Origin: Sphingomonas sp. DG1-23 | Lineage (GTDB): Bacteria > Pseudomonadota > Alphaproteobacteria > Sphingomonadales > Sphingomonadaceae | DNA: 64,000 bases | Reading direction: 5' to 3' | Assembly (NCBI RefSeq): GCF_030730875.1 | Contig: NZ_JAVAMA010000003.1 | Coordinates: 124,001 to 188,000 of the forward strand | Shown: positions 1-64,000 of the stretch, piece by piece | Position numbering within the stretch: position 1 is the stretch's first letter | Layout: each line of letters starts with the position of its first letter | Made by a program: the position numbers and the translations under genes | The notes under the pieces: model-generated | Databases searched by the model: none | What the model saw: only the letters and a program-made list of their open reading frames with translations | What the model was told of the DNA's origin: nothing

Positions 1-685
1 GATCCATATGAACCAGCGCGGCGCGGCGCGGGCGCAATGCCCCTACCCAGCCCAGCACCTGGTCGAGATTGGGGTGTGTCGGATGCGGCGCGCGGCGCAA
101 TGCATCGACCACCCATATGTCGAGATCCGTGTAGAGCGCGTGCATGTCGCTCGTCATCTCATGGAAGTCTGTAGCATAACCTATTGATTTTCCGTTACTA
201 TCAAACCGGAGACCGGCAGATGTTATGCCGCCGTGCGGCTGATCCGCGACGGTGATGCGGATATCGCCGATCTCCAGCGTATCGGGGAGCGGCGCGATCG
301 CGATGGTCGGACGGTAGAGCGCGCGGCCGAAAAACGCATAGTGAAACTTGTGCTGGAGCTGCTCGAGCGTGAACGGCCGCGCAAAGCCGCGCACCGGCTC
401 GCCGTTGCGGATGTGCATCAGCTGACGAAGGTCGTCGATGCCATGGGTGTGATCGGCATGATCATGGGTCCAGATCACTGCGTCGACATCGGCGACATTG
501 GCGGCGAGCAGCTGCGCGCGCATGTCGGGGCTGGTGTCGATGAGGATCGTGGTCGTCGCGGTGGTGACCAGCACCGAGGCGCGGGTTCGGCGATTGCGCG
601 GCTCGTCGGGATCGCAGGCGCCCCAGTCGTTGCCGATCCGGGGAACGCCCGACGAAGTACCCGAACCGAGGATGCGGATTTTCAT
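1..685 (-). CDS. MBL-fold metallo-hydrolase (partial, C-terminus beyond left edge)
   Basis: Metal-dependent hydrolase of the metallo-beta-lactamase fold, close to the PhnP-like phosphodiesterase group often encoded next to metG and tatD in alphaproteobacteria. Reading the minus strand from ATG at 685 gives an uninterrupted frame beginning MKIRILGSGTSSGVPRIG, with the metal-binding motif THDHADHTHG near residue 80 and ALVHMD at the window edge. The reading frame runs off the left end, so the C-terminus is missing. It lies downstream of tatD on the same strand, separated by a palindromic repeat, so it probably belongs to the metG-tatD transcription unit. The fold is secure; the substrate cannot be told. 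Confidence 0.85.
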   Translation of the reverse strand, partial: MKIRILGSGTSSGVPRIGNDWGACDPDEPRNRRTRASVLVTTATTTILIDTSPDMRAQLLAANVADVDAVIWTHDHADHTHGIDDLRQLMHIRNGEPVRGFARPFTLEQLQHKFHYAFFGRALYRPTIAIAPLPDTLEIGDIRITVADQPHGGITSAGLRFDSNGKSIGYATDFHEMTSDMHALYTDLDIWVVDALRRAPHPTHPNLDQVLGWVGALRPRRAALVHMD

Positions 686-693
686 GGCGCTTC

Positions 694-772
694 GTCACCC
701 CGGCGGACGCCGGGGCATCGTGCGGTCGAGCGGGTGGCCTGCGGCCTGAGGTCCCGGCGTTCGCCGGGATGA
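694..772. repeat. Bipartite palindromic repeat, family A
   Basis: Intergenic element between tatD and the MBL gene. Two inverted arms, CCCCGGCGGACGCCGGGG and CCCGGCGTTCGCCGGG, each of which can form its own hairpin, face each other across about 35 bases. The same arrangement recurs at 4080, 14946, 29668, 34918 and 40111. Confidence 0.8.
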
Positions 773-797
773 CGGAGGATCGCGCGCCGTTCCGCCC

Positions 798-1577
798 TCA
801 CGCCAGCGTCTTGGCGAATAATTTGTGGAAGTTTTGCCGCGTCGCCTCGGCCAGCGTCTCGGGATCCTCTCCGCGCAGGTTCGCGAGGAAACGGCAGGTG
901 TCGGCGACGAAGGCCGGTTCGCCGGTCTTGCCGCGATGGGGCACGGGGGCGAGGAAGGGCGCGTCGGTCTCGATCAGCAACCGGTCGAGCGGCAGCCGGG
1001 CCGCGGTTTCCTGAAGGTCCTTCGCGTTCTTGAAGGTCACGATCCCCGAGATCGACACATAGAGCCCGAGCTCGAGCGCGATGTCGGCGAAGGCGCCGCT
1101 CGCAGTGAAGCAATGGATCACGCCAGGAAAGGCGCCCTTCCCCATCTCGTCGCGGAGAATCTCGGCGGTGTCCGCCTCGGCATCGCGCGTGTGAACGATG
1201 ATCGGCAGCCCGGTCTCGCGCGCCGCCGCGAGATGCGCGCGGAAGCTGGCGCGCTGGCGGTCACGGTCCGAATGGTCGTAATAATAATCGAGCCCGCTCT
1301 CGCCGATGCCGACGACGCGCGGGTGCCGCGCGCGTTCGACCAGCTTGACGGTGTCGACATCCGGGTGCTGGTCGGCCTCGTGCGGGTGGATGCCGACGCT
1401 CGCCCAGACATCGGTCTCGCGCTCGGCGACGGCAATGACGTCATCCCACTCGTTTTCCCGGGTCGAGATGTTGAGCATCGCGACCACGCCGGCGTCGCGG
1501 GCGCGCGCCAACACTTCGGGCTGCTGCTCGCCAAGGCCCTTGTAGATCAGATGGCAGTGGCTGTCGGCCAGTCTCAC
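798..1577 (-). CDS. tatD: TatD family metal-dependent hydrolase
   Basis: TIM-barrel amidohydrolase-type deoxyribonuclease of the TatD/YcfH family, 259 residues, full length for the family. Metal ligands are visible in order: DSHCHL at the N-terminus, the GESGLDYYY segment, IIVHTRDA, GVIHCFTAS and ETDAPFLAPVPHRGK near the C-terminus. The start is GTG and overlaps the metG stop as GTGA (4 bases), a clear sign of translational coupling. The metG-tatD-MBL order is common in alphaproteobacteria. Confidence 0.93.
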   Translation of the reverse strand: MRLADSHCHLIYKGLGEQQPEVLARARDAGVVAMLNISTRENEWDDVIAVAERETDVWASVGIHPHEADQHPDVDTVKLVERARHPRVVGIGESGLDYYYDHSDRDRQRASFRAHLAAARETGLPIIVHTRDAEADTAEILRDEMGKGAFPGVIHCFTASGAFADIALELGLYVSISGIVTFKNAKDLQETAARLPLDRLLIETDAPFLAPVPHRGKTGEPAFVADTCRFLANLRGEDPETLAEATRQNFHKLFAKTLA

Positions 1578-3076
1578 GCTTCGCTCGCCTGCAATTCCAG
1601 TCGCGGGAAGATGGGGGTCGGCGCGGCGATGCGGAAGTCCTCATCGTCCGCGGACGGCAGCTGAACGAGCAACTTGCCTGCCGAGGTCGGAATCACCGGC
1701 AGGATCGTCGTGGCGAGACGGCGGATCGCGCGAAGCAAGGTGCGAAGCACCGCGTTCATCCGCTCGGGGTCCGTCTTGCGCAGCGCCCAGGGCGCCTGGC
1801 TGTCGATATATTGGTTGCAGGCGAACACGCCGGTCATCCACGCCTCGATCCCCTGGCTGAGCGCGAGATCTTCGAACGCGGTGCGGAACGCGGCGCAGGC
1901 GACGTCAACCTCGGCGAGCAGGATCGCGTCGGCCTCCTCCGCCCTCCCCTCGGGCACATGCCCCTCGCAATTCTTGGCGACGAAGGCGAGCACGCGCTGC
2001 GCGAGATTGCCGAAGCTGTTCGACAGATCGGCATTGGCCCGCGTGACGATCGCCTCGTCGCTGAACGTGCCGTCATTGCCGAAGCTGACGTCGCGCAGCA
2101 GGAAATAGCGCAGTGCGTCGACGCCGTAGAGCGTGGCGAGCTCCATCGGATCGACGACGTTGCCGACCGATTTGGACATCTTCTCCCCGCGATTGAGCAG
2201 GAAGCCGTGGCCGAAGACCTGCTTCGGCAGCGGCAGGTTGGCCGACATCAGGAAAGCCGGCCAATAGACCGCGTGGAAGCGGACGATGTCCTTGCCGATC
2301 AGGTGAATGTCGGCGGGCCAATATCGGGCGAAGCGTTCGGCGTCGTCGGGATAGCCGGCGCCGGTGATGTAATTGGTCAGCGCGTCGACCCAGACATACA
2401 TCACATGGTCGGGCGACCCGGGCACCGGCACGCCCCAGTCGAAGCTGGTGCGGCTCACCGAGAGATCGATCAGCCCGCCCTCGACGAAGCGGAGGATCTC
2501 GTTGCGACGCGATTCGGGGCGGATGAAGTCGGGATTGGCGGCATAGAAATCGAGCAAGGGCTGCTGGTATTTCGATAGCTTGAAGAACCACGTCTCCTCG
2601 ACGGTCCATTCGACCGGCGTGCCTTGCGGCGAGAGCTTGACGCCCCCTTCCCCTTCGACGAGCTCCTTCTCCTCGTAGAATGCCTCGTCGCGGACCGAAT
2701 ACCAGCCCTCGTAACGGTCGAGATAAAGGTCGCCCGCGTCGGCCATGGCCTGCCAGATCGCTTGGCTGGCTTGGTAGTGTCCGGGCTCGGAGGTGCGGAT
2801 GAAGCGATCGTATGAAATATCGAGAACGTCCGCCATCTCACGGAAATAGCTCGACATTTCGTCCGCCAGCTCGCGCGCCTCCATGTCGCGTGCCCGCGCG
2901 GTCTGGACCATCTTGAGACCATGCTCGTCGGTGCCGGTCTGGAAGAAGACGTCGCGGCCGTGCTGGCGCTGGAAGCGCGCGATCGCGTCGGCGGCGATCA
3001 TCTCATAGGCATGGCCGATATGCGGACGGCCATTGGGATAATGGATTGCAGTCGAGATGTAGAAGGGATCGGCCAT
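1574..3076 (-). CDS. metG: Methionyl-tRNA synthetase
   Basis: Charges tRNA-Met in the cytoplasm. 500 residues: the class I signature HIGHAYE is near residue 20, and the KMSKSVGN loop lies about two thirds along. The insert between the Rossmann halves (around WYSVRDEAFYEE) lacks a Cys4 zinc cluster, and there is no C-terminal EMAP/tRNA-binding domain, so this is the short MetG form usual in alphaproteobacteria. The first gene of a metG-tatD-MBL unit; holB, often found upstream in relatives, is not there, and instead a palindromic repeat and a lipoprotein gene precede it. Confidence 0.97.
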   Translation of the reverse strand: MADPFYISTAIHYPNGRPHIGHAYEMIAADAIARFQRQHGRDVFFQTGTDEHGLKMVQTARARDMEARELADEMSSYFREMADVLDISYDRFIRTSEPGHYQASQAIWQAMADAGDLYLDRYEGWYSVRDEAFYEEKELVEGEGGVKLSPQGTPVEWTVEETWFFKLSKYQQPLLDFYAANPDFIRPESRRNEILRFVEGGLIDLSVSRTSFDWGVPVPGSPDHVMYVWVDALTNYITGAGYPDDAERFARYWPADIHLIGKDIVRFHAVYWPAFLMSANLPLPKQVFGHGFLLNRGEKMSKSVGNVVDPMELATLYGVDALRYFLLRDVSFGNDGTFSDEAIVTRANADLSNSFGNLAQRVLAFVAKNCEGHVPEGRAEEADAILLAEVDVACAAFRTAFEDLALSQGIEAWMTGVFACNQYIDSQAPWALRKTDPERMNAVLRTLLRAIRRLATTILPVIPTSAGKLLVQLPSADDEDFRIAAPTPIFPRLELQASEA

Positions 3077-3130
3077 GCCGCGGCTTTAGGAGCGGTGCGC
3101 ATTGGGGGCAACCTCGGCGCACGCCCGCAT

Positions 3131-3207
3131 GTGCTTCGGCGAAAGCAGGCGCCCAGAGCCACGCGCGACATGGCCTGCTGCCCTGGGCTGCTGCCTTCGC
3201 AGGAGAA
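3131..3207. repeat. Palindromic repeat, family B (copy 1)
   Basis: A 77-base imperfect palindrome. The left part GTGCTTCGGCGAAAGCAGG can pair with the right part CTGCCTTCGCAGG, and an inner pair GCCCAG/CTGGGC lies between them. It aligns along its length with the element at 22315-22390 when one is reversed, sharing the core CCCAGAGCCACG. At first sight it resembles a structured RNA, but the second copy makes a dispersed repeat the better reading. It sits in the leader of metG. Confidence 0.7.
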
Positions 3208-3699
3208 CTAGTCTCCGCAGAGTCGTCGCCCTGACGCGTCGCGCATCGCGGCGGCTTCGGCGGACGATTCGCTCAGCCGCGTTACTTCGAGGCCGGTGAA
3301 CGCCGCGCGCCGGGCACAGAGCTTCTTGCAGGCGTCGGGGAGCGCGCCGGGGAATTTGATCCGGTCGCCGTCATATTGCGCATCGAAGCGGCACCCGTCC
3401 TTGCCGAGCGTGATCTCGAGCATCGCGCCGTCGCGCTCGACGCTGCCGGCGCCGCTGCAGGTAATGCGGTCGCCATAATCGACATAGGCTCCGATCCGGT
3501 AGCTCGAGCCCGAGCGCACGACGCAGACCCGGTCGGTGTCGCGGGCATAGAGGCCGGTCAGATCGCCGTCGTCGGGATCGCGCACCAGCCCGCGTTCGAT
3601 CGCGGCGCTTTCGAGGTCCTGCGGCGCCTCGGCATTGTCGCCCGTCTTTCCGCCCGAGCAGGCAGCGAGCGCCAGCAGCAGCGCGAACGCGGCTCTCAT
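3208..3699 (-). CDS. Hypothetical lipoprotein
   Basis: 163 residues, unrecognised. It begins [17 protein letters not shown], a short lipoprotein signal with a lipobox at LAAC, so it should be anchored in the outer or inner membrane facing the periplasm. The mature part contains several cysteines ([24 protein letters not shown]) and may be disulphide-bonded. The chosen ATG overlaps the hisI stop as ATGA, which argues against longer upstream starts in the frame. Translationally coupled to hisI; no role is inferred. Confidence 0.75.
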
Positions 3700-4058
3700 G
3701 CGTCGCGGACCAGCCTGCCGTCCTCGATCCGGCGGAAGAAGCAGCTGCGCTCGCCGGTGTGGCAGGCGGGGCCTGCGGGCTCGACCTTGAGCCATAAAGC
3801 GTCCTGATCGCAATCGATCCGCGTCTCGAGCACGCGCAGCACATGGCCCGAGCTCTCACCCTTCTTCCACAGCCGGCCGCGGCTGCGCGACCAGAAATGC
3901 GCCTCGCCGGTGGCGAGGGTCGCGGCGAGCGCCTCGGCATTCATATGCGCGAGCATCAGCAGCTCGCCGGTGCGCGAGTCGGTGGCGACCGCGGTGATCA
4001 GGCCGGCGGAATCATATTTGGGGTTCAGGATGAGGCTGGTGTCGCGGTCGTCGGTCAC
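3696..4058 (-). CDS. hisI: Phosphoribosyl-AMP cyclohydrolase
   Basis: Third step of histidine biosynthesis: opens the adenine ring of phosphoribosyl-AMP. 120 residues, the monofunctional form without a HisE domain. Family signatures are visible: [11 protein letters not shown], the zinc/substrate segment [18 protein letters not shown], the acidic metal site [12 protein letters not shown], and the [11 protein letters not shown] tail with its zinc cysteines. The start codon is GTG. It is not in a his operon here; its neighbour is a small lipoprotein gene overlapping by four bases. Confidence 0.96.
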
Positions 4059-4079
4059 GCATCAGGCTCTAACCCACTC

Positions 4080-4151
4080 GTCAGCCCGGCGAAAGCCAGG
4101 GCCTCGGGCCGCAATGCCCGCCGCCGGAGGTCCCGGCTTGGGCCGGGATGC
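4080..4151. repeat. Bipartite palindromic repeat, family A
   Basis: Between hisI and the Rho-N-like gene. Arms GCCCGGCGAAAGCCAGGGC and GTCCCGGCTTGGGCCGGGA are inverted relative to each other; a somewhat decayed member of the family also seen at 694, 14946, 29668, 34918 and 40111. Confidence 0.75.
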
Positions 4152-4162
4152 CGGTTGGCTCG

Positions 4163-4408
4163 TCAATGATCGCGAATCGCGTCGATCAGCTCGTCCTTGT
4201 CCATCTTCGAGCGGCCCTCGATGCCGATCTCCTTCGCCTCGTCGTAGAGCTCGTCCTTGCTGCGATCGTCGAGCCGGCCCTTGTGATCGAGCGTGCCGGC
4301 CTCCTTGGCATTGGCGATCCGGGCGGCCTTCTCCTTTGACGCGCCGTCGTCGCGCAACTTCTCGTAAAGTTCGTCATTCTTGATCTGCGATCCGTGATCC
4401 CTGGCCAT
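4163..4408 (-). CDS. Small Rho-termination-factor-N-like protein
   Basis: 81-residue charged protein. The first half (KNDELYEKLRDDGASKEKAARIANA) and the second half (DELYDEAKEIGIEGRSKMDKDELIDAIRDH) look like two short helical modules; the second matches the SAP/Rho N-terminal type of nucleic-acid-binding helix-extended fold. The ATG at 4408 is preceded by AAAGGAG at good spacing, so longer upstream starts were rejected. Related small proteins in soil bacteria are often stress- or plant-association-linked, but that is family knowledge, not seen here. Confidence 0.7.
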   Translation of the reverse strand: MARDHGSQIKNDELYEKLRDDGASKEKAARIANAKEAGTLDHKGRLDDRSKDELYDEAKEIGIEGRSKMDKDELIDAIRDH

Positions 4409-4538
4409 GATCAGGCTCCTTTCGCCTTGAAAAACCGGCGAAATGGCCTCCTGGTTCATTTCCTTGTGACAAACCGGCGACAAACCGCGTCGAACTGCCT
4501 ATATGGCCCCCGAGAGTTCCCAACCCCCTCGAGGGCTG

Positions 4539-5996
4539 ATGCTTACCACGCACCCGTTTGATGACGACAAGCTGCGCGAAGAGTGCGGCATTTTCGGTGT
4601 TTCCAATGCCGAGGGCGCAGCCGCGCTCGTGGCGCTGGGACTCCATGCGCTCCAGCACCGCGGCCAGGAGGCGGCGGGGATCACCAGCTGGGATGGGCGC
4701 GAGTTCCACACCCATCGGGCGATGGGCCATGTCGCCGGCAATTTCGACCGCGACGACGTGATTCGCGCGCTGGTCGGCACCACTGCCTGCGGACATGTCC
4801 GCTATGCCACCACCGGCGGCTCGGCGATTCGCAACGTCCAGCCGCTATATGCCGAGCTGGCGAGCGGCGGCTTCGCGGTGGCGCATAACGGCAACATCTC
4901 GAACGCGATGCGGCTGCGGCGCGATCTCGTCCGTCGCGGCGCGATCTTCCAGTCGACCTCGGATACCGAGGTGATCATCCACCTCGTCGCCACGTCGCAT
5001 TACCGCACCTTGATGGATCGCTTCATCGACGCGCTCAAGCAGGTCGAGGGCGCCTATTCGCTGATCGTGATGACGCCGGAAGGGATGATTGCCTGTCGCG
5101 ATCCGCTCGGCATCCGCCCGCTGGTGATGGGCAAGCTCGACCAGACGATCGTGTTCGCTTCCGAGACGGTGGCGCTCGATGTGGTCGGCGCCGAATATGT
5201 CCGCGACGTCGAGCCGGGCGAGCTGGTGATCGTCAAGGGCAGCGAGATCACTTCGCACAAGCCTTTCGCGCCGCAAGCCGCGCGGCCGTGCATCTTCGAA
5301 TATGTCTATTTCTCGCGCCCGGATTCGATCGCCGAGGATCGCAGCGTCTATTCGGTTCGGAAAGCGATCGGCGCGCAGCTGGCGATCGAATCGCCGGTCG
5401 AGGCCGATCTCGTGGTCCCCGTGCCCGATTCGGGCGTGCCCGCGGCGATCGGCTATGCCCAGGAAAGCGGCATCCCGTTCGAGCTGGGCATCATCCGCTC
5501 GCATTATGTCGGTCGCACCTTCATCCAGCCGGGCGACAAGGTCCGCCACCTCGGCGTCAAATTGAAGCACAACGCCAATCGCGAGCTTATCCAGGGCAAG
5601 CGCATCGTGCTGATCGACGATTCGATCGTGCGCGGCACCACCAGCCTCAAGATCGTCCAGATGATGCGCGAGGCTGGCGCCGCCGAGGTCCATCTGCGCA
5701 TCGCCTCGCCGCCGACGCGGCACAGCTGCTTCTACGGCGTCGACACACCCGAGCGGACCAAATTGCTCGCGGCCAAGCTCGATCTGGGCGGGATGACCGA
5801 TTTCATCCATGCCGACAGCCTGTCGTTCGTCAGCATCGACGGGCTGTACAAGGCGCTGGGCGAGGCGCACCGCGCCGACATCCACCCCAAATATTGCGAC
5901 GCCTGCTTCACCGGCGATTATCCGACCACGCTCACCGACCAGGACGAGCTCGCCCCGGTTGACCAGTTCGCGCTTCTGGAGGAACGGGTCGGCTGA
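4539..5996 (+). CDS. purF: Amidophosphoribosyltransferase
   Basis: First committed step of purine biosynthesis: makes phosphoribosylamine from PRPP and glutamine. 485 residues. An N-terminal propeptide of 15 residues ends at EE before the catalytic CGIFG, so Cys16 becomes the N-terminal nucleophile after processing. The Ntn glutaminase domain (HALQHRGQEAAG, GHVRYATTG) is followed by the type I PRTase domain with the PRPP loop VLIDDSIVRGTTS. The start at 4539 has GAGGG just upstream; an in-frame ATG at 4503 has no ribosome site. The SDR gene follows after 21 bases. Confidence 0.96.
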   Translation: MLTTHPFDDDKLREECGIFGVSNAEGAAALVALGLHALQHRGQEAAGITSWDGREFHTHRAMGHVAGNFDRDDVIRALVGTTACGHVRYATTGGSAIRNVQPLYAELASGGFAVAHNGNISNAMRLRRDLVRRGAIFQSTSDTEVIIHLVATSHYRTLMDRFIDALKQVEGAYSLIVMTPEGMIACRDPLGIRPLVMGKLDQTIVFASETVALDVVGAEYVRDVEPGELVIVKGSEITSHKPFAPQAARPCIFEYVYFSRPDSIAEDRSVYSVRKAIGAQLAIESPVEADLVVPVPDSGVPAAIGYAQESGIPFELGIIRSHYVGRTFIQPGDKVRHLGVKLKHNANRELIQGKRIVLIDDSIVRGTTSLKIVQMMREAGAAEVHLRIASPPTRHSCFYGVDTPERTKLLAAKLDLGGMTDFIHADSLSFVSIDGLYKALGEAHRADIHPKYCDACFTGDYPTTLTDQDELAPVDQFALLEERVG

Positions 5997-6017
5997 GCTG
6001 ATTCTTCCGGAGTTCGA

Positions 6018-6728
6018 ATGACCGACAAGCCTCTCGCCGACCGTATCGCGCTCGTCACCGGCGCCAGCCGTGGCATCGGCGCGGCGACTGCCAAAGCGCT
6101 CGGCGCCGCCGGCGCGCATGTCGTGCTGACGGCGCGCACCGCCGGCGGGCTCGAGGAAGTCGAGGAGGCGATCTATGCGAGCGGCGGCTCGGCGACGATC
6201 GCGCCGATGGATCTGACCGAGAATGAGAGTGTCGCGCGGCTCGCGGCCGCGGTGTCCGAGCGATGGAAATCGCTCGACCTGCTCGTGCTCAACGCGGCGT
6301 CGCTGGGTAGTTTGAGCGCGGTCCCGGCGATCGACTTCAAGGAATTCGCCAAGGTGCTGACCCTGAACGTCACCGCGCAGGCCGCGATGCTCGCATCATT
6401 CGATCCGCTGTTGAAGGCGGCGAAGCAGGCGCGGGTGCTCGGCGTGACGTCGAGCGTCGGGCGGACCCCGCGCGCCTATTGGGGCACCTATGGCGCGTCC
6501 AAGGCGGCTTTCGAGAATCTGCTGCTGAGCTATGGCGAGGAAGTTCGCCACATCAGCGGAGTGCGCGTCGGCATCATCGATCCGGGCGCGACCCGCACCA
6601 AGATGCGCGCGCGGGCCTTTCCGGGCGAGGCTGCCGAGACGGTCAAGCCGCCCGAAGTCGTGGCCGAGCGAATCGCGGCGCTGTCGGTCTCGGGGTTCGA
6701 GACCGGGCATTTCGAGCGCGTCGATTAG
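6018..6728 (+). CDS. SDR family oxidoreductase
   Basis: Classical short-chain dehydrogenase, 236 residues. The Rossmann nucleotide loop TGASRGIGAATA is at residues 14-25, the structural NAAS motif near residue 93, and the catalytic YGASK near 155. Directly downstream of purF with a 21-base gap, probably cotranscribed. The gene ends in a four-base convergent overlap with the membrane protein on the other strand. The substrate is unknown; cofactor preference cannot be settled by eye. Confidence 0.88.
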   Translation: MTDKPLADRIALVTGASRGIGAATAKALGAAGAHVVLTARTAGGLEEVEEAIYASGGSATIAPMDLTENESVARLAAAVSERWKSLDLLVLNAASLGSLSAVPAIDFKEFAKVLTLNVTAQAAMLASFDPLLKAAKQARVLGVTSSVGRTPRAYWGTYGASKAAFENLLLSYGEEVRHISGVRVGIIDPGATRTKMRARAFPGEAAETVKPPEVVAERIAALSVSGFETGHFERVD

Positions 6729-8437
6729 TCGCAGTCGCGCTTCACATCGAAGCGCGCGAGGCGGGTGCGCAGCGACTCCTGCAATTGCTTGTCCGACCAG
6801 CTGTGATTGGGCGGGCTGCGGAAGCTCCCGATCGGCTTGCCCAACCGCGCCAGCATGATCTGGCCGCGACGATCGTCGCGCAGATGCGATCCCATGCGGG
6901 CCTCGACTTGCGGCAGCACCGGCGCGGCGCGCGGGCCCAGCGCGCACAATGCGCCGGCCGCTGCTTCGCGCACTTCGCGATCGGCAATCAGTTCCGCCAG
7001 CGCCGGCGCAGCGGCGGCGCCGCGATCCGACATCCGCCGGACGAGCCCATCTGCCCATTTGCGCCGATCATGATCCGCGAGCAGCCTCTCTTCCTCAGCG
7101 GTGAGCATCGTGAATGCGCCGTCCAGGCTCTTGAGCCAGCTTCCGAGAATGCTCGGCGCGGCGTCCGAAGCATCATAGCCGGTCGGCGTGGCGAGCAGCC
7201 TGGCGACGATTACCGGGCGCAGCTCGGCCAGGCCATCGTCGAAGCGCCGGGACACGTCCCACAAACGGTGGAACTCGACGACGCGCGTGTCGGCGACCAT
7301 CGCGACGACCAGCGCGCGGTCGTCGCCGCGCGGACCATTGCGAACGATGTCCTCGAACACGGCAGGCGCCAGCGCGAAGCCCGCATCGCCCTTTGCCCGC
7401 TTCGGATCTTTCATCGCCGCGGCGAGATGCTGTCGCAGCGAGTCGCCGCTTTTGCCGTCGGCTTGCGAGCCGATATTGGTCTGGCCCCGCAGCAGCTCGA
7501 TCGGGACGAAATGACCGCGCCCCGCATAGCTGACTGCGTTGCGCCGCCCCCATCCGAAGCGAAAATCACTCAGTCCGCCCTCGGCGAGGATCGTCAGCGG
7601 GAGGAATAACGGGCGCGACCACGCAAAGCTGCGTTGCAGGAGCAATTCGGCCTTTCCGCCCCGAACGCGCTCGATCGCCAACCGTCGGAGCGACGGGGTC
7701 GGCGCAAACAACCGCCAATTCGCGTTGTTCCGGCCGCCGTTCCGAACCTGCAGCGTGATGCGGAAGTCGACATTCGGCGACGCCAACCGCCGGACGATGC
7801 ACTCGCCTTCCGACTGGCGCGTCAGCCAGGTGCGGGTCAACCTCTCGCCCGCCGGGCCCTGGCCCCATTCTTCGGAGAGACTGGCCCCGCTGCTCTCTTC
7901 AGAAGCGCAGCCCGATGCTCGCTTCTCCAGCTTCAGCAGCACCGGAGCGGAGGCGCGCTTGTCGCCCGATATGTCGACCAGGACTACACCTTCCACGCCC
8001 GGGGTGTAGAGGATCGAATGACAGACCAGGTCGCAGGAGGGCCGCCTGAACATGCCCTCTCCGACATAGAGGAAGGGTGCGCGGAGCTCGATCAGACCGC
8101 GTAGGGCGATCGGCGTGCCGGCAGACCGGTCGCCGGTGCTTTCGGCGGCGATCCAGGCATTGAGTGCGGCATTGAAGCTAAACGGAATTCCGATGAGCAG
8201 CGCCAGGGCCGCCAGCGTCGCGCCCGCCATCGCCGCAAAGTCACTGAATGCCCATCGGATGGGGAACCAGAGCATTGCATAGGTCAGGCTCCACAGGAAC
8301 ACCGTGGGTATCGCCATCATGATCAGTCCGGGGACGATCAACACCATCAATCCGGCCATGACCAGGCCGGGCATGCCGATCAGGATCATGCTGAGCACGC
8401 CGGTGAGTAGCAAGAATAGCAGAAAACCCCGGCTCAT
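6725..8437 (-). CDS. Hypothetical membrane protein with HEAT-like C-terminus
   Basis: 570 residues, not recognised. Three or four hydrophobic helices occupy roughly residues 4-75 (FLLFLLLTGVLSMILIG and following), then a long soluble region, and near the C-terminus alanine-rich helical pairs such as VREAAAGALCALGPRAAPVL that look like HEAT repeats. The ATG at 8437 sits between the arms CCCCGG and CCGGGG of a short hairpin followed by TTTT, which could affect initiation. The neighbouring serine hydrolase gene is on the same strand, 44 bases upstream. Confidence 0.7.
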   Translation of the reverse strand: MSRGFLLFLLLTGVLSMILIGMPGLVMAGLMVLIVPGLIMMAIPTVFLWSLTYAMLWFPIRWAFSDFAAMAGATLAALALLIGIPFSFNAALNAWIAAESTGDRSAGTPIALRGLIELRAPFLYVGEGMFRRPSCDLVCHSILYTPGVEGVVLVDISGDKRASAPVLLKLEKRASGCASEESSGASLSEEWGQGPAGERLTRTWLTRQSEGECIVRRLASPNVDFRITLQVRNGGRNNANWRLFAPTPSLRRLAIERVRGGKAELLLQRSFAWSRPLFLPLTILAEGGLSDFRFGWGRRNAVSYAGRGHFVPIELLRGQTNIGSQADGKSGDSLRQHLAAAMKDPKRAKGDAGFALAPAVFEDIVRNGPRGDDRALVVAMVADTRVVEFHRLWDVSRRFDDGLAELRPVIVARLLATPTGYDASDAAPSILGSWLKSLDGAFTMLTAEEERLLADHDRRKWADGLVRRMSDRGAAAAPALAELIADREVREAAAGALCALGPRAAPVLPQVEARMGSHLRDDRRGQIMLARLGKPIGSFRSPPNHSWSDKQLQESLRTRLARFDVKRDCD

Positions 8438-8481
8438 GCCCCGGGGGCTAATGCCATTACGTGAAGATAGGATTGCCGGAG

Positions 8482-9630
8482 CTACGGAGCGGTCGCCGCG
8501 AACAATTTGTCGAGAAACGCCGTTCGCGCGACACCGTAATCCCGGTCGCTGGCCTTGTCCGCCGCGGCCGAGACCGCAATCACCGTCCGCGTCTTCGGAT
8601 CGACGCGGATCGTCTGTCCGAAAATCCCCTGCGCGCCGAACCGGCTCTCGGGATAGGTCCACCATTGATAGCCATAGCCGCGGCCCGGCACGCCGATATC
8701 GGCATGCGCACGCGTCGATTCGGCGAACCAGTTCGCGGGGACCACGCCTTTGCCGCCCTCGAGCGCGAGCTGGCCCATCCGGGCATAGTCGCGCAGGCTC
8801 ACCGACAGACAGCAGCCGCTGACTTCGTGCCCCGACGGGTCGACCATCCAGAAGCCGTCCTGCTCCATGCCATAGGGCCGCCAGACCTTCTCGCTCAGAT
8901 ACTCGGCGAGCGGCTTCTTCGTCGCGCGCATCACCAGCACGCCGATCAGATTGGTCTCGCCGGTCTTGTAGACCCATTTGCTCCCCGGCGCGGTCTCGCG
9001 CGGGAGCTTCTTCATGTAATAGACGGTGGGGTCCTCGCCCGCCGGAACCGCTTCGAGGAACATCCGCGCGACGTCGGATTTCGCGTCGGTATAATCCTCG
9101 TTCCACCGCACGCCCGACGTCATGGTGAGCAATTGCGCGATGGTGACGCCGTCATAGCCGCTCCCCGCCAGTTCGGGGATGTACCTGGTCACCGGCTCGT
9201 CCACCGACTTGATATAGCCGTCCTTGATCGCCGCGCCGACGAGAGTCGAGGTGAACGACTTGGCGACCGAGAAGCTGGTCCATCGCCCTTCCCGGCCATA
9301 GCCGCGGGCATAACGTTCGAGCCGGATCTTGCCGTCCTGCAGGACGATCAGCCCCGAGATGTTCTGGCTGGCGATGAACGCGTCGATCTCGGCGTCGGGC
9401 ACCGCGAGCGGTTTGCCCGCCGGCAGCATGCGGACCTTGCCGCGGGCCTTGACGACATGGCCGGGGAAGATCTTCTCCATATGGGGGAAATTGGCGTCGC
9501 GTTGCGCCTGGCTCCAGAACAGCACCTCGGCACCGACTTTCCGGAGCCCACTGGTATCCTGTGCCGCCGCCGGCCCCATCGCGACCGATGCGAGCGCCAG
9601 CGCGCCCGCGAGCATCCATCCCTTGGCCAT
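8482..9630 (-). CDS. Serine hydrolase, class C beta-lactamase/esterase family
   Basis: 382 residues with a signal peptide (MAKGWMLAGALALASVAMGPAAAQ), so exported. The catalytic S-x-x-K tetrad is SVAK at about residue 120, and the second catalytic region includes YKTGETN. This is the EstB/penicillin-binding-protein-like fold; family members are esterases, D-aminopeptidases or amide hydrolases, and true beta-lactamase activity is not implied. The ATG overlaps the stop of the upstream fatty-acid synthase gene by one base (TGATG), so the two are coupled. Confidence 0.85.
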   Translation of the reverse strand: MAKGWMLAGALALASVAMGPAAAQDTSGLRKVGAEVLFWSQAQRDANFPHMEKIFPGHVVKARGKVRMLPAGKPLAVPDAEIDAFIASQNISGLIVLQDGKIRLERYARGYGREGRWTSFSVAKSFTSTLVGAAIKDGYIKSVDEPVTRYIPELAGSGYDGVTIAQLLTMTSGVRWNEDYTDAKSDVARMFLEAVPAGEDPTVYYMKKLPRETAPGSKWVYKTGETNLIGVLVMRATKKPLAEYLSEKVWRPYGMEQDGFWMVDPSGHEVSGCCLSVSLRDYARMGQLALEGGKGVVPANWFAESTRAHADIGVPGRGYGYQWWTYPESRFGAQGIFGQTIRVDPKTRTVIAVSAAADKASDRDYGVARTAFLDKLFAATAP

Positions 9631-10883
9631 CACCCCTCCTTCACCAAAGTCGCCTGCACGACGTCGATGCCGCCGCCCCGGAAGCCGCCTTCGCAATATT
9701 TCAGATAATAGCGCCAGAGCGCGAGGAAGCGCGCATCGAATTGCGGCGGCAGTGCCTTGGCCGCGACCGCAGCATCGAAATTCTCGCGCCAGCGCCGGAG
9801 CGTTTCGGCATAATCGAGCCCGAACCGGGCCTCGTCGCGCCATTCGAGGCCGTTGCTGGCGGCAAGACGCCGGAATTCGCTCGCGCGGATCAGCAGCCCG
9901 CCGGGGAAGATGTAGCGCTGGATGAAATCGACATTGTTGGCATAGCCTTCGAACAGCGCGTCGTCGAAAGTGATGATCTGCAGCGCCGCGCGACCGCCGG
10001 GCTTGAGTACCCGGGAAACCGCCGCGAGATAGGCCGGCCAATATTGCCGGCCCACCGCCTCAGCCATCTCGATGCTGACGACCGCGTCATAATGGCCGGT
10101 GACGTCGCGATAATCGGTGAGCGCGAAGCTGGCGCCGTCGATCCCCGCGGTGCGCGCCTCGGCCCACGCCTTTTGCTCGGTCGACAAGGTGATGCCGTGG
10201 ACCCGCCGCCCTGCCCGCGCCGCCAACTCGGCGAACGAACCCCAGCCGCAGCCGATCTCGAGGATCGCCTCGCCCGGCGCGGTGCGGGTGCGGTCGAGCA
10301 TCGCCCGCAGCTTCGCCTGTTGCGCCGCCTCGAGCGACTGGCCGGGATCGGCGAAGCACGCGCTCGAATAGGTCATGCTCCGGTCGAGCCAGGGACGGTA
10401 GAAGTCGTTGCCGAGATCATAGTGGAACTCGATGTTCCGACGCGAGCCGCCGCGATGGTTGCGCCGCAGCCAATGCCAGACGCGTTTGGCGAGCAGCCAC
10501 GGCCCGGTCGCACGGGCAGGCTGGGCAAGCCCGGCGCGATTGCGGCTGAACAGGGCGAAGAGCTGGACCGCATCGGGGCTCGCCCACTCCCCCGCCGCCC
10601 ACGCATCGTACCAGCCGCTCGATCCCTCGAGCCCCAGTCGCAGCAAGGCGCGCCAGCTGCGCAGGTCGACCACCGCGGCGGGGCCATCCGCGCGTCCGCC
10701 GAGCAATCGCGCACGGCCGTCGGGCAACAGCAATTCGAGGCTGCCCTCGGCGATGCCGCGATCCAGCCGGTCGAGCTGGCGATCGAACAGGCGCGCGATC
10801 AACCCCGGCGGGCCGCCCCTGCGGTTCGCTTGCCCGGTTTGACTGTTTCTCCGCGTCGGCGCGTTCATCGCCCTTACATGCAC
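9630..10883 (-). CDS. cfa: Cyclopropane-fatty-acyl-phospholipid synthase family methyltransferase
   Basis: SAM-dependent enzyme that adds a methylene bridge to unsaturated acyl chains of membrane lipids. 417 residues. The N-terminal lipid-binding part is followed by NIEFHYDLGNDFY, the MTYSSACF substrate motif, and the SAM site ILEIGCGWGSFAEL; the C-terminal region (QRYIFPGG) is also typical. An alternative ATG lies at 10868. Stop and start overlap the downstream serine hydrolase. Some paralogues methylate other acyl sites, so the exact product is open. Confidence 0.88.
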   Translation of the reverse strand: MHVRAMNAPTRRNSQTGQANRRGGPPGLIARLFDRQLDRLDRGIAEGSLELLLPDGRARLLGGRADGPAAVVDLRSWRALLRLGLEGSSGWYDAWAAGEWASPDAVQLFALFSRNRAGLAQPARATGPWLLAKRVWHWLRRNHRGGSRRNIEFHYDLGNDFYRPWLDRSMTYSSACFADPGQSLEAAQQAKLRAMLDRTRTAPGEAILEIGCGWGSFAELAARAGRRVHGITLSTEQKAWAEARTAGIDGASFALTDYRDVTGHYDAVVSIEMAEAVGRQYWPAYLAAVSRVLKPGGRAALQIITFDDALFEGYANNVDFIQRYIFPGGLLIRASEFRRLAASNGLEWRDEARFGLDYAETLRRWRENFDAAVAAKALPPQFDARFLALWRYYLKYCEGGFRGGGIDVVQATLVKEG

Positions 10884-10910
10884 GCGACGTGCCCCGGAGC
10901 AAGTGCCTTC

Positions 10911-11945
10911 TCAGATCGTATGCGGCGCCTTGTCGACCATCCAGGTCTGGCCCTTGGCGACGAGCTTCTGGAGATCGGGCTTCTTGCCCTCGGCCGCCGC
11001 CTTGTTCTGCGCAACGACTGCGCTTTCGAAGGTCGGTGCGGGATCGTCGTAGAGCACCCCGAGCGCCATCGGGAACGGCCCGAACGGCATCTCGACCAGC
11101 ATATGGGCGATCGCTCGGTTGGTGACGTTGTGGACGATCACCCCCGCCGCTTCCCAGTCGCCCTCCGTCACATCGACCACCTCGAGCGTCAGCCGTTCGA
11201 GATCGAGCGCGAGCCCCTTCGCGCCCCCGGCGAACAGCAACGGCTTGCCATGTTCGCACCAGAGCTGGTTCCCCGCCGCATTGGGCTTGGCGGTGAAGGG
11301 CTCGAAGACGTCGTCATTATAGACGATGCAGTTCTGGAAGATCTCGATGAACGCGGCGCCCTGATGCGCGTGCGCCGCCTTCAGGACCGAAGGCAGATTC
11401 TTGTTCACGTCGATCCCGCGCGCGACGAAGCGCGCACCGCTGCCGAGCGCGAAGGCGCAAGGCTTGGCGGGATGATCGACCGAGCCGAACGGCGTCGAAG
11501 GGCTGCGGGTGCCCTCGCGCGAGGTCGGCGAATATTGGCCCTTGGTGAGGCCGTAGATCTCGTTGTTGAACAGCAGGATCTGGCAGTTCAGATTCCGTCT
11601 GAGCAAGTGCATCGTATGGTTGCCGCCGATCGACAGCGCGTCGCCGTCGCCGGTGATGATCCATACGTCGAGCTCGGGATTGGCGAGCTTGACCCCCGTC
11701 GCCACCGCCGGCGCGCGGCCATGGATGGTGTGGAAGCCATAGGTTTCCATGTAATAGGGAAAGCGCGACGAGCAGCCGATCCCGCTGACGAACACGGTGT
11801 TCTCCGGCGTCGCGCCGATCTCGGGCATGGTGCGCTGCACTGCCTTGAGGATGGCATAGTCGCCGCAGCCGGGGCACCAGCGCACCTCCTGGTCGGTCTC
11901 CCAGTCCTTGGGCGTGCTTGGGCGAATCGTCGTGATCTCGTTCAT
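10911..11945 (-). CDS. korB: 2-oxoacid:ferredoxin oxidoreductase subunit beta
   Basis: Thiamine-diphosphate subunit of a 2-oxoglutarate (or related 2-oxoacid) ferredoxin oxidoreductase, 344 residues. The Fe-S/ThDP signature RWCPGCGDYAIL is near residue 30, and the ThDP/Mg loop GDGDALSIGGNHTMHLLRRN near residue 110. The ATG at 11945 has GGACGAAG upstream. The gene follows korA by 41 bases, completing a two-subunit enzyme. Electrons would go to ferredoxin rather than NAD, unlike the classical OGDH complex. Confidence 0.9.
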   Translation of the reverse strand: MNEITTIRPSTPKDWETDQEVRWCPGCGDYAILKAVQRTMPEIGATPENTVFVSGIGCSSRFPYYMETYGFHTIHGRAPAVATGVKLANPELDVWIITGDGDALSIGGNHTMHLLRRNLNCQILLFNNEIYGLTKGQYSPTSREGTRSPSTPFGSVDHPAKPCAFALGSGARFVARGIDVNKNLPSVLKAAHAHQGAAFIEIFQNCIVYNDDVFEPFTAKPNAAGNQLWCEHGKPLLFAGGAKGLALDLERLTLEVVDVTEGDWEAAGVIVHNVTNRAIAHMLVEMPFGPFPMALGVLYDDPAPTFESAVVAQNKAAAEGKKPDLQKLVAKGQTWMVDKAPHTI

Positions 11946-11986
11946 CGTTCTTCGTCCTTCATCCCCTCCCCCGGCGGAGAGGGAGA

Positions 11987-13930
11987 TCATGGATTCACTG
12001 CCTCCGGGCTCGGAAGCTGCGTGTCGTCGGGTCCCAGTTCCTCGGCGCGGTCGCTGCCCAGATGGCGATCGATCGCGCCTTCGATCTCGGCGATGGTGAA
12101 GGGCTGGCCCGACACCTTGTTGAGCGGCACTGCGTTGACGAGATACTGGTCGCGCAGCAATGTCTTGAGCTGGCCTGTGTTCATTTCCGGCACGAGGATA
12201 TGCTCGTAACTCACGAGCAAATCGCCCAGATTCTTCGGCAACGGCCAGATGTGGCGGATATGGACATGGCTGACGTCACGCCCCTTGGCGCGTGCGCGGC
12301 GGACCGCGCTGGCGATCGGGCCAAAGGTCGATCCCCAGCCGACCACGACGAGCTTGCCGCCCGCCTGGCCCTGTTCGACCTGCTGGTCCGGCACATCGAT
12401 CCCGAGGACCTTGTCGCGGCGGATGTCGGTCATCGCCTGGTGGTTGCCGGGCGAATAATCGATGTTGCCCGTGCCCAGCGCCTTCTCGATCCCGCCGATG
12501 CGATGGAGCAGCCCCGGCGTGCCCGGCTTGACCCAGGGCCGCTTCAGCTTCTCGTCGCGGGCATAAGGGAGGAACTTCTCGCCCTCGGCCGGAACTTCGG
12601 TGTGGAAGGTCACCGGGAACGGCGCGTAGCTGCGCATATCGGGCACTTTCCACGGCTCGGCGGCATTGGCGATATAGCCGTCGGTGAGAATCATCACCGG
12701 GGTCATGTACTGCGTGGCGATCCGCACCGCCTCGATCGCGACGTCGAAGCAATCTGCGGCCGAGCGCGACGCGAGCACCGGCATCGGCGCGTCGCCGTTG
12801 CGGCCGTACACCGCCTGATAGAGGTCCGATTGCTCGGTCTTGGTGGGAAGCCCCGTCGACGGGCCGCCGCGCTGCGAATTGACGATCACCAGCGGCAGTT
12901 CGGTCATGATCGCAAGGCCCATCGCCTCGCCCTTCAGCGCGATGCCGGGCCCCGAGGAAGACGTCACCCCCAGCGAGCCGGCATAGGACGCGCCGAGCGC
13001 CGAGGCGATCGCGGCGATCTCGTCCTCGGCCTGGAAAGTGGTGACGCCATATTCCTTGTAGCGCGCGAGGCTGTGGAGGATCGCCGAGGCCGGCGTGATC
13101 GGATAGCCGCCGAAGAACATCGGCAGCCCGGCGAGCTGCGCCCCGACGACGAGCCCCATCGAGATCGAATCGGCGCCGGTGACGGTGCGGTAGAGCCCCG
13201 GCTCGGACGGCGCCGCGGCGACCTGACGCTGGGCGATCCCCATCGCGCCGAGCTCGGCGGTCTCGCCATAGGCATGGCCCGCGTTGAGCGCGGCGATATT
13301 GGCTTCGGCGAGATTGGGCGCCTTGGCGAACTTGGTGCGCAGCCATTCGATCAGCGGGCCGCGGTCGCGATCGAACATCCAGAGCGCCAGCCCCAATGTC
13401 CACATGTTCTTGCAGCGCAGCGCTTCCTTGTTGCCCAGCCCGAACGGCTTGACCGCCTCGACGGTCAGCGCCGAGATGTCGAGCTTGAGCAATTGCCACT
13501 TGTCGAGACTGCCGTCGTCGAGCGGATTGGCGGCATATTTGGCCTTGTCGAGGTTGCGCTGGCCGAACTCGCCCGCGTCGGCGATGATCAGCCCGCCGGG
13601 CTTGAGCGCCTCGACATTGGTCTTGAGCGCCGCAGGGTTCATCGCGACGAGCACGTCGGGCTGATCGCCCGCAGTGTCGATCCGCGCCGAGCCGAAATTG
13701 ATCTGGAAGGCCGAGACTCCGAACAAGGTGCCTTGCGGCGCGCGGATCTCGGCGGGAAAATCGGGGAAAGTGGCGAGATCATTGCCCGCCAGCGCAGTCG
13801 ACAAAGTGAATTGCCCGCCGGTCAACTGCATGCCGTCGCCGGAGTCGCCGGCAAAGCGGACGACGATCGCTTCGGAGACGGGATGCGCCGACGCTTCCTC
13901 GGGCGTAAGTTGATGCGCGGCGGTTGCCAT
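11987..13930 (-). CDS. korA: 2-oxoacid:acceptor oxidoreductase subunit alpha
   Basis: 647 residues, the fused gamma-alpha form: an N-terminal gamma-type domain (VVRFAGDSGDGMQLTGG, then FPDFPAEIRAPQGT) followed by the pyrimidine-binding alpha domain (FFGGYPITPASAILH, TSSSGPGIALKGEAMGLA, GGPSTGLPTKTEQSDL). Subunit partner of korB just downstream. The ATG at 13930 follows GGAG at 12 bases. The TPSTGLPT-type loop suggests 2-oxoglutarate or another larger 2-oxoacid over pyruvate, but this is not decisive. Confidence 0.9.
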   Translation of the reverse strand: MATAAHQLTPEEASAHPVSEAIVVRFAGDSGDGMQLTGGQFTLSTALAGNDLATFPDFPAEIRAPQGTLFGVSAFQINFGSARIDTAGDQPDVLVAMNPAALKTNVEALKPGGLIIADAGEFGQRNLDKAKYAANPLDDGSLDKWQLLKLDISALTVEAVKPFGLGNKEALRCKNMWTLGLALWMFDRDRGPLIEWLRTKFAKAPNLAEANIAALNAGHAYGETAELGAMGIAQRQVAAAPSEPGLYRTVTGADSISMGLVVGAQLAGLPMFFGGYPITPASAILHSLARYKEYGVTTFQAEDEIAAIASALGASYAGSLGVTSSSGPGIALKGEAMGLAIMTELPLVIVNSQRGGPSTGLPTKTEQSDLYQAVYGRNGDAPMPVLASRSAADCFDVAIEAVRIATQYMTPVMILTDGYIANAAEPWKVPDMRSYAPFPVTFHTEVPAEGEKFLPYARDEKLKRPWVKPGTPGLLHRIGGIEKALGTGNIDYSPGNHQAMTDIRRDKVLGIDVPDQQVEQGQAGGKLVVVGWGSTFGPIASAVRRARAKGRDVSHVHIRHIWPLPKNLGDLLVSYEHILVPEMNTGQLKTLLRDQYLVNAVPLNKVSGQPFTIAEIEGAIDRHLGSDRAEELGPDDTQLPSPEAVNP

Positions 13931-14013
13931 CGTCGATCCTGGCTCCTGCGGTTTGTCTATCCTTGTGAGTGCTCTACGCCTCACATGCGCTACGCCCAAG
14001 CCAGAAAATGCCG

Positions 14014-14922
14014 TCAGGCCCGCAACGCCTGCTTTGCCACCGCCGATCCCAGCGCGAAAATCGAGGCGACATGACGGCGCGAAACCTCGAGCGCGTCGAG
14101 CCCGTAGCCGCCGCCGAGTGCGCTGGCGAAAGCGAGTCCGCCGCCGGCGAAGCTCTGTGCGATCCAGCGATCGCGGTCGATCAGCCCCTGATAGCTCAGC
14201 CCCAGCCGGCCGAGCCGGTCGCCCGCGAGCGGGTCCACGCCGGCCTGATAGAGGATCAGATCGGGCGCGAAATCGTCGAGCAAGGGGAGCAAGGTCGCGG
14301 CGAGGGTCGCGAGATACTCCGCATCGCCGGTGCCGTCGGCGAGCGGTACGTCGAGCGTCGAGCGCGCCTTGCGCACCGGGAAGTTCTTCTCGGCATGGAT
14401 CGAATAGGTCGCGATGTCCGGGCGTCCGGCGGTCAGCGCCGCGGTGCCGTCGCCCTGATGGACGTCGCAATCGACGATCAGGATACGCCGCCCTTCGTCG
14501 GCGAGCCGTACCGCGGCCAGCGCGAGATCGTTGAACACGCAGAATCCCGCTCCGGTATCGGCGAGCGCATGGTGGCTCCCGCCGGCAGTGTTGGCGGCAT
14601 AGCCATGGGTAAGCGCGAGCTGCGCCGCCAGCCAGGTGCCGCCGGGAACCATCTGCGCGCGAAGCGCAACTTCGGGGGTTACCGGAAAGCCGATTCGGCG
14701 CTCCTTGTGCAGCGGCACCCGCGCCGCGATCACTTCCGCGACATAATCGGGATCGTGCACCGCCTCGAGCCATGCGCGCGGCATCGGCTCGGGCGCGTGC
14801 CATGCGAAGGCGTCGCCCTCGGCACGCAGCAGATCGCGCACCAGTCCGTTCTTGTTCCACTGATACGGGCTGCGCGCCGGGGCAGGCGCGACATAAGCGG
14901 GATGGTGGACGATGTGGATCAT
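14014..14922 (-). CDS. Histone deacetylase family (arginase/deacetylase-fold) protein
   Basis: Zinc hydrolase of the class II HDAC/acetoin-utilisation/acetylpolyamine amidohydrolase superfamily, 302 residues. Key motifs: GGSHHALADTGAGFCVFND (catalytic His pair), VDCDVHQGDG (zinc Asp/His) and the YQAGVDPLAGDRLGRL segment (second zinc Asp). The ATG at 14922 follows GGGAGAGG. In bacteria such proteins remove acetyl groups from polyamines or small amides; the substrate here is not known. Stands alone between korA and a repeat. Confidence 0.88.
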   Translation of the reverse strand: MIHIVHHPAYVAPAPARSPYQWNKNGLVRDLLRAEGDAFAWHAPEPMPRAWLEAVHDPDYVAEVIAARVPLHKERRIGFPVTPEVALRAQMVPGGTWLAAQLALTHGYAANTAGGSHHALADTGAGFCVFNDLALAAVRLADEGRRILIVDCDVHQGDGTAALTAGRPDIATYSIHAEKNFPVRKARSTLDVPLADGTGDAEYLATLAATLLPLLDDFAPDLILYQAGVDPLAGDRLGRLGLSYQGLIDRDRWIAQSFAGGGLAFASALGGGYGLDALEVSRRHVASIFALGSAVAKQALRA

Positions 14923-14945
14923 GGCCAGCCTCTCCCTAACCCTTG

Positions 14946-15038
14946 TCGTCATCCCGGCGAAAGCCGGGATCTCATGCGAGTTGCCCGGCGGCAGCGGTAC
15001 ATCATAGCCTTGCATTCCGGCGTCTGCCGGAACGACGG
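14946..15038. repeat. Bipartite palindromic repeat, family A
   Basis: A clear copy whose first arm is CCCGGCGAAAGCCGGG and whose second arm TTCCGGCGTCTGCCGGAA is diverged. It lies upstream of the broken GIY-YIG gene and downstream (antisense) of nothing coding; part of the dispersed family at 694, 4080, 29668, 34918 and 40111. Confidence 0.8.
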
Positions 15039-15045
15039 AGCGGAT

Positions 15046-15320
15046 ATGGGCGGGTGGACCTATATCATGACCGACAAGCCACTCGGCGTGCTCTATACCG
15101 GCGTGTGTGCGCTGCTTGGCCAACTCGCGAAGGCACAGGCTCCCGCTTCTGCGCGAAATATAAGTGCACCCTGCTCGTGCTCGCCGAATGGCATCACCGG
15201 ATCGAGGATGCCGTTTTCCGCGAGAAGCGGCTCAAGCAGTGGTAGCGTCCGTGGAAGATCGATCTGGTCGAGCAATCGAATCCCGAGTGGCGCGATCTGT
15301 TCGATCTGATAAGCGACTGA
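15046..15320 (+). pseudogene. Broken GIY-YIG endonuclease-domain gene (YhbQ/UPF0213-like)
   Basis: The frame starting at 15046 reads MGGWTYIMTDKPLGVLYTGVC, the opening of a single-domain GIY-YIG protein with its first motif as W-T-Y-I-M and L-Y-T-G-V. The match is lost after about 25 codons and resumes in another frame as GSRFCAKYKCTLLVLAEW and HHRIEDAVFREKRLKQW. It then meets a stop at 15243 and continues in the same frame as RPWKIDLVEQSNPEWRDLF to the natural end. So there is at least one frameshift with internal loss of the HR region, plus one nonsense codon. A recent-looking inactivation, since the rest of the sequence is well preserved. Confidence 0.8.
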
Positions 15321-15325
15321 CCGCA

Positions 15326-15355
15326 TGAGATCCCGGCATTCGCGGGGATGACGGA
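15326..15355. repeat. Half of a family A palindromic repeat
   Basis: Single arm ATCCCGGCATTCGCGGGGAT followed by GACGG, matching the right half of the family A elements. Between the GIY-YIG remnant and rppH. Confidence 0.6.
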
Positions 15356-15361
15356 TTGGAC

Positions 15362-15856
15362 ATGACCGACACCACCTCCCTTCCCTATCGCCCTTGCGCC
15401 GGCGTGATGCTCGTCAATCGCGAAGGCCGCGTGTTCGTCGGGCAAAGGCTCGATTCGACGCTCGAGGCCTGGCAGATGCCGCAGGGCGGGATCGATCCGG
15501 GCGAGGACGCGCTCGAGGCGGCGTGGCGCGAATTGCGGGAGGAGACCGGAGTCGCGCGCGAACATGCCGAATTGGTCGCCACCGCCCCCGACGAGCTGAC
15601 CTACGACCTACCCGACGATCTGATCGGCAAGGTGTGGCACGGCAAATGGCGCGGCCAGCGCCAGCTTTGGTTCCTGTTCCGCTTCCTCGGCGAGGATCAT
15701 GACGTCGACATCGCCACCGCCGAGCCGGAGTTCCGCGCATGGCGCTGGGCCGAGCCCGCCGAGCTCCCCGACATCATCGTGCCGTTCAAGCGCGACCTGT
15801 ATCGCCAGCTTGTCGATATTTTCGCCGATCCCCTCGACTCGCTTCGTCGGGCGTAA
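15362..15856 (+). CDS. rppH: RNA pyrophosphohydrolase
   Basis: Nudix hydrolase that removes pyrophosphate from the 5' end of triphosphorylated RNA and so starts decay. 164 residues from ATG at 15362 (an in-frame TTG six bases upstream is less likely). The N-terminus YRPCAGVMLVN and QMPQGGIDPGE, the Nudix box ending in AWRELREETGV, and the WFLFRF and EFRAWRW segments match RppH/NudH rather than other Nudix families. The palindromic repeat directly upstream may carry its promoter boundary. Confidence 0.93.
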   Translation: MTDTTSLPYRPCAGVMLVNREGRVFVGQRLDSTLEAWQMPQGGIDPGEDALEAAWRELREETGVAREHAELVATAPDELTYDLPDDLIGKVWHGKWRGQRQLWFLFRFLGEDHDVDIATAEPEFRAWRWAEPAELPDIIVPFKRDLYRQLVDIFADPLDSLRRA

Positions 15857-15915
15857 CGATCGGCTCGTCGCGGGCCGCCCTTTTGGTGCCCTATTAATAT
15901 GACTAGAGAGCGGCG

Positions 15916-16809
15916 ATGCGTGCCCTGCTCCTCGTCCTGCCGCTGCTGTTGGCCAACACCGCAGCCGAAGATCCCGAGATCCCGTCGACGATCAAGTCGA
16001 TGCTCGACGCCGCGATCGCATCGGGCAGCGAGGGCGACGTCGCGGTCATCGTCAAATATGCCAAGGCCGCCGATCCGGCCAGCGCCGACCTCGTCGTCAA
16101 GATCGCCAGCGATTGGCGCAACGACCGGCTGGCGAAGGCCAACCGCAGGATCCGCGAGGCCGATTTCTTCGATCTGGTGAAGGGCCGCGCCGAACTGGGC
16201 GGCTATGTCAGCACCGGCAATACCGAGAATGTCGGGCTCACCGCGGGAATCGAGGTCAAGCGCGAGGCGCTCGAATGGCGCCACAAGCTGCGGCTCCAGG
16301 CCGATTATCAGGAGAGCCTGAGCGTCGTCACCCGCGAGCGCTATCTCGCCGCCTACGAGCCCAACTGGAAGTTCGACGATCGCGCCTACATGTATGGCGC
16401 CGCGCAATATGAGAGCGACCGCTTCTCGGGCTTCTACGATCGCGTCTCGCTTTCTTCCGGCGCGGGCTACAGCGCGATCAGGTCGCCGGCGGTGAAGCTC
16501 GATGTCGAGCTCGGACCGGCCTATCGATTGACCCGGTTCATCGATGCGACGAAGGAGAGCAATCTCGCTGCGCGCGGCAGCGTCGATTTCGGCTGGAAGC
16601 TGTCGCCGACCATCTCGGTGACCCAGAACGCCTCGGCCTATCTGCAGGATGCCAACAGCACCGTGTCGAGCCGATCGGCCTTGCTCGCGAAGCTGTTTGG
16701 GCCGTTTTCGGCGCAATTCTCGTACACGCTCCAATATGAAAGCACGCCGCCGATCGGCCGCCAGACCACCGACACTACCAGCCGCGCGGCACTGGTCGTC
16801 GATTTCTGA
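15916..16809 (+). CDS. DUF481 outer-membrane protein (YdiY-like)
   Basis: 297 residues with a signal peptide (MRALLLVLPLLLANTAA). A helical N-terminal region is followed from about residue 95 by beta-barrel-like strands with alternating aromatic and charged residues (GRAELGGYVSTGNTENVGL, then many Y/F-rich strands) and the C-terminal residue is F (VVDF), as in outer-membrane barrels. The STGNTE motif is typical of DUF481 proteins, described in some bacteria as salt-induced. Separated from rppH by 59 bases. Confidence 0.87.
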   Translation: MRALLLVLPLLLANTAAEDPEIPSTIKSMLDAAIASGSEGDVAVIVKYAKAADPASADLVVKIASDWRNDRLAKANRRIREADFFDLVKGRAELGGYVSTGNTENVGLTAGIEVKREALEWRHKLRLQADYQESLSVVTRERYLAAYEPNWKFDDRAYMYGAAQYESDRFSGFYDRVSLSSGAGYSAIRSPAVKLDVELGPAYRLTRFIDATKESNLAARGSVDFGWKLSPTISVTQNASAYLQDANSTVSSRSALLAKLFGPFSAQFSYTLQYESTPPIGRQTTDTTSRAALVVDF

Positions 16810-16892
16810 CGGCGCGGAGCCATGCCCTCGCTGCATGACGTCGCAGCACGCGCCGGGATGACGGCAATATTATTTCGCGCTACCAGCCGTGC

Positions 16893-18101
16893 ATGAGCGG
16901 GCTTTCCAGTATCGAGCAGGCAGCGATCGAACAGGTGACGCATGCGCCGATGCTCGCGCGCACCGAGGCGTGGACCGCGATCAACAGCGGCACGCGTAAC
17001 CTCGTCGGGCTCGCAAGCGTCGCCGACGCGCTTGCCGAGGCCTTTTCGGCACTCCCCGGGCATCTCGCGCTCATCGATCCCGCGCCGGTCGAAAGCGTCA
17101 CCCTCGACGGGCGGGTCGAGGAGATAGCGCACGGTCGCCATCTCCATCTCGCGGTGCGGCCCGAAGCGCCGGTGCAGATGCTGCTGACCGGTCATATGGA
17201 CACGGTGTTCGGCGCTGAGCACCCTTTCCAGGTGGGACGCTGGCGCGACGACGGCGCGTTCAACGCTCCCGGCGCCGCCGACATGAAGGGCGGCCTCGCG
17301 CTGATGCTCGCCGCGCTCGAGGCCGTCGAGGCCAGCCCGCTCGCCGGGCGGCTCGGCTATGAGGTGGTGATCAATTCCGACGAGGAAACCGGCTCCTTCG
17401 CCTCGCGCGGACTGATCGAGGGCGCCGCGCGCGGCAAGGTGGCGGCGCTCACCTATGAACCGGCCCTCCCCGACGGCACCCTCGCCGGCGCGCGCGGCGG
17501 CACCGGCAATTTCTCGCTGATCGTCCATGGCCGCAGCGCGCATGCCGGGCGCAATCCCGAAGAGGGCCGCAACGCCCTGGTCGCGGCGGCGGCGCTGGCG
17601 GTGCAGCTGGCCGAGGCGAAGGCGCCGGGCCTCGCCGTCAATCCCGCACGGATCGACGGCGGCGGTCCCAACAATGTCGTCCCCGATCTCGCGATCCTGC
17701 GCGTCAATTTCCGCCCGCGCGACGAATGGAGCATTTCGCTCGCCAAGGCCGCGATCGAGAAGGCGGCCAATGACGTCATGGCGTCGCACGACGTTCGCGT
17801 CGAAGTGCATGGCAGCTTCAATCGCCCGCCCAAACCGCTCGACCCGGGTGCCGAACGCCTGTTCGAACTTGTCCGCGAAGCGGGGGCCGACCTCGGCATT
17901 CCGGTCGCCTGGAAAGCGACTCGCGGGGTGTGCGACGGCAACAACATCGCCGCGTGCGGCATCCCCGTGGTCGACACGATGGGCGCGCGCGGCGGATCCA
18001 TTCATTCAGCGGAGGAATTTCTGATCCCCGAAAGCTTGCCCGAACGCGCCGCCCTCTCGGCGCTGACCATCCTGCGCATCGCCGAGCGAGGCCGGCCATG
18101 A
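16893..18101 (+). CDS. M20 family metallo-hydrolase linked to arginine succinyltransferase genes
   Basis: Zinc-dependent amidohydrolase of the M20/carboxypeptidase G2 type, 402 residues. Metal ligands: GHMDTVFG, the bridging Asp in GAADMKGG, the catalytic and metal Glu pair NSDEETGS, and a late His (SIHSAEEF). It overlaps astA by four bases (ATGA), so the three genes 16893-20366 form one unit. Because no astE is seen here, it may act as the deacylase for succinylglutamate or a related N-acyl amino acid; that is inference from context only. Confidence 0.85.
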   Translation: MSGLSSIEQAAIEQVTHAPMLARTEAWTAINSGTRNLVGLASVADALAEAFSALPGHLALIDPAPVESVTLDGRVEEIAHGRHLHLAVRPEAPVQMLLTGHMDTVFGAEHPFQVGRWRDDGAFNAPGAADMKGGLALMLAALEAVEASPLAGRLGYEVVINSDEETGSFASRGLIEGAARGKVAALTYEPALPDGTLAGARGGTGNFSLIVHGRSAHAGRNPEEGRNALVAAAALAVQLAEAKAPGLAVNPARIDGGGPNNVVPDLAILRVNFRPRDEWSISLAKAAIEKAANDVMASHDVRVEVHGSFNRPPKPLDPGAERLFELVREAGADLGIPVAWKATRGVCDGNNIAACGIPVVDTMGARGGSIHSAEEFLIPESLPERAALSALTILRIAERGRP

Positions 18102-19108
18102 CCTTCCGGATCCGCGCCGCGCGCGACGAGGATCTCCAGCCGCTCTACGAGATGGCCAAGCTCACCGGGGGCGGCTTCACCAATCTGCCGCCCGAGAAGG
18201 ACGCGCTGCGTGCAAAGCTGGTGCGCAGTCACGCCGCCTTCGCGCGCAGTGAGGACGGGCTGTTCGACGATCTGTTCGTGCTGGTGCTCGAAAATGTCGA
18301 GACGGGCGAAGTCCGCGGCACTTGCCAGATATTCACTCATGTCGGCCAGCACTGGCCCTTCTACAGCTACCGGCTGGGTACGGTGACCAAGCACAGCCAG
18401 GAACTGAACCGGACTTTTCGCGCCGAAATCCTGAGCTTGGTCAACGATCTTGAGGGTTCGAGTGAAGTCGGCGGGCTGTTCCTCCACCCCGGCGAGCGCG
18501 CCGGCGGGCTCGGCATGCTGCTCGCGCGCAGCCGCTATCTGTTCATCGCCCGGCACCGGGCACGCTTCGCCGAGCGCATCCTCGCCGAGTTGCGCGGGGT
18601 GATCGACGAAGCCGGCGGTTCGCCCTTCTGGGACGGCGTCGCCGGGCGCTTCTTCGGGATGAATTTCCAGCAGGCCGATGAATTCAACGCCACCCATGGC
18701 AACCAGTTCATCGCCGATCTGATGCCCAAGCACCCGATCTATACGGCGATGCTCCAGGAGAGCGCGCGCTCGGTGATCGGCCTGCCCCATCCCTCGGGCC
18801 GCGCCGCGATGCGGATGCTCGAGAGCGAAGGTTTCGCGTTCGAGAATTATGTCGACATCTTCGACGGCGGCCCGACGATGACCGCGCGCACCGACCATGT
18901 CCGCACGATCCGCGAGGCGAAGACCGCGACGGTGACCGCGATCGCCGATGGCGGCGCTCCGGCCATGCTCGCGACCGGGCGGCTCGCCGATTTCCAGGTG
19001 GCCTATGGCCGGATCGAGACGCGCGACGGCGGCGTCGCGATCGACAGCAGCTGTGCGCACGCGCTCGGCGTCGCGGCCGGCGACGAGGTGCTCCATGTCG
19101 CGCGGTGA
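18098..19108 (+). CDS. astA: Arginine N-succinyltransferase
   Basis: First step of the AST pathway of arginine catabolism: succinylates arginine with succinyl-CoA. 336 residues, family length. The N-terminal FRIRAARDEDLQPLYEMA and GGGFTNLPPEKDAL, and the central HVGQHWPFYSYRLG and GGLFLHPGERAGGLGMLLARSRYLF blocks, are AstA hallmarks. The ATG overlaps the upstream M20 gene stop, and the gene's last 14 bases overlap astB. Confidence 0.95.
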   Translation: MTFRIRAARDEDLQPLYEMAKLTGGGFTNLPPEKDALRAKLVRSHAAFARSEDGLFDDLFVLVLENVETGEVRGTCQIFTHVGQHWPFYSYRLGTVTKHSQELNRTFRAEILSLVNDLEGSSEVGGLFLHPGERAGGLGMLLARSRYLFIARHRARFAERILAELRGVIDEAGGSPFWDGVAGRFFGMNFQQADEFNATHGNQFIADLMPKHPIYTAMLQESARSVIGLPHPSGRAAMRMLESEGFAFENYVDIFDGGPTMTARTDHVRTIREAKTATVTAIADGGAPAMLATGRLADFQVAYGRIETRDGGVAIDSSCAHALGVAAGDEVLHVAR

Positions 19109-20366
19109 CGGGCGGCTCGTGGAGATCAACTTCGACGGCGTCATCGGGCCGAGTCACAATTATGCCGGTCTCAGCCCCGGCAACCTCGCCGCGACGCGCA
19201 ATCGCGGTCTCACCGCACACCCCCGCGCGGCTGCGCTCCAGGGCGTGGCCAAGATGCGCGCCAATCTGGAGCTCGGGCTGACGCAGGGCATCCTCCTGCC
19301 CCACGCACGCCCCGACCATCGCTGGCTGGACGGCCTCGCCACCGATTATGCCGCAGCGCCCGGCCATTTGCAGGCGCAGGCCCTGTCCGCTTCGGCGATG
19401 TGGGCCGCCAACGCGGCGACGGTGTCCCCCGGCCCCGACACCAGCGATGGCCGCTGCCATCTCACCGTCGCCAATCTCGCCACGCTCGCGCATCGTAGCC
19501 ATGAATGGCCCGAGACATTGGCGCAGCTTCGCCTCGCCTTCGCCGACCCGGCCTTCGCAGTCCACGCCGCCGTTCCCGCGCCGTTCGGCGACGAGGGCGC
19601 GGCCAATCACATGCGGCTGGCTACGGCGCACCATGCCACGGGGGTGGAGATCTTCGTCTATGGCAAGCCCGGCGGGCGCTTCCCCGCCCGCCAGCACCCC
19701 GACGCCAGCGCCGCGATCGCGCGACGTCATGGCCTCGATCCGGCGCGAACCCTGTTCGTCCAGCAGTCCGACGAGGCGATCGCCGCCGGGGCCTTCCACA
19801 ACGACGTGGTCGCAGTGGCCAATGGCCGGGTGCTGTTCGCACACGAACAGGCCTTTGCCGACAAGGATCGCTTCTACGACGATCTCCGCGCCGCTTTTCC
19901 CGAAGTCGAGATCGTCGAAGTGTCCGCCGATCGGGTGAGCCTCGACGACGCCATCGCCTCTTATCTGTTCAACGCGCAATTGGTGACCCTGCCCTCGGGC
20001 GAGACCGCGCTGATTGTTCCCGAGGAGGCGCGCGAGACGCCGGCGGTCTGGGCGTGGCTCGAGGCGCACGTCGCCGGCAACGGGCCGATCCGGCACGTCG
20101 AGGTCGTCGACGTCCGCCAGTCGATGGCCAATGGCGGAGGCCCGGCCTGCCTGCGGCTGCGCGTGGTCGCCGATCCGGCGACGGTCGATCCCCGTTTCCT
20201 CGTCGACGCGGCCCGGCTCGAGCTGATCGCCCGGGTGATCGAAACGCATTGGCCCGAGGCGATCGCGGCGGACCGCATCGGCGATCCGGCGCTGATCGCG
20301 CAGATCGAGGCGGCGCGGCGCGCGCTGCTGGAGGCGCTCGGAACTGTCGAGTTAATTGACAGGTAA
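19095..20366 (+). CDS. astB: N-succinylarginine dihydrolase
   Basis: Second AST step: hydrolyses N-succinylarginine to succinylornithine, ammonia and CO2. 423 residues. Family blocks include NFDGVIGPSHNYAGLSPGN at the N-terminus, FGDEGAANHMRL, AFHNDVVAVAN (catalytic His) and SMANGGGPACLRLRV near the C-terminus (catalytic Cys). ATG lies inside the 3' end of astA. The transaminase, semialdehyde dehydrogenase and desuccinylase steps (astC, astD, astE) are not in this window. Confidence 0.95.
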   Translation: MSRGDGRLVEINFDGVIGPSHNYAGLSPGNLAATRNRGLTAHPRAAALQGVAKMRANLELGLTQGILLPHARPDHRWLDGLATDYAAAPGHLQAQALSASAMWAANAATVSPGPDTSDGRCHLTVANLATLAHRSHEWPETLAQLRLAFADPAFAVHAAVPAPFGDEGAANHMRLATAHHATGVEIFVYGKPGGRFPARQHPDASAAIARRHGLDPARTLFVQQSDEAIAAGAFHNDVVAVANGRVLFAHEQAFADKDRFYDDLRAAFPEVEIVEVSADRVSLDDAIASYLFNAQLVTLPSGETALIVPEEARETPAVWAWLEAHVAGNGPIRHVEVVDVRQSMANGGGPACLRLRVVADPATVDPRFLVDAARLELIARVIETHWPEAIAADRIGDPALIAQIEAARRALLEALGTVELIDR

Positions 20367-20386
20367 CCATCTTCGCGGACTCAGAA

Positions 20387-20644
20387 ATGGCGGATTTCCG
20401 CACATGGCCCGACGCTTGCTTGGGCTTCGGCATGTTCAGCCGAGTCCGCCGCCTCTTCACGATCAAGACCAAGTTCGAGGCCTATCTGGTCATCTATGGT
20501 CTCGGCACGGGTGCAGTGGAGCGCGGGATGCACTATCTCGATCGCTTCCCCGGCTGGGGTGGCAAGGCCCTGTTCCTGCTCTGCCCGATCGCCGTGTTCA
20601 TGGCGGGCGCCAAGATCCTCGACACTTTCGACGTTCCGCAATGA
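20387..20644 (+). CDS. Small hypothetical membrane protein
   Basis: 85 residues, no recognised family. Residues about 62-76 (KALFLLCPIAVFMAGAKIL) form one good transmembrane helix, with a weaker hydrophobic stretch (AYLVIYGLGTGAVE) before it. The start could also be ATG at 20432 (MFSRVRRLFTIK), which would give a basic N-terminus. 20 bases after astB on the same strand; whether it is read with the ast genes is unclear. Confidence 0.6.
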   Translation: MADFRTWPDACLGFGMFSRVRRLFTIKTKFEAYLVIYGLGTGAVERGMHYLDRFPGWGGKALFLLCPIAVFMAGAKILDTFDVPQ

Positions 20645-20734
20645 TTCCGCACATCGGCGGCAATAGCTGCTACCGGTGTCATCGCTGCTTTGCTAAGCCT
20701 CTGCCATAACAGAATGGGTGAGGAGTCGGGCGCT

Positions 20735-22303
20735 ATGCGAGCATTGCTGTTGGGATGGGCTCTGGCGGCGAGCATCGTCGCCCCGGCAATTGCCGCCCCC
20801 GACAAGGCCGAAGTCGCCGCAACGATGAAGCGCGCGACGCGCTTCATGGTCGAGAAGGTCGCCACCCATGGCGGCTATGTCTGGTCCTATCTGCCCGACA
20901 TGTCGCGCCGCTGGGGCGAGATGGAAGCCTTTCCGACGATGATCTGGGTCCAGCCTCCGGGCACCGCGACGATGGGACATCTCTATCTCGACGCATATCA
21001 CGCCACCGACGACGCTTATTATTACGAAGCCGCCGAGCAGGCCGCCAATGCGCTGATCGCGATCCAGCAGGACAATGGCGGCTGGCATTATTTCGGCGAT
21101 TTCGGCGGTGCGCCGTCGACGAAGCGCTGGTACGACACGATCGGCAAGAATGCGTGGCGGCTCGAGGAATTCCAGCATCACTGGGGCAACGCCACGTTCG
21201 ACGACGCCGGCACCTCCGAATCGATGCAGTTCCTGCTGCGCCTCTATGTCGAGAAGCATGATCCGAAATATCTTCCGGCGCTGACCAGGGCGCTCGACTT
21301 CGTGCTCGACAGCCAATATCCGATCGGCGGCTGGCCTCAGCGCTTTCCGCTCAAGAGCGACTTCAGCCATCACGGCAAGCCCGATTACACCAGCTTCATC
21401 ACGTTCAACGACGATGTCGCCGGCGAGAATATCCAGTTCCTGCTCTATGCGTATCAGGCGCTGGGCGGCGATGCGCGCGTCCGTGACGCCATCGTCCGCG
21501 CGATGAACGTTTATCTCGTCACCCAGCAGGCGAAGCCGCAGGCCGGCTGGGGGCTGCAATATACCCTCGACCTCAAGCCGGTCGGCGCGCGCACCTACGA
21601 ACCGACCGCGCTCGTCACCCACACCACCGCCGCCAACATCCGCCAGCTGTTCCGCTTCTACCGCCTGACCGGCGACAAGAAGTTCCTCGCCCGCATCCCC
21701 GATGCGCTCGACTGGCTCGAATCGGTCAGATTGCCCGCCGACCAGGTCAGGAATGGCCGCGCCTTCCCCACCTTCGTCGAGATCGGCACCAATCGTGCGC
21801 TTTACGTCCATCGCCGCGGCTCGAACGTGGTCAATGGCGAATATTATGCCGATTACGACCCCGCCGACACGATCACGCATTACAGCTCGACCCGCGCGGT
21901 CGATCTTGCCGGGCTGCGCCGCGAATATGCCATGCTGGTCGCCTCGGATCCGGCCGAGGTCACCAGGGACTCGCCGCTGCGGACCGCCCAGCCCCTTCCG
22001 CGCTATTTCCTCGTCGAGGAGGCTGCGACGTCGGATCTCAACACCGCGAGCGGCAAGCGCTCGCCCGAGACGCTGGTCAAGTCGCTCAACGCCGCAGGCT
22101 GGTGGCCGACCGAACTCAAGGCGACGAGCAACCCCTATGCCGGCGACGGTGCCGCCACCCCCGCAGCGGGCGACTTCAGCCGCACCAAGGTCGGCGACGC
22201 GACCGACACCTCGCCCTATGAGACCGATCATCCCGTGGTCGGGATCTCGACCGGCACCTATATCGAGAACATGAAGGTGCTGATCGGCACGCTACGCCGA
22301 TAG
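20735..22303 (+). CDS. Pectate lyase, PL10 type
   Basis: Secreted polysaccharide lyase that cleaves de-esterified pectin by beta-elimination. 522 residues with a signal peptide (MRALLLGWALAASIVAPAIA). The body follows the pectic acid lyase (Pfam Pec_lyase) pattern: MPTMIWVQPPG-like opening, QQDNGGWHYFGDFGG, SQYPIGGWPQRFPL, and FNDDVAGENIQFLLY. GAGGAG precedes the ATG at 20735. Suggests plant-derived carbon use. No TonB receptor or CAZyme partner lies beside it. Confidence 0.87.
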   Translation: MRALLLGWALAASIVAPAIAAPDKAEVAATMKRATRFMVEKVATHGGYVWSYLPDMSRRWGEMEAFPTMIWVQPPGTATMGHLYLDAYHATDDAYYYEAAEQAANALIAIQQDNGGWHYFGDFGGAPSTKRWYDTIGKNAWRLEEFQHHWGNATFDDAGTSESMQFLLRLYVEKHDPKYLPALTRALDFVLDSQYPIGGWPQRFPLKSDFSHHGKPDYTSFITFNDDVAGENIQFLLYAYQALGGDARVRDAIVRAMNVYLVTQQAKPQAGWGLQYTLDLKPVGARTYEPTALVTHTTAANIRQLFRFYRLTGDKKFLARIPDALDWLESVRLPADQVRNGRAFPTFVEIGTNRALYVHRRGSNVVNGEYYADYDPADTITHYSSTRAVDLAGLRREYAMLVASDPAEVTRDSPLRTAQPLPRYFLVEEAATSDLNTASGKRSPETLVKSLNAAGWWPTELKATSNPYAGDGAATPAAGDFSRTKVGDATDTSPYETDHPVVGISTGTYIENMKVLIGTLRR

Positions 22304-22314
22304 CCGCTTCTCCC

Positions 22315-22390
22315 GTGCTCCTGCGAAAGCAGGAGCCCCGGGGTTATTCGCCGTTTCGCTCGTGGCTCTGGGCTCCTTCCGCAGGAGCAC
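22315..22390. repeat. Palindromic repeat, family B (copy 2)
   Basis: Starts with a perfect hairpin, GCTCCTGC-GAAA-GCAGGAGC, and ends with a related half, GGGCTCCTTCCGCAGGAGC. Reversed, it aligns with the element at 3131-3207. It runs into the 3' end of the DUF72 gene: the last sixteen or so codons and the stop at 22344 lie inside the repeat. Confidence 0.75.
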
Positions 22391-23099
22391 CAGGGAGTTC
22401 CAGATCCAGCGCATTACCCAGCGCCGCACCCGAGGCGGTGTTGTCGAAGATCGTCCACACCTCGCCTTGCGCCGCCCAGTCGGCGATGCGGGCTGCGAGC
22501 GCGTCGAGCGCCGCCGGTGCGTATGCCGACCAATAGACCCGCGGCGTGCCGTGGAGCCGGATATAAGTCAGCCCGCGCCATCCGCCCGGCTCGCGCGCCG
22601 CCTCGGGCACCGGGGGATCGGCGAGCACCCGGGCGATCCCGCGGCCGTCGAGCATCGCGTCGACCTCGGGCACATACCAACTCGCATGCCGCGGCTCGAT
22701 CACTATCTGGCCGCCGAGCAGCCGATCGACCGAATCGAAGAAGCGCCCGGCTATGTCGCCGGGAAATGCGAAACTCGGCGGCAGCTGGACCAGCAGCGGC
22801 CCGCGCTTGTCGCCCAATCCGGCCACTTCCCCGGCAAAGGTCGCGATCAGAGCGTCGCATTCCACGAGCCTCGCCTGATGGGTGATCGTCCTCGGCAGCT
22901 TGACTGCGAACCGAAAATTCTCGGGAACCGCCGCTGCCCAGCGGGCCCAGGTCGACGGCCGGTGCGAACGATAGAAGCTGGTGTTGATCTCGACGGCGTT
23001 CAGCCGCTGCGCATAACGCTGGAGGTGGGTTCCTCCGCCGGGCACGCGGTCGGCGAAGGCCCGCGGGATCGACCAGCCGGCGGTGCCGATCCTGCGCAC
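22344..23099 (-). CDS. DUF72 domain protein
   Basis: 251 residues, TIM-barrel DUF72 (YecE-like) family of unknown function. Visible blocks: RIGTAGWSIP at the start, NAVEINTSFYRSHRPSTWARW, FRFAVKLPRTITH, LLVQLPPSFAF, VIEPRHASWY and YIRLHGTPRVYW. The start is set at GTG 23099: the longer in-frame ATG at 23165 falls inside the terminator of tRNA-Arg, and the family motif begins right after the GTG. The C-terminal GAPAEGAQSHERNGE comes from a palindromic repeat and has no family counterpart. Confidence 0.82.
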   Translation of the reverse strand: MRRIGTAGWSIPRAFADRVPGGGTHLQRYAQRLNAVEINTSFYRSHRPSTWARWAAAVPENFRFAVKLPRTITHQARLVECDALIATFAGEVAGLGDKRGPLLVQLPPSFAFPGDIAGRFFDSVDRLLGGQIVIEPRHASWYVPEVDAMLDGRGIARVLADPPVPEAAREPGGWRGLTYIRLHGTPRVYWSAYAPAALDALAARIADWAAQGEVWTIFDNTASGAALGNALDLELPGAPAEGAQSHERNGE

Positions 23100-23155
23100 C
23101 CTGTCCGTCGGGGTTCGGGTCAGCGTCGGAATGCCGCATCTCCCGGAAACACAAA

Positions 23156-23185
23156 CCCCCGCCAAGTCGCTGACTTTGGCGGGGG
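23156..23185 (-). terminator. Rho-independent terminator of tRNA-Arg
   Basis: Ten-base stem CCCCCGCCAA/TTGGCGGGGG with a 10-base loop, followed on the minus strand by TTTGTGTTT. It begins five bases after the tRNA CCA end. Confidence 0.85.
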
Positions 23186-23189
23186 ATGT

Positions 23190-23266
23190 TGGCGCGCCCG
23201 GAACGATTCGAACGTCCGACCCTCAGATTCGTAGTCTGATGCTCTATCCAGCTGAGCTACGGGCGC
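23190..23266 (-). tRNA. tRNA-Arg (anticodon ACG)
   Basis: 77-nt cloverleaf read on the minus strand: acceptor GCGCCCG pairs with CGGGCGC, D arm AGCTCAGCTGGATAGAGC, anticodon loop CTACGAA with ACG at 23230-23232, T arm GTTCGAATC, discriminator G and an encoded CCA. Reads CGU/CGC/CGA after A34 deamination to inosine. Confidence 0.97.
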
Positions 23267-23350
23267 GCATTGGAGTGGCGCTGATAGAAGCGACTTTCGG
23301 GGAACGCAACCCCGTTGCGCGAGGTTTTCCACAAGCTTAAGCACCCGGCC

Positions 23351-23854
23351 ATGCGCAGCCCCCTTTTCCTCGCCCTTCCCGCCCTCGCCTTCGGCCTTGC
23401 GGGCTGCACCCAGAGCCCCGACGCCTATCCGTCGCTGCTGCCGCGCCCGATCGAGAAGCAGAGCCTCGCCGAGCCCGAACGCCCCGCGGCGGTCGCGACG
23501 CCCGATGCCGCGCTCGACGCCCGAATCGCCGCGGTGAACGCCACGCTCCAGTCGGCCAATCAACGTTTCGCCGCCGCGGCGCAGGAGGCCGAAGCGAAGA
23601 TCGCGGTCGCGCGGGGCGTTCCCGAGGGTTCGGATGCGTGGCTGGATGCGCAGACCGCGCTCAGCACGCTCGAATCGCTGCGGGCGCCGGTGCTCGCCGC
23701 GCTCGCCGAGATCGAGGCCATGGCGAGCGAACGCGGTCAGGCGGGCAAGCCCGCTTATCCCGCGCTCGATTCCGCAGTTGCGGCCGCCGACGCCATGGCG
23801 ACCGCGCAGGGCGACAGGATCGGTGCGCTCGAAGCGGCGCTCGCCGGCGCCTAA
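23351..23854 (+). CDS. Hypothetical lipoprotein with helical body
   Basis: 167 residues. Begins MRSPLFLALPALAFGLAGC, a lipoprotein signal with lipobox LAGC. The mature part is alanine- and glutamate-rich and strongly helical (ARIAAVNATLQSANQRFAAAAQEAEAKI), suggestive of a coiled coil. An earlier in-frame ATG at 23315 would put charged residues before the signal and was rejected. Ends four bases into the convergent spermidine-synthase-like gene. Function unknown. Confidence 0.72.
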   Translation: MRSPLFLALPALAFGLAGCTQSPDAYPSLLPRPIEKQSLAEPERPAAVATPDAALDARIAAVNATLQSANQRFAAAAQEAEAKIAVARGVPEGSDAWLDAQTALSTLESLRAPVLAALAEIEAMASERGQAGKPAYPALDSAVAAADAMATAQGDRIGALEAALAGA

Positions 23855-26094
23855 TCGTCCGCCAGCGATGGGTTGAACGCGCGCATCACCGGCACCACCG
23901 ACGCATAATCGTCGGTCCAGGGCGTGAAGCCGGGCTTCTGCGTCAGCTTCTGCCAGCGCGGATCGCCGCTGGTCAGGCGCGCCAGCGTCTTCGGGTCGCG
24001 TGACAGCGCGATCCAGTCCGAAATGCTCGCCTCGTCGCGTTCCTCGAGCGCGGAGGGGTAATAGACCAGCCGGGCCGCGTGCCACCCGCCCTGTCCCGCC
24101 GCGCCGGCGACGACCGGCGCCAGCGCGAGGAAGCGGTTCGAGATATGGACGAGCAGCAGCCCGTCGGGCGCGAGCACCTTGGCATAGGTGCCGAACGCTT
24201 CGGTGGTCATCAGATGCATGGGCACCGCATCCGAGGAAAAGGCGTCGAGCGCGAGCAGGTCGAGGCTGGCCGGTGCCGCCTCGTCGAGACGCAACCGGGC
24301 ATCGCCGATCGCGATCTGCGCCTGCGGCACGCATTGGCGGAGGAAGGTGAACCGCCCCGAATCGCGCGCGATCGTCACCACTTCGGGATCGATCTCGAAG
24401 AAACGCCATTGCTGGCCCGGCGCCGCGTAGCAAGCGAGCGTCCCCGTCCCGAGCCCGACCACGCCGATCCGCGCGGCGGGTCCGTACAGCGCAGGCACGG
24501 CCTGCATCGCGCGGCCCACGCCCGAGCCCGGAACATAATAAGTGGTGGGGAGCCGCGAGCGCGCGTCCTTGAGCTGGATGCCGTGCAGCGTGGTGCCATG
24601 CGCCAGCCGCCGCTCGTCGGGCAGATCCGCCACCGTGTACACGCCGAAATAGCTGCGCGTCCGATCGCCGCTCAACGAGATCTCGATCGCGCGATAGCCG
24701 CCGAACAGGAACAGCCCGCCGGCCAGCGCGACGAGATACGGGATGCGCGCGCCGGTCGCGATCAGCCCGATAGTAGCGACGGCGAGAAAGGCGATCTGCT
24801 CGTGCATCGCGCCGAGCACGCCGCCCGGATTGAGGATGCCGAGCCAGACGAAGGTCGCCACCAGCAAAGCCGCCGCGAGGAACTTGATCCGGCGCAATTG
24901 CCCCTCGCCGCGCCACAGCCGGCCGATCGCGGGGAACAGGAAGCTCTGCGGCATCAGCACGCCCGCGGCGAGGATCAGCAGCGGATATTCATAGGTCCAG
25001 TCGAAAAGCACCGGCGCGACCAGTCCTGCGAACACCCCGCCCAGCGCGCCGCCGACCGACATTGCGAGGTAGAAGCCGGTCAACCGGTCGGGCGCTGGCC
25101 GCAATCGGTACATGCAGGAATGCAGCGCCACCGCGACGACGAACAACAGGATCAATCCGATCAGCGCGTTCAGATAAGCGAGCTTCTGATGCCCCGCGAT
25201 CAGCGTCGCGCCGAACAGCAGCAGGATCAGCGGGGCGACTCGCGCGAGCAGATCGGGGATCGTGTCGCCCTCGCGAAACGCCACCGAAAAGCTCAGCAGA
25301 TACAGGCCGAGCGGCAACACCCACAGCATCGGCATCGCGACGATGTCGGTGGTGAGGAAGGTGGTGGTCGCCAGCATCAGCCCCGAAGGGACGAAGGCGA
25401 GCACGATCCAGTGAAGCACCCGCCGCACGCCCGGCGCCGGGCTGTGATGCGCGACATGCGGTTCCTCGGGGGCCTTGCGCGGCAACAGGGTGGCGCAACC
25501 GGCGACGAGCACGAAGACCAGCCCATAGCCGATCGACCACAGCCAGCTCTGCCCCTTGAGCGCGAGCCCCGGCTCGACGATCAGCGGATAGGCGATCAGC
25601 CCGCCGAAGCTGCCCACGTTCGACGCGGCATAGAGCGCATAGGGATCGCGTCCGCCGCTGGCGACGCTGTACCAGCGCTGGAGCAAGGGCGCCTGTGCCG
25701 AGATCGCGAAGAACAGCGGCCCGATCGAGGCGCCGAACAGCCACGGCACCCATAATGCCGGCTCGGCATCGGCGGGCAAATCCATTCTGAACAGTCCGAT
25801 CGGCAGCCACCACAAGGCTGCGACCGCGAGCACCGCGAGGTGGATACCCGCCTGCATCCGCACCGGCACCCGCCCCAGCCAATGCGCATAGGCATAGCCG
25901 CCGAGCAAAAGCGCCTGATAGACCAGCATCGCGCTGTTCCAAACCGCCGGCGCGCCGCCGAGCCGCGGCAGCGCCATCCGTGCGACCATCGGCTGGACGA
26001 GGAAGAGCAGGAAGGATCCGGTCAGGATCGCGACGACGAACAGCCAGCGGGATCGCGTTTGCGGCGCCGTCGCCTGCTGTATCCCGTCCACCAT
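23851..26094 (-). CDS. Multi-pass membrane protein with spermidine-synthase-like domain
   Basis: 747 residues. The N-terminal two thirds are about a dozen hydrophobic helices resembling a transporter-like region (FVVAILTGSFLLFLVQPMVARMALPRLGG is the usual opening of this fused family). From about residue 515 follows a Rossmann methyltransferase-type domain as in spermidine synthases: VVGLGTGTLACYA, RFFEIDPEVV, IGDARLRL and LLALDAFSSDAVP. Lacks an obvious polyamine signature, so enzymatic role is open. Start at ATG 26094, preceded by GAAAGGGAAAG; a GTG 18 bases upstream is in frame. Possibly the last gene of the hemB-GNAT unit. Confidence 0.83.
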   Translation of the reverse strand: MVDGIQQATAPQTRSRWLFVVAILTGSFLLFLVQPMVARMALPRLGGAPAVWNSAMLVYQALLLGGYAYAHWLGRVPVRMQAGIHLAVLAVAALWWLPIGLFRMDLPADAEPALWVPWLFGASIGPLFFAISAQAPLLQRWYSVASGGRDPYALYAASNVGSFGGLIAYPLIVEPGLALKGQSWLWSIGYGLVFVLVAGCATLLPRKAPEEPHVAHHSPAPGVRRVLHWIVLAFVPSGLMLATTTFLTTDIVAMPMLWVLPLGLYLLSFSVAFREGDTIPDLLARVAPLILLLFGATLIAGHQKLAYLNALIGLILLFVVAVALHSCMYRLRPAPDRLTGFYLAMSVGGALGGVFAGLVAPVLFDWTYEYPLLILAAGVLMPQSFLFPAIGRLWRGEGQLRRIKFLAAALLVATFVWLGILNPGGVLGAMHEQIAFLAVATIGLIATGARIPYLVALAGGLFLFGGYRAIEISLSGDRTRSYFGVYTVADLPDERRLAHGTTLHGIQLKDARSRLPTTYYVPGSGVGRAMQAVPALYGPAARIGVVGLGTGTLACYAAPGQQWRFFEIDPEVVTIARDSGRFTFLRQCVPQAQIAIGDARLRLDEAAPASLDLLALDAFSSDAVPMHLMTTEAFGTYAKVLAPDGLLLVHISNRFLALAPVVAGAAGQGGWHAARLVYYPSALEERDEASISDWIALSRDPKTLARLTSGDPRWQKLTQKPGFTPWTDDYASVVPVMRAFNPSLADD

Positions 26095-26120
26095 GCACGC
26101 TTTCCCTTTCACCGGACGGT

Positions 26121-26675
26121 CTAGCCGCGTCCGATTGCGCCCGGCTTAACCGCGGGGCGCGCGATGCGATAGGTGACATGCGGCCGGAGCCGTTCGATCG
26201 CCCTGGGATGATCGAAATCGTCCTCGGGCGCGCGCACCATGCCCAGCCGTTCCATCAATCCCCAGCTACGGACATTGTCGACGCTGGTGATCGCGGCGAT
26301 CCGTGGCGCCTCCAGATTGGCCCAGCCCCAGTCGAGGCTCGCCTGCGCCGCCTCGCGGGCATAGCCGTGCCCCCAATATTCGTGCGCCAGCCGCCAGCCG
26401 ATCTCGATCTCGCCATGGATCGGCGTCTCCTCGGCGCCGGGCTTGAGCCCGCAAAAGCCGAGAAAGGCGCCGTCGGATCGCCGCTCGATCGCCCAGAAAG
26501 TGAAACCCTCTGCATCGAGGATATGCTGGAGCCGATCGATCAGCGCATCGCTCTCGTCGCGCCACAGCAACGGGCCGAGCGTCGCCATCACCCGCTCGTC
26601 CTGCCCCATTGCGTGGAACGGCGCGCGGTCGGAATCGCGCCAGCCGCGCAAGATCAGGCGTTGGGTCTCGATCAT
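26121..26675 (-). CDS. GNAT acetyltransferase 1 of 3
   Basis: 184 residues, RimJ/RimL-type N-acetyltransferase. Begins MIETQRLILRGWRDSD; acceptor/CoA region includes EIGWRLAHEYWGHGYAREAAQASLDW (the Q/R-x-x-G-x-G/A loop is WGHGYA) and SVDNVRSWGLMERLGM. The third of three tandem paralogues; ATG overlaps the stop of the preceding GNAT as ATGA. Targets unknown. Confidence 0.86.
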   Translation of the reverse strand: MIETQRLILRGWRDSDRAPFHAMGQDERVMATLGPLLWRDESDALIDRLQHILDAEGFTFWAIERRSDGAFLGFCGLKPGAEETPIHGEIEIGWRLAHEYWGHGYAREAAQASLDWGWANLEAPRIAAITSVDNVRSWGLMERLGMVRAPEDDFDHPRAIERLRPHVTYRIARPAVKPGAIGRG

Positions 26676-27208
26676 GCAGGGCGGTCGATCGCATAGACGA
26701 TCATCGCGCCGAACGGGTCGGCAGCCGGATAATCGGGATGGCGAAAGTCGAGCTCGGTGCGCCGGCGCATTCCCAGCCGCTCCATCAGGCCCCAGGAACG
26801 AATATTGCCGATCACCGTCCATGCCGCGATGCGCGAACGATCGGTGTTGGCCCAGCCCCAGGAAAGGCTCGCCTCGGCGGCCTCGCGCGCGACCCCCTGT
26901 CCCCAATGCGCTTCGCCGATCCGCCAGCCCACCTCGAGTTCCTCGGGCACCGGCGTCCCCGGATGCCCGCCGATCCGCAATCCGCATATTCCGACCAGTT
27001 CGCCGGACGCGCGTAGTTCGACCGCCCACATACAATGTCCGAAGCGGGCCTGTTGCTCGATCTGCCGGTCGATGATCGCGTCGTGCTTCGCTTGCGGCGC
27101 CGGGCCGCCGAAATGCGCCGTCATCGCCGGCGTGTTGACGAGCGCGTGGAATGCAGGCTTGTCGGCCTCGCGCCACTGCCGCAGCGACAGACGTCCGGTC
27201 TCGATCAT
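26672..27208 (-). CDS. GNAT acetyltransferase 2 of 3
   Basis: 178 residues, same family: MIETGRLSLRQWREAD, VGWRIGEAHWGQGVAREAA, WTVIGNIRSWGLMERLGM. Closest by eye to the downstream GNAT (both share RSWGLMERLGM), suggesting duplication. Overlaps neighbours by four bases on both sides, so it is translated in a coupled series. Confidence 0.86.
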   Translation of the reverse strand: MIETGRLSLRQWREADKPAFHALVNTPAMTAHFGGPAPQAKHDAIIDRQIEQQARFGHCMWAVELRASGELVGICGLRIGGHPGTPVPEELEVGWRIGEAHWGQGVAREAAEASLSWGWANTDRSRIAAWTVIGNIRSWGLMERLGMRRRTELDFRHPDYPAADPFGAMIVYAIDRPA

Positions 27209-27735
27209 TCCGGCCGGTCGATCGCGAAGGTGACGGTGGGACGCAGCACATGGCCTTCGGGAAAGCTCGCGCTCAGATAGTCGCCCTCGGCGAGCCGGAC
27301 CATGCCCAGCTTCGCCATCAGGGCCTGGCTCTTGTGGTTCACCGCGGAAGTGATTGCATAGATCCGGTCCTCGGCGATCTGCCCCCATGCCCTCGCCAAC
27401 ACCGCGTGCATCGCCTCGTGGGCATAGCCGTGGCGCCACCATGGCAAGTCGATGATCCAGCCCGCCTCGATCGCGCCGACGATCGGTGCGTGCGGCTCGC
27501 CGCGCTTGAGCCCGCAAAACCCGACCACCGCATTGTCCTCGCGCCGCTCGACGACGAGAAAGCCCAGCCCCTCGCCGCGCAGCCGGTCGTGCTTGGCGAT
27601 CACCGCATCGGCCGCGGCTTCGTCCATCCCCGGAAAAAGCTGCGCCATCACCTGCTGGTTGGTGAACATGCCCACCAATGCGTCGCGGTCGCGCGGCTCG
27701 GGGACGCGCAGGATCAGGCGTTCGGTCTCGATCAC
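27205..27735 (-). CDS. GNAT acetyltransferase 3 of 3 (hemB-proximal)
   Basis: 176 residues: MIETERLILRVPEPRDRD, AGWIIDLPWWRHGYAHEAMHAVL, and a C-terminal AITSAVNHKSQALMAKLGM. More diverged from the other two. Its ATG overlaps the hemB stop (ATGA). First of the tandem trio to be translated after hemB. Confidence 0.86.
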   Translation of the reverse strand: MIETERLILRVPEPRDRDALVGMFTNQQVMAQLFPGMDEAAADAVIAKHDRLRGEGLGFLVVERREDNAVVGFCGLKRGEPHAPIVGAIEAGWIIDLPWWRHGYAHEAMHAVLARAWGQIAEDRIYAITSAVNHKSQALMAKLGMVRLAEGDYLSASFPEGHVLRPTVTFAIDRPE

Positions 27736-28718
27736 GCGCCCAGCAGCCGCGCGGCGAGCGGCGCGTGATAGGTCAGCACGCCCGAGCAGCCCGCGCGTTT
27801 GAACGCCATCAGCGTCTCGAGCACCAGCGCCTCGCGGTCCCCCGCGCCGGCCGCGGCAGCTGCCTCGATCATCGCATATTCCCCTGAGACCTGATACGCG
27901 AACACAGGCACTTCGAACGCATTCTTCACACGCGTTATGATGTCGAGATAGGGCAGCCCGGGCTTGACCATCACGCTGTCGGCGCCCTCGGCGAGGTCGA
28001 GCGCGACTTCGCGCAATGCCTCTTCGGCATTGGCCGGGTCCATCTGATAGGTCTTCTTGTCGCCCTTGAGCAGCCCGCGGCTGCCGACCGCGTCGCGGAA
28101 CGGGCCATAAAAGGCGCTGGCATATTTGGCGGCATAGGCCATGATCTGGACATTGACATGGCCGTTGGCCTCGAGCGCGGATCGGATCAGCCCGACCCGG
28201 CCGTCCATCATGTCCGAAGGCGCGACGATGTCCGCCCCCGCCTCTGCCTGGACGAGCGCCTGGTCGGTGAGCAACGCCGCGGTCTCGTCGTTGCGGACAT
28301 AGCCGGCGGCGTCGACGAGGCCGTCATGGCCATGGCTGGTATAGGGATCGAGCGCGACGTCGGTGAGCACGCCGATCTCGGGAACGGCATCCTTGATCGC
28401 CCGGATCGCGCGGCACATCAGATTGTCGGGATTGAGCGCCTCGCGCCCGTCGTCGCTGCGCAGCCCCGCCGGGGTGTTGGGGAACAATGCGACGCACGGA
28501 ATGCCCAGCGCCGCCGCTTCCTTCGCCCGCTCGGCAATCGCCTTGACCGACCAGCGCGACACGCCGGGCAGCGACGCGATCGGCTCCTCGGCATCGCCCT
28601 GGCAAACGAACAGGGGCCAGATCAGGTCGGCCGGGGTGAGCACGGTCTCGGCGTGCATCCGCCGGCTCCAGCCGGCGGCACGCGTGCGACGAAGGCGAAG
28701 CGCAGGATACTGACTCAT
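27732..28718 (-). CDS. hemB: Porphobilinogen synthase (delta-aminolevulinate dehydratase)
   Basis: Condenses two 5-aminolevulinate molecules to porphobilinogen in haem synthesis. 328 residues. Active-site lysines are visible in KKTYQMDPAN and VMVKPGLPYLD (Schiff base), with the allosteric/metal region DVALDPYTSHGHDGL; the latter is the DALDPYT-type, metal site lacking the Cys triad (Mg-type), as usual in alphaproteobacteria. ATG at 28718. Leads an operon of overlapping genes with three GNATs. Confidence 0.96.
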   Translation of the reverse strand: MSQYPALRLRRTRAAGWSRRMHAETVLTPADLIWPLFVCQGDAEEPIASLPGVSRWSVKAIAERAKEAAALGIPCVALFPNTPAGLRSDDGREALNPDNLMCRAIRAIKDAVPEIGVLTDVALDPYTSHGHDGLVDAAGYVRNDETAALLTDQALVQAEAGADIVAPSDMMDGRVGLIRSALEANGHVNVQIMAYAAKYASAFYGPFRDAVGSRGLLKGDKKTYQMDPANAEEALREVALDLAEGADSVMVKPGLPYLDIITRVKNAFEVPVFAYQVSGEYAMIEAAAAAGAGDREALVLETLMAFKRAGCSGVLTYHAPLAARLLGA

Positions 28719-28785
28719 CGCGCCCGTTTGGGGGATCGCGGAAGGCGGCGCAAGCGTTACACCCCTGAAACGTATCAGGACGCCC

Positions 28786-29667
28786 ATGCCCAAATTCGCT
28801 TCCGCCGCCATGATCGTCAATGCAAAGTCGCGGCGCGGACAGGATCTGTTCGAACAGGCGTGCAAGCATCTGGACGGCCTGCCGTTCCGCGTCGACGCCC
28901 ATGCCGTCGAGGATCCCGCCCGGCTCGAGCCGACGCTCAAGCGCGTGCTCGCCGCGAGGCCCGAACTCGTCATTCTCGGCGGCGGCGACGGGACGATCAG
29001 CGGGCTGGTCGATTTCATCAAGGGCACCGGTGCGGCGATCGCGGTGCTGCCGCTCGGCACCGCCAACAGCTTCGCGCGCTCGCTCGGCATCCCGCTCGAC
29101 ATCGCCGGCGCGATCGACGTGATCGCCCGGGGCGAATTGCGCCGGATCGATCTCGGGATGATCGACGGCGATTATTTCGCCAATTGCGCGGCGATCGGCC
29201 TGTCGCCGCAGATCGCCGAGAATGTCCCCGCGGGACTCAAGCGCTGGTTCGGCCGCGCCGGCTATCTCGCCTGGGCGGCGTATGAATTCACCCGTTTCCA
29301 TCCCTTCACCCTGATCGTCGGCGAAGGGCCCGAGGCGCAGCGGCTGCGCGTCGTCGAGGTGCGGATCGCCAATGGCCGCTTCCACGGCGGCACCGAGTTG
29401 ATCGACGCGGCGCAAGTCGACAGCGGCGAGATCGTCGTCCAGGCGGTGCAGGGCCATGCCCGCCGCCGGCTGCTGCGCAACTGGGTCAACGGCGTCCTGC
29501 GCCGCGCCGCCCGCCACGAGGACACGATCGACTTCACCGGCAAATCGCTGCGCATCGCCACCGATCCGCCCTTGCCGATCTCGATCGACGGCGAGGTCCT
29601 CGCGCATACCCCGGTCACCGCGCGCATCGCTGCCGGCGTGATCGACGTCATGGTGCCACGAAGCTGA
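28786..29667 (+). CDS. Diacylglycerol kinase family lipid kinase
   Basis: 293 residues of the DAGK catalytic/NAD-kinase-like fold (YegS/LCB5 group). N-terminal MIVNAKSRRGQDLF, the nucleotide loop LGGGDGTISGLVDF at about residue 64, and AVLPLGTANSFARSLGIP near 85 are diagnostic. The C-terminal half (ISIDGEVL) closes the second domain. Divergent from hemB across 67 bases. Phosphorylates a lipid; whether diacylglycerol, a ceramide or a sphingoid base is unknown, though sphingomonads do contain sphingolipids. Confidence 0.87.
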   Translation: MPKFASAAMIVNAKSRRGQDLFEQACKHLDGLPFRVDAHAVEDPARLEPTLKRVLAARPELVILGGGDGTISGLVDFIKGTGAAIAVLPLGTANSFARSLGIPLDIAGAIDVIARGELRRIDLGMIDGDYFANCAAIGLSPQIAENVPAGLKRWFGRAGYLAWAAYEFTRFHPFTLIVGEGPEAQRLRVVEVRIANGRFHGGTELIDAAQVDSGEIVVQAVQGHARRRLLRNWVNGVLRRAARHEDTIDFTGKSLRIATDPPLPISIDGEVLAHTPVTARIAAGVIDVMVPRS

Positions 29668-29748
29668 TTGCCATCCCGGCGAACGCCGGGATCTCGGGCA
29701 GCGGGCGCGCCGTTTGCGGCGACGTCCCGGCCTTCGCCGGGATGACGG
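29668..29748. repeat. Bipartite palindromic repeat, family A
   Basis: Textbook copy: first arm ATCCCGGCGAACGCCGGGAT, second arm GTCCCGGCCTTCGCCGGGAT, 33 bases apart. It fills the whole gap between the convergent lipid kinase and valS and may serve as a bidirectional transcription barrier. Confidence 0.85.
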
Positions 29749-29749
29749 A

Positions 29750-32701
29750 TTACCCCAGCCGCGCCAGCGCTGCCGCCAGCCGCTCGGCTTCGGCCGCCTT
29801 CTCGGCATGATCGGCACGGGCTTTCTCGACCGCCTCGGGCTTGGCCCGCTCGACGAAGCTCGGATTGCCGAGGCGCCCCGCGAGCCCATCGCGCTCCTTC
29901 TCGGCCGCCGCGATCGCCTTGCTCAGCCGCGTGCGCTCGGCTTCGAGGTCGACCACGCCACCGAGCGGAAGGACGAACGTCGCCTCCTCGACCACCACCT
30001 GCAGCGCACCACCCTCGAACGTCTCTTCCTGTCCGAAATCGACTCGGGCAAGCCGGGCGATGACCTGACGCTGTCTGACGAGCCGGTCGCCCGTTTCGCT
30101 CGATTGATCGCGAACATAAAGCGGCAGGCGCGCAGCCGGCGGCACGTTGAGTTCGGTGCGCGCAGCACGAATTTCGCTCACCAGCCTGATCAGCCAGTCG
30201 ATCTCCCTTGCCGCTTCCGGATCGAGTGCCTGCGCATCCGTCACCGGCCAGTCCGCGACGATGAGCTCGCGCTTGCGCGCACCCATTTTCGACCAGAGTT
30301 CCTCAGTGATGAAGGGCATGAAGGGGTGGAGCATGATCAGGATCTGGTCGAGCACCCATCCCGCAACCTGCCGTGTTTCAATCGCATTCGCGGTGGGTTC
30401 CGCTTTGTCGACGTCCACGTCGAACTGCAGCACCGGCTTGATCAGCTCGAGATACCAGTCGCAGAAGCGGCTCCAGGTGAATTGGTAGATCGTGTTCGCC
30501 GCCTCGTCGAAGCGCAGATCGGCGAGCGCGAGGTCGAGTGCCTGCACCGTCGCGATCGTCTCGGCGATGATCCAGCGATTTACCGCGAGATCGGCTGCGG
30601 GTGCGTGCGGCGTGGTCGATGCCCCGATTCCGTTCGACTGGGCGAAGCGCGCTGCGTTCCACAGCTTGGTCGCAAAGTTGCGATAACCCTCGATCCGGCG
30701 CTCATCCATCTTGATGTCGCGGCCCTGGCTCTCCATCGCCGCCATGAAGAAGCGCAGGGCGTCGGCGCCGTACCGGTCGATCAGCCCGAGCGGATTGACG
30801 ACATTGCCCTTGGACTTGGACATCTTCTGCCCGTCCGCGGCGCGGACCAGACCGTGGAGATAGAGGGTCTTGAACGGCACTTCCTTCATGAAGTGCAGGC
30901 CCTGCATCATCATCCGCGCATCCCAGAAGAACAGGATGTCGAACCCCGAGATCAGCACGTCATTGGGATAGCGGCCGCCCAAAAGTCCTCTCCCCTCCGG
31001 GGAGTGGGTTGGGAGAGGGGCGGTGCCGGCAGCGGGAGCTTCTGCCCCTCTCCCGACCTCGCCTCGGCCACCCTCTCCCCGAAGGGGAGAGGGAATTTCG
31101 TCCGGCCAGCCCATCGTCGCGAATGGCCACAGCGCCGAGGAGAACCAGGTGTCGAGTACGTCGGTATCACGCCAGAGGAATATTCTATCGGCATGCAGAT
31201 CCCGGCTGTCGTTGCTCTCAGCGGCCTCTTGAAAGCTTCCTTCCTCGACGATCATCGTCGGATCGCATCCATATGTTTCAGCCGCCTGACCCTGGATATC
31301 CTCCCAGGTCTCGCCAACGAATATCTCGAATGGAGCGTCCGCCTCGAAATAGCTCAGCCCTGCGCCGCGTTTCGCTGGCCCGAACCACGCCGGAATCCGG
31401 TGCCCCCACCAGAGCTGGCGGCTCACGCACCACGGCTGGATGTTCTCCATCCAGTTGAAATAGGTTTTTTCCCAGCTCTTCGGGACGATCCGGGTCGCGC
31501 CCGAGCGCACCGCCTCGATCGCCGGCTTCGCCAAGGTCGCGGCATCGACATACCATTGGTCGGTCAGCCACGGCTCGATCACTACGTTCGAACGGTCGCC
31601 ATAGGGCGTCTGGATCGTCCGGGGCTCGGAATCATGTTCCGCGCCTTCCTTGTCGACATAAGGCACGAGGAAACCTTCGGCCTTGAGCCGTTCGACCACC
31701 AGTTTGCGCGCCTCGAACCGGTCGAGCCCGAGCAATTCCTCGGGGATCAGCCCGTCGCTGGTCTGGGTGATCCGCGCTTTGGCGTCGAGCATGTTGAGCA
31801 TGTCGCGCGCCTCGATCCCGGCGCGGCGGCCGACCTCGAAATCGTTGAAATCGTGGCCTGGGGTGATCTTGACCGCGCCCGAGCCGAGTTCGGGATCGGC
31901 ATGCTCGTCGGGGATGATCGGGATCAGCCGCCCGGTGATCGGCAGCCGCACTTGTCTGCCGACCAGAGCCGCATAGCGTTCGTCGCCGGGATGCACCGCC
32001 ACCGCCATATCGGCGAGCATCGTCTCGGGCCGCGTCGTCGCGACCTGAATGAACCCGCTATTATCCTCGAGCGGATAGCGCAGATGCCAGAAATTGCCTT
32101 TCACTTCGACCGTCTCGACTTCGAGGTCCGAGATCGCCGTGCCAAGGCCCGGATCCCAGTTCACCAGGCGCTTGTCGCGATAGATGAGGCTCGAACCATC
32201 CGGCTTCCTGGTGTTGTAGAGCTCGACGAACACCTTGAGGACGGCCTTCGAGAACCCCTCGTCCATCGTGAAGCGCTCGTTGGCCCAGTCCATCGAGCAG
32301 CCGAGCCGGCGGAGCTGCTGCGTGATCTCGCCGCCGCTCTCTTCCTTCCACTCCCACACCTTCGCGACGAATTCCTCGCGGGTGAAGTCGGTGCGCTTCT
32401 GCTGCTTCGCGTTGAGCTGACGTTCGACCACCATCTGGGTCGCGATGCCGGCATGATCGGTGCCGACCACCCAGCGCGCATCCTTGCCCTTCAAGCGCGC
32501 GTGGCGGACCAGCACGTCCTGCAGCGTGTTGTCGAGCGCATGGCCGATATGCAGGCTGCCGGTGACGTTGGGCGGCGGATTGACCAAGGTCCACGGATCG
32601 GCTCCCGGCCGCTCGGGGGCGAACAGGCCCTTTTCCTCCCAATGGCTGTACCAGCGGGATTCGATTTCGGCGGGGTCGAAGGTCTTGGGAAGCTCGGTCA
32701 T
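29750..32701 (-). CDS. valS: Valyl-tRNA synthetase with in-frame repeat insertion
   Basis: Charges tRNA-Val. 983 residues: class I signature [18 protein letters not shown] around 45-62, editing domain, [14 protein letters not shown] around 620, anticodon domain and a C-terminal coiled coil ending LAAALARLG. Between GWPDEIP and [11 protein letters not shown], where other ValS proteins have only a few residues, there are about 37 extra residues (536-572) rich in G, R, P and E. These are encoded by a palindromic repeat at 30985-31096 that keeps the frame. Everything else looks intact, so the enzyme is presumably functional. Follows popZ-like and tolC genes in conserved order, with an S9 peptidase between. 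Confidence 0.95.
30985..31096. repeat. Palindromic repeat family C inserted inside valS
   Basis: 112 bases with two hairpins: a left part with CCTCTCCCC and GGGAGAGG arms and a right perfect one, CCCTCTCCCC-GAA-GGGGAGAGGG. The whole is read through in frame by valS. A related intergenic element of similar length is at 52969-53104. Confidence 0.8.
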
Positions 32702-32785
32702 GCGCGGGCTTTAGCGAGGTGTGCAGTCGATGCACAACCCATGCCGCATTCGCTTCCCTCCCGCTTGCGGGAGGGGAATGGAGCA

Positions 32786-34870
32786 TCACTCGCAGACCGG
32801 CTTGTCGCACCCTTTCGCTACGAACCCGTCGCGGCCGCCCGTATAATTCCCCAGCCATCCCAGCACCTCGCCATACCATTGCATGCTGTTCTTCGGCTTG
32901 AGCACCCAGTGATTCTCGTCGGGGAAGACCAGCAGCTTCGACGGGATCTCGCGCCGCTGGAGCGCAGTGAACGCCGCCAGCCCCTGGGTATAGGGGATGC
33001 GGAAATCCTTCTCGCTGGTGATCACCAGCTGCGGGGTCTTCCACGCCGTAACATGGTTGACCGGGTTCCATTTCTCGAACGCCTCGGGTGCTTCGAAATA
33101 GGCCTTTCCGCCATGCTCCCACTCGTCGAACCACAGTTCCTCGGTCTCATAGGCCATCGCCCGCGCGTCGAACACGCCGTCATGCTGGACGATGCACTTG
33201 AACCGGTCGGGCCATTTGCCCTCGATCCAGTTCATCATATAGCCGCCATACGAGGCGCCTAGCGCGCAGGCATTGCCGCCGTCGAGCCATGCGAACCTGT
33301 CGGTCGCCGCGGCGAGGCCCTTTTGCAGATCCTCGAGCGGCCAGCCGCCCCAATTGTCGCGGATCGCGTCGGTAAACGCCTGGCCGTAGCCGGTCGACCC
33401 GTGGAAATCGACCGACACCACCGCATAGCCCGCTCCCGCGAACACGGCCGGGTTCCAGCGATACGACCAGCTATTGTTGCTCGATCCCTGCGGCCCGCCA
33501 TGGACGATGAACGCCACCGGCGCCTTGGCGCCTTCAGCCAGCGATGCCGGACGCACCGCATAGCCCCAGACCTTGTCGTTGTTCGCCCCGGGGAAGCTGA
33601 ACCGCTCGACTTTGGGCAAGTCGATCCCGGCGAGCTTGTCCGCATTGACCGAGGTCAGGCGCGACACCCTCTTGCCCGACAGGCGATAGAAATCGTCAGG
33701 CGCGGTCAGGCTGTTCATGCTGAACACCACGCCGCTTTTGGTCGGCACCACCGCCGAGACCACGCCTTCCTGCGTCAGCCGCGTCACCTTGCCGCTCTTC
33801 GCATCGACGCTGAAGATCGGCTCTTCCTGCGTGTCCTGCGCGGTGACGTAGAGCGTCTTGCCGTCCGCCGCCCAGGCGATCGAGGCAACCGAGCGGTCCC
33901 AGCTTTCGGTCAGCGCGCGCACCTGTCCGCTCGCCAGATCGCGCAGCATCAGCACCTGCCGGTCGGCTTCGTAGGTCGGCCGCTTCATCGCGAAATAGGC
34001 CAGCCACTTGCCGTCGGGAGATACGGTGGGGAGATTGTCGGTCCCGTCATTGTCGGCGGTGAGGTTGACCGGCGGCGCCGATCCGTCGGCGGGCGCCGCG
34101 AAGATGTCGAGATTGGTCGAGCTCGCCTCGATCCGTCCCGCCTCGCGCAAGGCAAAATAGACGGTCTTGCCGTCGGGGCTCCAGCTCAGTTCCTCGCCGC
34201 CGCCGAACGGCTTCGACGGGGTGTCGCCGATCAATTGCCCGCCGATCGCCACGCCGTTGCCGGTCGCGCCGCCCGGCCCGAACGGCAATACGAACAATTG
34301 CGAGCGGTCGCCATTCGCCCAGGTGTCCCAATGCCGCACGAACAATTGGTCATAGACACGGCCCGAGCCGGCATTGGCGTCCTTCTTGACCATCGCCGGC
34401 TCGAGGCCCGGCGCGCCTGGCTTGCGATCGGCCCAGACCAGCATCTTGTCGCCGGTCGGCGCGACCTTGAAGCCGCTGAACCCGCCGGGAATATGGGTCA
34501 GCTGGGTCGGCGTGCCGCCAGCGATGGGCACGCCCCAAACCGCGTCCTCCCCGCCCTTGTCCGACTGGAAATAGACCGTCGCGCCATCGGCCGAGAATTG
34601 CGGCGCGAGTTCGTTGACTTCGGCCTCGGCGACGAGCTTCTCGGGGGTCGCGCCCTTCTTGCCCAGATCGAGCCGCCACAGATCGTAGCGCCCGCGATTG
34701 GCGGCGAGATCGGTCTCGCGCTGCTGCCAGACCAGCCATTTGCCGTCGGGCGACACCGCGGGGCCGCCCACCCGCGACAGCGCGGCGACGTCCTGAATGG
34801 TGAGATCACGCGCGGCAACGGGCGCAGCGGCGGAAGCGAGCGCGACGCCCGCGAGCAGGAGATGCTTCAT
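32786..34870 (-). CDS. S9 family peptidase (acylaminoacyl-peptidase/DPP-like)
   Basis: 694 residues with a signal peptide (MKHLLLAGVALASAAAPVAA), so periplasmic. The N-terminal part is a WD40-like/beta-propeller region (AVSPDGKWLVW, TVSPDGKWLAYF, LSWSPDGKTVYF). The C-terminal alpha/beta hydrolase has nucleophile LGASYGGYMMNW, Asp in ITSEKDFRIPY and His in FPDENHWVL. Two cysteines at the extreme C-terminus (GCDKPVCE) may form a disulphide. Cleaves oligopeptides; probably stand-alone between valS and a repeat. Confidence 0.92.
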   Translation of the reverse strand: MKHLLLAGVALASAAAPVAARDLTIQDVAALSRVGGPAVSPDGKWLVWQQRETDLAANRGRYDLWRLDLGKKGATPEKLVAEAEVNELAPQFSADGATVYFQSDKGGEDAVWGVPIAGGTPTQLTHIPGGFSGFKVAPTGDKMLVWADRKPGAPGLEPAMVKKDANAGSGRVYDQLFVRHWDTWANGDRSQLFVLPFGPGGATGNGVAIGGQLIGDTPSKPFGGGEELSWSPDGKTVYFALREAGRIEASSTNLDIFAAPADGSAPPVNLTADNDGTDNLPTVSPDGKWLAYFAMKRPTYEADRQVLMLRDLASGQVRALTESWDRSVASIAWAADGKTLYVTAQDTQEEPIFSVDAKSGKVTRLTQEGVVSAVVPTKSGVVFSMNSLTAPDDFYRLSGKRVSRLTSVNADKLAGIDLPKVERFSFPGANNDKVWGYAVRPASLAEGAKAPVAFIVHGGPQGSSNNSWSYRWNPAVFAGAGYAVVSVDFHGSTGYGQAFTDAIRDNWGGWPLEDLQKGLAAATDRFAWLDGGNACALGASYGGYMMNWIEGKWPDRFKCIVQHDGVFDARAMAYETEELWFDEWEHGGKAYFEAPEAFEKWNPVNHVTAWKTPQLVITSEKDFRIPYTQGLAAFTALQRREIPSKLLVFPDENHWVLKPKNSMQWYGEVLGWLGNYTGGRDGFVAKGCDKPVCE

Positions 34871-34917
34871 GGCGGGAGATAAGCAGATGGTCGCGATCGT
34901 TACAATCGTCCAAAACC

Positions 34918-34997
34918 GTCACACGGCGAAAGCCGGGGTCTCATGCGGCACGCGAACGGCCTGCGGCCCGAGATCCCGGCATTCGCCGGACGACGGA
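34918..34997. repeat. Bipartite palindromic repeat, family A
   Basis: Between the S9 peptidase and popZ-like gene. Arms CGGCGAAAGCCGGGGTCTC and GAGATCCCGGCATTCGCCGG are inverted; its left edge is eroded (CACA in place of CATCC). Confidence 0.75.
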
Positions 34998-35471
34998 TCA
35001 ATTCCGTCCGGTGATCCGGGTGATCTCGCGCGCGACCATCGCTTCGACGATCTGCGGCAGGTTCGCGTCGAGCCAGTCGCGCAGCATCGGCTTGAGCAGT
35101 TCGCGGACCATGCCCTCGAGCGTGTCCGATCCGGCCACTTCGGGCTTCACCACGATCCGCGAAAGCGCCTCGAGCGGTCCCCGGGTCGCCTCGACGGCGC
35201 GTTCGGACAGAATCGGCTCCGTGCGGGGCGCCTCGACCGGCGGCGCGACCTGCGCCTCGGGTTCCTCGACCTGATCGCGCAGTTCGAGAACGGCCTCTTC
35301 CTCGGGATCCTCACTCTCGACTCGCGGCGCCCGGGCAGGCGCAGTGGGCGCCGGCGCGGGGCGGCTGCGACGGGTACGCGAAGCCACCGCCGCATCGCCT
35401 TCCTCGGCGATGATGCGTTTGATGGAGGAGAGAATCTCCTCCATCGACGGCTCGGTACTGATATCCCCCAT
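34998..35471 (-). CDS. popZ: DUF2497 protein, PopZ-like polar organiser
   Basis: 157 residues. N-terminal SMEEILSSIKRIIAEEGD, a proline/glutamate-rich acidic middle (about 30-95), and C-terminal LEGMVRELLKPMLRDWLDANLPQIVEAMVAREITRI, the layout of PopZ: a short binding helix, a disordered PED region and an oligomerising helical C-terminus. PopZ forms a matrix at the cell pole and tethers the chromosome origin. Immediately downstream of tolC and on the valS side, as in Caulobacter relatives. ATG at 35471; an in-frame GTG nine bases earlier is possible. The name is by domain layout and context; polar function has not been shown here. Confidence 0.82.
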   Translation of the reverse strand: MGDISTEPSMEEILSSIKRIIAEEGDAAVASRTRRSRPAPAPTAPARAPRVESEDPEEEAVLELRDQVEEPEAQVAPPVEAPRTEPILSERAVEATRGPLEALSRIVVKPEVAGSDTLEGMVRELLKPMLRDWLDANLPQIVEAMVAREITRITGRN

Positions 35472-35506
35472 CGCCGGCACGTCTCCTGTGGCTGACTCTG
35501 GTTAAA

Positions 35507-37093
35507 TCAGGGATTTCGGGGCGTTGTGTCAACCGATCGCTGCAACAAAGGATCCAGCTGCCCCGGCGGCACCGTCGCGCCCTGTGCCGGCGTGCCGGTC
35601 GTCGAGGTGCTGGTGCCGGTCGGCGCGGGGTCGTCGGACCAGTCGCCCCAGCGGCCGCGGACGCGCTCGTAATTGGCCGCCGGGTCGTAGAGCGGCCCGC
35701 CGTCGAGACCGAGATCCTTGGCCTCGGCACGGCCCATCGCCGCGAGCAGCGAGAAGCCGGCGACATAGGCGTCGCGCTCGGCGGTGACGTAGTTCACCTG
35801 CGAATTGAGCAATTCCTGCTCGGCGTTGAGGATATCGAGAATGGTGCGCGTGCCGACGCTGTTCTCGGCGCGGACGCCCTCGAGGCTGAGCCGGTTGGCC
35901 TCGACCGCGACGCGGGTCGACTCGATCACGCGGAGCGCGCTCTGGTACGAAGCGAAGCTCGAACGCGCCTGCGCGATCACGCCGCGCTCGGTCAGCGTGA
36001 CCTGCTCGATCGCCGCGCCTTGCCGCGCCTGGGCCTGGCGGACCTGCGCCGCGGGGCGCCCGCCCTGGAAGAGCGGAACGGTCAGCTGCGCGCCGAGGGT
36101 GGTGGCGATCCCGTCGCCCTGCAGTCCCTGCGCGCGTGCCTGCGAGCCCACCGATCCGAGATAATTGTAATAGTCGCCGCCGACGCCGATGCTCACCTGC
36201 GGCAGGCGGCCGGCACGCGCGACGCTGACGTCGTAGCGCGAGGCGTCGCGGGCGAGCTGCGCCGCCTCGAGAAACGGATTGTTGGCCAATGCGGTCTGCT
36301 CGGCGGTCACCACATCGTCGGGCAGATTGGGCAAAGCCGGCGGCGCGGCGAGCACGCCCGGCGGCGTGCCGATCACGCGGATGTAATTCTCGCGGCTGCC
36401 GATCAGCCGCGCCTCGGCGGTGCGCAGCTGACTCTGCGCCAGGGCGAGTCGCGCTTCGGACTGGGCGACGTCGGTGCGGGTCAGATCGCCGACTTCGAAG
36501 CGGTCGCGCGTCGCCTGGAGGTTGACCTCGAGCACGCGGGTATTCTGCTGGTTGAGCCGGACGATCGCCTCGTCGCGCAGCACGTCGACATAGGCCGTGG
36601 TCGCCTGGGTGAAGATGTCCGATTCGGCGCCGCGCAGATTGGCCTGCCCCGCCTCGACCCGGGTCTCCGCCGCGCGCACCGAATTGCGCACCGCGCCGCC
36701 GCTGAACACCGGAACCGACAGATCGAGCCCGAGCCGCCCGGTCCGGGTCGGCCCGAAGGTCGCGTCGCTGTCGTAGAGCCCGTTGCTGAACGATCCGGTC
36801 GAATTGACTCCCGGAAGCCCGCGCGAACGCGCGATCGGGACATTCTCGTCATTGGCGCGCTGATTGGCGCGCTCGCCGGCGAGGTCCGGATTGGTGTTGT
36901 ACGCCTGGACCAATGCGTCGCGCAGCGTCGTGGTCGGCTGCGCCGCGGGTGCCAATGCCGGCGTCGCGGTCGGCGGCGCCGTCTGGACCGTCACCGGGGT
37001 CGACGTGCCGGTGCGCGTCGTCACGGTCTGTGCGCCGGCAGGCATGGCGAGTGCAGTCAGGCTCGCGCCCAGCAGCAGAGTGGTCAGTCGCAT
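35507..37093 (-). CDS. tolC: TolC family outer-membrane efflux/secretion protein
   Basis: 528 residues with a signal peptide (MRLTTLLLGASLTALAMPAGAQ). Two repeats of the OEP fold: strongly helical coiled-coil stretches and strand motifs such as RTGRLGLDLSVPVFSGG and LTVPLFQGGRPAAQVRQA. The C-terminus is proline/threonine-rich (PAPTGTSTSTTGTPAQG), an extended tail. Acts as the outer channel for tripartite exporters. Follows pcm by 16 bases and precedes popZ; likely one operon. Confidence 0.93.
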   Translation of the reverse strand: MRLTTLLLGASLTALAMPAGAQTVTTRTGTSTPVTVQTAPPTATPALAPAAQPTTTLRDALVQAYNTNPDLAGERANQRANDENVPIARSRGLPGVNSTGSFSNGLYDSDATFGPTRTGRLGLDLSVPVFSGGAVRNSVRAAETRVEAGQANLRGAESDIFTQATTAYVDVLRDEAIVRLNQQNTRVLEVNLQATRDRFEVGDLTRTDVAQSEARLALAQSQLRTAEARLIGSRENYIRVIGTPPGVLAAPPALPNLPDDVVTAEQTALANNPFLEAAQLARDASRYDVSVARAGRLPQVSIGVGGDYYNYLGSVGSQARAQGLQGDGIATTLGAQLTVPLFQGGRPAAQVRQAQARQGAAIEQVTLTERGVIAQARSSFASYQSALRVIESTRVAVEANRLSLEGVRAENSVGTRTILDILNAEQELLNSQVNYVTAERDAYVAGFSLLAAMGRAEAKDLGLDGGPLYDPAANYERVRGRWGDWSDDPAPTGTSTSTTGTPAQGATVPPGQLDPLLQRSVDTTPRNP

Positions 37094-37109
37094 TCAGTGT
37101 CTTCTTTTT

Positions 37110-37790
37110 TCAGAAAGTGAAGGTCCGTAGGCGTCGGAAACCTGGCAATTCGGTACATTCCACGTCGATGAAGTCGATCAGGCCGAAACCCCCTTCGGTG
37201 CGGCGGCCGGCAGCGAGCCGGGTCACCCCGCGGTCGACCACGCCGGAGAGCACGCGCCCGCCGGGCCTGACCTGCGCGACCAGAGCCTCGGGAAGCTGCT
37301 CGACCGCGCCGTCGACGATCATCAGGTCGTACGGCGCGCCCGCTGCCCAGCCGGCGTTGAGCGGGCCCTGCACGACTTCGGCCTTGCCCTCACCGGCCAG
37401 CGCCTTGCGCGCGATCGCGACCAGCGAATCCTCCTCCTCGAGCGCGACCACCGACTTCGCCAGCAGCGCCAGCAGCGCCGCGGCATAGCCGCCGGCGGCG
37501 CCGACCAGCAGAACATGGTCCTCGGGCCGCACATGCGCCTCGGTCAACAGCAGTCCGGTCGCGAGCGGCGAATTGTGGCGCCGCCCGCCGGCGAGCGGCA
37601 GCAGCGTGTCGCGATAGGCGAGCCCGCGATGCTCGGGCGGCAGGAAATCTTCGCGCCGCACCCGGGCCATCGCCTCGACCACGCGCGGATCATTGACTGC
37701 GTTGGTGCGCAGCTGGCTCGCGACCATCGCATGGCGCATCGCTTCGAAGCGGCTGGCTTCGACGGGCGCAGGATCGACCTGAAGGGTCAT
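37110..37790 (-). CDS. pcm: Protein-L-isoaspartate O-methyltransferase family protein
   Basis: 226 residues. MRHAMVASQLRTNAVNDPRVVEAMARVRREDFLP is the Pcm opening; the SAM site is LLVGAAGGYAAALLALL, a variant of the usual GxGxGY; later VDGAVEQLPEAL and VRPGGRVLSGV. Methylates damaged isoaspartyl residues for repair, though members beside tolC are sometimes diverged. Two ATGs are adjacent at 37790 and 37793; GGAG spacing favours 37790. Confidence 0.86.
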   Translation of the reverse strand: MTLQVDPAPVEASRFEAMRHAMVASQLRTNAVNDPRVVEAMARVRREDFLPPEHRGLAYRDTLLPLAGGRRHNSPLATGLLLTEAHVRPEDHVLLVGAAGGYAAALLALLAKSVVALEEEDSLVAIARKALAGEGKAEVVQGPLNAGWAAGAPYDLMIVDGAVEQLPEALVAQVRPGGRVLSGVVDRGVTRLAAGRRTEGGFGLIDFIDVECTELPGFRRLRTFTF

Positions 37791-37955
37791 CATCACTCCG
37801 GCTTTCTTGCACAGCCGTATTAGCTGCGCAATACACTTGTTGAACGTTGCCGTGCTTCTATCGCGCTGCAGCGTCGCCGCCAAGCGAAGCCGGGCTCATT
37901 TTGAAACTATGTTGACATGACGCCACCCCTCGCGCATCTCGCCGCCTCGCTTCGG

Positions 37956-38029
37956 GGCCCGATGGCGGAGTGGTGACGCAGAGGACTGCAAATCCTTGCA
38001 CCCGGGTTCGATTCCCGGTCGGGCCTCCA
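37956..38029 (+). tRNA. tRNA-Cys (anticodon GCA)
   Basis: 74-nt cloverleaf: acceptor GGCCCGA pairs with TCGGGCC, anticodon loop CTGCAAA, T arm GGTTCGATTCC, discriminator U and an encoded CCA at 38027-38029. Divergent from pcm across about 165 bases. Confidence 0.96.
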
Positions 38030-38049
38030 GCGTTTCCAGACAGACATGC

Positions 38050-38077
38050 AAAAGGCGCCCGCTTCGCAGCGGACGCC
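38050..38077 (-). terminator. Rho-independent terminator of the glycine-zipper gene
   Basis: On the minus strand, stem GGCGTCCGCT/AGCGGGCGCC with a GCGA tetraloop is followed by TTTT. Positioned 22 bases past the stop of the gene at 38100-38477. Confidence 0.75.
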
Positions 38078-38099
38078 CTTGCTTCGGTTTCAGCGCCGG

Positions 38100-38477
38100 T
38101 TAGCGGCGACGGCTGCGGCAATCGCCGCCGTCGACTTCGCGGCCGAGCAGGGCACCCGCGCCCGCGCCGATGATCGTGCCGGTAGTGCTGCGGCCCCGAT
38201 ACGAGCTGCCGCGGCCGATCTCGCCGCCCAGCAGGCCGCCGGCGACTGCGCCGAGAATCGTGCCGGTGGTGCCGCTCGAGCAGCGGCGATACCCGCGGTT
38301 GCGATAGCCGCGATAGCCCCGACGATAGTCGCGGCGATCCTCGCGATAGCCGCGGTCGCCGCGATAGTCGCGCTCGTAATAACCGCGGCCATAATCCTGC
38401 GCGGCGGCGGGAGTGGCAGCCATTCCGCCGAGGGTGACGGTCGCGGCGAGCGCGGCAGTGAACAGGGACTTGATCAT
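38100..38477 (-). CDS. Glycine-zipper 2TM outer-membrane lipoprotein-like protein
   Basis: 125 residues with a signal peptide (MIKSLFTAALAATVTLGGMAATPAAAQ). A repetitive R/Y/D/G-rich segment (about 28-70) is followed by two glycine-zipper segments, TTGTILGAVAGGLLGGEIGRG and TTGTIIGAGAGALLGREVDGG, typical of the 17-kDa surface-antigen/SlyB fold. GGAGGATGAA precedes the ATG. No lipobox Cys after the signal, so it is processed by signal peptidase I if exported. Confidence 0.82.
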   Translation of the reverse strand: MIKSLFTAALAATVTLGGMAATPAAAQDYGRGYYERDYRGDRGYREDRRDYRRGYRGYRNRGYRRCSSGTTGTILGAVAGGLLGGEIGRGSSYRGRSTTGTIIGAGAGALLGREVDGGDCRSRRR

Positions 38478-38699
38478 TTCATCCTCCTTCGGGGGCTTTG
38501 CTTGCCTCCACATGCCGACTCTTCTGCCACGCCGCAGATGGGGCGAGCCTGAATGCCTCCGTTAGCCAAGGTTCATCCGCTGTGGTTTTTGCGTCACTCG
38601 TCGGCAGGAATACACGCCTCGTCGCGACCGTTTCGAGCCGCAGGCGGAACAACCCATCGGCGTGGCGGGTTTTCGCATGGGATCAGAGGGAGACGTCGC

Positions 38700-38918
38700 A
38701 TGTACGATTTCGGCCTCCGTCAGGCGCTGTCGGGCTATCGCATCGCGTATCGGCCGCAGGAAACGAATCACTGCCCCGGCTGCGGCAAGTCGCATTGGAT
38801 GATCGGGCGACTCACTGCCGAATGCGCCTTTTGCGGCACGGCCTTGCCGCTGATCGCGGGGGGCGCATCGGGCAACGGCGTGATGCGTCCGCGCCCCGCG
38901 GCGCCGCTCGCCGCCTAG
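38700..38918 (+). CDS. Small zinc-ribbon-like protein
   Basis: 72 residues, starting MYDFGLRQALSGYRI. Contains CPGCGKSHW and, 20 residues on, CAFCG, the two CxxC pairs of a zinc ribbon. GGGAGA precedes the ATG at good spacing. Function unknown; perhaps a transcription or regulatory accessory protein. Confidence 0.65.
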   Translation: MYDFGLRQALSGYRIAYRPQETNHCPGCGKSHWMIGRLTAECAFCGTALPLIAGGASGNGVMRPRPAAPLAA

Positions 38919-38979
38919 GCAGGAACGCGGCCTCGGCGGCAAGCGTTGCACTTCGCGATACCGCGACAGGAGCAACTCG

Positions 38980-39255
38980 ATGACCGATATTTCCGTTACC
39001 TCGCCCGTCGAGCGAATCGCCCGCGTGATCGCGGCCGAAGCGCTGAGCATCAATGGCGAAGGGCGCGACGCGAGCGCCGGCGGGGCGGTCGACGCGGTCT
39101 GGGAGCAGGAAATCCCGCGCGCGACGGCGATCCTGCGCACCCTGCGCGAACCGACTCCCGAAATGGTCGAGGCCGGCCGCGCCGCGGGCAGCGATCCCGC
39201 GGAAATGTGGAACGCGATGGTCCGCGCCGCGATCGGCCACGAAGAAACGGTCTGA
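38980..39255 (+). CDS. Small hypothetical protein
   Basis: 91 residues, mostly helical and acidic (VERIARVIAAEALSINGEG, then TPEMVEAGRAAGSDPAEMWNAMVRAAI). GGAG lies upstream of the ATG. This layout, ending in a TPEMVEAG/AxxxWxAMVxAA pattern, is common for short uncharacterised proteobacterial proteins. No role is inferred. Confidence 0.7.
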   Translation: MTDISVTSPVERIARVIAAEALSINGEGRDASAGGAVDAVWEQEIPRATAILRTLREPTPEMVEAGRAAGSDPAEMWNAMVRAAIGHEETV

Positions 39256-39256
39256 A

Positions 39257-39291
39257 TAATTCCTCCCCGAGCTTGTCTCGGGGAGGAGCAA
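39257..39291. repeat. CCTCCCCGAG palindrome (family D)
   Basis: Hairpin with arms TCCTCCCCGAG and CTCGGGGAGGA around a 7-base loop, just after the stop of the small protein. Nearly the same hairpin follows cysS at 43887. No T-run, so a classical intrinsic terminator is unlikely. Confidence 0.7.
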
Positions 39292-39294
39292 GTT

Positions 39295-40089
39295 TCACAT
39301 TCCGCCCTTGCTCTCGCCCTCGTCATTGGGCTTGGCCATCGCGGTGTGCATCTTCGCGTTGATCGTGTCCGGGGTGATATGGCTCAGCGCCGCCTGAAGC
39401 TTGTTGACGAACCCCGAAACCACATGCGGCTTCTTGCCGGTCATCGCATCCCAGCCGTCCTGCGCCACTTTGGCCGGATCGGCCTTGTCCGATTCGCCCA
39501 CCGGCGTGTCGAGCATGCCCGCCCGGCGGAAGAATTCGGTCTCGGTCGGTCCCGGCATCAGCACGGTGACATTGACCTGCGTATCCTTCAATTCCTCGCG
39601 TAGCGCATAAGACAGGCTGTCGAGATAGGCCTTGGTGGCGTTATACACTGCCTGCCACGCCCCGGGGATCAGCCCTGCGATCGATCCGGTGATCAGCACA
39701 TTGCCCGAATCGCGCGCGACCATCTGCCGGAGCGCTTTTTGGAGCAGATAGGTCGTGCCGGTGACGTTGGTGTCGATCACCCGTCGCCAGTCGGCGACGT
39801 CCTGCGCGAGAAAGCCGTGGCCCAGCCCGAGCCCGGCGTTCGCCACCAGCACATCGATCGGCCGCCCGGCCGCAGCCGCGAGCAGCCGGTCATTGCCCTC
39901 GAAGGTCGACAGGTCGGCCTCGATCGCCTCGACAGCGACGCCGAACCCGTTCAGTTCGCCCGCGGCGGCGTCGATCGCCGGCTCGTCGGCGGCGAGAATC
40001 AAATCATAGCCCTCGCGCGCCGCGATCTTCGCGATTTCCTTGCCGATGCCGGTCGAGGCCCCGGTGATCACTGCCAGTCTGTTCGCCAT
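39295..40089 (-). CDS. SDR family oxidoreductase
   Basis: 264 residues. Cofactor loop TGASTGIGKEIA at about residues 9-20, structural NAGLG near 83, catalytic YNATK near 155 with the Ser in GSIAG. The ATG at 40089 is preceded by GGAGTGGAGAC; the in-frame ATG 18 bases upstream lacks a site. Resembles the DltE-like classical SDRs. Substrate unknown. Confidence 0.87.
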   Translation of the reverse strand: MANRLAVITGASTGIGKEIAKIAAREGYDLILAADEPAIDAAAGELNGFGVAVEAIEADLSTFEGNDRLLAAAAGRPIDVLVANAGLGLGHGFLAQDVADWRRVIDTNVTGTTYLLQKALRQMVARDSGNVLITGSIAGLIPGAWQAVYNATKAYLDSLSYALREELKDTQVNVTVLMPGPTETEFFRRAGMLDTPVGESDKADPAKVAQDGWDAMTGKKPHVVSGFVNKLQAALSHITPDTINAKMHTAMAKPNDEGESKGGM

Positions 40090-40110
40090 TGTCTCCACTC
40101 CATCCAATCC

Positions 40111-40185
40111 GTGGCCCCGGCGAGCACCGGGATCTCGTGCGCATGGTTCCTTCGCCTGAGGTCCCGGCTTTCGCCGGGATGGCGG
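40111..40185. repeat. Bipartite palindromic repeat, family A
   Basis: Between the alcohol dehydrogenase and SDR genes, both minus-strand. Left arm CCCCGGCGAGCACCGGGAT, right arm GTCCCGGCTTTCGCCGGGAT. Confidence 0.8.
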
Positions 40186-40186
40186 C

Positions 40187-41371
40187 CTAGGCCGCGACCA
40201 TGCCCGGCTTGAGCACCACCTTGGTGCAGCTATCCTGCTCGTCCTTGAACATCTTGTAGCCCTGGGGTGCCTGTTCGAGCGGCAGCCGGTGGCTGATCAG
40301 GAAAGTGGTATCGAGCTCGCCCTTGCCGATCATCTCGAGCAATTGCGGCAGATATTTCTGGACATGAGTCTGCCCGGTGCGGATCTGCAGCCCCTTCTCC
40401 ATCATCGCCCCGGCGGGGAATTTGTCGACGAACCCGCCATAGACGCCGGGGATCGACACCCGCCCGCCCTTGCGGCACGCGACGATCGCCTGGCGCAACG
40501 CATGGGGGCGATCGGTGCCGAGAAAGGTCGAGGCCTTGATCTGGTCGACGACATTGTCGGCGAAGAAGCCATGCGCCTCGAGCCCGACCGCGTCGATCAC
40601 CGCGTCCGGCCCGATTCCGCCGGTCAGCTCCATCAGCGCCTCATAGGTGTCGGTCTGCTCGTAATTGACCGTCAGCGCGCCGAACTTCTTCGCGAGTTCG
40701 AGCCGGTGCGGGAAATGGTCGATCGCGATCACCCGGTGCGCGCCCATCTTGAACGCCGATTGCACCGCGAACAGCCCGACCGGGCCGCAGCCCCACACCG
40801 CCACCGTGTCGCCCGGCTCGATCTGGGCATTCTCCGCCGCCATCCAGCCGGTGGGCAGGATGTCCGAGAGGAACAACACGTCGTCATCGGGCATCCCGTC
40901 AGGGATCACGATCGGGCCCACGTCGGAAAACGGCACCCGGACATATTCGGCCTGCCCGCCCGGATAGCCGCCGGTCAGATGGGTATAGCCGAACAGGCCC
41001 GACATCGGCTCGCCGTACAATTCCATCCCGAGATCCTGGTTCTCGGCCGGATTGCCGTTGTCGCAGGCGGAGAATTGCTGCTTCGAGCAATGGAAGCACG
41101 ATCCGCACGAGATCGTGAACGGAACGACGACGCGCTGCCCTTTCTTCAAGGTCGATTTCGGCCCGACATCGACGACTTCGCCCATGAATTCATGCCCGAG
41201 AATGTCGCCCTTTTGCAGCGTCGGGATATAGGCGTCGTAAAGGTGGAGGTCCGATCCGCAGATCGCTGTCGAGGTGATCTTGATGATCGCGTCGCGCGGA
41301 TTGAGCAGTTCCGGGTCGGGAACGGTCTCCATCCGCACGTCGTGCTTGCCGTGCCAGGTGAGTGCGCGCAT
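40187..41371 (-). CDS. Zinc-dependent alcohol dehydrogenase (formaldehyde-dehydrogenase-like)
   Basis: 394 residues of the medium-chain dehydrogenase family. Catalytic zinc ligands in CGSDLHLYD and GHEFMGEV, structural zinc cysteines in [20 protein letters not shown] loop [17 protein letters not shown]. The long central region places it with the glutathione-independent formaldehyde/aldehyde-dismutating-type enzymes. GAAGGAAAA precedes the ATG. Substrate not determined. Confidence 0.9.
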
Positions 41372-41433
41372 TTCGAATTTTCCTTCAGATCAGGGTCCGC
41401 TCCCCGTTCGCCCTGAGCGCGAACGGGGCGTTG

Positions 41434-41982
41434 TCAGGAATGCGGTTCGCGATTGGGCGGCGTGGTCGTGGCGATCTCGCCGGTTTCCATCAGCTGTTTG
41501 AACCGCCGCAGGTCGCGCCGCGATGAAGTCTGCGGCTCCTTCTGGGTCAGCGTGGCGATCGCCTTGCCGATGAACCCGGCGGGCGGGTCATAGGCCAGCA
41601 CCGCGCGGACATGGGTGCCGTGCCCCGGAGGACCGTCGCGGAATTCCACCCGGCCGCTATTCTTGACCTCGCCTTGCGCTTCCCACGCGATCAATTCGCC
41701 TGGGCGGTCCTCGGTCACCACCGAATCCCATTCGTAATTCCCGTTCGGTCCCTTGACCGTCCAGTGCGACCGCGTCGCGTCGGCGGCGTCGACCGAGACG
41801 ATATTCTCCATGAAGGTCGCGAGGTTCGCGAAGTCCCGCCAATATGCGTAGAGTTCCTCGCGCGGTCGCATGATCGTAACCGTATGGCCCCATACCGTGC
41901 CTTCGCCGCCCTGCGCCTCGCTGGTCTGCACGTCACTGTCTTTCGAGACATAAGACGGCGCATCGTCGCGTACATCGCTCAT
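41434..41982 (-). CDS. SRPBCC family (polyketide-cyclase-like) protein
   Basis: 182 residues. A START/Bet-v-1-fold cyclase/dehydrase: VTIMRPREELYAYWRDFANLATFMENI, HWTVKGPNGNYEWDSVVTEDRPGELIAWEAQ and HVRAVLAYDPPAGFIGK. GAGGAGAC precedes the ATG. Similar proteins sit with envelope-stress or general-stress genes. It precedes the small protein at 41993 by some bases on the same strand. Confidence 0.82.
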   Translation of the reverse strand: MSDVRDDAPSYVSKDSDVQTSEAQGGEGTVWGHTVTIMRPREELYAYWRDFANLATFMENIVSVDAADATRSHWTVKGPNGNYEWDSVVTEDRPGELIAWEAQGEVKNSGRVEFRDGPPGHGTHVRAVLAYDPPAGFIGKAIATLTQKEPQTSSRRDLRRFKQLMETGEIATTTPPNREPHS

Positions 41983-41992
41983 CTGCGTCTCC

Positions 41993-42148
41993 TCAATTTT
42001 GCTCGTGGCGGCCGGGATAATCTTCCGGCTCGGCCTTGCCCTGGTTTTTGACTGCCTGGCGGCCCTCATTCTGCAGCGCAGGGTCGGAGCCGGGCTCGAG
42101 TTTCGAGCCCTCGTCCTTGGCGCCGCCTTCGGAAAGATCCTTCGACAT
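41993..42148 (-). CDS. Very small charged protein
   Basis: 51 residues, almost entirely hydrophilic and probably unstructured (MSKDLSEGGAKDEGSKLEPG...). GGGGAGAG precedes the ATG at good spacing and an SRPBCC gene follows 10 bases on. Such lysine/glutamate-rich small proteins often accompany stress genes, but no family can be assigned. Confidence 0.55.
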   Translation of the reverse strand: MSKDLSEGGAKDEGSKLEPGSDPALQNEGRQAVKNQGKAEPEDYPGRHEQN

Positions 42149-42301
42149 GCTTGCTCTCCCCGGAAAGCGGCTCACACCGCTATCCGACTGATCTGGATCA
42201 GTTTTTACAGGCTTCCGCGGGAAGGCGGATGCTTCGGGTGGTTAACCCCCGGCGGCAAAGGGCGTTCCCGCCATCTGCGGGCAGACCCATGAAACAAACC
42301 T

Positions 42302-42411
42302 TCACCCCGGCCTTGTGCCGGGGTCCACCAGGAGGATGCGGGAGAGACAAGCGCCTCCAGCCTTTTCCTTTCGAGGCGCAGTGGACCCCGGCACTGCGGC
42401 CGGGGTGACAA
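42302..42411. repeat. Palindromic element with inverted ends (GGACCCCGG family)
   Basis: About 110 bases bounded by CACCCCGGCCTTGTGCCGGGG and its inverted counterpart CCCCGGCACTGCGGCCGGGG, with GTCCACC/GTGGAC next to them; a purine-rich middle of about 50 bases. The shape of a small non-autonomous mobile element or a BIME-like pair; no transposase inside. It fills most of the 300-base gap before cysS, where nothing else is seen. Confidence 0.7.
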
Positions 42412-42457
42412 GGCAGAGCGGGATGACGGCGCGGGATGGAGCCGCTATGGCCGCGCC

Positions 42458-43885
42458 ATGTCCGCCTCCCTCACCCTCTACAATTCGCTGACTCGCAGTC
42501 TCGAGCCCTTCGCGCCGCTCGATCCCGCCAAGGGCGTCCGCGTCTATTCCTGCGGCCCGACGGTCTATAATTACGCCCATCTCGGAAACTTGCGCGCTTA
42601 TGTCTTCACCGACACGCTGAGCCGCGTGCTGACGTGGAAGGGCTATGCCCTCACCCATGTCATCAACATCACCGATGTCGGCCATCTGACCAGCGACGCC
42701 GATGCCGGCGACGACAAGATGGAGGCCGCCGCGCGCGCCCAGGCGAAGAGCATCTGGGACGTGGCCGCGCATTATACCGCGGCGTTCAAGCAGAACATCT
42801 CCGATCTCAACATCCGTCAGCCCTCGCGCTGGTCGGTCGCTACCGATCACATCGCGGAGATGCTCGATTTCGCGAAGCGGATTGCGCCGCAGCATTGCTA
42901 CGAACTCGACACCGGCCTCTATTTCGACACCAGCACCGTTCGGGATTACGGGCGCCTCGCCGGCACGCAGGACGATGTCCGCGAAGGCCGGATCGACCCG
43001 GTCGCCGGCAAGCGTCACCCGCAGGACTTCGCGATCTGGCGCAAATCGCCCCAAGGCGAGCAGCGCCAGATGGAATGGGACTCGCCCTGGGGCAAGGGCG
43101 CGCCCGGCTGGCATCTCGAATGCTCGGTGATGAGCCTCAAATATCTCGGCGCGCCGTTCGACATCCACACCGGCGGGGTCGACCATCGCGAGATCCACCA
43201 CCCCAACGAGATCGCCCAGAACCAGGCTTGGTGCGGCTGCAACGACACGGGTGCGCGTTTCTGGATGCACAACAACTTTCTCGTCGACCGCGGCGCCAAG
43301 ATGTCCAAGTCGAAGGGCGGCTTTACCACGCTCCAGTCGCTGATCGACGCCGGCGTCCATCCCCTCGCCTATCGCCTGCTCTGCCTCCAGGCGCACTACC
43401 GCAGCGAGCTCGAGTTCAGTGCCGAGAACCTCGCCGCCGCCCTCACCCGGCTCAAGCGACTGATAATGGCGGTGACCGCGCTCGAGGCGAAGGCCGAGGG
43501 CGAAGGCACCGCGGTCGCCCTCTGGCTCGAGCGTCTCGACGAAGCCGTCTCGGACGATCTCGGCACCCCGAGGGCGCTTCCCATTCTCGACGAGCTGCTC
43601 GCCGACAAGAAGCTCTCGCCAGCCGATCGTCTCGCCACATTGGTGGCATTCGACGAAGTGCTCGGCCTCAATCTGCGCATCCTCACCCGCGAGGCGCTGC
43701 GCCTCCGTCCCGCCAACGCCACGCTCACCGCCGAGCAGATCGGCGACCGTCTCGTCGAGCGCCAGCAGGCCCGTCTGGTCAAGGACTTCCGGCGCTCCGA
43801 CACGATCCGCGACGAACTCGCCGCCGGGGGGGTAGAGGTGATGGACGGCGACCCCCTCGGGTGGGACTGGAAGCCGGCTCTCTAA
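42458..43885 (+). CDS. cysS: Cysteinyl-tRNA synthetase
   Basis: Charges tRNA-Cys, whose gene lies at 37956. 475 residues. Class I signature Y-N-Y-A-H-L-G-N-L-R (HIGH variant) near residue 34, zinc ligands CGPTVYN and the late HHPNEIAQ/CGCND region, and KMSKSKGGF about residue 280. The C-terminal helical bundle is complete. The ATG follows a short stretch after a palindromic element. Confidence 0.97.
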   Translation: MSASLTLYNSLTRSLEPFAPLDPAKGVRVYSCGPTVYNYAHLGNLRAYVFTDTLSRVLTWKGYALTHVINITDVGHLTSDADAGDDKMEAAARAQAKSIWDVAAHYTAAFKQNISDLNIRQPSRWSVATDHIAEMLDFAKRIAPQHCYELDTGLYFDTSTVRDYGRLAGTQDDVREGRIDPVAGKRHPQDFAIWRKSPQGEQRQMEWDSPWGKGAPGWHLECSVMSLKYLGAPFDIHTGGVDHREIHHPNEIAQNQAWCGCNDTGARFWMHNNFLVDRGAKMSKSKGGFTTLQSLIDAGVHPLAYRLLCLQAHYRSELEFSAENLAAALTRLKRLIMAVTALEAKAEGEGTAVALWLERLDEAVSDDLGTPRALPILDELLADKKLSPADRLATLVAFDEVLGLNLRILTREALRLRPANATLTAEQIGDRLVERQQARLVKDFRRSDTIRDELAAGGVEVMDGDPLGWDWKPAL

Positions 43886-43886
43886 A

Positions 43887-43914
43887 CTCCTCCCCGAGCG
43901 AGCTCGGGGAGGAA
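43887..43914. repeat. CCTCCCCGAG palindrome (family D)
   Basis: Arms CTCCTCCCCGAG and CTCGGGGAGGA around a 4-base loop immediately after the cysS stop; second clear copy of the hairpin at 39257-39291. Confidence 0.7.
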
Positions 43915-43982
43915 TTTGTCCCTCCACCCCTTGCCTCCCCACCCCCGCTTCCGCCAAAAAGCGCGCAACACGGGAGGCACGA

Positions 43983-44435
43983 ATGCGGGGACAGGTACTG
44001 GGCGTCGATCGCACCAGCGGCGAGGGCCAGATTTCGGGCGAGGACGGCCAGCGCTACAGCTTCCGGCCCGACGACTGGAGCGGCGAAAAGGGTCCGGCTG
44101 TGGGCGCGCGTGTCGATTTCGCGACCGAGGGCGCCCGCGCGCTCCGGATCTTCCGTCTGCCCGATTCGGATACCGTCGCGGTCGCGCATCGCCCGCCGGC
44201 ATCGAGCGACCGCAACAAATATGTCGCGGCGTTGCTCGCCTTCTTCCTCGGCACGCTCGGCATCCATCGCTTCTATCTCGGCCGCAACGGGTCGGCAGTG
44301 CTGATGATCGTCCTGACGATCACCGTGGTCGGGATCCTCGTCACCAGCATCTGGGCGTTCATCGACACCGTCCGCTATCTGATCATGTCCGACGCCGAGT
44401 TCGAGCACCGCTACGCCCGCCACTATCCGCGATGA
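43983..44435 (+). CDS. TM2 domain membrane protein with cold-shock-like N-terminus
   Basis: 150 residues. Residues 1-60 (GQVLGVDRTSGEGQISGEDGQRYSF, VDFATEG) look like a cold-shock/OB-type beta barrel. Residues 77-135 carry a TM2 pair: KYVAALLAFFLGTLGIHRFYLG and a second helix with IVLTITVVGILVTSIWAFID. GGGAGG precedes the ATG. The ATGA overlap couples it to the dehydrogenase downstream. Confidence 0.82.
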   Translation: MRGQVLGVDRTSGEGQISGEDGQRYSFRPDDWSGEKGPAVGARVDFATEGARALRIFRLPDSDTVAVAHRPPASSDRNKYVAALLAFFLGTLGIHRFYLGRNGSAVLMIVLTITVVGILVTSIWAFIDTVRYLIMSDAEFEHRYARHYPR

Positions 44436-45367
44436 AGATCGTCCTCCCCGCGCTGGCCCGCCCGCTGGTCGAGGCGCATCTGCCCGCGGGACTCGACCTG
44501 CACTGGTTCGCCAGCCTCGACGAAGCGATCGCAATGGTCGCCGATGCCGATATCGGCTGGGTCGACAATAATGGTCCCGCCAATTGGGCGCGCGCGGTCG
44601 CCGCGGGGCGGAAGCTGCAATGGCTCTCGACGATCTATGCCGGGCTCGATCCGCTCGACAAGGACCAGCTCCGCGCCCGCGGCACCCGCGTCACCAACGG
44701 CAGCGGCGTCAACGCCCACACCGTCGCCGAATATGCGGTGATGGGGGCCTTGGTCGCCGCCAAGCGCTACGATCAGGTCGTCCGCATCGCCGAGACCCGC
44801 GAATGGCCGTTCGACGCGCCCGGCAAGCTCGAATTGTTCGAGAGCAATGCCCTCGTCATCGGCTATGGCACGATCGGCCGGCTGATCGGCGAGCGCCTCG
44901 CCGGCTTCGGCGTGACCGTCACCGGCGTCACCCGCACCGGCGCGCCCGGCACGATCGCGCCCGATGCGTGGCGCGACCGCCTGGGCGAATTCGACTGGAC
45001 CTTCCTCGCCGCCCCCGCCACCGACGCGAGCCGCGCGATGATCGGCGAGGCCGAATTGCGCGCGATGAAGCCCTCGGCGTGGATCATCAATGTCGGCCGC
45101 GGCGAGCTGATCGATCAGGACGCATTGATCGAAGCAGTGACGAGGCGCCGCATCGCCGGCGCGTTCCTCGACACCGTCGCGCCCGAGCCGCTTCCGCCCG
45201 AGCATCCGCTGTGGACCACCCCCAACATCTTGTTGTCGATGCACCTCTCGGGCCGCAGCCAGACCCGGATGTTCGTCCGTGCCGCCGGGCTCTTCGTGCG
45301 CAACCTCCACGCTTTCCTCGCCGGCGAACCGCTCGAGAACGAAGTCGATCTCGCCGCGGGCTACTGA
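44432..45367 (+). CDS. D-2-hydroxyacid dehydrogenase family protein
   Basis: 311 residues. NAD-binding IGYGTIGRLIGERL at about residue 142, the substrate/Arg region PSAWIINVGRGELIDQDALIEA near 212, and the catalytic His in MHLSG near 270. Similar to glyoxylate/hydroxypyruvate reductases; the substrate is open. Overlaps the TM2 gene by four bases (ATGA). Ends in a 7-base convergent overlap with the small gene at 45361. Confidence 0.86.
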   Translation: MKIVLPALARPLVEAHLPAGLDLHWFASLDEAIAMVADADIGWVDNNGPANWARAVAAGRKLQWLSTIYAGLDPLDKDQLRARGTRVTNGSGVNAHTVAEYAVMGALVAAKRYDQVVRIAETREWPFDAPGKLELFESNALVIGYGTIGRLIGERLAGFGVTVTGVTRTGAPGTIAPDAWRDRLGEFDWTFLAAPATDASRAMIGEAELRAMKPSAWIINVGRGELIDQDALIEAVTRRRIAGAFLDTVAPEPLPPEHPLWTTPNILLSMHLSGRSQTRMFVRAAGLFVRNLHAFLAGEPLENEVDLAAGY

Positions 45368-45690
45368 CCGGCAGGAGGCGCCACCGCGAACAGCCGGTCC
45401 CAGAACGCGTCGTTCAGCAGATATTCCATCGTCTTGCCGTCGCTCTGGTCGTCGGGGCAGCCCGCCTGATAGGCGAAGGTTCGCGCCGCCATCTCGTCGC
45501 ACACTTCGCGTGCGAAATCGGGCCCGAGCCGCCGGGTCAGCACTACCAGCATCGCCCGTGCCGCCTCCGAGCCGAACAGCGAGCGCGGATCGGGGACATA
45601 GTCATGATCGCTGGCCTCGTCGCCCTCCGCGTCGGCGACATACTCATTGTCGAGTTCCGCCTCCCGATCGATATTGTGCACGCCGTCCAT
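45361..45690 (-). CDS. Hypothetical acidic protein
   Basis: 109 residues. An acidic N-terminus (MDGVHNIDREAELDNEYVADAEGDEASDHDYVPD) is followed by a helical part (AARAMLVVLTRRLGPDFAREVCDEMAARTF). No recognised domain. GGAGACC precedes the ATG. Divergent from the HTH-DAHP synthase gene; its promoter shares the region with the two operator palindromes. Confidence 0.65.
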   Translation of the reverse strand: MDGVHNIDREAELDNEYVADAEGDEASDHDYVPDPRSLFGSEAARAMLVVLTRRLGPDFAREVCDEMAARTFAYQAGCPDDQSDGKTMEYLLNDAFWDRLFAVAPPAGQ

Positions 45691-45739
45691 GAGGCGGTCT
45701 CCTTCACCGCATCAACGCGAAGACTGCCTTATTCGCTCC

Positions 45740-45758
45740 TTTACCCCATCCGGGTAAA
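45740..45758. promoter_or_regulatory. Operator-like palindrome 1 (TTTACCC-N5-GGGTAAA)
   Basis: Perfect 7-base inverted repeat around a 5-base spacer (CATCC), upstream of the HTH-DAHP synthase gene. Repeated 36 bases on at 45776. Probable binding site for the HTH domain encoded just downstream. Confidence 0.6.
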
Positions 45759-45775
45759 ATTCCCGCTTGCCAAGA

Positions 45776-45794
45776 TTTACCCAGCGGGGGTAAG
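45776..45794. promoter_or_regulatory. Operator-like palindrome 2 (TTTACCC-N5-GGGTAAG)
   Basis: Second copy, one mismatch in the last base, spacer AGCGG. Overlaps a plausible promoter (TTGCCA at 45767-45772 and TAAGGC at 45791-45796), 12 bases before the ATG at 45806. Confidence 0.6.
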
Positions 45795-45805
45795 GCGCTT
45801 GCATC

Positions 45806-47395
45806 ATGACCACGCTCGCCGGTTCCAAAATCCGCCGCTTCCGCGAGGAACGCGCCCTTTCCCGCGCCGCTTTCGGCGCCTGGTTCGACACGCCCGGCTC
45901 GACCGTGCAGGGCTGGGAGGAGGACGGCAAGCGCGCCTCGCCGGCGACGCTCAATCAGATCGCCGCCAACGGCATCGCCCATCATCAGGACTGGTACGTC
46001 CATGTCCGCAATCTGGAGCAGACCATGGGCTGGACCCCCGACAGCTGGAGCCAGGCCGAGGCCCGCCAGCTCCCCAATTACCCCGACAAGGCCGCGCTCG
46101 ACGCCGCGACCGGCCAGCTCGCCAGCTTTCCCCCGCTGGTCTTCGCCGGCGAGGCGCGCGAGCTCACCACCGAGCTCGCCAAGGTGTCGCGCGGCGAGGC
46201 CTTCCTGCTCCAGGGCGGCGACTGCGCCGAGAGCTTCGCCGAGTTCCACCCCAACAACATCCGCGACACCTTCCGCGTCATCCTCCAGATGGCGGTGGTC
46301 CTCACCTTCGCGTCGAAGCTGCCGACGGTGAAGCTCGGCCGCATGGCCGGCCAGTTCGCCAAGCCGCGCAGCGCCGATGACGAGACGATCGACGGAGTCA
46401 CCCTCCCCTCCTATCGCGGCGACAACGTCAACGACATTGCGTTCACGCCCGAGGGGCGTCGGCCCGATCCGCAGCGCATGGTCCAGGGCTACAGCCAGTC
46501 CGCCGCGACGCTCAACCTGCTGCGCGCCTTCGCCACCGGCGGCTATGCCAATCTCCATCAGGTCCACAAATGGACGCTCGACTTCATGGGCCGCAGCCCG
46601 TGGTCGAAGAAGTTCGCCGACGTCGCCGACCGCATCGGCGAATCGCTCGATTTCATGGAGGCGTGCGGGATCAACCCCGACACCGTCCCCCAATTGAAGG
46701 GCACCCAATTCTACACCAGCCACGAAGCGCTTTTGCTCCCTTATGAGCAGGCGCTCACCCGGCAGGACAGCCTCACCGGCGACTGGTACGATACCAGCGC
46801 GCATTTCCTGTGGATCGGCGACCGCACCCGCTTCGAGGGCAGCGCGCATGTCGAGTTCCTCCGCGGCATCGGCAATCCGATCGGGATGAAGTGCGGCCCC
46901 AGCCTCGAGCCCGACGCCCTCCTGCGCCTGCTCGACACGCTCAACCCGTCGCGCGTCCCCGGCCGCATGACGCTGATCACCCGCTACGGCCACGACAAGA
47001 TCGAGAAGGGCCTCCCCGCCTTGGTCCGCGCGGTCAAGCGCGAGGGCCATCCGGTGGTGTGGAGCTGCGACCCGATGCACGGCAACGTCGTCAAGGCCGC
47101 CAACGGCTACAAGACCCGCCCCTTCGAGCGCATCCTCGCCGAAGTCCGCGGCTTCTTCGCCGTCCACCGCGCCGAAGGCACCTTCGCCGGCGGCATCCAC
47201 GCAGAGATGACGGGACAAAACGTCACCGAATGCACCGGCGGCGCGATCGCCGTCACCGAGCAGTCGCTGGCGGACCGCTACCACACGCATTGCGACCCGC
47301 GGCTGAATGCGGGGCAGAGTTTGGAGCTGGCGTTCCTGCTGGCGGAGATGCTGAATGCGGAGATGGCTGAGCGAAGGAAGGCGGCTATTAATTAA
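45806..47395 (+). CDS. aroG: Class II DAHP synthase fused to N-terminal XRE-type HTH
   Basis: First step of the shikimate pathway: makes 3-deoxy-D-arabino-heptulosonate 7-phosphate. Residues 75-529 are a complete plant-type (class II) enzyme: [64 protein letters not shown] and the C-terminal LAEMLNAEM. Residues 1-65 ([30 protein letters not shown]) form an XRE-like HTH with no stop before the enzyme. ATG 46025, with GGAG six bases before, can start the enzyme alone. So there may be a long and a short form. Two operator palindromes lie upstream. Confidence 0.9.
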
Positions 47396-47451
47396 TCGTG
47401 ACAGACTTGCATAAATGACCGCCTCATTGAACGATACTGCTTTGGCAGGGG

Positions 47452-50400
47452 ATGGAGGATGCGTTGGGGTTCGATTTGATAAGGCAAGCAGCCGAATCAG
47501 GCGATCTAGTTATTATAGCCGGGGCCGGAGTCAGTATCGGCCTTACCAACGCCACAAAGCCAGCTCCGCCATGGAGGCAGTTGATATCAAATTGTTTAGA
47601 ATACGCTCACGCGCGTGGAGAAATATCGGATCAACAACTATCTCGCTGGCGTCAAACCCTAGATTCAGACGACATTGATGATCTTATAAGTACTGCAGAA
47701 TTTGCGGGACGGAAGCTCGGCTCTCCAGACGGCATATTATACGCGAGATGGCTTCAAGAGTCTTTTGAAAGTCTAAGATCAAGCGACAACGAACTGTCCA
47801 AGGCAATAAAAAGCCTACACAATAGTGGGGTTCAAATTTGCACAACAAACTATGACAATTTAATCGAACAAGCTACAGATACATCATCTATAACATGCAA
47901 AGATAGATCCGAAGCATTATCGTGGTTCAGGAAGAATAATAAAAGCATATTACATTTGCATGGTGTTTGGAATAGACCGCCATCTTGTATATTGGGCGTT
48001 AGGGATTATGAAGTAGCAATTCAAGAAGGATTTCGCAGAATTCTTCAGCAGGGATTAGCGTCATTTAAAACGCTACTGTTTGTAGGATGTGGCGACACAA
48101 TATCTGACCCGAATTTTTCAGCACTTGTCCGCTGGGCGAAAGAAGTTCTTCACGCCTCTGGCCAGACGCACTACGCACTTACCCGCGATATCGAGGTGAC
48201 AGCTCGATTGCGAGACCCAACATGGCATGGCTTCATAGAGCCCATCTCGTTCGGTGCCGCGTTCGATCAGCTAGGTGCGTTTCTCCAATCCCTCGCACCG
48301 AGTGCACAAATCCGCCAAGCTCCCGCCGCCGCTTCAGCCAAAAGCCATGACAGCATCCTAAAACACTATCGCGAGTTCCTTCTCAAAGATTGTGGCCAGA
48401 TGTCCATCGAAGGGATTAAAACTGATTTCGACACGGCCCAAGGAAAATTTCATTTAGAGCGCCTGTTCGTGCCGCTGGAGGTGGCTCGCATCCCTCCCGA
48501 TTTTCCACAGTCGGATCCAGATCGAGAAGAAAAACTCGCGCAATGGCTTCGTAAGCACGGCAACAGTCGATCCTTCGGTTCAATACTCCGAGATGAAAGA
48601 CATATAGCCTTACTCGCCCTCCCCGGCGGAGGAAAGACGCTCTTACTAAAGCGTCTCGCCGTCGCTTATGCCGATCCAACGCGGAGGACCGATAGCAACG
48701 ACGCGCTTCCCAAACTAGACGTCATTCCCCTGATGATAAGGTGTCGAGAATGGCGCGAACATATCCGGAAACCTCTAGAAACGATATTAAAAAATATGGA
48801 TATCGTGACTGGAAAGTCAGATTTTTCTCAACTTTATGATGCGATATTGCCGCACCTTCGAACAGGAAACGTTCTTGTATTAATAGATGGCTTGGACGAG
48901 ATCCACGATGATGGCGACCGGCAAACGTTTGTAGAAAATCTAGAGAAATTCGTCGACGAATTCCCTAACATTCGCACCATAACAACCAGTCGCGAGGCGG
49001 GATTTTCTCTTGTTGCGCCAAATATATCTCGTTTCTGTTCACGGTGGCGGATCGAGCCGCTGAGCGAAGGATCTATTAGATTGCTGGTGGAGTACTGGCA
49101 ATTACTAATGGGCGGAGAAGATCCAGATTCGGCGCGTGAAGCGAAAGACATATGGGAGACCTTGCGTGACAGTGCGCCGCTTAGCCGATTAGCAGAAAAC
49201 CCTTTACTGCTCACGATGCTCCTAGTTGTAAAGAACAGCGCAGGGAGACTTCCAGTCAATAGAGTGAATCTCTATGAGCGAGCCGTCGAAGTATTGTTAG
49301 ACACTTGGAACATAAAGGGTCACAAATCTCTTGATATAAAGGAATCTATTCCACAATTATCTTGTGTAGCGTTCGAAATGCTCGTTCAAGGAAAGCAGAC
49401 TGCTACTAAGAAGGAGATTTTATCTATATTAGATAGCGCTAGAGATAATGTTTCTCAAATTAAGCGATATGCGAAAGATACTCCCGCAGAGTTTCTCAAG
49501 AGGGTAGAAATCCGTTCCAGCTTATTGGTAGAAGCTGGGCACTCTCTTGAAGATGGAAGAATAGTTCCATTCTATCAATTCAGGCATTTGACATTCCAAG
49601 AATATCTGGCGGCCGTAGCTGCGGCGGAGGGAAATTTCCTTGAGTACAAGCAAGGGGATTCCGTACTGATCCCGCTTGCGCCTTTTTTGTCGTCCGAGAG
49701 ATGGAAAGAGGTAATACCGATGGCTGCCGTCTTGTCCCGAAAGCAGGCGGAGCCGCTAGTCGCAGCATTAGTTGATATCGGAAGTAATCTGCTCGCTACC
49801 GCTCAGGACGAGTCAGGTGATCTTACTATGGATTCCGAGACCCTGCCTGACTCAATAGGGAAGATTTTTCAATGCCTATTTGAGGAAGCGGAATGCTCTA
49901 GCGAAACACTAGTGAGTGCTCTTCAATTGATAGCATTATCTGCGCGTGGTGCTCATGGGGCGGAAAATTGGCGGGCCTTTGTTCGTGGGCCTTACGGCGC
50001 AGAGTTGTTGCATCAATCATGGCTGACATTCGATAGTCAGGGAGGTATTAATAAATACGTCCTACGCAACACCCTATCTAACTTTGCCGCGCTTCGAAAG
50101 GATGTCGAATCTTGGCTCGATGAGGCCAACGTATCTCAAATTAGATTGGATCTTCACAGCAATTCTGAAGAACTTATCACTATCGCAGCATCGACCATTT
50201 GCGGTATTTATAGTTCAGAAACAGCGGATGAGGCGATAGATGTTACGGAAAGACTCTGGCACGACCTCCAAATAGCGGCACTTAGCAAAAATCCGGCTAC
50301 CTGCGAGGTAATTTCTTGGGTATTTGCGTTATATGGTTATTGGAGCAACCATGAAGGTGGACGTCGCACTACGCAGGTTTCTGTCGCAGTTTTAGACCGA

Positions 50401-50733
50401 ATGTTGCATGGGTGGCTAGTTAGGTCTTCGAGGGGCGAATTGAAATCAATACTTAGTTTTGCAATTTTCGAATCCGCTCCTCTTGATCGTGCATCATGGC
50501 AGCCAATGATCACCTTAGATCAGCTCTCAAAGCTTGGCGAGCTGGCCGATAACAATGACGAACCTGAATTTGATAGATATGATACTGCAGCCTTCCTTTG
50601 GTTATCTTACCTGACGCGGCACTTGCCGGATGCTCACATAAGGTCAAGGTTAGATCAAATCTCCTCGGTCGATGAAGTTAGAATCGCGGAGATGTTAGCT
50701 GTCTTATGTAATGCTAGCGAAAAAGAGGTATGA
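47452..50733 (+). CDS. SIR2-NACHT STAND protein, putative antiphage defence
   Basis: 1093 residues. Residues 1-280 are a SIR2-type NAD-binding effector: GAGVSIG at 24, TTNYDN at 131, catalytic HLHG at 168, GCGDTISDP at 212. A linker (LERLFVPLEV at 335) leads to a NACHT ATPase: LPGGGKTLLLK (Walker A) at 390, VLVLIDGLDEI (Walker B with DGLDE) at 474, TTSR (sensor) at 511, and the NACHT-associated FRHLTFQEYLAA near 710. The C-terminal 350 residues are helical sensor-type sequence, no clear repeats. Family knowledge: such single-gene systems sense phage proteins and deplete NAD. The gene is clearly AT-rich with different codon use from both neighbours, so acquired; no mobility gene is seen. ATG 47452 is the first plausible start. 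Confidence 0.88.
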   Translation: MEDALGFDLIRQAAESGDLVIIAGAGVSIGLTNATKPAPPWRQLISNCLEYAHARGEISDQQLSRWRQTLDSDDIDDLISTAEFAGRKLGSPDGILYARWLQESFESLRSSDNELSKAIKSLHNSGVQICTTNYDNLIEQATDTSSITCKDRSEALSWFRKNNKSILHLHGVWNRPPSCILGVRDYEVAIQEGFRRILQQGLASFKTLLFVGCGDTISDPNFSALVRWAKEVLHASGQTHYALTRDIEVTARLRDPTWHGFIEPISFGAAFDQLGAFLQSLAPSAQIRQAPAAASAKSHDSILKHYREFLLKDCGQMSIEGIKTDFDTAQGKFHLERLFVPLEVARIPPDFPQSDPDREEKLAQWLRKHGNSRSFGSILRDERHIALLALPGGGKTLLLKRLAVAYADPTRRTDSNDALPKLDVIPLMIRCREWREHIRKPLETILKNMDIVTGKSDFSQLYDAILPHLRTGNVLVLIDGLDEIHDDGDRQTFVENLEKFVDEFPNIRTITTSREAGFSLVAPNISRFCSRWRIEPLSEGSIRLLVEYWQLLMGGEDPDSAREAKDIWETLRDSAPLSRLAENPLLLTMLLVVKNSAGRLPVNRVNLYERAVEVLLDTWNIKGHKSLDIKESIPQLSCVAFEMLVQGKQTATKKEILSILDSARDNVSQIKRYAKDTPAEFLKRVEIRSSLLVEAGHSLEDGRIVPFYQFRHLTFQEYLAAVAAAEGNFLEYKQGDSVLIPLAPFLSSERWKEVIPMAAVLSRKQAEPLVAALVDIGSNLLATAQDESGDLTMDSETLPDSIGKIFQCLFEEAECSSETLVSALQLIALSARGAHGAENWRAFVRGPYGAELLHQSWLTFDSQGGINKYVLRNTLSNFAALRKDVESWLDEANVSQIRLDLHSNSEELITIAASTICGIYSSETADEAIDVTERLWHDLQIAALSKNPATCEVISWVFALYGYWSNHEGGRRTTQVSVAVLDRMLHGWLVRSSRGELKSILSFAIFESAPLDRASWQPMITLDQLSKLGELADNNDEPEFDRYDTAAFLWLSYLTRHLPDAHIRSRLDQISSVDEVRIAEMLAVLCNASEKEV

Positions 50734-50801
50734 GCGGGTTAGCCCTCAGCGGACGCAGAAATCGCTTTCCTACAATCCCCCACGTATGCAATGTTCCGCA
50801 T

Positions 50802-51323
50802 ATGTTCCAAACTGCCGACTCGCCCCCGCAAGAGGCTTCCGCCCCTCTCCTCCGCTTCACCCCCCACCCCATGCCACCGCGCGCCGGCGGGTGGTCGGCT
50901 GAGCGGCAGATTGCGTTCGTCGACTGCCTGCGGCGCATCGGCGTGGTCGCCGCGGCGGCGCGGTCGGTGGGGATGACCGCAAGCGCCGCCTATCAGCTGC
51001 GCAAGCGCGCCGGGCCCGGCAGCGGCTTTGCCCGCGCATGGGATCAGGCGCTCGACGAGGCGCAGTGCGAGGCGATCGATGCGGCGCGCGCCCTCGGCTA
51101 CGGCCCGATCCGCGAGCCGATGTTTCGCGCCGGGCGGCAAATCGGCTGGCGCGAGCGCTATGACAACCGGCTGCTCTATGCCGCGCTGCGCGCGCTCGAC
51201 GGCGCCTCGAGGCGGTTCGAGCGGAGATATCATGCCGATCCGGCCGAAGTGCTGGCCGCAGTCCTGCGCAACGAAGTTACGCCGACACGCAACAACATTG
51301 CCGATTCACCGTGCAAACCGTGA
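50802..51323 (+). CDS. HTH protein of unknown role
   Basis: 173 residues from ATG at 50802; the frame opens further upstream and the start is uncertain. Residues 25-70 (GGWSAERQIAFVDCLRRIGVVAAAARSVGMTASAAYQLRKRAG) form a helix-turn-helix of the kind in many uncharacterised sphingomonad proteins and phage-terminase-like regulators. The rest is Ala/Arg-rich and helical. Composition is host-like again, so it is the first gene beyond the acquired island. Alternative start ATG at 50730 overlaps the island gene stop but is improbable. Confidence 0.65.
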   Translation: MFQTADSPPQEASAPLLRFTPHPMPPRAGGWSAERQIAFVDCLRRIGVVAAAARSVGMTASAAYQLRKRAGPGSGFARAWDQALDEAQCEAIDAARALGYGPIREPMFRAGRQIGWRERYDNRLLYAALRALDGASRRFERRYHADPAEVLAAVLRNEVTPTRNNIADSPCKP

Positions 51324-51432
51324 AATTGTCCCGCCCAAATCCTACAAGCCACGCCGCGCCGCCGGAGCCCGCGCGCGCGCGGTAACGCCGCCATTGTCCC
51401 CGCCCCGCGCTTCCCGCTATCGTGCCGGCATC

Positions 51433-52962
51433 ATGGGGAAGCGCGAAGTCCTGGTCATCGGCGGCGGCACGGCGGGGTGGATCGCCGCGGCCTATCTTGC
51501 GCGCTTTTTCGAGGGGCGGGTTGGCGTCACCTTGCTCGAATCCCCCGAGATCGGGATCATCGGGGTCGGCGAAGGCGCCTTTCCGACGATCCGCAACACG
51601 CTCAAATTCCTCGGGATCGACGAGAGCCATTTCATCCGCGCCGCCTCGGCGACGTTCAAGCAGGGCATCCGCTTCGACGACTGGCTCCACGCCCCCGCGG
51701 CCGACGGCACCCGCCATTCCTATCTCCACCCGTTCGAGGCGCCGTTTCACGCCGAGGCGAGCGGGCTGGTCCCTTATTGGCTGCTCCAGGACGCCGGCAC
51801 CCGCGCCCCCTTCGCCGAAGCCGTGACGATCCAGAACCGCGTCGCCGCGGCGCAGCGCGCGCCCAAGCGGCCGGGCGAAGGCGACTATGCCGGCCCGCTC
51901 AACTACGCCTATCATTTCGATGCGGCGCGGCTCGCCGAAGTGATTGCCGCGCGGGCAGTCGAGCTCGGGGTGCGGCATTTGAAGGGCCGGCTCACCCATG
52001 TCGAGCTCGCCAAGGACGGCAGCATCGCCGCGATCGCCACCGACGCGCACGGCGCCTTGGCCGCCGATCTCTATGTGGATTGCTCGGGGTTTCGCGCCGA
52101 GTTGATCGGCAAGGCGCTCGGGGTGCCGTTCCGGTCGGTTCGCCACCAATTGTTCACCGATCGCGCATTGGCCTGCAAGATCCCCTATGACCGCCCCGAC
52201 GCGCCGATCGCCAGCTTCACCATCGCCGCCGCGCACCCCGCCGGCTGGACATGGGACATCGGGCTGCAGGGCGCGCGCGGGATCGGCTGCGTCTGGTCGT
52301 CGGCGCACATGTCCGATGCCGAGGCGGCGGACCAGCTGCGCGCCTATGTCGGGCACGACGCCTATGAGGCGCGGATCATCCCGTTCGAGCCCGGCTATCG
52401 TCCGACGCAATGGGTGAAGAATTGCGTCGCGGTCGGGCTGTCGGGCGGGTTCCTCGAGCCGCTCGAATCGACCGGCGTGGTGCTGATCGAGGCCGCGGTC
52501 GCGATGATCGCCGAGCTGTTTCCGCTCGGCGGCCCCGCCGATGCGCCCGCGGCGCGGTTCAACCGGCTGATGAGCGCGCGCTATGCGAACATCATCAATT
52601 TCCTCAAGCTGCATTATTGCCTGAGCCGGCGCGGCGAGGCGTTCTGGCGCGACAATGCCGATCCCGCCTCGATCCCCGCGGCGCTGCAGGAATTGCTCGA
52701 TCAGTGGCGCTGGCGCCCGCCGAGCCGCTTCGATTTCCTGCTCGATCTCGAGAGCTTCGCCTTCTTCAACTATCAGTACATCCTCTACGGGATGGAATAT
52801 CGCACCGATCTGTCGGCGAGCCGCGGCGATTTCCCCAATATGGCAGCGGCGGAGAAGATGTTCGCGCGAATCCGCAGCTTCGGCGAGCGCGCCACCGCGG
52901 ACCTGCCGTCGCACCGCGCGCTGATCCGCGAGATCAACCAGGGCCTGTCGCTGGCGGGGTGA
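51433..52962 (+). CDS. Flavin-dependent tryptophan-halogenase-family protein
   Basis: 509 residues. FAD loop IGGGTAGWIAA near residue 9, GVGEGAFPTIR near 44, a possible catalytic Lys at 76 (FKQGIRF), the WxWxI motif at W272-W274-I276, and FLEPLESTG at 340, all at the positions known from PrnA-type enzymes. The residue after the WxWxI motif is Gly rather than Pro. In sphingomonads and Caulobacter such genes often go with TonB receptors and sugar-use loci and may halogenate other aromatics or have lost halogenation. No TonB receptor is adjacent. 110 bases after the HTH gene. Confidence 0.88.
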   Translation: MGKREVLVIGGGTAGWIAAAYLARFFEGRVGVTLLESPEIGIIGVGEGAFPTIRNTLKFLGIDESHFIRAASATFKQGIRFDDWLHAPAADGTRHSYLHPFEAPFHAEASGLVPYWLLQDAGTRAPFAEAVTIQNRVAAAQRAPKRPGEGDYAGPLNYAYHFDAARLAEVIAARAVELGVRHLKGRLTHVELAKDGSIAAIATDAHGALAADLYVDCSGFRAELIGKALGVPFRSVRHQLFTDRALACKIPYDRPDAPIASFTIAAAHPAGWTWDIGLQGARGIGCVWSSAHMSDAEAADQLRAYVGHDAYEARIIPFEPGYRPTQWVKNCVAVGLSGGFLEPLESTGVVLIEAAVAMIAELFPLGGPADAPAARFNRLMSARYANIINFLKLHYCLSRRGEAFWRDNADPASIPAALQELLDQWRWRPPSRFDFLLDLESFAFFNYQYILYGMEYRTDLSASRGDFPNMAAAEKMFARIRSFGERATADLPSHRALIREINQGLSLAG

Positions 52963-52968
52963 CCAATC

Positions 52969-53104
52969 TCCTTCTCCCCTTGTGGGAGAAGGAAGGGGCC
53001 CGCGCCGAAGGCGTGGGAAGGATGAGGGGGAGTAAGGCGCCAGCCCCCTCACCCTTCCGCCGATTTCATCGGGCTCCCTCCCTCTCCCACAAGGGGAGAG
53101 GGAA
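52969..53104. repeat. Palindromic repeat, family C (intergenic copy)
   Basis: 136 bases. First hairpin CTTCTCCC/GGGAGAAG around a short loop near 52970; second hairpin CCCTCTCCC-ACAA-GGGGAGAGGG near 53085; a purine-rich middle with further pairing. Related in arms to the element inside valS. Lies between convergent halogenase and antiporter genes. Confidence 0.75.
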
Positions 53105-53113
53105 AGACCTGCC

Positions 53114-54478
53114 TCAGGCAGTGGCGAGCCGCCCGTCGACCTGGTCGAGTTCGCCGGTCTCGCGGGCCTTCTTGCCATAGACCGCCTCGAACAACGGGGT
53201 GGCCATCACCGTGGTGACGATCGCCATCAGCACGAGCATCGAGAACAGCGTCGGTCCGATGATCCCCTTCTGGAGGCCGATATTGATGATGATCAGTTCC
53301 ATCAGCCCGCGCGAGTTCATCAGCGCGCCGATGCCGAGCGCCGTGCGGTTGTCCTCGCCCGAGAGCCGCGCCGCCGCCCAGCACGCGCCGAACTTGGCGA
53401 GCACCGAGACGAGGAGGATGCCCAATGCGATCAGCAGCAAGGCGGCCGAATTGACCATGTCCATCCGGGTGTTGAGCCCCGAATAAGTGAAGAACATCGG
53501 CAGCAGCAGGACCACCGCGAGCGGCTCGACCTTGCGCTTGAGTTCCTCGACGAACAGCCCGCGCGGCATGCACACCCCGATCAGGAAGCCGCCGAAGATC
53601 GCGTGGATCCCGATCGCGTCCATCAGGAACGCCGAGAGGCAGAACAGGAGCATCGTGATCGCGAGCACCTGCGTGGTCATCTCGCCGCGCGCCTCGACCG
53701 CCCGGCCCAGCGGCGCGAGCAGCTTGCGGCCGTAGAGGATCATGAAGCCGGTATAGAGCACCGCTCCCCCGATCGCGATCACCGCCACGCCCGGTCCCGA
53801 TCCGAAGGTCGCGAGCACCAGAGCGAGCACGCACCACGACGCCGCATCGTCGAATGCGCCGGCCGTGAGCGAAAGCGTGCCGAGCGACGAATTGGCCAGC
53901 CCACGCTCGTTGATGATCCGGGCGAGCATCGGGAACGCGGTCAGCGCGATGCACGCGCCCATGAACAGGGTGGCGTTGCCCTGGCTGATCCCCGGCGCGA
54001 ACAGCCCGGGCACGGTCAGCAGCAACGGCGTGATCAACGCCGCGAGCAGGAACGGCGCAGCGATGCCGGCCGCCGACACGGTCGCGGCGCTCTTCGCCTT
54101 GGACTGGAAGTGATCGAGCCGCAGCGTCAGCCCCACCATGAACATGTAGAGCCCGACGCCCAGTTGCGCGCCGACATAAAGTACGTTGCGCGTCTCCTTG
54201 GGAAAGATCGCATTCTGCAGATCCGGAAAGAACAATCCGAGCAGCGAGGGCCCGAGCACCACCCCCGCGATCATCTCGCCGACGACCTGCGGCTGGCGGA
54301 ACAATTTCTGCCCAAGCCAGCCGACGACGCGGCAGGCAAGGATGATCACGGCGAGTTGCAGGAAGAAATGGACGCTGAAATCCGCCGGCGAATAGCTTTT
54401 GACGGCATTCACCGCCGGACCGTGCGGATTGAGCACGTCGGTCAGCGTGAACCAGGCACTATGGAGTAAATCAAGCAT
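53114..54478 (-). CDS. Cation:proton antiporter, CPA2/Kef type
   Basis: 454 residues, about 12 transmembrane helices. Typical CPA2 features: PQVVGEMIAGVVLGPSLLG at the third helix, LGVGLYMFMVGLTLRL, TAGAFDDAASWCVLALVL (the DD motif region) and GIGALMNSRGLMELIIINIG. No C-terminal TrkA/NAD domain, so it is the core transporter only. Exports Na or K in exchange for protons. Transcribed toward the halogenase. Confidence 0.9.
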   Translation of the reverse strand: MLDLLHSAWFTLTDVLNPHGPAVNAVKSYSPADFSVHFFLQLAVIILACRVVGWLGQKLFRQPQVVGEMIAGVVLGPSLLGLFFPDLQNAIFPKETRNVLYVGAQLGVGLYMFMVGLTLRLDHFQSKAKSAATVSAAGIAAPFLLAALITPLLLTVPGLFAPGISQGNATLFMGACIALTAFPMLARIINERGLANSSLGTLSLTAGAFDDAASWCVLALVLATFGSGPGVAVIAIGGAVLYTGFMILYGRKLLAPLGRAVEARGEMTTQVLAITMLLFCLSAFLMDAIGIHAIFGGFLIGVCMPRGLFVEELKRKVEPLAVVLLLPMFFTYSGLNTRMDMVNSAALLLIALGILLVSVLAKFGACWAAARLSGEDNRTALGIGALMNSRGLMELIIINIGLQKGIIGPTLFSMLVLMAIVTTVMATPLFEAVYGKKARETGELDQVDGRLATA

Positions 54479-54683
54479 CTAACCTCCCCCGATTGGCGTT
54501 CGCATCGGCCTCTTCGTGCCTCTCGCGAACCCCTAGGGAGCGTAGCATCGCAGCGCCGCGCAACGCTTAAATCTGCACCCGCCCGCATTTTCCCGCGGCA
54601 AATTACCTTTGTGTTGCAAGCCGCGCACACCATAGTAACGTGCCTACATGACAACGCGGACAAGATAGCGACATAGGTATGAT

Positions 54684-54920
54684 ATGAGGGTGATCGGCAG
54701 CCGCGAATTCAATCAGGATGTCAGCGCCGCGAAGCGACTCGCGCGACTCGAACCCTTGTTCGTCACCGATCGCGGCAAGCCCACGCATGTGCTGATGAGC
54801 ATCGATGCGTTCCGGCGGATGAGCGGCGAGCGCGAGAGCATCGTCGATCTGCTCGCTTTGCCCGGCGCGCGCGATGCCGCGCTCGGTCCGGTCGAGCGAT
54901 GGGATCGCGAGCCCCGCTGA
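54684..54920 (+). CDS. Type II antitoxin, Phd/YefM family
   Basis: 78 residues. N-terminal VIGSREFNQDVSAAKRLARLEPLFVTDRGKPTHVLMSIDAF is the DNA-binding Phd/YefM fold; the C-terminal part would bind and neutralise the toxin encoded next. Overlaps the toxin start by one base (TGATG). About 200 bases of AT-richer leader precede it with no other gene. Represses its own operon in characterised relatives. Confidence 0.85.
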   Translation: MRVIGSREFNQDVSAAKRLARLEPLFVTDRGKPTHVLMSIDAFRRMSGERESIVDLLALPGARDAALGPVERWDREPR

Positions 54921-55414
54921 TGTATCTGCTCGATACGCCCGTCGTCTTCGAACTGCGCAAGGCCCGCGCCGGCGATGCGGATCCGGGACTTGCAGCCTGG
55001 GCCGCGAGCGTGGCGCGCGAACGGCTGTTCCTCTCGGCGATCAGCCTCGTCGAGCTCGAGGGCGTGGTCGAGCGCACCGCGCGGATCGACAAATCGGCGG
55101 GAGCGGCGTTGCGCGGCTGGATCGACAACCAGCTGGTTCCCGCCTTCGAAGGCCATATCCTCGCGCTCGACGCGGCGATCGCGCGTCGCCGCGGCAAGCT
55201 CGCGCTCGCCGAAACCCGTGACGCGCTGTTCGCCGCCACCGCGCTCGAGCACGGCCTGACGCTCGTCACCCGCAACCTCGCCGCGTTCAAGGGGACGCGC
55301 GCGAAGCTGTTCGATCCGCGCGATTATCGTGCCAGCGACGACGAAGACACCGACTGGCGCACCGCGGTACGCACCAGCGCGGCATGGCTGCGCAATCCTT
55401 TCGTGCGAAGCTGA
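54920..55414 (+). CDS. Type II toxin, PIN-domain (VapC-like) RNase
   Basis: 164 residues. PIN acidic residues: MYLLDTPVVFE (Asp5), SLVELEGV (Glu), ETRDALFAATALEHGLTLVTRN (Asp near 105 and the TRN motif). Metal-dependent RNase, probably cutting tRNA or rRNA. ATG 54920 is inside the antitoxin's stop. Followed by a tail with DDEDTDW that is longer than in most VapC proteins. With the antitoxin forms a complete pair. Confidence 0.85.
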   Translation: MYLLDTPVVFELRKARAGDADPGLAAWAASVARERLFLSAISLVELEGVVERTARIDKSAGAALRGWIDNQLVPAFEGHILALDAAIARRRGKLALAETRDALFAATALEHGLTLVTRNLAAFKGTRAKLFDPRDYRASDDEDTDWRTAVRTSAAWLRNPFVRS

Positions 55415-55478
55415 GAGAAAACGATCCCGCGTTCGTCGTCGCGAGCGGCTGCAACAATGTGAAACACGTTTGTAACCC

Positions 55479-55571
55479 GGCTCCGCCAGTGGAGCCGTGC
55501 CGGCGCAGGGTCCCCTCCTGCCGCGCCGGCTCTCCCCGAACTACGGGGCGGCTCCGGCCGCCCCGCTTTTT
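55479..55571 (+). ncRNA. Candidate small RNA of three hairpins
   Basis: Hairpin 1 GGCTCC/GGAGCC at 55479-55496; hairpin 2 GCCGGCGC/GCGCCGGC at 55499-55530 with inner CAGG/CCTG and a loop GTCCCCT that could pair to Shine-Dalgarno AGGGGA-like sites; hairpin 3 is a strong terminator. A weak promoter fits (CTGCAA at 55449, TTGTAA at 55470). It could instead be the 3' UTR of the toxin operon. Prediction only. Confidence 0.4.
55544..55571 (+). terminator. Rho-independent terminator
   Basis: Stem CGGGGCGG/CCGCCCCG with a short loop, followed by C and five Ts on the plus strand. Ends the candidate sRNA or the toxin-antitoxin transcript; the VOC gene begins just beyond on the other strand. Confidence 0.85.
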
Positions 55572-55575
55572 CGAG

Positions 55576-55965
55576 TCATTCGGGGCGGTGGCAGACCGCT
55601 TCGATATTCTGCCCGTCGGGATCGAGCACGAAGGCGCCGTAATAATTCGGGTGGTAATGCGCGCGGATGCCCGGTGCGCCGTGATCGGTGCCGCCCGCGG
55701 CCACCGCCGCGGCGTGGAAAGCATCGACCTCGGCGCGGCTGTCGACCGTGAAGGCGATGTGGGTGCCCTGCCCCACCTGCTCATTGTCGCCGATCCAGAA
55801 GAAGGGCTTGTCGTCCTTGCCATAGCCGATCGCGGTGCCGCCGCTCTCGGTCTGTTCGGGAGTGACCCGCATCAATTCGGCAATGCCGAGCGGCGCGAAC
55901 GCGGCGGCGTAGAAGGCGCTGGATCGGGCGAGATCCGAGACTGCGAAGCCGACATGATCGATCAT
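55576..55965 (-). CDS. VOC (glyoxalase/bleomycin-resistance fold) protein
   Basis: 129 residues. MIDHVGFAVSDLARSSAFYAAAFAPLG at the N-terminus and HPNYYGAFVLDPDGQNIEAVCH at the C-terminus carry the metal ligands (His, Glu) of the vicinal-oxygen-chelate fold. Substrate unknown. ATG at 55965; the DUF488 gene ends 14 bases upstream on the same strand. Confidence 0.86.
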   Translation of the reverse strand: MIDHVGFAVSDLARSSAFYAAAFAPLGIAELMRVTPEQTESGGTAIGYGKDDKPFFWIGDNEQVGQGTHIAFTVDSRAEVDAFHAAAVAAGGTDHGAPGIRAHYHPNYYGAFVLDPDGQNIEAVCHRPE

Positions 55966-55978
55966 GCTGAAATCCTCC

Positions 55979-56410
55979 TCAGGGAAACAGGTCCACCACT
56001 TCGGCACCTTCGCCCTCGGCATGGAGCAGCAAGGTGCGGTGGCAATGTTCGGGGTTGCGCTCGAAGCAGAGCAAGGCGCTAGGCTTCTCGGCGGCCAGCG
56101 CGCGCATCCGCGCCGCTTCGGCCTGCGCCTCGGGCAGCCCGAGCTGGGTCTCGTACACGGCCTCCAGCGTCGCGACGTCGCCTTTCTTGGCCGCATCGCG
56201 CCCGGGCTTCGGCGTGCCGAGATTCTTCAGATGGACATATTCGATTCCCGCATCGTTCAGGCTCGCCGCGAGGATATTCTTCGAGAAACCTGGCCGCCGC
56301 GACAACGGCAGCGCGCGCACATCGATCACCCGTTCGACACCCGCATTGTGCAACGCCGCGATGAATTCGGCCATTGTGGTGGCCTCATAGCCGATCGTGA
56401 AGATCTTCAT
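55979..56410 (-). CDS. DUF488 domain protein
   Basis: 143 residues. [44 protein letters not shown], a P-G-R-D pattern and [14 protein letters not shown] with conserved Cys/His near the C-terminus are the DUF488 signature; function unknown, possibly nucleic-acid linked. ATG overlaps the lysoplasmalogenase stop by four bases. Confidence 0.88.
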
Positions 56411-57033
56411 GTCCGCAAGCTCCGCACGACGCCCCAGGCGATCAACGCCTGCCCGGCGAAATAGGTCGGCCAGATCAGCAGCCCGGGCAGGTCCGAAGCG
56501 GCGAGCGGCCCCAGCTGGGCAAAAAGGAGCAGATCCGAGAGAACGAAAAAGGCGGCACCGTTGCCGACGGTGAACGGCGAGAAACGGCTCACCGCAGCGG
56601 TGCCGAACATCGCTCCCAGCCCCGCGGCATAGAGCGCGATCCCCGGAGCCGCGGCGCGGTCGGCGGGCAGCCACCATGCAAGCGCAGTTACCGCGACGGC
56701 GATCAAGACAGCCTGCCACAAGGGTTTGGCGCGGTTGCGCAGATACAATCCCGTCGCAACGACATGCCCGGCGAGAAACGCGACCGCGCCGACTGTCAGT
56801 CCATGGGTCTCGAGCAGGACGTCGCCCAGCGCGCCGAACCCCAAAGCCGCGGCGATCAGCCAGCCGTCCGCCGAGCGCGCCTGCACCGCCGCCCACAAAG
56901 CGAGCAGCCCGACCCCCGATCCTTTCCACACGACGCCGGCCGCCGGCGCGGCGGCGATCCAGTGCGTCGCATAATAGCTGCCCCCCGCGATCAGGGCGGC
57001 GAGAAAGAGCAAGCGGGCGGCACGGCTGTCCAT
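56407..57033 (-). CDS. Lysoplasmalogenase (YhhN family)
   Basis: 208 residues, about eight transmembrane helices. Members of the TMEM86/YhhN family cleave the vinyl-ether bond of lysoplasmalogens or are unassigned in bacteria. Typical features: [11 protein letters not shown] (GDxxL motif) near residue 70 and FVLSDLLLF (SD) near 165. Divergent from trmFO across about 60 bases. Confidence 0.85.
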
Positions 57034-57096
57034 CCAGCGAACATAGTGCCATTGCGGCCTTTGTCATGCGGGGCACATGCGGCTATTCGCCCCGGC

Positions 57097-58410
57097 GTGA
57101 CTCACGACATCCACATCATCGGCGGCGGCCTCGCCGGTTCCGAAGCCGCATGGCAGCTCGCGCAGGCCGGGTACAAGGTCAAGCTCTCCGAAATGCGCGG
57201 TTCGGGCAGCATGACCCCCGCGCATCAGAGCGACCGCCTCGCCGAACTGGTCTGCTCGAACAGCTTCCGCTCGGACGATGCCGAGCGCAACGCGGTCGGC
57301 CTGCTCCACCAGGAGATGCGCGATCTCGGTTCGCTGATCCTGACGCAGGGCGATGTGCACAAGGTTCCCGCCGGATCGGCGCTGGCAGTCGACCGCGATG
57401 GCTTTGCCGACGGCGTCACGGCGGCGCTGAAGGCGCATCCGAACATCACGATCGTCCGCGAGCGCGTCGATCGCCTGCCGACGGAAGGCCTGACGATCGT
57501 CGCCACCGGGCCGCTGACGGCGCCGGGCCTCGCCGAGAGCATCGGCACCGCGACCGGCAAGGATCAGCTCGCATTCTTCGATGCGATCGCCCCTATCGTC
57601 CATTTCGAGAGCATCGACTTCACCACCGCCTGGTATCAGTCGCGCTGGAACAAGGGCGACGGCAAGGATTACATCAACTGCCCGATGTCGAAGGACGAGT
57701 ATCTCGCCTTCCACGCCGGGCTGCTCGCCGGCGAGAAGACCGAGTTTCGCGAGTGGGAGAACGTCCCCTATTTCGAAGGCTGCATGCCGGTCGAAGTGAT
57801 GGCCGAGCGCGGCGTCGACACGCTGCGCTACGGCCCGATGAAGGGCGTCGGGCTCGACGATCCGCGCACCGGGCGCTGGCCCTATGCCGTGGTGCAGCTT
57901 CGCCAGGACAATGCCAGCGGTACCTTGTGGAACATGGTCGGCTTCCAGACCAAGCTCAAATACGGTGCGCAGGTCGAACTGTTCCGCACGATCCCCGGGC
58001 TCGAAAAGGCCGAGTTCGCGCGACTCGGCGGACTCCACCGCAACACCTTCATCCGCTCGCCCGAACTGCTCGACGGCAGCTTGCGGCTCAAGGCGCACCC
58101 GAACATCCGCTTCGCTGGCCAGATCACCGGCTGCGAAGGCTATGTCGAAAGCGCGGCGATCGGGCTGCTGGCCGGGCGCTTCGCCGCTGCCGAGCTCGCC
58201 GGCCGGACGCTGGCCGCCCCGCCGCGCGAGACGGCATTGGGCGCGCTGCTCGCGCACATCACCGGCGAGGCCGAAATCGAGACCTATCAGCCGATGAACG
58301 TCAATTTCGGCCTGTTCCCGCCGATCGAGGGCCGCTCGAAGAAAGCCGACCGCAAGCTGATGTACACCAGCCGCGCCCGCGCGGCGTTCAGCGGCTGGAT
58401 GCCGGCTTAA
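57097..58410 (+). CDS. trmFO: Methylenetetrahydrofolate-tRNA-(uracil-5-)-methyltransferase TrmFO
   Basis: Folate/FAD-dependent enzyme that makes m5U54 in tRNA T loops. 437 residues from GTG at 57097, the only start close to the dinucleotide fold: [18 protein letters not shown]. Further blocks are [60 protein letters not shown] and [10 protein letters not shown]. Stands alone, divergent from the lysoplasmalogenase. Confidence 0.96.
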
Positions 58411-58440
58411 TTCCTCCCCGATCGGGAGCGGGGACCGGGC

Positions 58441-58914
58441 CTAGTCCTCGGCCTCTTCCTTCGCCGGTGCCGCGGGGCAGACGCAGCGGGGCTTGGCGCC
58501 GGCGCGCGGCTTGGGTGCCGTGGCAAGGAATTCGGCCCGGGTCAGCGCTCCGGATTTGTCGGCGTCCGCACCGGCGAATTTGGTCGTGGTCTTGATCGCC
58601 CATTCGTCGAAGTCGAGCCGGCCGTCATGGTTGGCATCGAGCTTCGCATAAGCCTTGCGCCGCGCCAGCAGATATTCCTCGCGAGTCACTGCCTCGTTGC
58701 GATCCTTGTCGAAGCGATCGAAGCGCTTTTGCTCACGCGTCTTCGCGCTCGCCTTGGGCGCCTCCGGCAACGGTTCCTCGGGCGCCGCCACCGCAGTGCG
58801 CGCCGCGGGAGCAGCGGGAAGCTTGAATTCGGAAGCGGCCGAGCTGCGAAACAGGAACATGCCTGCGAGCATCAGCAAAGCCGCCGCGCCCGCGCCTGCG
58901 AAATAGCGCCACAT
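58441..58914 (-). CDS. EF-hand protein, single-pass anchored
   Basis: 157 residues. An N-terminal helix (YFAGAGAAALLMLAGMFLFRSS) anchors it; calcium loops are recognisable as DKDRNEAVTREE, DANHDGRLDFDE and DADKSGALTRAE. A proline/alanine-rich linker precedes them. Periplasmic calcium sensor or binding protein. GGGGGAGA precedes the ATG. Confidence 0.85.
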   Translation of the reverse strand: MWRYFAGAGAAALLMLAGMFLFRSSAASEFKLPAAPAARTAVAAPEEPLPEAPKASAKTREQKRFDRFDKDRNEAVTREEYLLARRKAYAKLDANHDGRLDFDEWAIKTTTKFAGADADKSGALTRAEFLATAPKPRAGAKPRCVCPAAPAKEEAED

Positions 58915-58976
58915 CGAAGGTCTCCCCCGATCGCCGAAGGCAGCAGGCTACGCCTGTGGCACGCGCTGACAAGCCC

Positions 58977-59651
58977 TTATTTGCCGGTCAGCCGATGCCA
59001 TAATAGCCGCCCGACCCGGTGCGGCGCGCCGATCCGGGGCGCCGCGCCTTCGGGTGCCTGCAAATCCAGCCGCGCCAGATGGGCCAGCGCGCCGAGCGCG
59101 CGGCCGTTGCGGCTCCAGCGCCGCGCCGCCGCTGCGGCCAGCAGCGGGATCGCCATGCTCCGTGCCCCATCGGCCTCGCCGGACCCGCGAAGATTGCGCG
59201 ACAGATCGGCGAGCGCCCAGCCCTGGCCCGCCGCGGCGAGCGGATCGTGCGGCCCCGCCCCCATCGCAGCGCCCGCCGCGACGAACACATGCCCCCGCCC
59301 CTCTCCGAACCGCCGCAATGCGCCGGAATCGAGCGATTCCTCCTCGATCAGCACTTCCCAGCCATGGACGATCGGCACCAGCGCCGCGCCGCGCACCCCC
59401 TTCGCCAGAACCTCGCGCTCGAGCGCCTTGAGCACCGGCTCGGCCGGCGCCGGCTCCTGGTCCAGCCGCGCCAGCGCCTCGCGCCACCAGGCCAGCCGCA
59501 TCTGCCCCAGCGCCGGCTCGCGCGTCGTCCGGAGCAGTTGCGCCAGCGCATCGTCGAGCGCGAGCAACGCCTCCAGCGCGCGGCGATCCCCGGGCCGCGC
59601 ATAGGATAGCGCCAGCATGCGTTCGGGATCCGCGCCGGGATCTCCGGTCAT
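58977..59651 (-). CDS. Squalene/phytoene-synthase-like family protein
   Basis: 224 residues, shorter than true squalene or phytoene synthases. Y-A-R-P-G-D-R, LLALDDALAQLL, LGQMRLAWWREAL and GWALADLSRNL match the head-to-head prenyl synthase fold, but the two aspartate-rich substrate motifs (DxxxD) are not intact, so it resembles NDUFAF6-like relatives used in respiratory complex assembly. ATG at 59651; an earlier ATG at 59666 is possible. Divergent from the Tad genes. Confidence 0.78.
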   Translation of the reverse strand: MTGDPGADPERMLALSYARPGDRRALEALLALDDALAQLLRTTREPALGQMRLAWWREALARLDQEPAPAEPVLKALEREVLAKGVRGAALVPIVHGWEVLIEEESLDSGALRRFGEGRGHVFVAAGAAMGAGPHDPLAAAGQGWALADLSRNLRGSGEADGARSMAIPLLAAAAARRWSRNGRALGALAHLARLDLQAPEGAAPRIGAPHRVGRLLWHRLTGK

Positions 59652-59753
59652 GCCCCTAGGCTCCATAAGCGCATCGTTAACCAGCTGGATTTAGAAGGCG
59701 TTAGGTGCGCGCGTGGCAATACGCCACGTTGATCGGGGACCGGGATCGCAAAC

Positions 59754-61775
59754 ATGGTGGGCAATCTGCAGAGCTTGAAGGCGCGGGCGTTCCTGACGCG
59801 GTTGGCCCGCGACACGCGCGCCAACACGCTCGCGCTCATGACGATGGCACTGATACCCCTTGCCGGGATGGTTGGCGGCGGCATCGACATCAGCCGCATG
59901 TACATCGTCAAGACGCGCCTGCAACATGCTTGCGACGCGGGCGCGCTGGCCGGCCGCAAGATGATGGGCGGCGGCAGCTGGGCGACGAACAGCTATGCCG
60001 CGCGCGGCGAGGCGGAACGGTTCTTCGACGCCAATTTCAATCCCAACGCCTACGGCACCACGCTCGAGGCCGCCGCTGATCGTCGCAGCTTTTCGGAAAG
60101 CGCGGGCAAGGTGACCGGCAATGCCCGTGCGGTGGTGCCGATGACGTTGATGCGGATCTTCGGCAAGACCAGCGAGACGCTCAGCGTCACCTGCGACGCC
60201 GAAATGCGGCTGCCGAACACCGACGTGATGTTCGTCCTCGACACCACCGGATCGATGGATTTCTGTCCCAACGGCAGCAGCAGCTGCAACGGCGACGCCA
60301 ATTCGCGTATCGCCGCGCTGCGCAAGGCAGTGAAGTGCTTCTACCAGATCGTGGCGCGACTCGACGTGCCGGACACGGTTTGCAACGCCGTCGGCGCCGA
60401 GCCGAGCGGCGGCACCGGCAATCAGGTGCAGATCCGCTTCGGTTTCGTGCCCTATTCGACCAACGTGAACGTCGGCAAATTGCTGCCCAACGACTATCTC
60501 GTCGATCAGTGGGACTATCAGACCCGCAAGGCGAACATGGCCGTCCCGCCGCAGAGCACCAACACCTATTGGGAAACCTATGGCGGCGGCTCGCTCAGCC
60601 AGGGCAATTGCCTGAGCTTCATGAAGAACGAGTCGTTCGGCAGCTTCACGCCTACCCCGGCCAATTCGGGCGGCCCGAACCCGGAGCCGACGATCGTGTC
60701 GAGCTTCCCGCATGACGGCGGCGCCACCGACGGCACCGAATGGGGCTGGTGGGGGTCTTCGGACCGCGACGGCAACAGCAAGAGCTGCCGGCGCCGGCGC
60801 ACCGACGTCACCACATTCTATGTCGAGAAGTTCGCCAGCTGGACCTACAACCAGCTGCCGGTGACGGTCAGCGGCCTCAAGGCCGGCGGCAGCAGCTGGA
60901 ACAACTCGTTCAACTGGCCGGTCGGCGACACCAGCATCGGCAACGACGTCACCAATTCCACGATCACGTGGAGCGGGTGCATCGAGGAGCGCGACACCGG
61001 CGAGCCGACCACCGATTTCGATCCGATTCCCGACGACAAGATCGATCTCGACATCGACACCGTCCCCCATGACGATGCGTCCCGCTGGAAGCCGGCGCTG
61101 CCGCGCCTGATCTTCACGCGCGGATCGACCTCGGGCTCCAATTACAACGCCAATAGCTGGACCAACGGGAACACCAGCAACTGGTCGACCGCCGCGCTCA
61201 CCACGAGCACGGACTATAACAACAACTCGACCTTCTTCTGTCCGACCGAGGCGCGCAAGCTTCAGGCGTGGACCGACGCGTCGGCGTTCCAGACCTATGT
61301 CAACAGCCTTGATCCGAACGGCAACACCTATCACGACATCGGCATCATCTGGGGTGCGCGGCTGATGTCGCCGACCGGCATCTTCAAGACCGAGAACGCC
61401 ACCACGCCCGGCGGCGGCGAGATCGAGCGGCACATGATCTTCATGACCGACGGCGACACCAACGCGAATGCCGGCGACTATGCTGCCTATGGCCTGCCTT
61501 TCTTCGATCATCGTCAGACCGGCGAGAATCCCACCAAGGCGCAGCTCGACGAGCAGGTGAATCTGCGCTTCCTCGCCATCTGCCAATGGGTTCGGAACTC
61601 GAAGATCACCCTGTGGGTCGTCAATTTCGGCGAGGGCCAGAGCCAGGCGACGCAGGACCGGCTCGAGCAATGCGCCTCGGAAGGCCGCTATTTCTCGAAT
61701 ACCGATGCGGATGGTCTGCAGCAGACCTTCAAGTCGATCGCCGACCAGATCTCGCAGCTGAGGCTGACCAAGTGA
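59754..61775 (+). CDS. Tad pilus assembly protein TadG-like with VWA domain
   Basis: 673 residues. N-terminal helix LALMTMALIPLAGMVGGGIDI at about 27-47 as in TadG-type minor pilins, then a von Willebrand factor A domain with MIDAS motif MFVLDTTGSMD at about 160, and a large, Asn/Thr/Ser/Trp-rich insertion (about 260-470). The MIDAS closes late with FMTDGDTN near 565. Long for the family. First gene of a three-gene minor-pilin cluster; the rest of the tad operon is outside. Confidence 0.86.
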   Translation: MVGNLQSLKARAFLTRLARDTRANTLALMTMALIPLAGMVGGGIDISRMYIVKTRLQHACDAGALAGRKMMGGGSWATNSYAARGEAERFFDANFNPNAYGTTLEAAADRRSFSESAGKVTGNARAVVPMTLMRIFGKTSETLSVTCDAEMRLPNTDVMFVLDTTGSMDFCPNGSSSCNGDANSRIAALRKAVKCFYQIVARLDVPDTVCNAVGAEPSGGTGNQVQIRFGFVPYSTNVNVGKLLPNDYLVDQWDYQTRKANMAVPPQSTNTYWETYGGGSLSQGNCLSFMKNESFGSFTPTPANSGGPNPEPTIVSSFPHDGGATDGTEWGWWGSSDRDGNSKSCRRRRTDVTTFYVEKFASWTYNQLPVTVSGLKAGGSSWNNSFNWPVGDTSIGNDVTNSTITWSGCIEERDTGEPTTDFDPIPDDKIDLDIDTVPHDDASRWKPALPRLIFTRGSTSGSNYNANSWTNGNTSNWSTAALTTSTDYNNNSTFFCPTEARKLQAWTDASAFQTYVNSLDPNGNTYHDIGIIWGARLMSPTGIFKTENATTPGGGEIERHMIFMTDGDTNANAGDYAAYGLPFFDHRQTGENPTKAQLDEQVNLRFLAICQWVRNSKITLWVVNFGEGQSQATQDRLEQCASEGRYFSNTDADGLQQTFKSIADQISQLRLTK

Positions 61776-62398
61776 TCGGTTCGATCCATCGCCTGCGCCG
61801 GCTCGCGCACGACGAGCGCGGCGCCACGGTGGTCGAGTTCGCGATCGTGGCGCCGGTGATGGGGCTGCTGCTTCTCGGGGCGTTCGACGTGGCGCACACC
61901 CTGTACATGCGGGCGGCGCTGCAGGGCGTCGTGCAGAAGGCGGCGCGCGACGCGACGCTCGAATCCGGCCTCGTCGGCGCTACCCAGACCGCGCTCGACA
62001 ACAAGGTGAAGAACCAGATCAAGACGCTCGCCAACAACGGCACGGTGACGATCACGCGCCAATGGTATCGCAATTACGAGCAGGCCGCCGCCTCGCGGTT
62101 CGAACCGTGGACCGACACCAATCACAACGGCACCTGTGACGGCCCGCAGGGCCTCACGCCCGGGGAGCCCTACGAGGATTCCAACCGTAATGGCGTGTGG
62201 GACGCGACGGGGGGCAATCTCAGCCAGGGCGGCGCCAAGGACGCCGTGCTCTACACCGCGACGGTGAGCTATCCGCGCTTCTTCCCGCTCAACAATTTCA
62301 TCGGCGGATCGAGCACCACCACGGTTACCGCGCAGACCATCCTGCGCAACCAGCCTTATGGCGATCAGGGCGCGCCCGAAGTGAGGAGCTGCACATGA
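61772..62398 (+). CDS. TadE family pilus assembly protein
   Basis: 208 residues from GTG at 61772, which overlaps the TadG stop as GTGA. The N-terminal TadE signature is RGATVVEFAIVAPVMGLLLLGAFDVAHTLYM (residues about 17-47). The mid-part has a D-N-x-x-G-x-x-D calcium-like loop (DTNHNGTCDG and DSNRNGVWD), unusual for plain TadE proteins. Confidence 0.86.
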   Translation: MIGSIHRLRRLAHDERGATVVEFAIVAPVMGLLLLGAFDVAHTLYMRAALQGVVQKAARDATLESGLVGATQTALDNKVKNQIKTLANNGTVTITRQWYRNYEQAAASRFEPWTDTNHNGTCDGPQGLTPGEPYEDSNRNGVWDATGGNLSQGGAKDAVLYTATVSYPRFFPLNNFIGGSSTTTVTAQTILRNQPYGDQGAPEVRSCT

Positions 62399-63111
62399 AG
62401 CGCGGATTGACCCTGCTCGGGACGACCGCGCGTCGGCTCGGCCGCGACACCAGCGGGCTGGCATTGCTCGAATTCGCCTTCTCGCTGCCGATCCTGCTGG
62501 CGATGAGCCTCACCGGCGCCGAGCTGACCAATTATGTCATCACCCGGATGCGGCTCAGCCAGATCGCGCTGCAGATCGCCGACAATTCGGCGCGCATGGG
62601 ATCGGGCAGCCAGCTCGAATCGAAGAAGGTCTATGAGAGCGACATCAACGATCTGCTCACCGGCGCCAATTTCCAGTCGGGCGAGCTGGGCCTGTTCGCC
62701 AACGGGCGCGTGATCATCTCGAGCGTCGAACCCCATGAGACGACGGCGAACAAATACCGGATCCGCTGGCAGCGCTGCAAGGGCACGCGAACCAGCTGGG
62801 GATCGAGCTGGGGAACCGCCGCCACCAAGACCAGTGTCGACGGCATCGGGCCGACCGGGCGGCAGGTCATCGCCCCGCCCAACGGCGTCGCGATGTTCGT
62901 CGAGGTGCGCTACCAATATCAGCCGCTGATCAAGACGTCGCTCGCGCCGTCGAGCGAGATGAACGAGATCGCGTCGATGATGGTGCGCGACGCCCGCGAT
63001 ACCAGCGACGACAGCTTCATCACCGTCAACGGGGTCAAGCAGAACAACCCCAACAAGACGCATCCCAACGGCGTCTATATTGAGAACGGCGTCACCGCCT
63101 CGACCTGCTGA
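62395..63111 (+). CDS. TadE/TadF-like pilus assembly protein
   Basis: 238 residues. N-terminal SGLALLEFAFSLPILLAMSLTGAELTNYVI is the TadE/F transmembrane signature. ATG 62395 overlaps the preceding stop as ATGA. Third member of the minor-pilin cluster. The rest is soluble with a Cys at the C-terminus (ASTC). Confidence 0.84.
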   Translation: MKRGLTLLGTTARRLGRDTSGLALLEFAFSLPILLAMSLTGAELTNYVITRMRLSQIALQIADNSARMGSGSQLESKKVYESDINDLLTGANFQSGELGLFANGRVIISSVEPHETTANKYRIRWQRCKGTRTSWGSSWGTAATKTSVDGIGPTGRQVIAPPNGVAMFVEVRYQYQPLIKTSLAPSSEMNEIASMMVRDARDTSDDSFITVNGVKQNNPNKTHPNGVYIENGVTASTC

Positions 63112-63113
63112 CC

Positions 63114-63137
63114 GGCGGGCGCCGCGAAGCGCCCGCC
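63114..63137. terminator. Hairpin between Tad genes and pdhB
   Basis: Perfect nine-base stem GGCGGGCGC/GCGCCCGCC with loop CGCGAA between convergent genes. No clear T-run, so at most a weak bidirectional terminator. Confidence 0.5.
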
Positions 63138-63143
63138 TCGTCC

Positions 63144-64000
63144 TCAGCCGCGATAGGTGACTTTCTTCACCGCCGCGACGACGCGCGCCGCATCGACCAA
63201 TGCGAGCTTTTCGAGATTGGCGGCATAAGGCAGCGGCACGTCCTCGTTGGTCACGCGCAGCACCGGCGCGTCGAGATCGTCGAAGCCCTGCTCCATCGCC
63301 ACCGTGATGATCTCGGACGCGATCGAGCAGACCGGCCAGCCTTCCTCGACCACGACCATGCGATTGGTCTTCTTCAGGCTCTCGAGCACCGTCGCGGTGT
63401 CGAGCGGGCGCAACGTGCGCAGATCGATGACTTCGGCCTCCACGCCCTCGCCCGCCAGCGCCTCGGCTGCCTCGAGCGCGACGCCGACGCCGATCGAATA
63501 GGACACGATCGTCACGTCCTTGCCCGCACGGACGATCCGCGCCTTGCCGATCGGCAGGACATAATCGTCGAGCTTGGGAACCTCGAAGCTGCGGCCGTAC
63601 AGCAGCTCGTTCTCGAGGAACACCACCGGGTCCTCGCTGCGGATCGCCGCCTTGAGCAGCCCCTTGGCGTCGGCCGCGTCATACGGCGCGATCACGATCA
63701 GGCCGGGAACGCTGGCGTACCACGGGCCGTAATTCTGCGAATGCTGCGCGCCGACCCGGCTCGCCGCGCCGTTGGGACCGCGGAACACGATCGGGCAGCG
63801 CATCTGGCCGCCCGACATGTAATTGGTCTTGGCGGCCGAATTGATGATGTGGTCGATCGCCTGCATCGCGAAGTTGAACGTCATGAACTCGACGATCGGC
63901 TTCAGCCCGCCCATCGCCGCGCCGGTGCCGACTCCGGCAAAGCCATATTCGGTGATCGGCGTGTCGATGACGCGCTTGGCGCCGAACTCCTCGAGCAGGC
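63144..64000 (-). CDS. pdhB: Pyruvate dehydrogenase E1 beta subunit (partial, N-terminus beyond right edge)
   Basis: About 285 residues from the window edge to the C-terminus. Transketolase central domain: [41 protein letters not shown] (the alphaproteobacterial PdhB pattern), and the transketolase C-domain [35 protein letters not shown]. The start lies beyond 64000, where the lipoyl domain, typical of the form fused to a lipoyl domain, may also lie. Its partner pdhA should be upstream, to the right. Confidence 0.93.

Follow-up and report, generated by a model that had tools for sequence, protein, structure and literature searches.

The window analysed here, the whole 64,000-nt stretch of Sphingomonas sp. 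DG1-23 DNA, contains a valine--tRNA ligase gene, valS, whose reading frame runs uninterrupted through a DNA palindrome. As valS is an essential gene, the locus raises the question of how a palindromic repeat comes to be part of its coding sequence, and whether it arrived once, in this strain, or belongs to a recurrent occupation of the same site. The features concerned are listed with window coordinates.

29750..32701, minus strand: valS, valine--tRNA ligase, 983 aa (NF004349 profile; the single match in the strain's own genome, G000)
30983..31096, minus strand: palindromic insert occupying the loop that follows GWP(D/E), residues about 536-573 (open frame; pLDDT <50 at 535-577)
30987..31009, no strand assigned: left outer arm, itself a small hairpin (inverted-repeat analysis)
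31070..31092, no strand assigned: right outer arm, itself a small hairpin (inverted-repeat analysis)
31007..31021, no strand assigned: inner arm, pairing with 31044..31058
31044..31058, no strand assigned: inner arm, pairing with 31007..31021
52969..53104, no strand assigned: intergenic palindromic element of a different family that has an arm motif in common with the valS element (at least 82 own-genome matches)

The NCBIfam valine--tRNA ligase profile NF004349 matches the valS ORF with 1160.7 bits in two stretches, the best of which stops at residue 535, and it is the palindromic element that breaks the match in two. An earlier note on this DNA had claimed that extra residues follow GWPDEIP without loss of frame, and this is the case: 38 residues (538-575) are inserted, the frame is open throughout, and the linker has 44 residues versus 10 in most empty relatives, a net gain of 34. 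The note had described the insert as a 112-base double hairpin. Two nested arm pairs are indeed present, the outer an inverted repeat of 23 nt that is 91% complementary, but the arm coordinates give an element of ~106 nt rather than 112, which is no multiple of 3. Folded as RNA the element reaches -81.6 kcal/mol (z -6.2), a value equalled by 0 of 200 shuffles, and folded as DNA it has a z of -4.75. By eye, there is a CGTC at 31099-31102, 6 nt beyond the outer arm, which lies within valS codons and not at the base of the stem. The valS element behaves as a protein-coding palindrome, in that the repeat lies within a conserved gene and leaves its frame open, and judged from that frame the insert is probably translated and retained in the cell. 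Searched with Rfam at the gathering score, the window gave two tRNAs alone and no match to the element. The tRNA genes are at 23193-23266 (minus strand) and 37956-38026 (plus strand). ValS also varies in length between GHRIPAW and DVLDTW (window 31145-31405), a segment of 87 aa here, similarly long in several relatives and ~43 aa in most relatives' loci, which looks non-palindromic and may be an alternative subdomain.

A genome-wide search with the valS element, proposed as a check in the earlier note, detected related copies both between genes and in hrpB. There are at least 24 matches at E<=1 in the strain's own genome, several of them overlapping (40 of 47 candidates scored), and the best of those listed are in hrpB (contig C16, 49195-49266; 82% over 72 nt), at C13:11637-11746 (74% over the whole element) and at C4:1984-2018. 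The element at 52969-53104, whose arms had been likened to those of the valS element, does have an arm motif in common with it but is not of the same family; it is absent among the at least 24 listed matches (E<=1) of the valS element and, used as the query, it has at least 82 overlapping matches of its own (40 of 83 candidates scored). Places that match both queries are C13:181260 and C12:249347. Based on open frames, a GC3 test and reading, 2 of 32 places examined are inside genes, namely valS and hrpB; the 32 comprise 10 from the valS-element search and the best-scoring 22 of the 52969 family, with four matches of 19-26 nt (L019, L020, L023, L024) left out as probably due to chance. Four open frames at other places (L007, L171, L180, L196) were considered as further genic copies, and their translations were judged by eye to be spurious. 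The hrpB copy (L002, C16:49181-49266) is an in-frame palindromic insert, and the HrpB product matches TIGR01970 with 870.4 bits over 16-834, the element lying within the match. Copies of one family are therefore present in another gene and between genes. A single recent insertion in this strain was considered and rejected, as the best near-full-length match in the genome is only 74% identical and relatives are filled at the same loop.

The extent of that occupation was apparent when valS was compared among relatives, a second check that the note had suggested. An empty-site query located the site in 292 of 295 genus genomes; 84 of these, with E ~1e-71 to 1e-84, were flagged by eye from the E-value table and 208 of the 292 were unflagged, and all six genomes with intermediate E-values that were checked are empty. 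An insert at the loop is present in 81 of the 84, as a readable site of >60 nt in 78 and as a partial insert in G103, G184 and G239; of the other three, G193 has no insert, the linker of G270 is 16 residues long, and in G162 the site is a stretch of N. Fifty-one empty sites were parsed, the unflagged genomes being read in part, with linkers of 10 residues in 44 cases, 9 in five, 8 in one and 16 in one. Filled and empty sites thus both occur; the insert is no constant part of sphingomonad ValS, and this refuting condition of the earlier note does not apply. Insert length is divisible by 3 in 73 of the 78, and 72 of those 73 are stop-free. The exceptions are five out-of-frame inserts (G024, G067, G168, G200, G250) and one with an in-frame TAA (G129), in a genome rated 100% complete. 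Almost all fold stably, with z<-3 in 74 of 78, and G122 and G275 no better than z -2.

Sequences of this type invite the suspicion of a sequencing or assembly artefact at the hairpin, an objection that the earlier note had itself raised. Broken cases do exist (G024, G103, G162, G184, G200), in which there are N runs, a hairpin that has collapsed or a long stretch of C/G, and by eye G024 and G200 look like assembly faults (collapsed hairpin, long C/G run). Nevertheless, with 72 of the 78 genus inserts both in frame and free of stops, in-frame lengths in all 19 filled sites of the named genomes described below, and several families represented in many species, such an artefact is so improbable as a general explanation that the objection can be dismissed.

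By translation, the 78 inserts divide into motif classes, designated A to F in this analysis: 33 are A, 14 B, 14 C, 8 D, 5 E, 3 F and one is of another type (U). The motif is PSPLRGEG.. in A, PSPSGEG.. in B, PFVxSEVE..STSLxTNG in C and SPSRLREGLGEG.. in D. DNA similarity gives one cluster of 58 (A, B, D and F, which have related arms), one of 14 (C), one of 5 (E) and a single insert. As read, the inserts are composed of 18.7% Gly, 16.0% Pro, 11.4% Ser, 9.1% Ala and 8.9% Glu. Although two or three coding-strand phases are open in 43 of the 72 clean inserts, each class has, as far as its motif reveals, one phase at valS: it is the same in 14/14 B inserts, in 12 of the 13 C inserts that have the motif, the exception (G168) being out of frame, and in 30/33 A inserts, the other three of which match only in the second arm. 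The A phase at hrpB differs from the A phase at valS. In G088, G108, G147 and G290, the valS inserts are nested or tandem.

The explanation that we consider likely is that the ValS loop is a permissive landing pad that has been occupied, interrupted and re-occupied by REP-like elements under an in-frame filter. Short palindromic repeat dimers of several families would be dispersed in sphingomonad genomes, in the two genomes examined mostly between genes. The loop, positioned between the FSSALWP helix and the DVLISGFD strand in the catalytic domain, would tolerate extra residues; survivors there would be elements with a length that is a multiple of 3 and a phase without stops, read as a Gly/Pro/Ser/Ala/Glu-rich loop, and later elements would enter or replace earlier occupants. 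The elements may actively transpose, an old occupant presumably giving way when a new element inserts and the earlier one is then lost, and the insert is presumably neutral for the enzyme. On this view, the loop appears to have long served as a landing site for selfish DNA, which becomes protein sequence there.

Turnover of this kind was evaluated on a tree built from the ValS flanks with the insert removed (130 rows, the empty ones biased to the best-scoring genomes; G103 dropped from the change counts). The minimum number of changes is 17 for presence or absence, 49 for all labels and 39 for the labels among the 78 filled sites; with A, B, D and F merged, 33 changes remain (four clusters plus empty), 19 of them among filled sites. 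Labels differ in 20 of 40 cherries, in one of the 20 only through G103, mislabelled as empty. The sister species G010 and G153 (SH-aLRT 100) have unrelated valS inserts, of class C and D, respectively. Their flank windows are 90-99% identical with no dip beside the insert, the nearest 100 nt being 92% and 96% identical. In the 200 kb around valS, of which ~100 kb align with a mean identity of 93.5%, four intergenic elements are of the same family and at the same place in both genomes, two places are filled in G010 only, the valS occupant is swapped, and one common element bears an extra palindrome in G153; this comparison left out G010 145450, G153 1202055 and 1202445 and most single-motif places. 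The hrpB inserts of these sisters also differ, with C in G010 and A in G153. No target-site duplication was seen in the few empty/filled pairs inspected.

Possibly, but with less probability, there were instead one or a few ancient insertions that were inherited, the occupants then diverging or being overwritten locally, with genomic copies as donors in gene conversion or as templates in template switching; new insertions into empty sites would then have been few. Consistent with this, filled sites cluster on the tree (17 presence changes versus 49 for labels, 33 when merged), the G275 insert looks like an A/B chimera, and flanking residues are common to several classes. A left-flanking 'DG' is present at 13 of 78 filled sites (A3 B3 C3 D2 F2) and a right-flanking 'QL' at 37 of 78 (A20 C8 B5 F2 E1 U1), whereas neither occurs at any of the 51 empty sites, so that replacement at an already occupied site is likely for many. 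However, the C cluster and the A/B/D/F cluster have no detected similarity on which homology-based conversion could act, filled sites are found beside empty sisters (G008/G192, G278/G027, G194/G011), and the start positions within the linker vary by several codons.

Horizontal exchange of valS segments among species, in place of movement of the elements, is an unlikely route for the spread of the occupants. The F inserts of G199 and G205 are identical at 134 of 138 positions, yet these genomes are apart on the tree, and G018 and G034 have an A insert in common, with upstream identities of 67/33/30% in the nearest three 100-nt windows, both as would be expected from such exchange. In the G010/G153 pair, however, the flanks have no peak of divergence beside the swapped insert, and family C is abundant elsewhere in G010, where it has at least 82 overlapping matches (40 candidates scored).

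Dispersed copies are thus present in G010 as in the strain's own genome, and of 39 further family-C places examined in G010, besides valS and hrpB, two are genic, in putA and metH (L289 and L295). Both are in frame, and one continuous family match spans the element in each of these genes. A third candidate, L312, was rejected as it has no family match, and other open frames at the G010 places are, by eye, upstream of starts or antisense. The hrpB site behaves like that of valS and would be a second landing pad. In the genus, hrpB is matched in 283 of 295 genomes, in ~131 of them as two separate pieces (counted by hand and by eye). Split hrpB genes were read in 30 genomes, of which 26 parse, with a length divisible by 3; by eye, a palindromic element or apparent remnant is present at 25 of these 26 sites, L277 being without. 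Short inserts occur in L258, L273, L276 and L281. Of the four that do not parse in this way, L261 adjoins the end of a contig, the open frame of L286 is limited to 397 residues, and those of L269 and L285 extend over 852 and 865 residues, so the hrpB anchor is probably off frame there. Five of six unsplit hrpB genes read for comparison have 90-105 nt at the site, and one was mis-anchored. Split hrpB and flagged valS are associated, with 57/80 versus 74/203 (Fisher p 1.6e-7, from hand-read counts uncorrected for kinship).

Occupation of the valS site extends across genera. In an order-wide draw, 285 of 296 genomes match the site query, ~184 of them (hand count) being members of the same family but of other genera; outside the genus the site was read within the window's own family, in 30 genomes flagged by eye. 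Of these, 27 have long sites, all in frame, two are empty and one did not parse. By sequence, 26 of the 27 long sites, from 17 genera, are palindromic and one (G454) is not; folding gives z<-2 in 24/27 and z<-3 in 19/27, with L203, L212 and L223 no better than z -2. Among 80 named GTDB genomes, some of which may be of the same species as genus-survey genomes, all valS sites are in frame and 19 have inserts, including Sphingomonas populi, S. echinoides ATCC 14820, S. albertensis and S. endophytica DSM 101535 and, in other genera, Qipengyuania vulgaris DSM 17792 and Novosphingobium hassiacum DSM 14552.

The inserts could also be retained because they have a function, either as a hairpin in the valS mRNA or as a selected flexible loop that any palindrome could provide, an explanation that we consider improbable. 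The possibility is raised by the near-universal palindromic character of long inserts (74/78 with z<-3; G454 is not palindromic) and by the sequences of 12 related species in which the same A insert is present. There, 1 of 20 third positions in the arms is variable, as are 3/17 in the rest of the insert and 86/200 in downstream valS (Fisher p 5e-4 for arms and 0.04 for the rest, each versus downstream), and at fourfold sites the arms have 1/13 versus 56/100 downstream (p 9e-4), which is unexpected for a neutral passenger of the same age as the gene. The arms do not, however, differ significantly from the rest of the insert in these species, either at third positions (p 0.32) or at all positions (5/60 versus 9/52, p 0.17). 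First plus second positions differ by ~2.7% in the insert versus 0.4% in downstream valS, which indicates weak constraint on the peptide. The low third-position variability would also be expected if the insert had arisen recently in a common ancestor of the 12 species, and 208 of 292 genus genomes are unflagged. In these species, either the nucleotide sequence of the A insert is constrained or the insert is younger than the gene.

A structural model, also suggested in the earlier note, gives a low-confidence loop. The AlphaFold model of ValS (36 sequences; mean pLDDT 76.1, pTM 0.74) has the insert between a helix at 525-530 and a strand at 582-586, with pLDDT <50 from 535 to 577 and 26-27 at residues 541-570. 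As pLDDT is <50 in some further stretches too (42-50, 77-86 and 516-522 among others), the low values support disorder weakly, and they are in part expected given that the aligned sequences disagree in the columns of the insert. In the nearest solved structure, T. thermophilus ValRS (1gax), the corresponding loop has ~5 residues.

The elements described here resemble those of the REPIN/RAYT system, in which palindromes likewise form an inverted pair around a spacer and copies are dispersed. They differ in that the strain's own genome has no match to the Y1/RAYT transposase family (PF01797), for which 5 of 14 control genomes were positive, and matches are present in only 33 of 295 genus genomes, six of them among the 84 flagged. 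Given this rarity, a RAYT is not the general mover, unless it acts rarely, has been lost or is of another family. Tolerance alone may also not explain the concentration in valS and hrpB, since many genes should have tolerant loops and few copies are genic. It is conceivable, although we hold this only tentatively, that a few loops in conserved enzymes (ValS and HrpB in many species; PutA and MetH with one copy each in a single species) are more than tolerant and act as true hot spots, which once occupied attract or exchange elements without a Y1 enzyme, for example by nested insertion or template switching at hairpins, and so supply peptides throughout the family. Were this so, they would be hypervariable coding loci and a steady source of new peptide segments for essential enzymes.

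Rickettsia palindromic elements (RPE), which have intergenic relatives, are among the closest known systems. The earlier note had inferred an RPE-like, in-frame entry in this lineage, and the intergenic copies, the 51 empty relatives and the hrpB copy support it. A single insertion is not sustained, as the loop was filled repeatedly, by unrelated families, with occupants that differ between sister species. According to the available part of PMC3733652, RPE are in-frame palindromic repeats in ORFs that likely encode functional proteins, and protein-coding palindromes are known, from work cited there, in Rickettsia and Wolbachia. Both systems have palindromic repeats in frame inside ORFs, a likeness of behaviour; here, however, several unrelated families occupy one essential-gene loop in many genera, with different occupants in sisters. 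In the same text, Di Nocera et al. 2013 (PMC3733652) describe intragenic REPs. Those in tRNA synthetases come from X. oryzae and from two sphingomonad relatives, E. litoralis and S. alaskensis, and recB has different REPs near the same site in X. campestris and X. oryzae. The present elements resemble these CGTC/GTAG REPs in being inside ORFs, tRNA synthetases included, although the part of that text available names neither the synthetase nor the site. By eye, the valS insert of G505 and the hrpB inserts of G135 and G229 are CGTC-like.

Within the open-licence literature, searched by titles and abstract openings, no work on palindromic inserts in ValS was found, and the occupation, exchange and nesting of unrelated palindromic families in one essential-gene loop appear, within that literature, to be new. 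As close relatives have this one loop of an essential enzyme either empty or differently filled, the ValS site constitutes a natural experiment repeated dozens of times, in which the route from selfish repeat to protein sequence, and the neutrality of the result, can be tested directly. The inserts also account for odd low-complexity segments in sphingomonad ValS and HrpB proteins, and they call for caution, in that assemblies can break at these valS and hrpB hairpins. In G103, a second, partial valS match (L119) adjoins valS, with N at the element, and is probably an assembly fault.
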